Both the position numbers and the translations under genes were made by a program. 37,137 nt of DNA from Synechococcus sp. UW140 (GTDB taxonomy: Bacteria > Cyanobacteriota > Cyanobacteriia > PCC-6307 > Cyanobiaceae): assembly GCA_945875915.1 (NCBI GenBank), contig CAMCMT010000025.1, positions 1 to 37,137 on the forward strand. The letters are read 5' to 3'. Below are positions 1 through 37,137 of this stretch, piece after piece. How positions within the stretch are numbered: position 1 is the first letter of the stretch; the number at the start of each line of letters is the position of its first letter. The notes beneath the pieces are model-generated. The model did not search any database. It worked only from the letters and a program-made list of their open reading frames with translations, and was not told the origin of the DNA.

Positions 1-94
1 AGAACCGGCTTTTTGCCCTGGAGCTTTGTGACTCTTTGCTGTTCGTCCCAGAAGCCTCTCTGACCCACCGTTGTCGCAACAAATGCTCAGCAAA

Positions 95-379
95 TCATAA
101 TCGGGAGTATGCTGGAATCAAGTGTATTGTTAATTTTTCGAGGTGCCCTGCAGTGATTCCGCATTTAGTTACTGGAGAGGATCCATGTGCCACGCCCAGG
201 ATCCAGGAAGTTTCGGCAGTGGTTAGCCATAGGCCTGATGCCACGGCCTTCTCTGCGGCCTCTAGGCGGGCCAGTAAGCGCGCTGCGTCCGTAGCCGACG
301 GCAAGAGTCGCCGATCGTGCCAGCGTCTTCCAAGAGGGTTTGACGAGGGCCGTTGAAAAGTCGGCAATCTTCTTTTCAC
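95..379 (-). pseudogene. Small HTH-like ORF, probably decayed
   Basis: This 94-codon frame is not a recognised full gene. Its middle part (about residues 28-60) reads as a helix rich in Ala/Leu/Glu followed by LTTAETSWILGV, which resembles the first helices of a short helix-turn-helix domain. The same pattern (LTSKEARWILGKKP) occurs in the broken gene at 1149-1451, so the two are probably distant copies of one family. A second minus-strand frame (165-491, starting MLKFTMALCGILF) overlaps it and may hold the original N-terminus after a frameshift. No ribosome binding site was seen. A plus-strand frame also stays open from the left edge to 356 but its composition (many Cys, Arg, His) does not look coding. 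Confidence that this encodes a working protein is low. Confidence 0.3.
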
Positions 380-506
380 CCTTGCTCACGGCATAACCGG
401 CAGCCCGAAGCCTGTCGGCTTGTTCACTATTTATAGATGCTTCCAGGCAAGAAAATAGGATACCGCATAGAGCCATGGTAAACTTAAGCAAGCTCGAATC
501 GTGCTA

Positions 507-734
507 ATGCCTACCGAACTGACCATTCTTTACATGGTCGTTGGATTTATTTTTGCCTTGTTTTGCTCTAGTATTGCAAAAGAAAAAGGCTACGGCGAGG
601 CAGGATGGGCCTTCGTTGGCTTTTTCTTCAATTTTATTGCATTGATCGCAATAGCAGGGATGCCAGATTTAGTCTCACGTAAATACCTGAGACGGCTAGC
701 CGAAGCATTGCCACGGGAGGAGGTAAAATCATAA
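507..734 (+). CDS. Small two-helix membrane protein, unknown function
   Basis: The product is 75 residues from the ATG at 507; a GTG two codons earlier (501) is an alternative start. It has two hydrophobic segments, about residues 3-22 (TILYMVVGFIFALFCSSIA) and 31-52 (GWAFVGFFFNFIALIAIAG), joined by a short Lys/Gly-rich loop (KEKGYGEAG), and a charged C-terminal tail. The arrangement, a first helix, a basic loop and a Trp-Phe-Gly-rich second helix, is common in small inner-membrane proteins of unknown role carried by plasmids and prophages. Codon use is clearly more AT-rich than in the core genes to the right, which fits foreign origin. The lipoprotein gene at 755 follows 20 bases downstream in the same direction, so the two may form an operon. 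Confidence 0.55.
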   Translation: MPTELTILYMVVGFIFALFCSSIAKEKGYGEAGWAFVGFFFNFIALIAIAGMPDLVSRKYLRRLAEALPREEVKS

Positions 735-754
735 CCTATGCAAAAAGCCCACCA

Positions 755-1102
755 ATGAAAAATAAATCTCTGACAATGCCACCTCGTGTATTTGCTATAA
801 TTTGCGCTGCTTGCGTAATCTGGCTTACTTGTGGATGCGCAACAAACTCTAGGTGGGAGCCAATAACAAATAAAACTAATAACTCAGAACTTTATTATCG
901 ATTTTTGGGCAAAAATTGGCTTAATGAAATAGTCAATATCGAAATAAAAATGCAGGCCGAAAATACAGATGGAAAGCCTACCAAAAGCAAAGTTGCAATA
1001 GATTGCAAAAAATGGACTGTTCAGTTGGACAGCTTTATGCCCGAGCCAATCAAGGCAGATCAGAATGTGATTTCTGAAATCGCCATGAAATACTGCGACT
1101 GA
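755..1102 (+). CDS. Predicted lipoprotein, unknown function
   Basis: The 115-residue product begins with a basic N-terminus (MKNKSLTMPPR), a hydrophobic stretch (about residues 11-26) and a lipobox-like sequence LTCGC-ATNS, so it is probably exported and lipidated at a Cys near residue 28. The rest is a small soluble domain with two further Cys (in IDCKKW and KYCD) and no family I recognise. The pattern Trp-near-N-terminus, WTVQLDSF, is reminiscent of small surface-adhesin-like lipoproteins in other bacteria, but this is only an impression. The gene is strongly AT-rich relative to the core chromosome here, and follows the small membrane protein gene at 507 by 20 bases. Both look horizontally acquired. 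Confidence 0.55.
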   Translation: MKNKSLTMPPRVFAIICAACVIWLTCGCATNSRWEPITNKTNNSELYYRFLGKNWLNEIVNIEIKMQAENTDGKPTKSKVAIDCKKWTVQLDSFMPEPIKADQNVISEIAMKYCD

Positions 1103-1148
1103 AAATACAACAAGCTAACCACTAAAAACATCAGTCATTCAATAGCTG

Positions 1149-1451
1149 CTAAGCATTTACCCCCACTTTCCCCACCTTGTCGTTAGCCACTGGTTTTTTT
1201 CCAAGTATCCACCGGGCTTCTTTGCTGGTGAGCGTTGCTCCAGTGGATTGGGCCAGTTGCAGTGCTAACCACCTAGGAATGGAATGCCGTCTCTGGCAGT
1301 CTCAGGACCCCCTGAGCTTTTTTAAAAGCCCCTTTCCGATCCCTTCAACCTCAAGAAGTTGTTCATCAGAAGCGGCCTGGATTTCTTCAATCGAGCGGAA
1401 TGCTGCCAGATAGAGCTTATCTGCCTTTTTGAGACCTACACCTTTGGGCAA
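1149..1451 (-). pseudogene. Broken gene: helix-hairpin-helix plus HTH-like tail
   Basis: One minus-strand frame reads from about 1451 to the TAG at 1149-1151 and is interrupted only by a TGA at 1302-1304. Before that stop it encodes a typical helix-hairpin-helix DNA-binding unit with LLEVEGIGKGLLKKL as the hairpin. After it, still in the same frame, comes LAQSTGATLTSKEARWILG, matching the HTH-like pattern of the remnant at 95-379. A TAA also sits in frame just upstream of 1451 and no good start is present, so the 5' part is lost. I read it as a degraded gene for a small DNA-binding protein. Stop-codon readthrough is not supported by anything visible. Confidence 0.5.
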
Positions 1452-1546
1452 TTACTTCCATAGCTGACCACTAAAATAAGAATTAGGCCACATAGATTCT
1501 CTATCCGCGTACATCGCCCACATTCGCCTGTTTCCTGGTGTGCTGC

Positions 1547-1771
1547 TCAAAAGTTCTGATAGCTCAGTTGGTGAAAATGTTTAGCATGGCATGCCTTAAC
1601 AAATTTTGTGAGCAGATCATTCGCCTCCAGTTTTAGGCTTAACTCCTCTCGCAGCGGAGCATGAAAGTGATGCCATCCGCTGGCCTGGTCAACTACTGGG
1701 GGATAGAGCCTCTCGACCAGCGAATAAGAGTGCCATTGAGAACGCTCATTGCTTTTTAGGGCCTCGAACAC
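1547..1771 (-). CDS. Hypothetical short ORF
   Basis: The frame could encode 74 residues, starting MFEALKSNERSQWHSY and ending HQLSYQNF, with a fairly normal amphipathic composition but no motif I recognise. No clear ribosome binding site precedes it. It stands in a stretch of decayed sequence between the broken gene at 1149 and the secreted protein gene at 1866, and may be a fragment of a longer lost gene. The flanking segments 1452-1546 and 1772-1865 show nothing recognisable. Confidence 0.22.
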   Translation of the reverse strand: MFEALKSNERSQWHSYSLVERLYPPVVDQASGWHHFHAPLREELSLKLEANDLLTKFVKACHAKHFHQLSYQNF

Positions 1772-1865
1772 ATTACGCTAAGCACAAGGGCACAAATCCC
1801 GCCGGTCCATTCCCTTTAATCATTAATCCTTTATCGTTTTTGGTGAATACATCTGTGGGTATTGA

Positions 1866-2300
1866 TTATTTCATCATGCCAAGACTTTCGTTGTCAGGCA
1901 AAAAACTAAAAGTACATTCATTTCCAAGTTGATAGCCCGTTCCGTAATTCCCACCGCTACGCTCGCCGCTGCAGAATGTAGCTGCATCAGGAATAGCCAC
2001 GGGAATTCCGATGCTGGTAGTCTTAGGCTTCAACTGACCGGAGCAAAAACTATCAGAATAGCGCCTTGCTGTTCCGGTAGAAGGTTTACTTAAAGCGATT
2101 TTTCCGCATACGGCACCATCGGATTTTCCATTATTGGTAATGGTGCAATATCCAAAGCCTAGCATCTTGATGTTGCAACTCTCGGCAATAATCGGTCTAT
2201 TGTGGTGTACATAGCTTTTACAGGCAAATACCCCTCCTGTGACCATGGAAATCGAAACAAGGACTATCGAAGTACGAATGAGATTTATACGTGTTGGCAT
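1866..2300 (-). CDS. Secreted or membrane-anchored Cys-rich small protein
   Basis: The 144-residue product from the ATG at 2300 (a GTG at 2315 is possible) starts with a basic segment and one hydrophobic helix, about residues 7-26 (LIRTSIVLVSISMVTGGVFA), ending in FACKS, so it is a signal peptide or anchor. The exported part has about six Cys. It contains CTITNNGKSDGAVCGKIAL and then FCSGQLKPKTTSIGIPV, a pattern seen in small periplasmic beta-sandwich proteins in which a Cys pair brackets a 'TNxG' strand. I cannot name the family. Codon use is AT-rich like its neighbours. No partner gene is evident. Confidence 0.5.
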   Translation of the reverse strand: MPTRINLIRTSIVLVSISMVTGGVFACKSYVHHNRPIIAESCNIKMLGFGYCTITNNGKSDGAVCGKIALSKPSTGTARRYSDSFCSGQLKPKTTSIGIPVAIPDAATFCSGERSGGNYGTGYQLGNECTFSFLPDNESLGMMK

Positions 2301-2472
2301 AGAGGACAATTTCACGATTCATGGAATTGGATTTCAGCATTGTACACCCCTATCCTATAATAATCGCACGGAGCCACAGCCGGAATCACATAAGCGCGTA
2401 GTCGGCTAAGCGTGGAGGGCTGGACGTACCAGGCACGCTTTCCACAACTGCTGCGCTCTTTTTGCTGCCTAG

Positions 2473-2628
2473 CGCCCTTTGCCGGAACCTCTGCTAGAGG
2501 CTGTAGCGAAGGGCGCATCTTTACAAGAAATGGCATCAGCCCTAGCTAGGGCAGGCCGCACCACTCGCAATAGCCAAATGCTTAGTGCTACTCAAGTGAA
2601 GCGGCTGATGGCTCGCCTGGGGTTGTAG
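2473..2628 (+). pseudogene. C-terminal remnant of a recombinase-like DNA-binding protein
   Basis: After a TAG at 2470-2472, a plus-strand frame of 51 codons runs to the TAG at 2626. It encodes a tail with the pattern LLEAVAKGASLQEMASALAR, then GRTTRNSQMLSATQVKRLM and ARLGL. This spacing (SLQEMASAL, a G-x-TTRN turn, then SATQVKRLM) is that of the C-terminal helix-turn-helix in serine recombinases and resolvase-like proteins, where 'TTRxGxxWSxxQVxRLLxR' is common. No start codon or N-terminal catalytic domain is present, so only the last part of the gene survives. It shows that a mobile element once lay here. A similar HTH tail on another phage DNA-binding protein cannot be excluded. Confidence 0.45.
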
Positions 2629-2782
2629 TGTTGCTCCAGCGCTGAAGAAACGTTAAGTGCATTCCTTGGTGGTGCATTACCCCTGTCATGTAGAGGTCAA
2701 GTTTTTTATCCAAAAAAACAGTTTGCAGTCGCCAGCAGATTAGAAGTCTATATGATTAAGCAGCCTCTTCTGACGTAATTCT

Positions 2783-3262
2783 ATGTATGAAATCGCCTGG
2801 ACAGGCATGTACGCAACTCAGTGGCTCGAAAGGCTTTTGGAGCCGGCGAAAACAGGGGCCATTGTATATATTATTGGTCTGCACAAGGAGCTGGGCTATG
2901 GCTTAATAGAATGCCTTGACGATTCCGAGGGCAACCCATTGATCGACGGCATTCGACCAGAGCTTTCGGGTCGAGAAATAGCTGAGTTTTTGTCAGATAA
3001 GAAAATTGGAGACTTTTCGATAGGCAGTCAAAAACTATTATTCGCATCTAAAGAATCAGCAGAAGCTATGAGCCTTAAGATCAAGAGAATTTACCATCAT
3101 CTTGATCTATTGATTGAGGCGTCAGGACGTGACTACTTGAATCTTGAGGCCATTAACCCTAGAGACTCTAAGACGTGCTCAGGCTATACGTGCGAGATGG
3201 AAGAGCTGCTTAATGAGTACTGGAGTCTCTTCCCAAGAGAGAACCACAAGGTTCTTCAATAA
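2783..3262 (+). CDS. Hypothetical protein, 159 aa
   Basis: The product starts MYEIAWTGMYATQWLERL and is a mostly helical soluble protein with no signal peptide or membrane segment. It is rich in Glu, Leu and Ile. I recognise no family. The ATG at 2783 is the first in the frame, and the preceding 150 bases (2629-2782) contain no gene but include an AT-rich stretch with a TATATGAT sequence about 30 bases upstream of the start that could be a -10 element. Base composition is AT-rich, like the other genes in the first 3.7 kb, and unlike the rest of the window. It is probably an acquired cargo gene. Confidence 0.5.
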   Translation: MYEIAWTGMYATQWLERLLEPAKTGAIVYIIGLHKELGYGLIECLDDSEGNPLIDGIRPELSGREIAEFLSDKKIGDFSIGSQKLLFASKESAEAMSLKIKRIYHHLDLLIEASGRDYLNLEAINPRDSKTCSGYTCEMEELLNEYWSLFPRENHKVLQ

Positions 3263-3353
3263 TATAAGATAGGTGTAGGCTTGCGCCAATGAGGCCTGTC
3301 GTTTGAAATCGATTTATGCATGCATTTAGTTCAGCGAAGTGCATATCAATAGA

Positions 3354-3683
3354 CTAACCCAAGGCATTGGCCTGCATACGCAGCTTGAGAACGTCTATCT
3401 GGATAGCTGCAATCCGCTTTTTAATTTTGCCAATCTCTGCCCTTTTGTGATGATCTTGACCTCCTCGGGAGTTCTCCGACTCAACAACAGCATCCTCTGC
3501 GTTTCTAAGTTTGTACATCTCAGCAACCATCTCTGCTTCCTTATCAATAATCTGCAAGCTCCACGGAAGCCCGATGGGTTTCCCATGGGGTACAGGGGCA
3601 GGGATCAGATTGCGGGCGTTCTCAAGAACAGAGATTGGCTGTTTGGAAGCCTGAGATGGCTTGAAGAACCCTTTGAAAACCAT
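3354..3683 (-). CDS. Hypothetical protein with coiled C-terminus
   Basis: The 109-residue product starts MVFKGFFKPSQASKQPISV. It has a Pro-rich middle (LIPAPVPHGKPIGLPWSL) and then a charged helical half from about residue 45 onward (heptad-like spacing in IIDKEAEMVAEMYKLRNAED and KRIAAIQIDVLKLRMQ) that may form a coiled coil. No family is recognised. A plus-strand frame of similar length covers the same bases but has a less protein-like composition. The gene stands alone between the unknown gene ending at 3262 and the toxin-antitoxin pair; the 196 bases 3684-3879 downstream of its start hold no gene apart from the left copy of the direct repeat. Confidence 0.4.
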   Translation of the reverse strand: MVFKGFFKPSQASKQPISVLENARNLIPAPVPHGKPIGLPWSLQIIDKEAEMVAEMYKLRNAEDAVVESENSRGGQDHHKRAEIGKIKKRIAAIQIDVLKLRMQANALG

Positions 3684-3781
3684 TGATGTACGTACTAAGA
3701 GTGTGAGCTGAGCTTACAAGGCTTTCGCCGTTGGGCGGACCTCCCTGTCCTAAGCAGCGCTAGCCAATAGGGCCCTTCTAG

Positions 3782-3807
3782 CTTACCCCGCCAATGCCCG
3801 AACAAAC
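3782..3807 (+). repeat. Imperfect direct repeat, left copy
   Basis: This 26-bp stretch matches 4697-4722 at 23 of 26 positions, in the same orientation, and the two copies bracket the MazEF-type pair. Both begin CTTACCCCGCCAA. Read on the minus strand, one shared frame gives W-R-G-K-x-E-G in both copies, so they may also be the tails of two related lost ORFs. Confidence 0.5.
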
Positions 3808-3879
3808 TTAGTATCGGCACTTCTTCAACGCGAAGTTCAGCCAATATGCTTCGCCAATCCAAAAGCTACCAACTGCCAA

Positions 3880-4209
3880 TCAACGGGCCAAACCCAAATA
3901 CACAAGCAGCGAACGATTCAATCGTAGCAAGTCATCATCAGCAAGCATGCCAATCCGTTCTCCCAGCCGTTTTCTGGGAACGGCTGTGATCTTGTCCACC
4001 ATCAAATAGCTGTTTTTTAGAAGACCATTCTCTGGCGTTAACTTCACTTTCAGCCTCAGAATCGGTGCTTCAATCGGCTCGCTGGTGATGAGGCAAACCG
4101 TAATAGACGCCGTAACAGCAAAAGCATCATCCTGAATGATCAACACAGGGCGAGGTTTACCGGCGTAGCCGGGACCACCGGCCATGGTCCAAATCTCACC
4201 GCGCTTCAC
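3880..4209 (-). CDS. mazF: MazF/PemK-type toxin
   Basis: The 109-residue product begins MKRGEIWTMAGGPGYAGKPRPVLIIQDDAF, the standard opening of the MazF/PemK family: a basic first strand with GEIW, then GKPRPVLIIQ with the basic residue used in RNA cleavage. The strands SITVCLIT and the segment NGLLKNSYLMVDKITAVPRKRL match the conserved core, including the Asp-Lys-x-x-Thr that shapes the active site, and GLAR ends the last helix. MazF toxins are sequence-specific endoribonucleases acting in the cytoplasm on single-stranded mRNA. The gene overlaps the antitoxin stop by four bases (ATGA at 4206-4209), so the two are coupled, with the antitoxin first. Length is normal and no residue looks missing, so it is probably active. 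Confidence 0.85.
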   Translation of the reverse strand: MKRGEIWTMAGGPGYAGKPRPVLIIQDDAFAVTASITVCLITSEPIEAPILRLKVKLTPENGLLKNSYLMVDKITAVPRKRLGERIGMLADDDLLRLNRSLLVYLGLAR

Positions 4210-4469
4210 ACGCTGTACTCATCATTGGGCCACTCGAGCACCGAATCAATCATGGATTGGATTTCGGCTTCCTCCGGGCTTTGGGCGACCAACAGCGACT
4301 GGCGCCGAGCCTCGGCCGCGAATTCAGGCGAACGCACATCCGGCACCCAGATCTGGATTGGCCGCATGCCCTGGGCCCGCAGCCTCTGGCGGTGCTCACG
4401 CACCTTCAGGCGGGTGGTGGCACGCCTCACCTCCTGGGCTCTGGCGCCTGGGGTGACCTCCGCTCCCAT
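4206..4469 (-). CDS. MazE-like antitoxin
   Basis: The 87-residue product has KVREHRQRLRAQGMRPIQIWVPDVRSP at about residues 22-48 followed by EFAAEARRQSLLVAQSPEEAE. This is the signature of the antitoxin MazE family often listed as DUF3018, whose N-terminal part binds operator DNA as a ribbon-helix-helix-type dimer and whose acidic C-terminus (EEAEIQSMIDSVLEWPNDE) wraps the toxin. It is translated just before the MazF-type toxin with a four-base overlap. The start used is the ATG at 4469; a shorter start is possible. A perfect 10-bp palindrome 17-26 bases upstream is a good candidate for the autoregulation site. Confidence 0.8.
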   Translation of the reverse strand: MGAEVTPGARAQEVRRATTRLKVREHRQRLRAQGMRPIQIWVPDVRSPEFAAEARRQSLLVAQSPEEAEIQSMIDSVLEWPNDEYSV

Positions 4470-4485
4470 GGGTCTTCTACTTTAG

Positions 4486-4495
4486 TTACATGTAA
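4486..4495. promoter_or_regulatory. Palindrome upstream of the antitoxin gene
   Basis: TTACATGTAA is a perfect 10-bp palindrome located 17-26 bases before the antitoxin ATG, where a toxin-antitoxin operator overlapping the promoter is expected. It is proposed as the MazEF autorepression site by position only. Confidence 0.4.
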
Positions 4496-4497
4496 TC

Positions 4498-4524
4498 CTA
4501 GCCAGTCTTGGCCTGATTGGCTAG
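4498..4524. other. Inverted repeat between mazEF and ssb
   Basis: Ten bases on each side can pair (CTAGCCAGTC with GATTGGCTAG, one G-T pair) around a 7-base loop. No T-run follows on either strand, so it is not a clear intrinsic terminator. It lies between the promoter side of the antitoxin gene and the end of the ssb operon. The rest of 4525-4793 holds no gene apart from the right copy of the 26-bp repeat. Confidence 0.3.
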
Positions 4525-4696
4525 CGGCCTGCCCTAGCTGCGATCTCAGGGGTAAGGCGACCGATCGGTTTCTTGTTGACCGGGGTGGGCCTCGAAGCCC
4601 CATGTCCACTGAAATGAACCTGGCCCCATCCAATGGGGGCTCCAGCTAATGAAATCAGCCAAGTTGAACTGGGGATTTGGCTATGGATCCCTCTCT

Positions 4697-4722
4697 CTTA
4701 CCCCGCCAAGGCCCGCGCAAAC
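4697..4722 (+). repeat. Imperfect direct repeat, right copy
   Basis: This copy matches 3782-3807 at 23 of 26 positions; the three differences are T to G at position 14 and AA to CG at positions 20-21. It lies 70 bases beyond the ssb stop codon. The two copies are 915 bases apart and enclose the whole toxin-antitoxin operon. Confidence 0.5.
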
Positions 4723-4793
4723 GCTGTCGCAGTCCCTGAACACGATGCCCACGGATAGCTGCGAAAATCGGCCGTTATCGACGCCGAGCCTGC

Positions 4794-5249
4794 TTAGAAC
4801 GGCAACTCCCCCTCGCCCAGGCTGCTTCCCCTACTGCTGATCTGCCCTTCCTCAGCCGCCGTCGCCTTGGCACTGCTGCGAGTGACGGCATTCGTCACTC
4901 CGGCGTCCTTTGATGCCGCCCCATTGGGGTTGCCACCACAGAGCTCCAGTCGATCGATGACCACTAGCGGTTTGCTGCGAAGCTCACCGCTGCTGCGGTC
5001 GTTCCATTGTTCGATCTCGAGCCGGCCGATGATGGCGACCTTGCTGCCCTTGCGCAGGTAGTCGCCGGCCACCTGGGCGGTTTTACCCCAGGCCTTACAG
5101 GAGATCCAGAGCGGGTCCTGGGGCTGGCCGTCCTTGGGCGGCCTGTTAACCGCCAGGGTGAATTCACAGACGCAGCTGCCGCTCTCAAAGAAGCGCAGCT
5201 CCGGATCGCGGCCGGCATGGCCAACCAGAACGAGCACGTTGATGCTCAT
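4794..5249 (-). CDS. ssb: Single-stranded DNA-binding protein (SSB)
   Basis: The 151-residue product has an SSB OB-fold at residues 1-105: MSINVLVLVGHAGRDPELRF, then FTLAVNRP, ISCKAWGKTAQVAGDYLRKG and VAIIGRLEIEQW, all standard positions for bacterial SSB. A disordered Ala/Ser/Gly linker follows, and the protein ends GEGELPF, a variant of the acidic DDDIPF tip through which SSB recruits recombination and repair enzymes. The tip has only two acidic residues, weaker than in housekeeping SSB. The gene is the last of the recE-recT operon: its ATG overlaps the stop of the gene before it (ATGA at 5246-5249). Its position suggests that it coats the single strands made by the RecE-like exonuclease and hands them to the annealing protein. 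Whether it is also the cell's main SSB cannot be told from this window. Confidence 0.9.
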   Translation of the reverse strand: MSINVLVLVGHAGRDPELRFFESGSCVCEFTLAVNRPPKDGQPQDPLWISCKAWGKTAQVAGDYLRKGSKVAIIGRLEIEQWNDRSSGELRSKPLVVIDRLELCGGNPNGAASKDAGVTNAVTRSSAKATAAEEGQISSRGSSLGEGELPF

Positions 5250-5491
5250 GGCTTGATCCCCTGGCCTAGGGCGTTGAGCGTTTCGATCCGGTCTTGAACA
5301 GCCAGGAGGGAGGGCAGGCCGATCAAGGGATGGGTGCGCACCAGTTCATGCAGGGCCCCACTCCAGGTGATGTTGTGGAGGCGGGCAAAGGCATCGACCC
5401 GCACAAAGGTGTCGCTGTTCATCGCAATCGTCTTCTTGTGGTTGCCGATGCGTTGGCGCAGGGGACGGGGCCGGTCCTGGGCTGGAGTCAT
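5246..5491 (-). CDS. Ribbon-helix-helix-like small protein
   Basis: The start chosen is the ATG at 5491, because it overlaps the preceding stop as ATGA (5488-5491), the rule throughout this operon; the product is then 81 residues. After a basic N-terminus (MTPAQDRPRPLRQRIGNHKK) comes TIAMNSDTFVRVDAFARLHN and ITWSGALHELV: a short beta strand, a helix, a turn and a second helix, the layout of ribbon-helix-helix (Arc/MetJ/CopG) proteins. Such proteins bind DNA as dimers through the strand. It may regulate this operon or act as an accessory DNA binder in the recombination module. The family match is by pattern only; I cannot place it in a named family. Confidence 0.55.
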   Translation of the reverse strand: MTPAQDRPRPLRQRIGNHKKTIAMNSDTFVRVDAFARLHNITWSGALHELVRTHPLIGLPSLLAVQDRIETLNALGQGIKP

Positions 5492-5901
5492 GGCTTGATC
5501 CTCCGAAAGTGGGTGGTGTTGCCGGGATGGCGGTGAATCGGGTTGGCAGGGAGCCCGCCTGTGGGCCAAAGCCGTACGCAACTGGGAATTAGGGGGCAGG
5601 ATTCGACCCGGTAGCGGACCTGGCCGCGCTGCCAGTGCTCTCCAGGCCGGAAGCGCCCTTGGCCAGAAGCCGGCTGGGGTTGGACCTGGTACTGGGTTTG
5701 CCCTTGGGCTGGCAGCAACGCCCTGGCCTGCAGCAGCAGGTTGGCCAGCAGGGCAACCCGCTCCGAGAGCCGTTGCAACTCCAGCTGGCTGCGTTGGCCG
5801 CGGGCCAGTTCAAAGAGGGCCCGATCCCGCTCCGCTTGGGCGAGCTGTAGGGCGGCGAGCAGCAGCTCACTGGCCTGCTGAAGTTTCAAGGAGCTGCTCA
5901 T
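5488..5901 (-). CDS. Hypothetical helical protein in recET operon
   Basis: The 137-residue product has a long helical N-terminal half (residues 1-65, KLQQASELLLAALQLAQAER and RLSERVALLANLLLQARALL) with heptad-like Leu/Ala spacing, probably a coiled coil. A Gln/Pro/Gly-rich segment follows (QTQYQVQPQPASGQG), then a basic, His-rich tail ending HFRRIKP. I recognise no family. Its ATG overlaps the RecT-like stop (5898-5901) and its stop overlaps the next start (5488-5491), so it is made together with the recombination proteins and probably works with them, perhaps as an oligomerising partner. Confidence 0.6.
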   Translation of the reverse strand: MSSSLKLQQASELLLAALQLAQAERDRALFELARGQRSQLELQRLSERVALLANLLLQARALLPAQGQTQYQVQPQPASGQGRFRPGEHWQRGQVRYRVESCPLIPSCVRLWPTGGLPANPIHRHPGNTTHFRRIKP

Positions 5902-7349
5902 GGCGCCAGCGCTCCTTGGTCAGGACGTTGCTGCTCTAGTTGGTCCCGCCGTTTGGAAAGGGCTGCAAAGAGGGTTTGGCCCTGGACTGGGGTGATCTCC
6001 CGAAAGGAGACCAGCTCGGAGATGCGCTCAGCGGCGCTTTCCAACTCCTGGAGGCTGGCGATGCGGGGGATATGGAGCAGGCCAGCCTCAAAGGGATTGG
6101 CAGCTAGGGGCGTTGTCTGAGCCGGTGAAGCCTCTACAGGAACGGGTTCCTTGGATGCGTCCGTCAGCAGAGGTTCTGCATTTGGGCTGGCTGCTACTGG
6201 TTGAGACGCCACGACCGCGATGCTGGCCGGAGCCAACTCGGATTGCTGGAGCTGCGCGACTGGCTCCGTGCCAGTAGGGGACGGACTGGCTTGAGAGCTG
6301 CGGGTGGCTGGTTTAGCCCTGCCCGTTGGCGGTTTGTCTTTTGGCGCAGGCCCTGGCTCTGGAGCCGCCGTTGGGCTTGGGCTGGCTGGGTTTTGGAGAT
6401 GGAGACCTGCCTCCTTAACAGCGTATTGGGTCCGCTCCTCAGCTACGACAGGAGAAAGATTTTTGACTTCCGCTGTTGATGCTGTGTTTTCGCGAACGTC
6501 TACTTCGCTAGGTGCAGAACTGGGGCCTGGGGCCTGGCTCTGGCCGCCGTCCTCCAGCCAGGGCATGGCAGCTGCCGTCGCTGGGGCGGTTGGCTTGGCA
6601 GCACTACTAGCGGGGGCGATGCCCTGATTCGCAGGCGCGGCTGGCTCTACGGGGACCGCCCTAACCAGCTCGATGTCGAGAGCCTCTTCCTGGGTGATCA
6701 AACCCAGGGCGATCTCGGGGCAGTAGACATTCGCCCACCAGGCAGCCGCGCGGTAGCGGAGCATCTGGCCGGTCATCGTCTGCCACTTGCTGGTCTCGTT
6801 GCCCTGGCGGTCTTTACGGCTCCACCAGCCCTCTTTACGGGCCAGCTCCAGGGTGATCGTTTCGCCCTCGAGCACTTCTGCGGTCGCCTTGTCGGTGGCT
6901 ACCGCATGGCAGCGGGTCGGGTTCTGCGGGTTGTCAAAGACAAAGCGCAGGGGCGAGAAGCGGCCGCTGGCATTGACGGTGGCGATCAGGAACTTGCTGC
7001 TCCAGGTCGGGCGGCCGTGGATCGGCGTCATGTTCTGCATCACCACCAGGGGCGAAAGACGCATGCGGCCGGCGATCTCCAGGGCGATCAGGCTGTTGGC
7101 GAGCCCCTGCTGGCCCTGGTACTCCTTCGGCACGAGAGTGGAGGAGCAGAGGGCCCGGGCCATGCGCTGGGCGGCGTCAAAGGCGGCCAGGCCACTGAAC
7201 ACCTGGAGCACTTCTGTTGGTGCCGCCTGGGCCGGCGGTGCTGGTTCGAGGGGAGCCAGGGCTGAACTGGCCTGGGCTTGTCCGGCCAGGGCGAGGGCTG
7301 ATTGGGCAGCAGAGGGATTGGCGTTACTTGTGGCAATGGGATGGTTCAT
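5898..7349 (-). CDS. RecT-like phage single-strand annealing protein
   Basis: The 483-residue product has a conserved core at about residues 45-225 that matches a phage family paired with exonucleases: FDAAQRMARALCSSTLVP, then ALEIAGRMRLSPLVVMQNM, IHGRPTWSSKFLIATVN, GRFSPLRF and, near the end, KWQTMTGQMLRYRAAAWWA. Proteins of this type are distant relatives of RecT and anneal complementary single strands. Residues about 226-420 are a very Pro/Ala/Ser-rich linker, which makes the protein roughly 200 residues longer than common RecT proteins. A helical end domain (about 420-475, ASLQELESAAERISELV) closes it. The start is one base past the RecE-like stop (TGATG), so the two are coupled. Exonuclease plus annealing protein plus SSB is the classic Red/RecET set. 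Function is inferred from family resemblance and from the neighbour. Confidence 0.7.
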   Translation of the reverse strand: MNHPIATSNANPSAAQSALALAGQAQASSALAPLEPAPPAQAAPTEVLQVFSGLAAFDAAQRMARALCSSTLVPKEYQGQQGLANSLIALEIAGRMRLSPLVVMQNMTPIHGRPTWSSKFLIATVNASGRFSPLRFVFDNPQNPTRCHAVATDKATAEVLEGETITLELARKEGWWSRKDRQGNETSKWQTMTGQMLRYRAAAWWANVYCPEIALGLITQEEALDIELVRAVPVEPAAPANQGIAPASSAAKPTAPATAAAMPWLEDGGQSQAPGPSSAPSEVDVRENTASTAEVKNLSPVVAEERTQYAVKEAGLHLQNPASPSPTAAPEPGPAPKDKPPTGRAKPATRSSQASPSPTGTEPVAQLQQSELAPASIAVVASQPVAASPNAEPLLTDASKEPVPVEASPAQTTPLAANPFEAGLLHIPRIASLQELESAAERISELVSFREITPVQGQTLFAALSKRRDQLEQQRPDQGALAP

Positions 7350-8197
7350 CAGAAGAGGTCGATCGTTTCCAGATCAAGAGCTGTGGGTTCGGGAAGGCCA
7401 AAACCAATGGAGGCAGGACGGAAGGGATTGCGGCCGTGACTAGGCCAGAGGCCCCTGGCCTGGCAGCTGGCAATCCGCGAGAAGGCCTCCTCCCGCCGCT
7501 TGCGGCCAATCTCAAGGTCCTGCTCGTCCATGAGCAGCAGGCCGCAGTCGATGGCTGCCGAGGGATCGGTTGGCCACTCAAAGACGATCAGTCCGGTTTC
7601 GGCCGGTGGCGTGCCGTTGCGGTGTTCGTAGCCCAAGGCCAGGTGGGCCAGCTGCAGGTCGTAGGCCAGCTCCTTGGCCTGCCAGTAGAAGCGCCTGGGC
7701 ACAGCGCTGCGGGTTTTCTTGAGGTCAAACAGCCGGCCATCGCGGGTGACGACATCAGGCAGGCAGCGGCAGGGACGGCCCGCTGCGTCGCTCCAGAAAT
7801 GGGGCTGCTGGCTGTGGGCGGGATCGAGGGCCGCCAGCACCTCACCCACCTCCGGGTCGCCGAGCAGGGCATCACGGATGCGCAGCGCCTGCTCCACCAT
7901 CTCGCTACTGACGGGCGTGAGCCCGGCCGCCTCGGCCTCGGCGCAGTTGGCGGCGCCGATCTTGCTGTTGCGCGCAATCGTCTTAAAGACCTGAAAGCGG
8001 GACTCCAGGGCAAAAGGTGGTGTGAGCAGGGCATCGACCAGATCGCCCTTGACCATGTCGGCGCTGGGGACAAAGGCCACGGCATCGGGGCCAAAGCGTT
8101 GGCGCCAGGCCCGCATCGTGCCGGTCACGGCCGCCTTGAGTGCCGTGGGTGACCAGGCGGGATGTCGGTGGTAGTCAGCGAGGGACATCGGTCTCAT
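7349..8197 (-). CDS. RecE-like PD-(D/E)XK exonuclease
   Basis: The start at 8197 is preferred over one 60 bases upstream because it overlaps the previous stop as ATGA (8194-8197); the product is 282 residues. It opens with SLADYHRHPAWSPTALKA, the start of the RecE C-terminal nuclease domain (YHxHPAxSxSxLK). The active-site part is also present: FWSDAAGRPCRCLPDVV with Asp148, then LFDLKKTRSAVPRRF with Asp158-Leu-Lys160, then AYDLQLAHLALG with the helix Gln182. RecE-type enzymes digest the 5' strand of duplex ends processively and leave 3' single strands for annealing. Compared with E. coli RecE the GxxVHxL helix reads GDLVDALL, so one His is replaced. The gene is coupled by overlap to the annealing protein downstream. 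I am confident of the fold and family, less so of polarity and processivity. Confidence 0.8.
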   Translation of the reverse strand: MRPMSLADYHRHPAWSPTALKAAVTGTMRAWRQRFGPDAVAFVPSADMVKGDLVDALLTPPFALESRFQVFKTIARNSKIGAANCAEAEAAGLTPVSSEMVEQALRIRDALLGDPEVGEVLAALDPAHSQQPHFWSDAAGRPCRCLPDVVTRDGRLFDLKKTRSAVPRRFYWQAKELAYDLQLAHLALGYEHRNGTPPAETGLIVFEWPTDPSAAIDCGLLLMDEQDLEIGRKRREEAFSRIASCQARGLWPSHGRNPFRPASIGFGLPEPTALDLETIDLF

Positions 8198-8637
8198 GGC
8201 AGGTCCTCCAGTCCCTGGCCCAGCACGAAGGACCGGGCCTCCGCCAGGGTTGGGCAAAGACCCGAATCAATGCCGCCACCGCCTTGGTGCAGCAGGGTGG
8301 CGATAAAGCCACCGCTGATGCTCTGGCGGTAGCTGATGGCGATGCCCAGTGCGGCTAGGGCCGTGAGGGATTCGGCCGTGATAGCGCTCCAGTGGCTTTG
8401 CCATTGGGCCAGGTCCCTGGAGAACGCCGCCTGGATGGCGGTGTAACGGGCCAGGTCGCTGCCGCAGCTGGGATGGTGGAGCGGAGCCAGAAAGCCTGGC
8501 TTGTGGTCTGGGTTGCTGTTGGGGCTAGAGCGGGAGCTAGAGGGTTGGCTGGATTTGGGGCTGGAGCTGGAGGTGCTGGTCTGGATCTGGGGATCTAAGG
8601 AACTGGGCGACGCAGATCCCCGTTCGTGGTGGTTCAT
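8194..8637 (-). CDS. Hypothetical Ser-rich protein upstream of recE-like gene
   Basis: The 147-residue product starts at the ATG at 8637 (an earlier one at 8646 is possible). Residues 8-45 are a low-complexity Ser/Pro/Asn stretch, probably disordered. The second half is a compact domain with ITAESLTALAALGIAISYRQ and then PTLAEARSFVLGQGLEDLP. No family is recognised. The stop overlaps the start of the RecE-like gene (8194-8197), so it is the first gene of the coupled recombination operon. The 131 bases before it (8638-8768) hold an inverted repeat and the likely promoter. Confidence 0.5.
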   Translation of the reverse strand: MNHHERGSASPSSLDPQIQTSTSSSSPKSSQPSSSRSSPNSNPDHKPGFLAPLHHPSCGSDLARYTAIQAAFSRDLAQWQSHWSAITAESLTALAALGIAISYRQSISGGFIATLLHQGGGGIDSGLCPTLAEARSFVLGQGLEDLP

Positions 8638-8688
8638 CAACAGCAATCGCTGGATGCCAAAGCTACCCCTATGAAACTTTTTCGGGAA

Positions 8689-8721
8689 CGCGAATTAGAA
8701 CTATTCTGATTTGGCATAGTT
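8689..8721. promoter_or_regulatory. Inverted repeat and repeated motif before the recET operon
   Basis: AACTAT at 8699-8704 is mirrored by ATAGTT at 8716-8721 with an 11-base spacer. It lies about 60-80 bases before the first gene of the operon. Next to it, CGCGAATTAG (8689-8698) recurs as CGCGAATCAG at 8755-8764. These are plausible binding sites for the XRE-like or RHH-like protein encoded in the same locus. The evidence is positional only. Confidence 0.35.
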
Positions 8722-8768
8722 TGGGCATTGGTCGCGCTTGCCACTGAAATCAAGCGCGAATCAGCCCC

Positions 8769-9488
8769 CTATCCACCAGTGCCGCCCTGGGCTTGGGCCT
8801 CCTCGATCGGCTCCTCGAGCGGCACCAGCTCAACTGCCACTGTCCCAACCCAGTCATAGAGAGCTTTTTTGGCAATCGGTAGCACCACTGATGGCAGCCG
8901 TTCCCCGGCAAACAGGGCATTTTCAATCGCCATCACCTGCTCCATCGGCAGCTCGCCGGCTAGGCGCAGCACCTGCATGGCGGCTGACACCGGCCTGAGG
9001 CCACCGTGCTCCACCGCCTGATCAAACAGGCTGCGCAGCCGCTTGGTTTCGGCTTCCGCATCGATCTCTTCTTGGTGGGGCCAGAGGTCTTCTGGGCCCT
9101 CGAGTTTGCCGATGTAGCAAGCAAACCAGTCCTCCGCCGCCCAGGGCCGCCCATCTGGGTGCCTGACGGGCTGGGCCTGGCTGACCCGTTGGCGCAGCAG
9201 CTTGTCCTTGATCGTGCCCCGCTCAGGCTGGGACAGGCATTCGTTGAGGACCCCCAGCTGGATAAAGGTGCTGGGCTGGGGCTGGGTCACCTTGGCGTTT
9301 TCGATGTTTCCCCACTGTCCGCCCGCCACCCGCAGGGGCCAGGGGATCACCGCTGGAGCGGCCTTAGCCCAGTCCTGGGCCGTAGTGACAGACCAGCCAT
9401 TGCGCTTACGCCAGTTGCGCAGGAAGCGGCCGAACTGGACCCGGGCCGCATCGAGCTTGGGCTGGAGGCTCTGCACTGGGTTGCCCAT
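8769..9488 (-). CDS. XRE-like DNA-binding regulator
   Basis: The product is 239 residues from the ATG at 9488 (a GTG at 9509 is possible). The N-terminal part has the Cro/CI-type layout: FGRFLRNWRKRNGWSVTTAQ for the first helices, then GGQWGNIENAKVTQPQPSTF and IQLGVLNECL, where NIENAKVTQP matches the usual IExGxxxPs of XRE repressors. The C-terminal 120 residues (WAAEDWFACYIGKLEGPEDL and following) are a mainly helical domain that I cannot assign. The insertion between helices 2 and 3 is longer than normal. It is encoded first in the minus-strand recombination locus, 131 bases before the next gene, and a 13-bp inverted repeat lies just upstream of its own start. It is probably the locus repressor. 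Confidence 0.55.
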   Translation of the reverse strand: MGNPVQSLQPKLDAARVQFGRFLRNWRKRNGWSVTTAQDWAKAAPAVIPWPLRVAGGQWGNIENAKVTQPQPSTFIQLGVLNECLSQPERGTIKDKLLRQRVSQAQPVRHPDGRPWAAEDWFACYIGKLEGPEDLWPHQEEIDAEAETKRLRSLFDQAVEHGGLRPVSAAMQVLRLAGELPMEQVMAIENALFAGERLPSVVLPIAKKALYDWVGTVAVELVPLEEPIEEAQAQGGTGG

Positions 9489-9499
9489 CGGGAACCCAT

Positions 9500-9512
9500 A
9501 CGGTATCACCGT
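9500..9512. promoter_or_regulatory. Inverted repeat before the XRE-like gene
   Basis: ACGGTATCACCGT has perfect 5-base arms around ATC and lies 12-24 bases upstream of the ATG at 9488. This is the expected place and size for an XRE-type half-site pair, so autoregulation is likely but untested. Confidence 0.4.
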
Positions 9513-9849
9513 TTACTTAGCGAGAAGCTTGATCGGTTGTGGGTTTAGGGGCTTGCTATGCGTAGGGGTGCTTAGTTCTGGGGCGGCTTGCTGTGGGCTG
9601 GTGGGATGGCTGACGGCTGAGCGCCTGAAGCCAGCAAGTACGGCTAGGCGGGGGCTTGAAGACCAAAGGCAAGATCTTTTATTGCTGCATCAGCCGGCTT
9701 CGGTGGGATCGGCAGCGGCGGATTTTTGGGGGTTGAACCCCAGCCAAGTGCCCTGTTCAAATTCCACCAACCGAATGGTCGGTCTGTTCCTTCATCTGTT
9801 CCAATACATTGAGAAGCATTGCAATATCTAGAAACTTGGTGCGTCGCAC
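9513..9849. other. Intergenic stretch between the island operon and tRNA fragment
   Basis: No full gene is visible in these 337 bases. On the minus strand a short frame reading RLVEFEQGTWLGFNPQKSA and ending at a TGA near 9694 looks protein-like but has a stop directly upstream, so it may be a remnant with a frameshift (the neighbouring frame begins MLLNVLEQMKEQT). The promoter for the XRE-like gene must lie at the left end. Confidence 0.35.
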
Positions 9850-9895
9850 TCGGCTTTTAACCGATTAGTCCTGAGTTCGAATCTCAGGCGACCCA
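9850..9895 (+). tRNA. 3' fragment of tRNA-Lys(UUU), likely attachment-site scar
   Basis: The sequence holds an anticodon arm (stem TCGG/CCGA, loop CTTTTAA at 9854-9860, anticodon TTT at 9856-9858), a variable region, a perfect T-arm (CTGAG, loop TTCGAAT, CTCAG), and the acceptor 3' strand GCGACCC with discriminator A at 9895. The acceptor 5' strand and D-arm are missing: GCGTCGC at 9841-9847 nearly pairs with the acceptor 3' strand, but only two bases separate it from the anticodon stem, so no D-arm can fit. A tRNA truncated at the anticodon arm is the typical product of integrase-mediated insertion into a tRNA gene, which leaves the 3' end duplicated. The intact tRNA-Lys should lie beyond the left edge if the island is whole. 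Confidence 0.85.
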
Positions 9896-10560
9896 TTGAA
9901 AACACTGGTAAAAACGAGGCCCTGGAAGGGTTTTGGAGCCAGTCATTCAGTTTGAACTGATGTTGTGAATGTTCACAGGGCGCCGGTTCGCGGCGTGGCG
10001 GACCCTGTGGGACCCCTTTTTTCACCTAGGTTTCACCCAGATTTCACCCGGGTGAAATGGCGGCTCCCTGGCTCACCGACATCTCGCGCAGTTTCAAGCG
10101 CCATCGCATGGGACAGCCCGGCCGGTTGCTGGAGTTTCACCGCGACAAGCTGCGCCGGAATTGAGCGGCGGTTGGCGGAGGTGCGGTTTGTGGGGGTGTG
10201 CCACCGGCTTTTGATTGGCGATTGCGCAAATCATTGGCAGACTTTTTAGGGAATGAACGCCCGCCCAGATGCCGCTTGGCTTTTGCAAGCATGGCCAAAT
10301 CCTGGATTTCTTTGGCAAACTGTATGGGGATAACTTGAGACATATTGGTCCCAGTTATCAATCAAATTGCATGTCCAAGTTGCTTCTTCTGATGTCCCAC
10401 TTGCAGGAAACATAGCTCCACCATCGGCGCTGCCGGCATTTTTCTGCGTCGCCACGGGGGCTAGGGTTCTATCCAAACGATTTTTTCCGGGCCAGTTGAG
10501 GAGTTGCTGGTCGACAGACCTCTCCTTTGTTGGTTGCAAAATGCCGCTTAGTGCCTGGGT
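9896..10560. other. Gene-poor stretch beside the tRNA fragment
   Basis: No recognisable gene is seen in these 665 bases. Two overlapping minus-strand frames (10539-10246, starting MQPTKERSVDQQLLNWPGKN, and 10361-10137, with MSQVIPIQFAKEIQDLAMLA) have fairly protein-like stretches but no ribosome binding site or known family, so they may be remnants. A 35-codon plus frame from 10057 (MAAPWLTDISRSFKRHRMGQ) is too short to judge. The stretch includes phased TTTCACC repeats near 10020. Confidence 0.3.
10020..10058. repeat. Phased TTTCACC repeats ending in a palindrome
   Basis: TTTCACC begins at 10020, 10031 and 10042, exactly 11 bases apart. The last copy is part of the perfect 18-bp palindrome ATTTCACCCGGGTGAAAT (10041-10058). 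A further TTTCACC occurs at about 10136. One-turn phasing suggests protein binding on one face of the helix. The site lies about 125 bases to the right of the tRNA-Lys scar, so integrase arm sites, an excisionase site or an operator are possible. Confidence 0.5.
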
Positions 10561-12279
10561 TCAGGACGAGCAACTGTATTGGGACACACCACCGGCGCTG
10601 AAGAATTCCCGGGGCTTCAGCCGGTTATATTTAAACTCCAGATCCCCTAATTCCTCTTCGTAGGGATGGCTAAACACCTGCTGGAGTTCCTTAATTAGAC
10701 TTGTTTTACCATGCTCAGCTTGTTGATAGGCAGGCACGATTAGCCATTCGCGCCAGGTGTATTTCGGGTTGTAATATTTCATCGCTTTGCTGGTTATCTT
10801 CACGTCTCTGCTGCCCGTAATGCAATCGAGCCAGTGTTGCAACCAGCGGTTCCAACGCGCATTAAGCTCTTCTGAATTGGGCAGGTAGAAGCTCTCTTTC
10901 AGGGCTGAGATGTTCTCTGGAATAGACGACAGCCTGCGAAAGAAAATCGTGTAATCCACCTTGGTTAGAGCCATCAGCTCAAGCAGCTCATTCACAAGGG
11001 CGTCGTCATAATTGACCAGGCCAAGCTTGCCGGCCCACATCAGTTCGATCTCTCGGTCCATCGCCCCGCTGAAACCTTCCCGGATCTGATCGAGCCTTGC
11101 CAGTGCTTCTGAGTTACTGGTGAGCAGCAGTCGGATGGAGGCCCAGAACATTTGATAGTTGGCTGCTGCCGCAACAGGTTGGTTGAAGAAGCAAAAATGC
11201 TTCCCCCCCCCAGTCCAGGGCTGGTAGCCGGGATCGAACAATTCACAGAATCCAAACGGACCGTAGTCGAGGGTGTAGCCCCCCGCGGCGCAGTTGTCAC
11301 TGTTGAAATTACCTTGGCAGTAGCCCACCCGGATCCAGTTGGCCACCAAAGCGGTAAGCCGGTTGCGAAACAAACGGGCTAGTTCCACCACTTGCTCGTG
11401 GAAGGGAAGGCCCGCATCAATCTCCAGGCGGTAGTTGCGCTCGATCAGGTGTTGCACGACCATTTGTAGCTCGTTCAACGCCCCTGGATGGGCCTCGCTG
11501 CGGGCGCGACGGGCAAACAACTCCAGCTGGCCGACCCGCAAAAACGATGGGGCCACCCGGGTGGTGATCGCCGCCGGGTTGTCCACCAGAATGTCTGGAT
11601 CAAGCGACTTGGAATTCGGGGAGTACCAGGGCCGGCGCACGGTTTCGCTGCGGGACATGTAAAGCGTTAGGGACCTGGAGGTGGGAACCCCCAAAGCGTG
11701 CATGAACTCCTGGGCCAGAAACTCGCGCACGCTGGAGCGCAGCACGGCGCGACCATCGGCCCCGCGGCAGTAGGGCGTTGGGCCCCCGCCCTTGAGTTGC
11801 ATTTCCCAGCGTTTGCCCTTGAACAGGCCTTCGAACACCGAAATGGCCCGGCCATCGCCGTAGCCATTGCCAGTTCCAAACGGGCACTGCTGGGTGTATT
11901 CCGTGCCATAGATCGAGAGGGCATAGCCGGTTGCCCAGCCCATCGCTCGCATCGGCTCCCTTGCCACGCTGATGTCGCCCGAAAAGAGGCGTCGGAATTC
12001 GTCGTCATGGGCCAGGTCATCGCTCAGGCCGAGCTCGTTGAATAAGGTTGTGCTGTGGGCGATGTACTCCGGTGCTGGAATAGGCGTGGGTGTCACCGGC
12101 ACGTAATGGCCGGAAAACACCTGGCGGGGCTGGTGATCGTCGCCATCGACAGTGGCCTGGGGATCGGCATGGAGCGACTCCATCAGCGAATAGTCGGCCC
12201 GTTGGCCAAACTCAGCGAAGCTTATGGTTGTGGGGGAATCGGGTGCGCTCTGGGTGTTTGGCATGGGGCCGATCGTCAC
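10561..12279 (-). CDS. selO: Protein adenylyltransferase SelO (YdiU family)
   Basis: SelO is a pseudokinase-fold enzyme that moves AMP from ATP to Ser/Thr/Tyr of target proteins, with a role in redox stress. The 572-residue product (GTG at 12279; ATG at 12264 gives 567) carries the family blocks: [69 protein letters not shown], and [21 protein letters not shown], which holds the metal-binding Asn and Asp. The C-terminus ends SQYSCSS, as E. coli SelO ends SCSS, so the gene is complete. The N-terminal segment and the [18 protein letters not shown] block place it in the longer subclass, not the E. coli type. It stands alone on the minus strand and is the first intact core-type gene to the right of the island boundary. 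Confidence 0.93.
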
Positions 12280-12608
12280 GGGTCTCTCTCGGGTTCTGGG
12301 CTTTGCCGGGTGCTGGCCCAGACTCTTTAGTCATCATCCCCGGCTTTGGGGTCACCCCTGGTTCCGCCCCCATCACCGTGGCCGCCAGTCCAGACCCTGG
12401 CGGCAGGGTATGGACGACGAACAGAATCGCGAAGAGGGAGTAAGCAGCGTCTGGGTAGGTCTCCCCGCCATGCCGCCTTGGGACGGCTATCGAGTTGGGG
12501 TAGGGGCAGCAACTGTTGGGGTTGGCCAAACGGACCGGCGCCTTGGATTCTCACCTCCTTCACGTTTCGTTACGTCAGTTGCCAGACTCTGTTTTTGTTG
12601 CTCGGGCC
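12280..12608. other. Divergent intergenic region selO/doxX
   Basis: These 329 bases separate selO from the DoxX gene and should hold both promoters. A strong Shine-Dalgarno-like AAGGAGGTG lies on the minus strand at about 12555-12563, followed by an open frame down to 12327; an overlapping minus frame (12529-12212) contains a hydrophobic run AAYSLFAILFVVHTLPPGSG. Neither has a recognisable product, so a small unknown gene or a remnant is possible. Confidence 0.3.
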
Positions 12609-13274
12609 ATGGCGACGCCGCTACCCCTTGAAGTTGTGGCTGGCATCTGCGCTGCCACATTGACCATCGCCATGCTCCGCAATGGTGGCGAAACCAGCCC
12701 AGCCACCGGCGCCTTTTTTGAAAGCCCATCAGCGCCCTGGCATTTGCCCCAAGCCTTCGCTGAGCGACTCAGGGGTTACCTGTTGGGGCACGGTAAGGCC
12801 CAAAGCTTTGGCTTGCTTGCTTTGCGGCTGGCAATCGGGTTGATGATGATTCATCACGGCCAGGACAAGTTGGCTGATCCCCAGGGCTTTGCAACCAACT
12901 ACGTCATCCCCCTGCATCTTCCTTTCCCGTTACTGATGGCCCATGCGGCCGGGTACTCCGAAATCTTTGGCTCCTGGCTCTTGATCTTTGGTCTGTTGAC
13001 GCCCCTAGGAGCCCTAGCCTTGACGGGAACGATGGCCGTTGCGGCCTACCACCACATCCTCACAAGTGGTCTGAATATCTACGTCTTGGAATTGGTTGTG
13101 CTTTACCTGGGCGGCAGTTTAGCCCTGCTGCTACTTGGTCCTGGTCGGTTCTCCTTTGATGCCGGCATTGCCAAGGAGCTGTTGGAAAATCCCACAACAG
13201 AGGAGGATCTTGATTTCTCTGTCATACAACAAGCGGGTCTGGTTGCCATCGCTGTTGAGTCAACCTCAAGATAG
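12609..13274 (+). CDS. DoxX family membrane protein
   Basis: The product is 221 residues from the ATG at 12609; the frame stays open 31 codons upstream, but that part (GLAKRTGALDSHLLHVSLRQ) does not look like a protein start. The DoxX core begins near residue 55 with LLALRLAIGLMMIHHGQDKL, then FPLLMAHAAGYSEIFGSWLL and LTPLGALALTGTMAVAAYHH, with four membrane helices, and ends in an ELVVLYLGGSLALLLLGPGR helix, all typical of the family. DoxX proteins are small four-helix inner-membrane proteins, some linked to redox or sulfur metabolism; the substrate of this one is unknown. An additional hydrophobic helix at the N-terminus is unusual in length. It is monocistronic as far as can be seen. Confidence 0.85.
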   Translation: MATPLPLEVVAGICAATLTIAMLRNGGETSPATGAFFESPSAPWHLPQAFAERLRGYLLGHGKAQSFGLLALRLAIGLMMIHHGQDKLADPQGFATNYVIPLHLPFPLLMAHAAGYSEIFGSWLLIFGLLTPLGALALTGTMAVAAYHHILTSGLNIYVLELVVLYLGGSLALLLLGPGRFSFDAGIAKELLENPTTEEDLDFSVIQQAGLVAIAVESTSR

Positions 13275-13332
13275 ATAGGGGGGGTGTAGCGAGTCAGATC
13301 TCAATTCGGCTCAGCCTGGAATTGGACTTAAC

Positions 13333-13557
13333 TCAGACGATCGGTTTCGACATTGGCTCAGGGCGCTGCGGGCCTGGGCCTGGTCGCTGCAGCATTGGCA
13401 GCAGGCTGTTGATACCCAGGGCCAGGAAGGAGAGGGCTCCCAGCAGGGCTAATAGCCTGAGGCCTAAGGGGCGACCAGGATCCCTGTCCCAGCCTTCTGG
13501 GTCGAGCGGCTCAATCGATCGAACGGGGGTCTTGCAGGGCCTGGGCCGATTGTTCAT
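13333..13557 (-). CDS. Small single-span membrane protein, unknown
   Basis: The 74-residue product has a hydrophilic Arg/Pro/Asp-rich N-terminus (MNNRPRPCKTPVRSIEPLDP), one hydrophobic segment at about residues 32-54 (LRLLALLGALSFLALGINSL) and a Pro-rich tail. The layout is typical of the many small cyanobacterial membrane proteins of unknown role. It is convergent with the DoxX gene, which ends 59 bases away. No family is recognised. Confidence 0.55.
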   Translation of the reverse strand: MNNRPRPCKTPVRSIEPLDPEGWDRDPGRPLGLRLLALLGALSFLALGINSLLPMLQRPGPGPQRPEPMSKPIV

Positions 13558-13611
13558 GGATTCGAAGTCATGCCCTGCAGCCTGCCTGAGCAGCTACCAA
13601 CATGACGTTCC

Positions 13612-13642
13612 CTTAAAAAGGGCGTCCCGTTTCGGCCGCCCT
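13612..13642 (-). terminator. Intrinsic terminator, minus strand
   Basis: Read on the minus strand, AGGGCG (13642-13637) pairs with CGCCCT (13624-13619), followed directly by TTTTT. It lies 125 bases downstream of the stop of the acidic-tail gene at 13767 and probably ends its transcript. Confidence 0.55.
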
Positions 13643-13766
13643 GGGGCCAGTTATCGAATTGGGCTAGCTGAGCCCTAGCCTAGGCCCCTGATCAAGGACT
13701 ACGGCTAGGGCGAAACCGCGGCATTAGGACGTTGTCCGGCTCGGTTCCCCTGCCACCGAACCCAAC

Positions 13767-14108
13767 TTAGCCGTCGTTTTGAAGGTCATCGTCGATGGAG
13801 TCTCCTTCCTCGTCGTCATCGTCATCCCCGTCGTCATCGCCTAGGACCTCCTCGACCAGCTCCCTTGCAGCTTTGAGACGAGCACTATCTGCAGCCCAAA
13901 CGGCAATGCTGATGGCATCGGGCTGCTCTTCGCCTAAGAACTCCTCCAGGTTAAGGAGGTGGTGTTCTTCGACGAAGTTGAGAAGCACCAGGCTAATTTG
14001 GAGGGCGTCCTCGGGGCTGATCTCAGCGGCCTCCATGGCATCGAGCACCGTTCGGATCGCCGGGCTCACGTCTGCGTCGAGCGGGCTGGCTTCATGGTCG
14101 CTGGTCAT
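13767..14108 (-). CDS. Conserved cyanobacterial protein with acidic tail
   Basis: The start is set at the ATG at 14108 (113 residues), since the conserved-looking part begins MTSDHEASPLDADVSPAIRT; the frame stays open 69 codons further upstream but that part is Trp/Pro-rich and unlike a protein start. Residues 15-85 are a helical domain (VLDAMEAAEISPEDALQISL, VLLNFVEEHHLLNLEEFLGE) and the C-terminus is a run of about 20 Asp/Glu residues (DDDGDDDDDEEGDSIDDD). No family name is known to me. The acidic run suggests binding of a basic partner or ions. It is divergent from the dehydrogenase gene at 14366. Confidence 0.65.
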   Translation of the reverse strand: MTSDHEASPLDADVSPAIRTVLDAMEAAEISPEDALQISLVLLNFVEEHHLLNLEEFLGEEQPDAISIAVWAADSARLKAARELVEEVLGDDDGDDDDDEEGDSIDDDLQNDG

Positions 14109-14365
14109 GGGCTGGGCAGTCAGGTCGACTACACCTTGGGCGAAAGGGGACCAGAACGCAGCCCTGGGCGATGCAGATCCAGGTGTTGGTTGCATCAGTG
14201 CGGCCCAGACTCCTTTTATCCACGCCTGATCTGGGGTCCATCCGTTGCCGCCAACGGGCAACAGACGGACCCCAGCCTCTTGAGCTGACCTCTGGCAGCG
14301 CTTTGGACTTGCCATGCACCCTTGGGTGGCACCCTTCCCCAGTTCCTCACGTGACAGCTTTGACC

Positions 14366-15244
14366 ATGACTGGCGCCCGGTTGCCCTCTGTTGGCTTCAT
14401 CGGTTTGGGCCAGCTCGGGGCGCCGATGGCCGCCAACCTGCTGGCGAGGGGCTACCCCCTGACGGTCCATAACCGCAACCGGATGGCAGAAGAACCCCTT
14501 GCCGCAGCGGGTGCTGCCCGGGCCGCTAGTCCCGCTGAGGTTGCCGCCAAAGTCGCCATCCTTTGCCTCTGCGTCACCGATGGGGCCGCCGCAGAGGCCG
14601 TGTTGTTTGGCGATCAGGGAGCCGCGGCCAGCTTGCGGCCAGGCGCGCTCGTGATCGATTTCTCCACGGTTGAGCCCGCCCAGGCCCAGGCCTTGCATCG
14701 CCGGTTGGAGGCCCTTGGGTTCGGTTGCCTCGATGCCCCCGTCACCGGCGGTACTGAAGGGGCCAAAGCTGGAACCCTGTCGGTCTTGGTGGGTGGCGAC
14801 CCAGAGTTCGTCGAGCGAGCCAGGCCGCTGCTGGAGGCCGTTGGCACAACGGTGACTCACTTTGGACCGTTTGGTTCGGGGCAGCAGGTCAAGGCCGTCA
14901 ACCAGATCCTGGTGGCGGGCTGCTACGCGGCCGTGGCCGAGGCGATGGCCCTGGGCCAACGGCTGGGGTTACCCATGGAGGCCGTGGTGGCCTCCCTACG
15001 CCCCGGCGCTGCGGGCTCCTGGGCCTTGGACAACCGCTCCCTTGGCATGCTCGAAGGCCGCTTCCCCTTGGGGTTCAAGTTGGCCCTGCACCGCAAGGAT
15101 CTGGCGATCGCCCTGGGGACCGCTGCGGCCCTGGATTTGCAGTTGCCGATCTGCGAGCAGGTTGCCGCCATGGAAGATCGCCTGATCGAGGCCGGCTATG
15201 GCGAGGAGGACCTCTCAGCCTTGGCCCGTTGGTTTAAACCTTGA
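14366..15244 (+). CDS. NAD(P)-dependent 3-hydroxyisobutyrate dehydrogenase-family oxidoreductase
   Basis: The product is 292 residues from ATG 14366; a GTG at 14351 is a second option. It opens with PSVGFIGLGQLGAPMAANLL, the dinucleotide-binding GxGxxG fold, then VHNRN. The substrate loop is LDAPVTGGTEGAKAGTLSVL, matching the DAPVSGGxxGAxxGTL signature of beta-hydroxyacid dehydrogenases. The catalytic Lys lies in GSGQQVKAVNQILVAG, and HRKDLAIAL fits the KDL motif of the C-terminal helical domain. Members reduce or oxidise short beta-hydroxyacids such as tartronate semialdehyde, glyoxylate or succinic semialdehyde; which one is used here cannot be told. In cyanobacteria a glyoxylate/succinic semialdehyde reductase role is plausible. 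Confidence 0.9.
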   Translation: MTGARLPSVGFIGLGQLGAPMAANLLARGYPLTVHNRNRMAEEPLAAAGAARAASPAEVAAKVAILCLCVTDGAAAEAVLFGDQGAAASLRPGALVIDFSTVEPAQAQALHRRLEALGFGCLDAPVTGGTEGAKAGTLSVLVGGDPEFVERARPLLEAVGTTVTHFGPFGSGQQVKAVNQILVAGCYAAVAEAMALGQRLGLPMEAVVASLRPGAAGSWALDNRSLGMLEGRFPLGFKLALHRKDLAIALGTAAALDLQLPICEQVAAMEDRLIEAGYGEEDLSALARWFKP

Positions 15245-15330
15245 TGGCTGGAGTGGGAGGGAACCTCCCGGGCCAGAGCTTCGACAAGAGGTGGCGAATC
15301 GATGCGCTGCCCGGCTGATCGGGGTGTGGT

Positions 15331-15840
15331 TCAACGCATTTGGATGGCGTTGAGACGGTCGCGGAAACTGCGCGAGGCTGCCTCGGCTTGGGCATTGCTC
15401 TCGAGTTGGACGCTTCCCCCGATGGAACGATCCGTTTTGCTTGGATCAGGGTTCTCCTGGCTTGGGGGGCTGCTGGTGGGGGCCGTAGCGCTGCTCTGGC
15501 GCTTTCCCCAGGGGCTTGGTTCGGCAGACGGGCTGACCGTGCTAGTTGGCCCAAGGGCAACCGGCAGGGGCGCTGCCGGGGTGGGGCTTGTTGGAGAGGC
15601 CTGGGTGGTCGAGGCGTAGGAGCCAGACGAGGTTGAACCCGACGGGCGGCGCCGGCCATAGCCCTGGGAGCGCAGGTCTAGGGGCTTGCCGGTGGCGACC
15701 CCCCGGCTGCTCGCCTGATCAGTCGGCGAGGGGGCAGCCCGTTTGATCGGGTTGGACTTGAGCTCGCTGCGCACCTGATTGAGCAGGCGGAAGTGGCCGG
15801 TGGCATTAAATTTGCGCAGTAGCGCCGGATCCCAGGCCAT
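15331..15840 (-). CDS. Conserved picocyanobacterial protein, disordered middle
   Basis: The 169-residue product starts MAWDPALLRKFNATGHFRLL and continues NQVRSELKSNPIKR: a compact helical N-terminal unit (residues 1-35) of a type I associate with conserved unknown proteins of Synechococcus and Prochlorococcus. The middle 100 residues are Ser/Pro/Thr-rich and probably disordered. The end (ASRSFRDRLNAIQMR) is a charged helix that may be a second binding element. Function is unknown. It is divergent from the peroxiredoxin gene across a 254-base region with two inverted repeats. Confidence 0.65.
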   Translation of the reverse strand: MAWDPALLRKFNATGHFRLLNQVRSELKSNPIKRAAPSPTDQASSRGVATGKPLDLRSQGYGRRRPSGSTSSGSYASTTQASPTSPTPAAPLPVALGPTSTVSPSAEPSPWGKRQSSATAPTSSPPSQENPDPSKTDRSIGGSVQLESNAQAEAASRSFRDRLNAIQMR

Positions 15841-15988
15841 CGGCCAATCAAAGGTGTCGTTGGTTCAACCTTACGGGAGCGCTCATGGCCAGGGAACTGT
15901 GATAAATTGTTGCGTACCAAGTGGAAGTCGTTCCGACTACGGTCTTAGCCGACCCGGCCGGGTTCCCCCTTGGGGTCCCAGCACCCTT

Positions 15989-16036
15989 TTGAGTCAAAGA
16001 TGGTGACTCAACGGCTTGGGCTTGGGGTTCCCCAAG
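15989..16036. promoter_or_regulatory. Two inverted repeats upstream of the peroxiredoxin gene
   Basis: TTGAGTCA (15989-15996) and TGACTCAA (16004-16011) form a perfect 8-base inverted repeat with a 7-base spacer. Ten bases on, CTTGGGG-TT-CCCCAAG (16021-16036) forms another. They lie 59-106 bases before the ATG at 16095 and could be operators or 5' leader hairpins. Confidence 0.4.
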
Positions 16037-16094
16037 GTGCCCCTGGCAACGACCTTCCCCCTGGCTAATCCCCCACGTTTTCACCACCGATCCC

Positions 16095-16697
16095 ATGACA
16101 AGCACCGGTTGCCTGCGGGTTGGCCAACAGGCCCCTGATTTCACGGCCACGGCCGTGGTGGACCAGGAGTTCAAGACCATCCGCCTGTCTGACTACAGGG
16201 GCAAATATGTGGTCCTGTTCTTCTATCCCCTCGATTTCACCTTCGTTTGCCCGACTGAAATCATCGCCTTCAGCGATCGTTACGCCGATTTCACCAGTCG
16301 CAATACGGAAGTTCTCGGTATCTCGGTAGATAGCCAGTTCAGCCACCTGGCCTGGATCCAGACCGAGCGCAAAAATGGCGGCATCGGTGATATCAACTAC
16401 CCCTTGGTTGCCGACCTCAAGAAAGAGATCGCCAGCGCCTACAACGTTCTCGACGACGAAGCCGGAGTGGCCCTGCGCGGCCTCTTCATCATCGATCCCG
16501 ATGGCGCAATCATGCACAGCACGATCAACAACCTGCCCGTGGGCCGCAGCGTTGATGAAACCCTGCGGGTGCTGCAGGCCTTCCAGTATGTGCAGTCCCA
16601 CCCCGACGAGGTTTGCCCGGCCAACTGGACCCCCGGCGACAAAACGATGAAGCCCGATCCCGTTGGCAGCAAGGAATTCTTCGCCGCCGTCAACTGA
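16095..16697 (+). CDS. 2-Cys peroxiredoxin
   Basis: The 200-residue product is a typical AhpC/TSA-type 2-Cys peroxiredoxin, which reduces hydrogen peroxide and alkyl peroxides using thioredoxin. The peroxidatic Cys is C52 in [10 protein letters not shown] and the resolving Cys is C174 in DEVCPANW, followed by GDKTMKPDP. The catalytic Thr/Arg set is present (PTE, and LRG around R128). A GGIG sequence at residues 95-98 corresponds to the GGLG of peroxide-sensitive types, but no YF motif follows at the C-terminus, so only half of the usual sensitivity signature is present. In cyanobacteria these enzymes protect the cytosol and thylakoids in light. It is monocistronic with a terminator 48 bases downstream. 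Confidence 0.95.
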
Positions 16698-16745
16698 ATT
16701 TTGCCGTGGCCGCTGGCTAGTCCAGCGGCGATTGCAATGGTCCGT

Positions 16746-16769
16746 AAAGGCCCCTGATGGGGCCTTTTT
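16746..16769 (+). terminator. Intrinsic terminator after the peroxiredoxin gene
   Basis: AAAGGCCCC pairs with GGGGCCTTT around the loop TGAT, giving nine pairs followed by TT. The same stem ends in TTTACGG on the minus strand and may also stop transcripts coming from purQ. Confidence 0.85.
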
Positions 16770-16851
16770 CATGGCCAGATTCGGCCCCTTTTGCGGCAGG
16801 TGCTGGGGTTTTCCTGGTGGCAATCAACCTTTGGCGGCCCAACCAGCCCCC

Positions 16852-17505
16852 TCAGCCCAACAGGCTGGCCAGGAGGCGTCGACCATCGATGCCCCCAGTG
16901 GCGGGATCACAGGCTCGCTCCGGATGGGGCATCAGGCCGAGCACCGTGCCGGCCGGATTGGTGAGCCCGGCTACCGCACCGACGGAGCCATTGGGATTGG
17001 CCTGGTAGCGGAACGCCACGCAGCCCGAGTCCTCCAGCTGCTGCAGCTGGCCGGGATCTACCTGGTAGCGGCCCTCACCGTGTGCGATCGGCAGGTGGAT
17101 CGTTTCACCGTCGCCGTAGCCTTTTAGCCACTGGCAATGGCCGGGAGACACCTGTAGGGGCGTGTCTTCACAAACGAAATGGAGCTTCTCGTTGCGGGTT
17201 AGGGCGCCCGGCAGCAGTCCCATTTCGGTGAGCACCTGGAAGCCATTGCAGATGCCGAGCACCCGGCCGCCCCGTTCCACGAAGGCCGCCACCTCCTGGA
17301 GGATGGGCGCGAAGCTGGCGATGGCGCCGCAGCGCAGGTAGTCGCCGTAGCTGAAGCCCCCGGGGATGATCACCGCATCGAGGCCGGAGAGATCGCGCTC
17401 CTCATGCCAGAGGAAGCGTGTTGGCACCCCTAAACATCCTTCCGTTGCCCAGCGCACGTCCCGATCGCAGTTCGAACCCGGAAACACCACCACGCCAATG
17501 GTCAT
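16852..17505 (-). CDS. purQ: Phosphoribosylformylglycinamidine synthase, glutaminase subunit PurQ
   Basis: PurQ releases ammonia from glutamine for PurL, which makes FGAM in step 4 of purine synthesis. The 217-residue product starts [17 protein letters not shown], standard for PurQ, and has the class I glutaminase nucleophile in [21 protein letters not shown] (Cys of GICNGFQ) and the catalytic His-x-Glu in [25 protein letters not shown] is the oxyanion-side loop. Length matches the family. It lies one base downstream of purS, and both belong to the tripartite FGAM synthase, in which small PurS bridges PurQ and small PurL. purL is not in the window. Confidence 0.97.
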
Positions 17506-17506
17506 C

Positions 17507-17800
17507 TCAGCCTTCCTCCACGGGGCTGGACGTGCTGGACCCCTCGCCGCTGGCGGCCAATTCCAAGGTCCAATTTTCGATCACCGTATTGGCCAGCAGG
17601 CGATCACTCAAGAGGCTGAGCCGTTCCCGAGCCGTGGCCAGGTCGGGGGCCTCAATCTCCAGCTCCACCGCCTTGCCGATCCGCAGCTTGACAATGCCTT
17701 CCACACCGAGGCGGCTGGCGGCAGAGCGGGTGGCCTCGCCGGCGGGATCCAGGACCGATGGCCGCAGTGAAACCAGAACGCGGGCTGAGTAGACGGGCAC
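17507..17800 (-). CDS. purS: Phosphoribosylformylglycinamidine synthase subunit PurS
   Basis: The 97-residue product is started at the GTG at 17800, since the PurS domain begins at once ([20 protein letters not shown]); the frame stays open upstream but overlaps the preceding gene. It has [19 protein letters not shown] and [12 protein letters not shown], the two halves of the PurS alpha/beta fold, and VIENWTLEL near the end. PurS is the dimeric scaffold that joins PurQ and PurL. The Ser/Glu-rich tail ([13 protein letters not shown]) is extra. The next gene, purQ, starts one base after the stop. The cobW stop lies 55 bases before the start. Confidence 0.9.
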
Positions 17801-17855
17801 CAGACCTCCGGGGCAATAGTTAAATCTTGGCAGGCCGGCCGCAGCCAGCCAGCCC

Positions 17856-19028
17856 TTAGGCCAGGCACAGTAGGGCCCGCAGCTCCTGCTCCAGCGCGGC
17901 CCCATCCACCTGCAAGCCCAGGGCCACCAGTTCCAGGCCAGGCAGGTGGTCCTGGTCGGCGGCGGCGGCCTTGTTGGGATCGAACCAGCACTCGAGCCGG
18001 GGCCCCACCGCCTGGATTTGCAGCGGTTGGGCCTTCCCGGCCAGCCAGGCGCGCCCCTTCAAGCGCAGGAAGTTCTGGCGATCGATCTGGGAGCGCAGCA
18101 GGCTTTCCAGCGCTTGTCGATCGATAGGACCCTCGAGCCGCAGCGCCACCGATTGCATCGCCACATGGCTGTGGTCGTGGTCATGGTCGTGGTGATCGTC
18201 GTGATCGTGATCGTGCGGGTGATCGTGGTCGCCCTGGCTGTGATTGTCATGGCTGTAACTGTCATGGCCATGACTGTCATGGCCATGATCCCCCTGATCG
18301 CGCTCGAGGCCCAGGAGCAGGGCCGCTGGCACCTGGCCCCGGGCCATGGGCAGCACCGTGACGCCAGGACGAAGCTTGGCGGCTAATTCGGTTTGCAGGG
18401 CAGTGATCTGCTCGGCTTGCAGGCAGTCGGCCCGGCTGATCAGCACCAGGTCGGCGGCCTCAAGCTGGTCATCGAACAACTCTTCAATGGCGCTGAGGTG
18501 ATCAAGGCTGGGATCGGCCAGGCGCTGGGCCTCGATCGCGGCGGGATCGCCCACCACGTGGCCCTGGGCTAGGGCTTCGCCATCCACCACCGTCACCACG
18601 CCGCTGACGCGGGTGCGGGTGCGGATCTCGGGCCAGCGAAAGGCCTGCAGTAGGGGCTCGGGCAAGGCCAGGCCGCTGGTTTCAATCACGATCCCGTCGA
18701 GCTGGTCGGCGCGCTCCAGCAGCAGTTGCATCGTCGGCAGGAATTCATCCTGCACGGTGCAGCAAAGGCAGCCGTTAGCGAGTTCCACCACCCGGCCTTC
18801 GAGCTCCTCTTCGGGGCAGAAGCCGCAACTGCGGATCAGGTCGGCATCGATGCCCACCTCGCCAAATTCATTCACCAATACGGCCAGCCGTAGGCCACTG
18901 GAAAGGAGCAGCTGGCGCAGCAGGGTTGATTTGCCTGCCCCTAAAAAGCCAGTCACCACCGTCACCGGTAGGCGGCTCAGTTTGGTTTGGCCCGGGCTAA
19001 GGGGACTGGGCTGGGGGTTGACGGCCAT
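17856..19028 (-). CDS. cobW: CobW/COG0523 metal-handling GTPase with His-rich loop
   Basis: COG0523 proteins are GTP-driven metallochaperones for Zn, Co or other metals. The 390-residue product has Walker A GFLGAGKST at 27-35, the CxCC metal motif CLCC at 87-90, VIETSGLALPEPL at 114-126, and SRAD at 198-201 in place of NKxD. Residues 247-288 are an unusually dense His/Asp stretch (repeats of HDHD, HGHD), a probable metal store or sensor, then the C-terminal CobW domain (ALRLEGPIDRQALESLL; FLRLKGRAWL). It starts two bases after the hupE stop, under the B12 riboswitch, so cobalt supply for cobalamin is the likely job. The family name cobW is used by homology; no corrin role is proven. Confidence 0.9.
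   Translation of the reverse strand: MAVNPQPSPLSPGQTKLSRLPVTVVTGFLGAGKSTLLRQLLLSSGLRLAVLVNEFGEVGIDADLIRSCGFCPEEELEGRVVELANGCLCCTVQDEFLPTMQLLLERADQLDGIVIETSGLALPEPLLQAFRWPEIRTRTRVSGVVTVVDGEALAQGHVVGDPAAIEAQRLADPSLDHLSAIEELFDDQLEAADLVLISRADCLQAEQITALQTELAAKLRPGVTVLPMARGQVPAALLLGLERDQGDHGHDSHGHDSYSHDNHSQGDHDHPHDHDHDDHHDHDHDHSHVAMQSVALRLEGPIDRQALESLLRSQIDRQNFLRLKGRAWLAGKAQPLQIQAVGPRLECWFDPNKAAAADQDHLPGLELVALGLQVDGAALEQELRALLCLA
18166..18300. repeat. Short tandem repeats coding the His/Asp stretch of CobW
   Basis: This 135-base stretch inside cobW is built from 6-9 base units such as GTGATC, GTGGTC and GTCATG (plus strand). They encode alternating His and Asp on the minus strand. Tandem coding repeats of this type change length easily by slippage in steps that keep the frame. 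Confidence 0.7.
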
Positions 19029-19030
19029 GG

Positions 19031-19648
19031 TCAGGGCACCAGGGCGGACCAGGCAAAGCTGGAGCCCACGCCGATCAGGATTCCGGCCGTCAGACGCAGC
19101 TGGCTCGCGCTGAGGCCCGTGCCCCAGCGACGCACCAGGGTGAGGGAGGTGGTGAGCAACAGCCCTTGGCTGACCAGCAATCCCACCAAATAGAAGGCAA
19201 TCGGGCTTTGTTCCCAGCCGATCACGGCGGCGCTGAGCACGTAGCCATGCAGGGCAAAGGCCGGCACCAACAGCAGGGCCGGCAGGCGCTCAAGCAGCAC
19301 CAAACCCACCACCACCAGGGACAGGGCCACCAGGGGTTCGGCCAGGGGGATGCCGGGCAGGGCCAGACCCAGGCAGGAGCCGGCTAGCCCCGTGGCCAGC
19401 AGGCCAAGCACCCAACTGAGCCGTTTCTGCAGGCCCACCAGGCCCAGGGCCAGCAGGAAGAGCAGGTGGTCGGGGCCAAACATGGGATGGGCCAGGCCGC
19501 TGACCAGCCCAGTCAAGGGCGAGGGGGTCAGCTGGAACAGGTGGATCAGGTGGTGGGCTGAGGCTGGAGCGCCAAAGAGGAGCTCAGATAGCAGAAGCAG
19601 GGCAACCGCTCCCAGGGGGAGGGCTGCGCCGAGGCGAAGGTTGGTCAT
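19031..19648 (-). CDS. hupE: HupE/UreJ family protein, predicted cobalt transporter
   Basis: The product is 205 residues from ATG 19648; the frame stays open into the riboswitch upstream, but that part is not coding. It starts with a signal-like segment ending FGAPASAHH, so His32-His33 may lie at the new N-terminus, a known trait of HupE metal permeases. HPMFGPDHLLFLLALG at 54-69 is the metal-binding signature in the first helix after it. About six hydrophobic helices follow. HupE/UreJ proteins carry Ni or Co; members with B12 riboswitches in cyanobacteria are predicted cobalt importers. It is translated with cobW (stop and start two bases apart) and lies 42 bases beyond the riboswitch. Confidence 0.9.
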   Translation of the reverse strand: MTNLRLGAALPLGAVALLLLSELLFGAPASAHHLIHLFQLTPSPLTGLVSGLAHPMFGPDHLLFLLALGLVGLQKRLSWVLGLLATGLAGSCLGLALPGIPLAEPLVALSLVVVGLVLLERLPALLLVPAFALHGYVLSAAVIGWEQSPIAFYLVGLLVSQGLLLTTSLTLVRRWGTGLSASQLRLTAGILIGVGSSFAWSALVP

Positions 19649-19689
19649 CCGGAAAGCTGGTCCGAGCCAGGGATGGGGTGGGCTTCGGC

Positions 19690-19831
19690 GGGTGTTCTGA
19701 CTGGGCTGAACCCCGAAGGATTCCGCTTCACAGCTGCGGGACAGCGCCGGACTCGGTACCTGGTTTCCCCGCACCCCACCGGACTTTCCCCGTTTCCTCC
19801 CCTGGCTGCTCACCGGGGGAACCGAACACGA
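19690..19831 (-). promoter_or_regulatory. Cobalamin (B12) riboswitch upstream of hupE-cobW
   Basis: On the minus strand the element has GTGTTC (19829-19824) pairing with GAACAC (19697-19692) as P1, the AAAGTCCGGTG turn, the core GGCGCTGTCCCGCAGCTGTGA with only short variation, and the 3' AGTCAGAACACC. These are the conserved parts of the cobalamin riboswitch. Binding of adenosylcobalamin normally shuts expression, here of the metal importer and CobW protein. The hupE ATG follows about 42 bases later, so the expression platform is short and control of translation start is more likely than termination. The 5' end lies only about 20 bases from the stop of the pentapeptide gene. Confidence 0.93.
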
Positions 19832-19850
19832 AATCTAGGCCCCCCCTTGC

Positions 19851-20450
19851 CTAGCGACAGCCCAGGCTCTCGCGGGTGTCCACACCCGTACGGGGGTTGG
19901 TGCCAGTAGCCCGGGCGCAGAGGGCCTTTTGCTGGGGCAGGTCGATCACGGCGTCGCTGAAGTCGGCCCCTTCAATGCGGGCACCCGTAAAGCGGCTTTG
20001 CATGAGCATGGCGTTGCGCAACACGGCATCGCCTAGGTCGGCCCCATCAAAGCGGCTGGCAAAGGCCACCACGTCCTCAAGATCGGCGCCGTTGAGATTG
20101 CTGTCACGCAGGTCGCTGCTGTTGAACACGGCGCCGCGTAGGTCGGCGCCGCTGAAATTGAACCCGCCGAGCTGGGCCTTGAGGAACTCCTGCTGCTGCA
20201 GGTTGCGGCCATGCATGTCGATCTGCAAATCCACCAGGGATTTCTGGCTGCGCAATTCCGGCGCCGTCATCGCCTCAGCGGGCTCCACGGCCCAGCCAAC
20301 CAGTAGGGCCGTAGCCGTTATCAGTCCCACCAGCCCCATGGCCAAGGCGGATTGGCCGAGGCGTCCCAGTCGATGCAGCCAGCCCTGCCAAGCCTTTGGA
20401 CAGGGCGCGCCTACTGGCTTGAGGTGATCGGGCGTTCCGGAGCGGGACAA
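19851..20450 (-). CDS. Pentapeptide-repeat protein, probably thylakoid lumenal or periplasmic
   Basis: The 199-residue product has a hydrophobic helix at about residues 37-56 ending in AEPAEAM, likely a signal peptide (start uncertain; ATG 20450 gives a long N-terminus, ATG 20339 a short one). From about residue 95 to 170 it is built of A(D/N)Lxx-type pentapeptides ([35 protein letters not shown]), forming a right-handed quadrilateral helix. The end has two Cys ([16 protein letters not shown]), which could pair outside the cytosol. Lumenal pentapeptide proteins of this pattern are common in cyanobacteria and chloroplasts; their role is unknown. It sits immediately upstream of the B12 riboswitch, in the same direction, and may share its transcript. 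Confidence 0.88.
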
Positions 20451-20507
20451 CGGCAGCCCTAGCGTGTTGCTTCAAGTTATGGCAAGGCGCCGCCCCACCG
20501 CGAAGCG

Positions 20508-21170
20508 ATGAGCATGTCCCTGCGGGTGGTGGTTCCACCCCACCCCTTGATCGGCCACTGGCTGACCCTGCTGCGCGATCAGGACACGCCCACCCCCCTG
20601 TTTGCCACGGCGATGGCGGAACTGGGTCGCTGGCTCACCTATGAGGCCCTGCGCGACTGGCTGCCCCACCGGCGGGTGGAGGTGCAAACGCCCCTGGCAG
20701 CAACGGAAGGCACCGTGATTGACCCGGCCGCCCCCCTGCTGGCCATCCCGATGCTGCGCTCGGGGCTGGGGCTTTGGGAGGGGGCCCGCACGGTGCTGCC
20801 CACAGCCCTGGTGGCCCATGTCGGCTACGGCAGCGACGCCGGCCTGGCGCCTGGTTCTCCCTCTCCGGCTGCATACCTCGATGGGCTTCCCGCCGAGATC
20901 GGTTCCAACACGGGGGTGCTGGTGTTTGAGCCCCTGGTGGGGGCAGCCACCAATCTCCTAACGGTGCTGGAGCGCTTGGAAGGCCAGGGGGTGGGCGGGC
21001 GCCAGGTGCGGGTGATATCGGCCCTGGCCGCCGCCCCGGGGCTCAAGATCCTGGGCGAGCGCTTCAGCGATCTCACGCTCTACGCGGCCTGCATCGACGC
21101 GGAGCTCGATGGGCAGCAGCGGATCGTGCCTGGGCTAGGCAATGCCGAAACCCGGCTGTTTGGAACCTGA
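20508..21170 (+). CDS. upp: Uracil phosphoribosyltransferase-like protein with degenerate PRPP loop
   Basis: The 220-residue product aligns over its whole length with Upp, which makes UMP from uracil and PRPP. MSLRVVVPPHPLIGHWLTLL is the family start, PMLRSGLGLWEGA (81-93) matches PILRAGLGMMDG, and RIVPGLGNAETRLFGT (205-220) matches YIIPGLGDAGDKIFGT. However, the PRPP loop DPMLATGGS is EPLVGAATN (141-149): the leading Asp is Glu and the Gly-Gly is lost. The uracil-site Asp of GLGDAGD is Asn. So catalysis by the standard mechanism is doubtful. It may be a divergent but active enzyme of picocyanobacteria, or a regulator that kept the fold. Confidence 0.8.
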   Translation: MSMSLRVVVPPHPLIGHWLTLLRDQDTPTPLFATAMAELGRWLTYEALRDWLPHRRVEVQTPLAATEGTVIDPAAPLLAIPMLRSGLGLWEGARTVLPTALVAHVGYGSDAGLAPGSPSPAAYLDGLPAEIGSNTGVLVFEPLVGAATNLLTVLERLEGQGVGGRQVRVISALAAAPGLKILGERFSDLTLYAACIDAELDGQQRIVPGLGNAETRLFGT

Positions 21171-21256
21171 TCCGGCTGCCAGGCCCCGGGGCGGTGGCTG
21201 GCTTGCACCAGCCTGCCTAAACTCACGTCCATTGAACCTTTTGTGTTTCAGCAGAA

Positions 21257-21547
21257 ATGCAGCAGAGCAGCGACAGCCAGTCCAACCTGATGCTCAGCGC
21301 CATGGCGGGGGCCTTCCTCGGGGCCACTGGGCTGGCCTGGTGGCTGCTGTCCCAGGCTGAGCGGCGCCAGGAACTGCAGCGGCGGGTCCGTTCCCTGCGC
21401 TTTGCGCCCGAACTCCGGGAGCCTCCAGCCGATCGTCCCCTAGCGGAAGGGGAACTGCAGGATCGGGTCCAGCAGCTCAACCAGGCCATTGAGGATGTGC
21501 GCCGCCAGCTGGAAAGCCTCAGCATCCCGGCTCCTGTTGATCGCTAG
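21257..21547 (+). CDS. Small membrane-anchored coiled-coil protein
   Basis: The 96-residue product has one hydrophobic helix at about residues 11-33 (LMLSAMAGAFLGATGLAWWL) and then a charged helical region (QAERRQELQRRVRSL; ELQDRVQQLNQAIEDVRRQL) with heptad spacing, a probable coiled coil facing the cytosol. I cannot name a family; similar small proteins occur in picocyanobacteria. It sits between the upp-like gene and ilvD in the same direction, 86 bases after the first and 86 before the second. Confidence 0.65.
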   Translation: MQQSSDSQSNLMLSAMAGAFLGATGLAWWLLSQAERRQELQRRVRSLRFAPELREPPADRPLAEGELQDRVQQLNQAIEDVRRQLESLSIPAPVDR

Positions 21548-21633
21548 GCCCCGTTTTGCGCTGCTGAGCCCTGGGGGCCCGTCAGGTTGAACGGCGCATC
21601 GGTAGGTTGCATAGCAGTGCTTTTCTGCAGGCC

Positions 21634-23300
<1,667 letters not shown>

Positions 23301-23304
<4 letters not shown>

Positions 23305-23699
23305 TCCCCAACCACCAGGGCGCGAATGCGGCGGGCCAGGGCTTCTAGGGCCATGCCGCCCTCGGGCCGCTCGCAGCGTTCGCCACTCACCGCGTCCATC
23401 CAGACCGGGTGGGATCCCTGCCAGAGCAGGGGGGCGCTTTCATCGGCCAGGGTCACCAAGGTGAGGTGGATGTCGCTGCCGCTGCGGTAGAGCTCCAGCT
23501 CCAGATCGGCCTGCTCGAGCCGGGCGCCCTCGGGGCTGCGGGGCTCAATCCGCACGCAGTGATCACCACCGGCGGCTCCGGCTTCGGGCAGGTCCCCCAC
23601 GAGCCGAACGCCGTGCCTGTTGGGCTTGAGGCAGAGGTCGGCGGCGGCGGCTAAGCGGCTGGCGAAGTCCTGCCAAGTCTCCTGATCGCTCCAGTCCAT
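23301..23699 (-). CDS. Conserved cyanobacterial hypothetical protein
   Basis: The 132-residue product starts [20 protein letters not shown] and has a mixed alpha/beta composition with strands such as [20 protein letters not shown] and a Trp-Gly/Trp-Met pair ([16 protein letters not shown]). No family is recognised. It lies 17 bases downstream of the CIA30 gene in the same direction. Its stop shares bases 23302-23303 with the ilvD stop (CTAG), so the two convergent genes touch. Confidence 0.65.
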
Positions 23700-23715
23700 G
23701 GCATTTAGTTAGGCG

Positions 23716-24552
23716 TCAGGGCAGGGCCCGAATCGCCCCAATCCTCAGCTGTAGGGGGCCGGCGCGAAAGCCGTTGTTCACCCCTCCGTCATCGCCAAAA
23801 CGGGAATGGAGGATCTGCAGCCGGGTGATACGGGACGGATCAAAGCGCAGGGGCAGCCCCACGGGCTTGGCTCGCACGCTGGCCCGCAGTTGGCTGAAGG
23901 GAATCCATACCTGGGTGAGCCCCTGGGCTGCGGTGTCGAATTCGGCCACCCAACGCAGACCGCCCGGGATCAATTCGGTGAGGCCGGCTAGGCCATCACT
24001 GCAGGCGATCGCGAGCTTGTAGCGGCGCCCATCGCCTTCGATCTCCAGTTGCAGGCCCGCCTGGGCCGAGAGATCCAAAGGCGGTGAGAACAACGGCGAG
24101 CGGCAACTTACAAAGCCGCCCCCCTCGGCAACCACCTCCGCCGTCATCACCAGGCCCGAGGAGCCGATCTGGCACTGACCCTGGCTGCGGCCGCCCATGA
24201 TCGTGTCATTGAGGCTGTGCCAGCCGGCAAAGCCATCCCCCGCCACCACCAGCAGGGAGGGGATCCCAGGAGTCATGCCGGGGTCACGGCCTGGATCAGG
24301 ACGGCTACTGATGGGGCTGGAAGACACGGGGGTGCTGGTGCCGCCTGGGGCGGACATCGGGGGTGGGCCCACCACTCTGGCGAGGGGGCCCAGGGGTGCG
24401 GGTCTAAAGGGATCGGAGCCTGGAGCCGCCGCCAAGCTGGCAGACCCGAAGGCGAGAAGCACCACGCAGGGGCCGAGCCATCGCAGGCCCCAGGCCAGGC
24501 CCCTTTGGACGGCCCTAGGCGCCACCGGCGACGAGCCCCGCCGCGTCGGCAT
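23716..24552 (-). CDS. CIA30 (NDUFAF1-like) family protein with signal-like N-terminus
   Basis: The last 180 residues are a CIA30 domain, a galactose-binding-like fold known from the human complex I assembly factor NDUFAF1. It has the opening W-x-x-LNDTIMGGRSQGQ, GFVSCRSPL, LQLEIEGDGRRYKL and LRFDPSRITRLQILHSRFG. In cyanobacteria the family may aid NDH-1 or photosystem assembly, but this is inference. The first 45 residues contain a Trp/Leu-rich segment (LAWGLRWLGPCVVLLAFGSA then SLAAAPG), a likely signal peptide, followed by a Pro/Ser-rich linker; CIA30 proteins normally lack one. The first 38 bases of this gene overlap the end of pgl. A shorter start would remove the signal. Confidence 0.8.
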   Translation of the reverse strand: MPTRRGSSPVAPRAVQRGLAWGLRWLGPCVVLLAFGSASLAAAPGSDPFRPAPLGPLARVVGPPPMSAPGGTSTPVSSSPISSRPDPGRDPGMTPGIPSLLVVAGDGFAGWHSLNDTIMGGRSQGQCQIGSSGLVMTAEVVAEGGGFVSCRSPLFSPPLDLSAQAGLQLEIEGDGRRYKLAIACSDGLAGLTELIPGGLRWVAEFDTAAQGLTQVWIPFSQLRASVRAKPVGLPLRFDPSRITRLQILHSRFGDDGGVNNGFRAGPLQLRIGAIRALP

Positions 24553-25249
24553 CGGCTAGCACCAGCACGGGAGTGCGGGATTGCACCAGCTTGGCGGGGG
24601 TGCGCATGGGCGATTCGCAGGGATCCAGCAGGCGCCTGAGGGCCTCCTGCTTGCCTTTGCCACCCACCAGGAAGACCACCTGGCGGGCGGCGCTAAGCAC
24701 GGGCGCCGTCAGCGTGATGCGCTCCAGGCCCTTGCCTTCCCCCACGGCAACGGCCCGATCGCTGACGCCAGCGGCGGCGCTGTCCGGAAATAGGGAAGCG
24801 GTGTGGCCGTCATCGCCTAGGCCCAGCAGGATCAAATCCAGCACGGGCGGATCCCCAGCGCAGAGCCGGCGAAGGGTTTGTTCGAAGGCCTCGGCGGAGG
24901 CCAGGGGGGTGTCCCGCTCGGTGGGCACGGGATGGAACTCGGCCTCCCGGGCCGGACCCTGGGCTAGCAGGGTTTCGTGGAGCATGCGGGCATTGCTGGA
25001 CGGATCTTGCGGCCCCACCCAGCGTTCATCGCCCAGGAGCACATCAACCCGGTTCCAGGCCAGGGGTTCCTGTCCCAGCAGTCGGTAGGCCGCCGCCGGG
25101 GTGGTGCCGCCGGCGAGGGCTAAGAGAACCCGTTCGCGCTGGGCCAAGGCCAGCTTGAGCTGGTCCGCCAACACTGCGGCTGCCCGCTGGGCGAGCTGAC
25201 CCAGGTTCGGGCTGATTTCAAGTTGGTAGACGACGCCTGGGGCAGCCAT
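24515..25249 (-). CDS. pgl: 6-phosphogluconolactonase
   Basis: The enzyme opens 6-phosphogluconolactone, step 2 of the oxidative pentose phosphate path. The start at 25249 (MAAPGVVYQLEI, 244 residues) lies 11 bases after the gnd stop; one at 25273 would overlap gnd. The family blocks are present: LALAGGTTPAAAYRLL, VLLGDERWVGPQDPSSNARM and DLILLGLGDDGHTASLFP, the GDGHTASL region holding the active-site His. ARQVVFLVGGKGKQEAL is the C-terminal Walker-like turn. It follows gnd, so both pentose phosphate steps are expressed together. zwf is not in the window. Confidence 0.95.
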   Translation of the reverse strand: MAAPGVVYQLEISPNLGQLAQRAAAVLADQLKLALAQRERVLLALAGGTTPAAAYRLLGQEPLAWNRVDVLLGDERWVGPQDPSSNARMLHETLLAQGPAREAEFHPVPTERDTPLASAEAFEQTLRRLCAGDPPVLDLILLGLGDDGHTASLFPDSAAAGVSDRAVAVGEGKGLERITLTAPVLSAARQVVFLVGGKGKQEALRRLLDPCESPMRTPAKLVQSRTPVLVLADADAAGLVAGGA

Positions 25250-25260
25250 GGCAGCCCCGC

Positions 25261-26679
25261 TCAATCGAGCCACTCGGTGTGGAAGCTGCCGGCCTTGTCC
25301 ACCCGCTCATAGGTGTGGGCGCCGAAGCAGTCGCGCATGGCTTGCACCAGGTTCTGGGGCAGGCGACCTGTGCGGTAGCTGTCGATGTAATCGAGGCTGC
25401 TGCTCAGGCAGGGCACGGGGATGCCAGCCAGGGCGGCTCCGGCCACCACCTGGCGCAGGCCGGGTAGGCGGCGGTTGATCTGCTCGGCAAACCAGGGGTC
25501 CACCATCAGGTTGGGCAGGGATGGGTTGGCGGTGAAGGCGTCCTGGATGCGTTGCAGCAGACGGGCGCGGATGATGCAGCCGCCCTTCCAGATCTGGGCG
25601 ATGGCCGAGAGATCCAGGTTGTAGTTGTGCAGCTTCGAGGCTTCCACCATCAGGGCCATGCCCTGGGCGTAGCTGGCGATGCAGGCCAGGATGCAGGCGT
25701 CCTGGAGGGGCGCCATGGCGTCGGCCGGGCTGCCCAGGTCGATCGCCACCGGGGCCGGGGCCGCCAGCACGGATTCGGCCTGGAGCCGCTCGTTGCGCAA
25801 GGAGCTCATCACCCGGGCATTGAGGGCGGCGTAGATCGTCGGCACGGAGATGCCCATCTCCAAAGCGCTGACCACGGTCCAGAGGCCCGTGCCCTTTTGT
25901 CCGGCGGCATCGACGATCTTTTCGACCAGGTCGGAGCCGTCCTGGGGATCGCGGGTGCGCAGGCACCACTCGGTGATCTCCACCAGGAAGGAGGAGAGCT
26001 CCTCGGTGGCGTTCCAGGCGGCCAGCACATCGGCCATGGCGATGCCGCCCAGGCCAGCGGAGCGCTTCATCAAGTCATAGGCCTCGGCCAGGATCTGCTC
26101 GATCCCGTATTCGATGCCGTTGTGCACGGTCTTGACGAAGTGGCCGGCGCCCCCGGGGCCGATGTAGGTCACGCAGGGACCATCGTTGACCTGGGCGGCC
26201 ATCTTGCGCACCAGCCCTTCGATCGCGTCGTAGGCACTGCGGGTGCCTCCAGGCATCATACTCGGGCCCTCCAGGGCACCCTTGGCGCCGCCGGAGACGC
26301 CCATGCCGATGAAGCCGAAGCTCTTGCTTTCTAGGTCGGCGACGCGGCGCTCCGTGTCGGTGTAGAGGGAATTGCCGCCATCGATGAGCAGATCACCCTC
26401 TTCGAGGTAGGGGGAAATGGTGGCGATGGTGTCATCAATCGCCTGGCCGGCCTTGATCATCATCAAGATGCGGCGCGGTTTCTCCAGCTTGTCGACAAAG
26501 TCCTGGAGGGAGGTGGAGCCGATGATCGCCTTGCCCGCGCCCCGACCGGCCAGAAACTCCTCGGTCTTGGCGTAGGTGCGGTTGTAGACGACACAGGAAA
26601 ACCCGTTGCGCTCAGCATTGAGCACCAGGTTTTCCCCCATCACCCCTAGGCCAATCAGACCGAAATGAGCTTTCTGCAT
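25261..26679 (-). CDS. gnd: 6-phosphogluconate dehydrogenase, decarboxylating
   Basis: Gnd oxidises and decarboxylates 6-phosphogluconate to ribulose 5-phosphate with NADP. The 472-residue product starts MQKAHFGLIGLGVMGENLVL with the Rossmann GxGxxG, has DGGNSLYTDTERR, and the catalytic block YIGPGGAGHFVKTVHNGIEY with the active-site Lys and His-Asn. The C-terminal domain has LLQRIQDAF and YIDSYRTGRLPQNLVQAMRDCFGAHTYER, which reaches across the dimer. Length fits the bacterial 468-482 range. It precedes pgl by 11 bases and lies after a terminator that ends glgC, so it begins its own transcript. Confidence 0.98.
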   Translation of the reverse strand: MQKAHFGLIGLGVMGENLVLNAERNGFSCVVYNRTYAKTEEFLAGRGAGKAIIGSTSLQDFVDKLEKPRRILMMIKAGQAIDDTIATISPYLEEGDLLIDGGNSLYTDTERRVADLESKSFGFIGMGVSGGAKGALEGPSMMPGGTRSAYDAIEGLVRKMAAQVNDGPCVTYIGPGGAGHFVKTVHNGIEYGIEQILAEAYDLMKRSAGLGGIAMADVLAAWNATEELSSFLVEITEWCLRTRDPQDGSDLVEKIVDAAGQKGTGLWTVVSALEMGISVPTIYAALNARVMSSLRNERLQAESVLAAPAPVAIDLGSPADAMAPLQDACILACIASYAQGMALMVEASKLHNYNLDLSAIAQIWKGGCIIRARLLQRIQDAFTANPSLPNLMVDPWFAEQINRRLPGLRQVVAGAALAGIPVPCLSSSLDYIDSYRTGRLPQNLVQAMRDCFGAHTYERVDKAGSFHTEWLD

Positions 26680-26797
26680 TGTGATCCCGTCCTGGTGCGG
26701 ATTCCATCAGTGTGGCGACGGGCACCGTTGGGCGGAAGTAAGCCCGCCGTCTCTGTGAGGGACAGCGCACCGAATCGGAGCGGCTTCCCGGCAGTGC

Positions 26798-26844
26798 GAC
26801 AACAACAAAGCCGCTGCAGCCTCCAGAGGGGGGCAGCAGCGGCT
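26798..26844 (-). terminator. Intrinsic terminator downstream of glgC
   Basis: On the minus strand AGCCGCTGC (26844-26836) pairs with GCAGCGGCT (26817-26809) around an 18-base loop, followed by TTGTTGTTG. It lies about 115 bases beyond the glgC stop. A second hairpin, CCTGCCCC with GGGGGCAGG at 26934-26956, directly follows the stop but has no T-run. Confidence 0.6.
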
Positions 26845-26958
26845 CGATCAGGGCCCGGGGTTGACCCGCGGCTTGGTTTGGCTACCGGGGAGGGGGCTGG
26901 GCCCAGGAACCCGAGGGGCAGAGATGCCTGGCTCCTGCCCCTGAATCGGGGGCAGGCC

Positions 26959-28254
26959 TTAGATCACCGTGCCATCGGTGATCGTCACGTTCTTGGCAAC
27001 AACAACGATGCCATTACGGATGTAGAAGCCCAGCTCAGGCCGATCTGCCTCTTCGACGTGGTCCTTGTTGACGATCGTGACGTTGCGACCAATGCGCACG
27101 TTCTTGTCGATGATCGCGCGCTTCACCGTGGAGCCCTGGCCCACGCCGATCGGGGTGCCGCCGCGCTCCCGCAACACGGCCCGTTCCTCGCGGGACTCGA
27201 AGTAGTCCGCCCCCATCACCAGGCTGTCCTGCAGAACCACCTCGTCCTCGACCCGGGTTCGCACTCCCAGCACACAGTGGTGGATGCTGCAGGCCCGCAG
27301 CATCGAGCCCTCGCCGATGATCGACTGGGTCACCTGGGTGTCGAGCAGCTTGCTCGGGGGCAAGTAGCGGGGGCGGGTGTAGATCGGGAATTTTTCGTCG
27401 TAAAAGGAGAAGGCGGGGTTGGGCTGGTCGGTGAGGGCCATGTTGGCCTCATAGAAGGCCCCGATCGTGCCGATGTCCTCCCAGTAGTCGTCAAAGAGGT
27501 AGGTCTGCAGTCGGTCGCCCCGCTCCAGGGCGGCGGGAATGATCTCTTTGCCGAAATCGGTGAAGTTGGGGTTCTGGGTCAGCAGGTCGAAGAGGGTGTT
27601 TCGGCTGAAGACATAGATGCCCATGGAGGCCAGGTAGGGCCGCCGCGCAGCCTCCTCCGCTGAAAGGCCCATGAGGGAGGTATCCACCCGCATGGCCTCG
27701 AGCGCTTTCCCCTTGGGCTTTTCGCGGAATTCACGGATGCGTCCGTCGTCGTCGGTGTGCATCAGGCCAAAGGACTCGGCCTGGGCCGCATCCACGGGCA
27801 GGGCCCCGACGGTGAGGTCGGCTCCGGTTTTGATGTGGTGCTCGATGAACAGGCTGTAATCCATCCGGTAGAGCTGGTCGCCGGAGAGGATCAGGTACTG
27901 GTCCACGTCCCATTCCTGGAATAGCCACTGGTATTTGCGGACCGCGTCGGCCGTGCCCTCAAACCAGCTGGGGCTAGAGGGGGTCTGTTGGGCCGCCAAC
28001 ACCTCCACAAAACCCTGGCCGAAGCCGGCAGAAAGGTTGTAGCTCTGGCTGAGGTGACGATTTAGTGATGCGCTGTTGAATTGCGTCAACACGTACATCT
28101 TGTTGATGCCGGAGTTGATACAATTGCTGATTGGAATATCAATTAAGCGGTATTTGCCAGCTAGCGGCACGGCTGGCTTGGCCCGGGTCTGGGTTAGGGG
28201 AAAAAGACGGGTCCCGGCTCCGCCGCCAAGGATGATGGCTAGGACTCGTTTCAT
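26959..28254 (-). CDS. glgC: Glucose-1-phosphate adenylyltransferase (ADP-glucose pyrophosphorylase)
   Basis: GlgC makes ADP-glucose, the rate-setting step of glycogen synthesis. The 431-residue product begins [20 protein letters not shown], with the catalytic loop and [40 protein letters not shown] holds the substrate site, [10 protein letters not shown] is near the sugar-phosphate site, and the C-terminal beta-helix has [20 protein letters not shown]. This is the cyanobacterial type, activated by 3-phosphoglycerate, where the C-terminal Lys region binds the effector. The frame is open 26 codons upstream, but the family start is the ATG at 28254. hemA lies 117 bases upstream on the same strand. 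Confidence 0.98.
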
Positions 28255-28371
28255 CAGCGTTCTCCCCTTTGCACTGTCAGGGTTCGGCAACGGTAGTTGA
28301 TCGGCTGGCCCGCCCAAGGCATGCCAACGCACATTGATGGAACTGGTTGCTGAACGGTCGATCCGGGCCGA

Positions 28372-29682
28372 TCAGCTGTCGGGATTTTCGTCCCGCAGCT
28401 CAAACAGCCGCTCAAGCACGCCCATGGCCACATGGCGCTGCTGGCGGGGCTGGGGAGCCCGCAGATTGGTCACGGGGGTATGGAGAATCTTATTGATAAT
28501 GCCCTTACTGAGGGCTTCCATTACCTTGCGATCGCGGGCGGACAGGTCGGGGCCCATGCGGCTAAGGGCTTTCTGTAATTCCTGCTCGCGAATGTCTTCC
28601 AGTTGGCGGCGCATGCGGTTCACGACCGGCACCGCTTCGAGGCCATCCCACCATTCCAGAAACTGACGGGATTCCTCCTCGAGCAGCCCTTCCGCTTCGG
28701 CAGCGATCTCGCGGCGGGCCTCCTGGTTGCGGGCTACAACCTCCTGGAGGTCGTCCACATCGAAGGCTCCCACGCCATCAATGCCCTGCACATCGGAGCT
28801 GATGTTGCGCGGAACACCGATATCGATCAGCAGCAGGGAGGAGCGCCGATTGAGTCGGTTTAGCCGCTCGGCATCAATGATTGGATCCTCAGCAGCCGTG
28901 CTGGTGAACACCAGGGAACAGGTGCTCAGGCAGTGGTCGAGCTCGTTGAGGGGCCGGCACTGGACCGGCAGGTCGGGGAAATCGGCCGCCAGCAGTTCGG
29001 CCCGCTCCACCGTGCGGTTGAGCAGCACTACGCCGCGGCAGCCCTTAGAGCCCAGGTGTTGCAGCAGCAGCCGCGACATGCGTCCGGCCCCCACTACGGC
29101 CACCTGTTCCTGGTCGAGGGAAACCAACTCATCGAGACCGCGGCCCTGGCCCACCTTGAGCTGGGCCAGTTCCACGGCCGCCGAGCTGATCGACACCGCA
29201 CCGGTACCCAGGTTGGTTTCGGTGCGCACCCGTTTGCCGGTGCTCACCGCCTGGTTCAGCAGGCGGTTGAGAATCGGCCCGATGGAGCGATGTTCCTGGC
29301 CGAGCCGGAACATCTTTTTCACTTGGGAGAGGATTTGGCCCTCGCCCAATACCAGGCTGTCCAGGCCTGCGGCCACCCGCAGCAGGTGGGCCACTGCCTC
29401 CTCGTGGTGGTAGGTGAACAGGTGGGGGGTGAGCTCCACCAGGTCCAGGCCCGATTGCTCGCTTAAGAAGGTGCCCACCGCCGTTAAACCCTGCTCCGGA
29501 TGGCGCAGCAGGGTGTAGATCTCCAGCCGGTTGCAGGTGCTGAGGATCGAGGCTTCGAGCACCTGGTCGTCTGCCCTCAACCGCTGGAGGGAGACCTCCA
29601 TCGTGTGCTCAGCGATGCTGAGCCGCTCGCGGATTTCCACCGGAGCGGTGTTGTGGCTGAGGCCGACGACCGTGATGTGCAT
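28372..29682 (-). CDS. hemA: Glutamyl-tRNA reductase
   Basis: HemA reduces glutamyl-tRNA(Glu) to glutamate-1-semialdehyde, the first committed step of tetrapyrrole (chlorophyll, heme, bilin) synthesis in cyanobacteria. The 436-residue product has MHITVVGLSHNTAPVEIRER, the active-site Cys in ILSTCNRLEIYTLLRHP, LVLGEGQILSQVKKMF, and the NADPH domain VVGAGRMSRLLLQHLG. RSSLLLIDIGVPRNIS and VDDLQEVVARNQEARREIAAEAE match the family, ending with a helical dimer domain. Length fits. It lies 39 bases after glpX, so glpX and hemA are likely co-transcribed. Confidence 0.98.
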   Translation of the reverse strand: MHITVVGLSHNTAPVEIRERLSIAEHTMEVSLQRLRADDQVLEASILSTCNRLEIYTLLRHPEQGLTAVGTFLSEQSGLDLVELTPHLFTYHHEEAVAHLLRVAAGLDSLVLGEGQILSQVKKMFRLGQEHRSIGPILNRLLNQAVSTGKRVRTETNLGTGAVSISSAAVELAQLKVGQGRGLDELVSLDQEQVAVVGAGRMSRLLLQHLGSKGCRGVVLLNRTVERAELLAADFPDLPVQCRPLNELDHCLSTCSLVFTSTAAEDPIIDAERLNRLNRRSSLLLIDIGVPRNISSDVQGIDGVGAFDVDDLQEVVARNQEARREIAAEAEGLLEEESRQFLEWWDGLEAVPVVNRMRRQLEDIREQELQKALSRMGPDLSARDRKVMEALSKGIINKILHTPVTNLRAPQPRQQRHVAMGVLERLFELRDENPDS

Positions 29683-29721
29683 GAAGGGCGAACCTCGCTG
29701 GCGCTTGGGTTGGGATCTGCG

Positions 29722-30726
29722 TCAGCGCAGGGCGATGCTCTTAGCGCCGTCCTTGATGTGCACCGTGTTGGTGAACCGGGCGGTGTTGTCGAGCGTACTG
29801 ATGATCAGGCTGCTGGTGCGGGTGCAGTCCTTCTCAAACTTCACGCCGTGGAAGAGCAGGCCGTCGGTGATGCCGCTGCCGGCAAACACGACGTTTTCAC
29901 CCGATGCCAGTTCTTCGGCTTCGTACACCTTGTCGATGTCGGTGATGCCCATCTCATTGAGGCGGGCAATGTTGCCTTCAACGGTGTAATCCGCCCACTC
30001 GGAGGTTTGGGCTACGGCCGGGTCATACACCAGTTGGCCCTGGAAGTGGCCACCGAGGGCGCGCATGGCGGCGGCGGAAATCACGCCTTCGGGAGCAGCA
30101 CCAATGCCCATCAGGCAATGGGTGCCGCTGCCGGCGAAACCACAGGCAATGGCGGCTTGTACGTCGCCGTCGGAAATCGGCTTGACCCGGGCGCCGGTGG
30201 CACGGATTTCAGCGATCAGGTCCTTGTGGCGGGCGCGGTCCATCACCACGATCACCAGCTCGCTGGCGGCCAGTCCCAGGCACTGGCTGAGGATGGCGAT
30301 GTTTTCGGTGGCCGATTTACGGATGTCCACCTTGCCTTTGGCTGCGGGGGGCGCTGCCAGCTTCTTCATATAAAAGTCGGGAGCGTTGAACAGGCCACCG
30401 CGGTCGGAGGCGGCCAGCACGGCCATGGAGCCGTCCTGGTTGTTGGCGCAGAGGTTGGTGCCCTCGCAGGGATCCACGGCGAAATCGACGCCGGGACCGG
30501 TGCCGCTGCCGACTTCTTCACCGATGTAGAGCATCGGTGCTTCATCCCGCTCGCCCTCGCCGATGACGATGCGGCCTTTCATTTGGATGGCGCCCATGCG
30601 GGTGCGCATGGCCTCGACGGCGGCAGCATCCGCCTCGTCTTTCTGGCCGAGGCCGGTGAGCTTGGCCGAGGCGATGGCGGCCTGCTCAACGACCTCGAGA
30701 ATTTCCTGGATAAGGGTGCGATCCAC
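29722..30726 (-). CDS. glpX: Class II fructose-1,6-bisphosphatase / sedoheptulose-1,7-bisphosphatase
   Basis: In cyanobacteria this GlpX-type enzyme hydrolyses both FBP and SBP in the Calvin cycle. The start is taken as the GTG at 30726, giving [20 protein letters not shown], the normal family start (334 residues); the frame is open 37 codons further but that part is Pro/Ala-rich and atypical. Metal and substrate residues lie in [20 protein letters not shown] and [14 protein letters not shown]. The active region [20 protein letters not shown] and [17 protein letters not shown] are present. It precedes hemA by 39 bases. The opposite strand carries rpe 253 bases away, so both Calvin/pentose enzymes share the intergenic region. 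Confidence 0.95.
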
Positions 30727-30979
30727 AGCAGTCCGGCGGGGGTGGGGGGCTTTGGCAGGGGGAGCGGCATTGCCGCGCCGCCAGAAGGGCGCTGGGCTGG
30801 TTGGGCTGACAGGGCCGACGGCAGCATCGACTAGCAAGCTTGAACAGTATCGGCGCAGCTTCCAGCAGCCGCAGGGCCTCTCGGGCTTTTAGCGCCGCTC
30901 ACTGTATCAGTGGTAGCCAACCGAAATTTGGCCCGGCTAATTCCTACAATGGAGGACCCTGTGCCCCGGTGGCCCCTCC

Positions 30980-31663
30980 ATGAGCACCAAGCCCCTGGTG
31001 ATCTCCCCGTCGATCCTTTCGGCCGATTTCTCCCGCCTTGGCGAGGACGTGCGTGCCGTCGACGAGGCTGGCGCTGACTGGATCCATGTGGATGTGATGG
31101 ATGGCCGCTTCGTGCCCAACATCACGATTGGTCCCCTAATTGTCGAGGCCCTGCGCCCGGTCACGACCAAGCCCCTGGACGTGCACCTGATGATCGTTGA
31201 GCCTGAGCGCTACGTGGCCGACTTCGCCAAGGCTGGCGCCGACATCATCAGTGTCCAGGTCGAGGCCTGCACCCACCTGCACCGCAACCTGGCCCAGATC
31301 AAGGACCTCGGCAAGCTGGCCGGCGCCGTGCTGAACCCCGGCACGCCCCTTGACACGCTGGAGTATTGCCTCGAGCTCTGTGATCTGGTGCTGATCATGA
31401 GTGTCAACCCCGGTTTCGGCGGCCAGAGCTTCATCCCCTCCCAGGTGCAGAAGATCGCGGCCCTGCGCCGCATGTGCGATGAGCGCGGCCTCGATCCCTG
31501 GATCGAAGTGGACGGAGGCATCAAGGGCAGCAATGCCTGGCAAGTGATCGAAGCCGGCGCCAATGCAATCGTGTCGGGCTCGGGCGTGTTCAACCAGCCC
31601 AGCTACGCCGAGGCGATCACCGGCATTCGCAACAGCCGCCGCCCCGTGGCCGTAGCCGCCTAA
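30980..31663 (+). CDS. rpe: Ribulose-phosphate 3-epimerase
   Basis: Rpe interconverts ribulose 5-phosphate and xylulose 5-phosphate in the Calvin and pentose phosphate cycles. The 227-residue product has [37 protein letters not shown] with the metal-binding His and Asp, [32 protein letters not shown] and [12 protein letters not shown], all hallmark blocks of this TIM-barrel enzyme. Length fits. A TACAAT sequence at 30945-30950, 30 bases before the ATG, is a plausible -10 element, and the ATG is preceded by CCCCTCC, a weak ribosome site. A strong terminator follows. Confidence 0.98.
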
Positions 31664-31730
31664 CCATCTCCTGGCTGGACACCAGTTGGGGACCTCCCCC
31701 TGCCCTTTCCTAGCCCTGCATATTCAACCA

Positions 31731-31770
31731 AAAGCCCCGGCAGCCCTAAAGGGTTGCCGGGGCTTTTTTT
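31731..31770. terminator. Strong intrinsic terminator between rpe and ccsA
   Basis: AAAGCCCCGGCA (31731-31742) pairs with TGCCGGGGCTTT (31755-31766), with an extra inner CCC/GGG pairing in the loop, followed by TTTT on the plus strand. It ends rpe. On the minus strand the stem is followed by TGGTTG, so it may also act for ccsA coming from the right. Confidence 0.92.
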
Positions 31771-31793
31771 ATTCAAAGGGCCAGCCCAGCCCC

Positions 31794-32780
31794 CTAGCTA
31801 TCGAAGAACCAGCCGTAGCTATGCAGGCCGATGCCTAGGAGGTTGACGCCGATGTAGCAAACGCAAATCACCACCAGGCCGGCCACGGCCACCAGGGCGG
31901 GCCGGCGCCCTTGCCAGCCCCGGCTCAGGCGGGTGTGCAGGTAGGCGGCGTAGACCAACCAGCAGATCAGGGCCCAGGTTTCCTTGGGGTCCCAGCTCCA
32001 CCAGCTGCCCCAGGCCTCATTCGCCCAAACGGCCCCGCTGACGATTCCCACCGACAGCAGCAGGAAGCCCACGGTGATGGTGCGATAGCTGAGGCTGTCC
32101 AGCTGTTCGCTGACGCCCATCGCGGCGCTTTGCAGGCTCAAGGCTGGGCCGGGTCCCCCTGCGGGACTGGTAGCCATCACGCCCTGGCGATAGCCGCCGC
32201 TGCCGATCGAGCTGCTGCGCACCTCCAAGGCCTGGCCCCGGTCGGTGAACAGCACCGCCATCGAGAGCAAGGAGCCCACCAGCAGGGCGGCGTAGCTCAC
32301 CATGATCACGCTCACATGCATCACCAGCCAGCTGGAGCGCAGGGCTGGAACCAGGGGTGAGGCGGCCTGGAGCTGGTCGGGCAGGGCAAAGCTGGCAAAG
32401 GCCACACAACCCAGGCCCATGGGTGTGGCCGACGCAGGCACCAGGGCCGAAGGCCAGGAGCGCTCCACCAGCAGCTGGGTGAGGGTGCAGGCCCAGGCGA
32501 GGAAGCAGAGGGACTCGTAGAGGTTGCTGATCGGGAAATGGCCCGATTGCCACCAGCGCAACACCAGCTGGGCCGTGAGAGCCAGGTTGGCGCTGGCCAC
32601 CAGGACGCGGACAAGGCCGCTATTAGCTGTTTGTTGAGGCACGCCAGTTTGCTGGCCTTGGCCATCGGCTTGGGCTAGGGACGTGCTCAGGCCCCAGAAG
32701 GCAATGGGCAGGGCAAGCAGCAACAAGGCAAAGGCGGCCAAGCCCAGGCCAAGTACCGGGTCGGTCAGGGAAACGGGCAA
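31794..32780 (-). CDS. ccsA: Cytochrome c biogenesis protein CcsA
   Basis: CcsA, with Ccs1, forms the system II heme delivery and ligation complex that attaches heme to c-type cytochromes on the lumen or periplasm side. The 328-residue product has about eight hydrophobic helices, and the Trp-rich heme-handling block [20 protein letters not shown] (WWD type) near the C-terminal quarter. [20 protein letters not shown] contains a His that can hold heme from the side. The segment of about 30 residues after LEVRSSSIG is a less conserved soluble loop. ccs1 is not in the window. The gene starts 66 bases from the stop of lptF/G and may be read with it. Confidence 0.95.
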
Positions 32781-32847
32781 CGCTCGAGCGCAAGGTCAGT
32801 GGCAGCCAGTCTGGCAAGCCATGGCCGGACTGAGGGAGTGAACGGGC

Positions 32848-34152
32848 TTAACGGCTGGCCTGGCGTAACAGCAGCAGGCCGCCGCCGAGGCCAATCGACA
32901 CCGGCATCCAGGCCGCCAGAATCGGAATAAGGGTGCCTTTAACACCCAGGGAACTGAAGATGAACGACATCAGGTAATAGCCGAAAATCAGCAGCACACT
33001 GATGCCAAATCCCTGGCTGCGGCTGGTGCGCGAATTGGGTCTCACCCCCAGACTGCTGCCAATCAGGCCAAACACCAGGCTGATGAAGGGGAAGGCAAAT
33101 TTCTCCTGGATGCGCACCCGTAGGCGCCGGGCCTCCTTTTGATCACCGGCCTGTTCAAGCAATTGCTCAGCCCTGATCGCTTGCGCCGCAGTCATTTCTT
33201 CGGCGTTAGTAGGTAGCTTCGCCACCTGGATCGGGGCCGATGTGAACGGATAGAAGTAGCGATCAAACTGGGCAGAGGTGGTGGTGTTGTCGCCTGGGTT
33301 GAGATTGACAATGCGGCCATTGAGAAATTCCCACAGGCTTCGTTTTTCATTCCAAATTCCCTTCTCGGCCGTCATGATCTGCTGCTGGCCCTGGTGCGAA
33401 AAATCCAACACGGTGACATCCAGCATCACCCCTTCGCGAAATTCCCTGGCATAGAACAGTTGGGCCAGGCCATCCTGGACGGGAGTGGCAGGGTTGCTGG
33501 CCTGAATCGAACCAAAGCGGGAATACACCACATCCTTGCCCCGCTCCGAGGAGAGGGCGCGACCGAGGGCTCGATCAAAGGTGATCGAGGCGGCCAGGTT
33601 GGCCCGGGGCACAATGACATCGTTAAACATAAAGGTGAGGCCACTCATCAGGACCGCCACCACCAGGGCCGGCACCACCATGCGCCAGGTGGCTACGCCA
33701 ATGCTGCGCAGGGCCGTGAGTTCGCTAGTGCTCGAGAGCCGGCTGTAGGCCAGCAGGGTGGCCATCAAGGTTGCCATCGGAAAGGACAGCACTAGGAAGC
33801 TCGGCAGCCGCAACATCAGTACCTGAAAGGCCGCCATCACCGGCAGCCCCGATTCGGCAACCCGGCGCACCAGCTCGAACACCACCCCCACCGACAGGGA
33901 GACCGTGGTGAACGCCGCCACGCCGAAGAGCAAGGGACCCAGCAACTCCAAGGAGAGCCAGCGATCCATCAGTGGCAGCCTGGTCCACTGGCGCTGCACC
34001 TGGGGCGGTAGCCGTCTCAGGACCTCAATGATGGACTCCAAGCTGGCGAAGGGCTGCGGCGTTTTGGGGGAGTGGGGGATGGGGCGGCCAGGGTTGCCGG
34101 GGTCTGAAGCGGCTGGATTGGATTTAGTAAGGTTTGCTTTGGCTCGGGTCAT
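32848..34152 (-). CDS. LptF/LptG-family permease
   Basis: This is the inner-membrane half of the lipopolysaccharide export transporter LptB2FG. The 434-residue product has six hydrophobic helices: about 65-90 and 105-130 (LLFGVAAFTTVSLSVGVVFE; FQVLMLRLPSFLVLSFPMAT), one near 155-175, and three at the C-terminus (FGISVLLIFGYYLMSFIFSS; LIPILAAWMPVSIGLGGGLL). A soluble periplasmic beta-rich domain (about 195-340) lies between. SELTALRSIGVATWRMVVPA is the coupling helix to LptB. The 55-residue N-terminal extension, Pro/Ser-rich, is longer than the usual family start. Only one permease gene is seen; many cyanobacteria use a single one, probably as homodimer. Its ATG overlaps the LptB stop. Confidence 0.9.
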   Translation of the reverse strand: MTRAKANLTKSNPAASDPGNPGRPIPHSPKTPQPFASLESIIEVLRRLPPQVQRQWTRLPLMDRWLSLELLGPLLFGVAAFTTVSLSVGVVFELVRRVAESGLPVMAAFQVLMLRLPSFLVLSFPMATLMATLLAYSRLSSTSELTALRSIGVATWRMVVPALVVAVLMSGLTFMFNDVIVPRANLAASITFDRALGRALSSERGKDVVYSRFGSIQASNPATPVQDGLAQLFYAREFREGVMLDVTVLDFSHQGQQQIMTAEKGIWNEKRSLWEFLNGRIVNLNPGDNTTTSAQFDRYFYPFTSAPIQVAKLPTNAEEMTAAQAIRAEQLLEQAGDQKEARRLRVRIQEKFAFPFISLVFGLIGSSLGVRPNSRTSRSQGFGISVLLIFGYYLMSFIFSSLGVKGTLIPILAAWMPVSIGLGGGLLLLRQASR

Positions 34153-34877
34153 AGCCGGAAGCCCTCGCCGAGGTAGTGGCGGCGGACCATGGGATTGGCG
34201 GCCAGCTGCTCGGAGCTGCCTGCTGCCAGGATGCTGCCGTCGGTGAGGATGTAGGCCCTATCGGTGATCGCCAGGGTTTCGCGCACGTTGTGGTCGGTAA
34301 TGAATACCCCCATGCCCCGTTGGCGCAGGCTGCCGATCAGGTCTTGGAGGTCGGAGACGGCCAGGGGATCGACCCCGGCAAAGGGCTCGTCCAGTAGCAG
34401 ATAGCGGGGCCCCTGAACTCCGACGGCCAGGGCCCGGGCCACCTCGCAGCGCCGCCGCTCGCCGCCGGAGAGTTGGTAGCCGAGGCGATGCACAAAGGCG
34501 CCCAGTTGGAATTCCTCGACCAGCTGGTCGAGGCGAAGGCGACGCTGGCTCTGGCCAACACCGCTCTGCTGCAGGGCCAGGCTGAGGTTGTCCCGCACGC
34601 TCAGCTGGCGGAAGACGCTGGCTTCCTGGGGCAGATAACCGATGCCCAGCCGGGCCCTCTGGGGCATTGGCAGGGTCTGGACCTGCAGGCCATCGAGCAG
34701 CACCGTGCCGGCATCGGGGCGCAGTAAGCCGGTAACCAGGTTGAAGGTGGTGGTCTTGCCGGCGCCGTTGGGACCGAGTAAGCCCACCACTTCCCCTGCC
34801 CGGAGTTCAAGGCTCACCCCCTTGACCAACGGGCGACCAGCGATGGTGAGGGTCACCTGGTGGAGGGACAGGCTCAT
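34149..34877 (-). CDS. lptB: LPS export ABC transporter ATPase LptB
   Basis: LptB hydrolyses ATP to pull LPS out of the inner membrane. The 242-residue product has the Walker A GPNGAGKTT, Q-loop YLPQEASVFRQLSVRDNL typical of LptB, signature LSGGERRRCEVARAL, Walker B with LLLDEPFAGVDP and the switch His in ITDHNVRETL. The C-terminal NPMVRRHYLGEGFRL is the classic LptB ending. It overlaps the LptA gene before it by four bases (34874-34877) and the permease gene after it (34149-34152), a coupled operon. Confidence 0.97.
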   Translation of the reverse strand: MSLSLHQVTLTIAGRPLVKGVSLELRAGEVVGLLGPNGAGKTTTFNLVTGLLRPDAGTVLLDGLQVQTLPMPQRARLGIGYLPQEASVFRQLSVRDNLSLALQQSGVGQSQRRLRLDQLVEEFQLGAFVHRLGYQLSGGERRRCEVARALAVGVQGPRYLLLDEPFAGVDPLAVSDLQDLIGSLRQRGMGVFITDHNVRETLAITDRAYILTDGSILAAGSSEQLAANPMVRRHYLGEGFRL

Positions 34878-35473
34878 GGGGCCACCGCCGGGACACCTGG
34901 CTGGCTCAAGCCGGCGGAGACGCCAGTAGGGACCGTCGCCGTTGCTGGCTTTGGTGTAGGAGTGAGGCGTAGGCGGCTGAAGACCTGTTGGTTGGCGGCG
35001 GGCCGGGCCGTGATCCGTTCCGATCGCACAAGGTAGGTCACCTGTTCGGCCCGCAGCAGGCTGCCATCCTGCTGAACAACATCAACGTCGCCACTGAGGA
35101 CAATCCGCCCTTCGCGGCTGAAATATTGGGCCTGACGGGCCGTTGCCATGACGCCCTTATCGGGATAAAGGATGCGCACATTGCCGGTGGCCGTAATTAC
35201 GCCAGTGGCCTGGTCGGCCCGCTGGAGATCCGATTCGATGCTGACGAGTCCCGTGGGAATCGCCTGGCGGCTGGGGCCCTGACTTGGATTGACGGGGGCC
35301 GTCGGGGCGTTGGCGCTTGGACCGTCGCCTCGGGGAGTCAGAGCCCGGGCTTGGAGCGGCTGCGCTAGGGCCAGGGCCCCCCAGCCAAGGGCACCAACCA
35401 GCAAGGACAAGGGACGCCGCCAGCGCTGGGCTAGGGCCAATACTGCGTTCAACCCGGGAGCCATTGCCGCCAT
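34874..35473 (-). CDS. lptA: LptA/OstA-like periplasmic LPS-binding protein
   Basis: The start is set at the ATG at 35473, giving 199 residues: a signal peptide (residues 1-45, RRPLSLLVGALGWGALALAQ) and a mature protein with an OstA/LptA beta-jellyroll at about 75-165 (ADQATGVITATGNVRILYPD, FSREGRIVLSGDVDVVQQDG, LRAEQVTYLVRSERITA). LptA-like domains build the bridge carrying LPS to the outer membrane. A Thr/Pro-rich tail follows. The frame is open for 93 more codons upstream but overlaps the DUF309 gene. The stop overlaps the LptB start. Gene order lptA-lptB-lptF supports the role. Confidence 0.85.
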   Translation of the reverse strand: MAAMAPGLNAVLALAQRWRRPLSLLVGALGWGALALAQPLQARALTPRGDGPSANAPTAPVNPSQGPSRQAIPTGLVSIESDLQRADQATGVITATGNVRILYPDKGVMATARQAQYFSREGRIVLSGDVDVVQQDGSLLRAEQVTYLVRSERITARPAANQQVFSRLRLTPTPKPATATVPTGVSAGLSQPGVPAVAP

Positions 35474-35490
35474 GATTTCCAATCTAGGCG

Positions 35491-35910
35491 TCAGCCCCGG
35501 GGCGACCCCAGCCGGGGCAAGGGTCCATCTTCGGGTCCAAGGCCCTGTTGCAAGGCCTGGAGGCGGCGGCTGACGGCGGCCAGTAGGGGAGGCAACTCGA
35601 GGCCTAGGGCTTGGCTGCCATAGGGCTTGAGCCGGCCCAGACCTTCGCCCAGCAACACGGTGGCGCCGCGGAGATTCTTCCGTTCCAGGTGCAGCTGGGC
35701 CACGGCGATCTGGAGCAGGCCCTGGAGGGCCTGGCGATCGGGACCTTGGCACTGGTGCCAGAGGTCTTCGATCAGGTCATGGCATGCATGCCACTCGCCT
35801 TGGTTGAAGAGGGCAATCGCTTTTCCCAACAGGGGATTTTCCTCCCAGTTGCCATCGCCTGGGGAGCTGTTGCCTGGCAGCGGGTGGTCGGATGGGTCTT
35901 GGGCTGGCAA
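35491..35910 (-). CDS. DUF309 family protein
   Basis: The 139-residue product has the DUF309 core at about residues 30-110: AIALFNQGEWHACHDLIEDL with the FNxGxWxxCHDxLExxW signature, then RQALQGLLQIAVAQLHLERK and LRGATVLLGEGLGRLKPY. It is an all-helical protein of unknown function, common in cyanobacteria and chloroplast-containing eukaryotes. Residues 1-25 are low-complexity. It lies 17 bases before lptA on the same strand, so it may be the first gene of the lpt operon. Positions 35911-36172 upstream hold no gene. Confidence 0.88.
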   Translation of the reverse strand: MPAQDPSDHPLPGNSSPGDGNWEENPLLGKAIALFNQGEWHACHDLIEDLWHQCQGPDRQALQGLLQIAVAQLHLERKNLRGATVLLGEGLGRLKPYGSQALGLELPPLLAAVSRRLQALQQGLGPEDGPLPRLGSPRG

Positions 35911-36033
35911 GTTTTCGGCTGGTGTGGCTTGGGCAGAGAAGGCTCCGGCTTGGAGCCCCCTTTCCTTGGATGGGTTTGCCTGTTAAAGCTGGGGCAGGCA
36001 CGGCTGGGGCAGATACGCCTTCAGCTGAACGGC

Positions 36034-36088
36034 CTTCTTTGACCAGACTGCGATTGAGGGGCTTTTGCCAGAACTTCTTCGACCAGAC
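36034..36088. repeat. Two direct repeats between typA and the DUF309 gene
   Basis: CTTCTTTGACCAGAC (36034-36048) recurs as CTTCTTCGACCAGAC (36074-36088) with one mismatch, 40 bases apart, and a shorter CCGACCAGGC follows at about 36099. They lie in the gene-free stretch downstream of typA. Confidence 0.5.
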
Positions 36089-36172
36089 AAAACAACACCC
36101 GACCAGGCGGGCTGGGGGCCCGGGCAGGGGTTGTCATCAGGGTGAAGGGTCAGGCAGACGGCGCCCTTCCCA

Positions 36173-37137
36173 TCAGCGCTTGGCGACCTTTTTGGAGGGC
36201 AGCTTGCGCAGGCGAATCGACTCGGGAGTGACCTCGAGCATTTCGTCGGGGCCGATGTATTCGAGGGCCCGCTCCAGGGTCATCTGCATGGGGGCTTGCA
36301 AGGTATCGAGCACCTCGGCGCCGGCCGAGCGGATGTTGGTGACCTGCTTCATCTTGCAGACATTGAGTTCGAGATCGGGCGGGCGGTTATGCTCGCCGAC
36401 GATCATGCCCTTGTAGACCTTGGTGCCTGGGGTGATGAAGAACTGGCCACGATCTTCCGATCCCTTGAGGGCATAGAAGGTGGCTGTTCCTTCCTCAAAC
36501 GAGATCAGTACCCCATTACGGCGGGATTCGAGATCCCCCTGCATGGGGCGATAGTCGAGGAAGGAATGGCTCATGATTCCTTCGCCTCGAGTGGCGCGAA
36601 TGAACTCACCGCGGAAGCCGATCAGGCCCCGGGAGGGCACCACGAATTCCAGCAGGGTGCGGTTATCGCTGGTGGTTTCCATGTTCTGCATTTCGCCCTT
36701 GCGGATGCCGAGCTTCTCAATGCAGCCGCCCACTGATTCTTCGGGCACATCCATCACCAGCATTTCGAAAGGCTCGCTAGGGGTGCCGTCGATCGTGCGG
36801 AAGATCACTTGGGGCTGGGACACCTGGAACTCGAAACCCTCGCGGCGCATCGTTTCAATGAGGATGCCGAGGTGCAGTTCGCCGCGGCCGCTGACCGAAA
36901 AGCGGTCAGGGGAATCGGTGTCTTCGACCCGCAAGGCCACGTTGGTGAGCAGTTCCCGCTGCAGGCGATCACGCAATTGGCGAGTGGTAACGAACTTACC
37001 TTCCTTACCAGCAAAGGGGGAATCGTTGACGACGAAGGTCATCTGCAAGGTGGGCTCATCCACCTTGATCAGGGGCAGGGCCTCGGGGTGATCAGGGCAG
37101 GCGATCGTTTCACCGATATTCACCTCATCAAAGCCAG
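36173..37137 (-). CDS. typA: Translational GTPase TypA/BipA, C-terminal part, cut by window edge
   Basis: This is the 3' part of typA (bipA), a ribosome-associated GTPase of the EF-G family that acts in stress and cold growth. The 321 codons run to the right edge and the reading frame continues beyond it (GFDEVNIGET), so the GTPase domain and start are missing. Visible are domain II end (KVDEPTLQMTFVVNDSPFAG), domain III and V (SVSGRGELHLGILIETMRRE; VIFRTIDG), and the BipA C-terminal domain: FVVPSRGLIGFRGEFIRATR, GQFFITPGTKVYKGMIVGEH, NVCKMKQVTNIRSAG and LEYIGPDEMLEVTPESIRLR. The end KLPSKKVAKR is normal. Confidence 0.97.
   Translation of the reverse strand, partial: GFDEVNIGETIACPDHPEALPLIKVDEPTLQMTFVVNDSPFAGKEGKFVTTRQLRDRLQRELLTNVALRVEDTDSPDRFSVSGRGELHLGILIETMRREGFEFQVSQPQVIFRTIDGTPSEPFEMLVMDVPEESVGGCIEKLGIRKGEMQNMETTSDNRTLLEFVVPSRGLIGFRGEFIRATRGEGIMSHSFLDYRPMQGDLESRRNGVLISFEEGTATFYALKGSEDRGQFFITPGTKVYKGMIVGEHNRPPDLELNVCKMKQVTNIRSAGAEVLDTLQAPMQMTLERALEYIGPDEMLEVTPESIRLRKLPSKKVAKR

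Follow-up and report, generated by a model that had tools for sequence, protein, structure and literature searches.

The systems closest to the locus described here are the RecE/RecT pair of Rac and the Red-type modules of phages, which resemble it in the catalytic residues of the nuclease (PDB 3h4r), in the adjacent RecT gene and in the overlap of neighboring genes, and phage contigs in IMG/VR, on which SSB is linked to RecE/RecT as it is here. The RecE/RecT/SSB module itself is not presented as new; it is of a known kind. Exonuclease VIII of the Synechococcus phages S-CBS1 and KBS-S-2A is 27-28% identical to the RecE of this locus and most IMG/VR nucleases are 53-54% identical to it. On viral contigs of IMG/VR (22-53 kb) RecE, RecT, and SSB occur together at 50-68% identity, and the genes that we number 1, 2, 5, and 6 are absent there. 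A second parallel is SXT/R391, whose Red genes (bet/exo) make hybrid elements (PMC2786100) and in which, as here, phage-type annealing genes are part of an integrated element whose site other elements also use. Those genes are orthologs of lambda Red on a conjugative element, whereas here RecE/RecT are found on tRNA islands, and conjugation genes were not noticed among the scanned island proteins. Tycheposons of Prochlorococcus and Methylophilaceae are a third: by the descriptions in PMC10872708 and PMC11389934 they border a tRNA and carry a tyrosine recombinase and cargo, and some are satellites. The islands considered here differ in belonging to freshwater Synechococcus/Cyanobium and in having a RecE/RecT/SSB cassette at the distal end. 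Two features appear to be new, as far as these descriptions of tycheposons allow a comparison: the constant seven-gene form with conserved uncharacterized partners, and the fixed terminal position on tRNA islands that lack phage genes. Our main reading, to which we give a probability of roughly three in four, is that the seven-gene block is the recombination module of phage-derived elements that integrate at tRNA 3' ends in freshwater picocyanobacteria.

The window (the whole stretch of DNA analyzed, 37,137 nucleotides) contains, between positions 4794 and 9512, seven intact minus-strand ORFs in the order reported by the first-pass annotation. Gene 1 (8769..9509; 246 aa, or 239 aa with the ATG at 9488) encodes a probable HTH regulator and lies at the distal (att) end. 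It is followed by gene 2 (8194..8640), gene 3 (7349..8197), which encodes a RecE-type PD-(D/E)XK 5'-3' exonuclease of 282 aa, gene 4 (5898..7349), which encodes a RecT-family single-strand annealing protein of 483 aa, gene 5 (5488..5901; 137 aa), gene 6 (5246..5491; a basic protein of 81 aa), and gene 7 (4794..5249), which encodes a single-strand DNA-binding protein (SSB). Re-reading the junctions confirmed the ATGA and TGATG overlaps that had been noted from gene 2 onward: neighbors overlap by 4-5 nt, with ATGA between genes 2/3, 4/5, 5/6, and 6/7 and TGATG between genes 3/4. Because a gap of approximately 128 bp separates gene 1 from gene 2, gene 1 may be a unit of its own. The view of the locus as a phage Red/RecET-type set in a cyanobacterium, translated as a unit together with conserved partners, is supported. 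Beyond gene 7, a MazE-like antitoxin (4206-4469, minus strand; PF11455, E=1e-26) and a PemK/MazF toxin (3880-4209, minus strand; PF02452, E=4e-19) form a pair (3880..4469) that is probable island cargo. PADLOC recognized neither the seven genes nor the MazEF pair, and the block was not retained as a defense system.

The assignments of the three recombination proteins stood up well. The gene 3 product matched phrog_412 (exonuclease VIII family, E=1e-36), DUF3799 (E=5e-7) and, over its whole length (residues 8-249), the E. coli RecE nuclease (PDB 3h4r, E=9.9e-9). The proposed catalytic residues D148 and D158-L-K160 are present, and D148, D158, and K160 are invariant in an alignment of 17 relatives, which argues that gene 3 encodes a real RecE-type nuclease. 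The gene 4 product was placed in the RecT family by phrog_561 (E=1e-54); no match was found among PDB sequences. Besides a low-complexity linker, it has a conserved segment at the C-terminus that is absent from the aligned phage (IMG/VR) RecT proteins, and this added segment may be a docking site for a partner. The SSB assignment of the last gene is clear (PF00436, E=6e-26), and the acidic tip of the protein is conserved in the alignment, reading EEVPF in relatives and GELPF in the window.

The partner genes fared less evenly. The XRE-like regulator proposed for gene 1 is a weak call, the match to PF13560 (E=5.6e-4) lying below the cut-off of that family and XRE-type HTH folds aligning in VIA to the AlphaFold model (pLDDT 81) at Z ~5; Foldseek gave no significant match for gene 1 or gene 5. 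Gene 2 had no family match in Pfam, PHROGs, or NCBIfam. Its description as Ser-rich fits the N-terminal part, which is confined to the window and UW140 copies, and not the remaining protein; most relatives are shorter (102-126 aa), and what is conserved is a C-terminal part of approximately 88 aa. The predicted structure of gene 5 consists of a helical hairpin, the only part spanned by its VIA rows, and a small beta-rich domain. Gene 5 is missing in 2 loci (L009 and L017) and shortened in 3 (L010, L015, and L016), so that it would be dispensable. Gene 6 is highly conserved (46-74% identity in ten other loci), and the RHH fold suggested for it found no support in Pfam, PHROGs, NCBIfam, or PDB sequences. 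Neither gene 1 nor gene 6 had a match in phage records or IMG/VR.

Relatives were sought in one scan across 84,980 genomes, which gave 14 further loci (15 including the window). All 14 belong to Synechococcus/Cyanobium or related uncultured cyanobacteria, and we take all of them to be freshwater, going by record titles and by what is generally known about the strains. Within the family, a RecE match was found in 18 of 400 genomes. The order from gene 1 to gene 7 is kept wherever the contig extends: it is the same in all 11 loci that span the whole block, loss or shortening of gene 5 aside, a recurrence far above chance. Genes 1 and 2 occur in 15/15 loci, gene 1 thus being conserved in the 14 others, and gene 6 is present in each of the 11 loci that extend to it. 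The pattern that the first-pass annotation had named as speaking against its reading, homologs that always sit inside complete prophages and lack the unknown genes, is not the one seen: genes 1, 2, and 6 are kept, and 7 loci carry the block without adjoining prophage genes.

Seven loci (L006, L009, L010, L011, L012, L016, and L017; type I) are, by their gene content, prophage-like elements. In these the block adjoins a VRR nuclease, a DEAD helicase, a primase (phrog_35358), TerS, TerL (phrog_38), and a sigma-70-like gene, the last being beyond reach in the first locus of L017. The other side is taken up in most loci by an integrase and a complete tRNA, either tRNA-Lys or tRNA-Pro. A portal gene (phrog_145) and a scaffold-like gene lie upstream, and HJ21-Hayes has in addition a major-head gene approximately 8 kb farther on. 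A distal att of the type I elements was searched for and not found, and no T-arm-like motif occurs within 1 kb of gene 1 (0/7 loci). We also considered type I as a terminase-bearing, capsid-less satellite and rejected this on account of the portal and scaffold genes upstream and the major-head genes in HJ21-Hayes and in the genome of the window. PADLOC detected the DISARM genes DrmA, DrmB, and DrmC near the HJ21-Hayes prophage (L076:4579-10828). One locus, L015, fits neither type cleanly: it has a tRNA-Ser and an integrase, and a primase, a terminase, and a distal att were not found.

In the 7 type II loci (the window, L004, L005, L007, L008, L013, and L014), the type I phage genes (integrase, primase, terminase, sigma, and portal) were not found beside the block. 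Instead, in 7/7, gene 1 faces the broken 3' end of a tRNA 230-746 bp away, on the strand opposite to the block. The fragment derives from tRNA-Lys(TTT) in the window, L008, L013, and L014 and from tRNA-Arg(TCT) in L004, L005, and L007, and a search of 241 kb of strand in these loci gave no T-arm-like motif other than these seven fragments. In L005 a further integrase lies past the tRNA fragment, indicating stacked elements at one tRNA. In L013 the BREX genes BrxA, BrxB, and BrxC (2717-7601; PADLOC) lie directly past the tRNA-Lys fragment. Genome G162 has two copies, one of type I (L006) at an intact tRNA-Lys and one of type II (L008) that ends in a tRNA-Lys fragment; these may be opposite ends of a single composite island.

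The earlier remark that no capsid or integrase gene accompanies the block is correct for the surroundings in the window, where tblastn with type I proteins (integrase, terminase, portal, and head) found none, although it overlooked the 3' fragment of tRNA-Lys 337 bp from gene 1. This fragment (attR, 9846..9896, plus strand) comprises the 3' 50 nt of tRNA-Lys(TTT) plus one base and marks the right end of the island. The same genome has an intact tRNA-Lys at one end of contig C24, to which the 51 bp of the fragment are identical, and in genome G096 an intact tRNA-Lys continues unbroken into a right flank like that of the window (84% over 309 bp, 9846-10153). The repeat and this continuity together identify the window up to 9896 as the right-hand portion of a tRNA-Lys island, beyond which the chromosome begins. 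Just outside, a short plus-strand ORF (10057..10164) resembles the start of a tyrosine integrase (the integrase in L087, with which it was compared, starts MASPSWLKDLSRSFKRSRGG); the stretch has a DNA match beside tRNA-Arg in genomes G118 and G068, and it looks like an older, degenerate integrase remnant. C24 ends 188 bp past the tRNA, and the left end of the island and its integrase lie outside the assembled sequence. Because that end and the stretch between C24 and the window are unassembled, the window element may carry, or once have carried, prophage genes in another part.

A complete type II island is found in Synechococcus sp. CS-1331. It spans 18.6 kb between the fragment at contig position 37510 and an intact tRNA-Lys at 56110-56181, with 49-bp perfect direct repeats at both ends, so that a tRNA 3'-end repeat at the far boundary is seen here as well as between the window and C24. 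Its integrase (513 aa) is 53% identical to the type I integrase and follows the tRNA-Lys, an arrangement that is tycheposon-like in form only. Along with this integrase and the block, the island carries a Fic protein, a TacA/GNAT pair, Gp157, a Rad52-family protein, an AbrB-like regulator, and a VRR nuclease; RecE is frameshifted near its C-terminus in the present assembly. A terminase, primase, portal, and head gene were looked for in this island and none was found. Rad52-family and Gp157 proteins occur besides RecT in type II at L078:10249-11151 and L008:15304-16434, and type II loci with a Rad52-family protein have two annealing proteins per island.

The block, which we read as the recombination module of such elements, lies beside an integrase and a replication/packaging region in prophage-like members and, in the window, at the far (att) end of the tRNA-Lys island. 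RecE would resect the 5' strands at double-strand ends, SSB and RecT would coat the 3' tails, and RecT would anneal them; gene 1 would regulate, and gene 6, plus gene 5 where present, would assist. In prophage-like members the block would support recombination-dependent replication and concatemer formation. On islands free of phage genes, we infer by analogy with SXT/R391 that it would recombine related elements stacked at one tRNA; stacking as in L005 would supply the substrate. It is tempting, and for now rather speculative, to go further and regard these islands as a distinct class that has its own annealing kit at the island end and shuffles or rebuilds stacked islands. The kit of this putative class would consist of RecE, RecT, SSB, and three to four conserved partners, to which CS-1331 would add Gp157 and the Rad52-like protein. 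Much of the flexible gene content of picocyanobacteria resides in islands at tRNA genes, and a phage-type annealing system under selection on such an island would offer a concrete and testable route by which islands recombine and grow. The cassette may also be a natural recombineering kit for Synechococcus/Cyanobium.

Compatible with the module reading, and possible though on the doubtful side, is that the islands are phage satellites that use helper particles and, on infection, RecE/RecT/SSB for replication by recombination. Integration at a tRNA, an integrase, and phage-type recombinases, joined in CS-1331 by the Gp157 and Rad52-like proteins, are what such satellites would show, and tycheposon-type satellites are known in picocyanobacteria (PMC11389934, PMC10803314); however, no packaging gene (terminase) was found in the complete type II island, and IMG/VR viral contigs gave no match to genes 1 and 6.

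A rival reading takes the window for what remains of the recombination end of a type I prophage that has decayed and now lacks a function. In comparisons of the window with the two UW140 copies (L004 and L005), dN/dS was 0.04-0.12 for gene 1, 0.14-0.17 for RecE and RecT, and 0.27-0.37 for gene 2; type I pairs gave similar values. The lineage has been under purifying selection, dN/dS being silent on whether this acts in a type I or a type II setting. With 0.04-0.17 for the HTH protein, RecE, and RecT, and with seven intact frames, simple decay is an unlikely reading, even though type I elements hold the same genes, small contigs in the genome of the window carry this family's primase, terminase, portal, and major-head genes, and the degenerate integrase start lies immediately outside attR. 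The terminal layout, moreover, recurs at two tRNA species and in several genera, and the CS-1331 island is complete and repeat-bounded while prophage genes were not found in it. In the RecE tree, 6 of the 7 type II copies form one supported group (95/95). The seventh, L008, groups with type I, and a single clade of all seven was rejected (AU p=0.025); the architecture therefore arose repeatedly or recombined. The type II architecture is thus largely a single lineage that has moved from one tRNA gene and genus to another, and it had one or more additional origins or exchanges.

That the block is a domesticated host repair pathway fixed in the lineage, as had been suggested and as purifying selection and the lack of detected phage structural genes beside the window block might indicate, is very improbable and was discarded, because only 2/6 genomes of the genus carry it, at differing tRNA genes (tRNA-Lys in the window and tRNA-Arg, twice, in the UW140 MAG), which shows that it is mobile, and because relatives elsewhere lie inside mobile elements; the chromosomal site is likewise not shared between the window (tRNA-Lys) and L004, L005, and L007 (tRNA-Arg). 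The suggested plasmid origin was dropped as well, the plasmid matches of RecE and RecT being distant throughout (25-38% identity).

The genome of the window contains several members of this element family, which probably explains its fragmentation. A second related element at tRNA-Arg is spread over three contigs: C50, with the intact tRNA-Arg and the integrase start, C73, with the integrase end, a VRR nuclease, and other genes, and C66, with a helicase, a primase, and terminases; the ends of C73 and C66 share 149 identical bp. Portal genes are present in four copies, on C72 (L101), C74 (L100), C77 (L102), and C87 (L093), followed, as far as the contig extends, by a 160-aa gene and a LysM-like gene; a scaffold-like gene is seen at C72 alone. 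Major-head genes lie on C90 and C76. A 206-aa protein on C73 was considered as a second ssDNA-binding protein and set aside, since it matched no Pfam family. Approximately 785 bp of the C66 element (toxin region, L047:1720-2504) are 81% identical to L007:7295-8079, a match that sits immediately outside the tRNA-Arg fragment of L007. The integrase at tRNA-Arg(TCT) appears to be split between C50:147-620 and C73:6062-6904, the first 148 bp of C50 are 86% identical to window positions 2-149, and the end of C73 is 99% identical to the end of the L008 contig, as if an insertion sequence interrupted this integrase.
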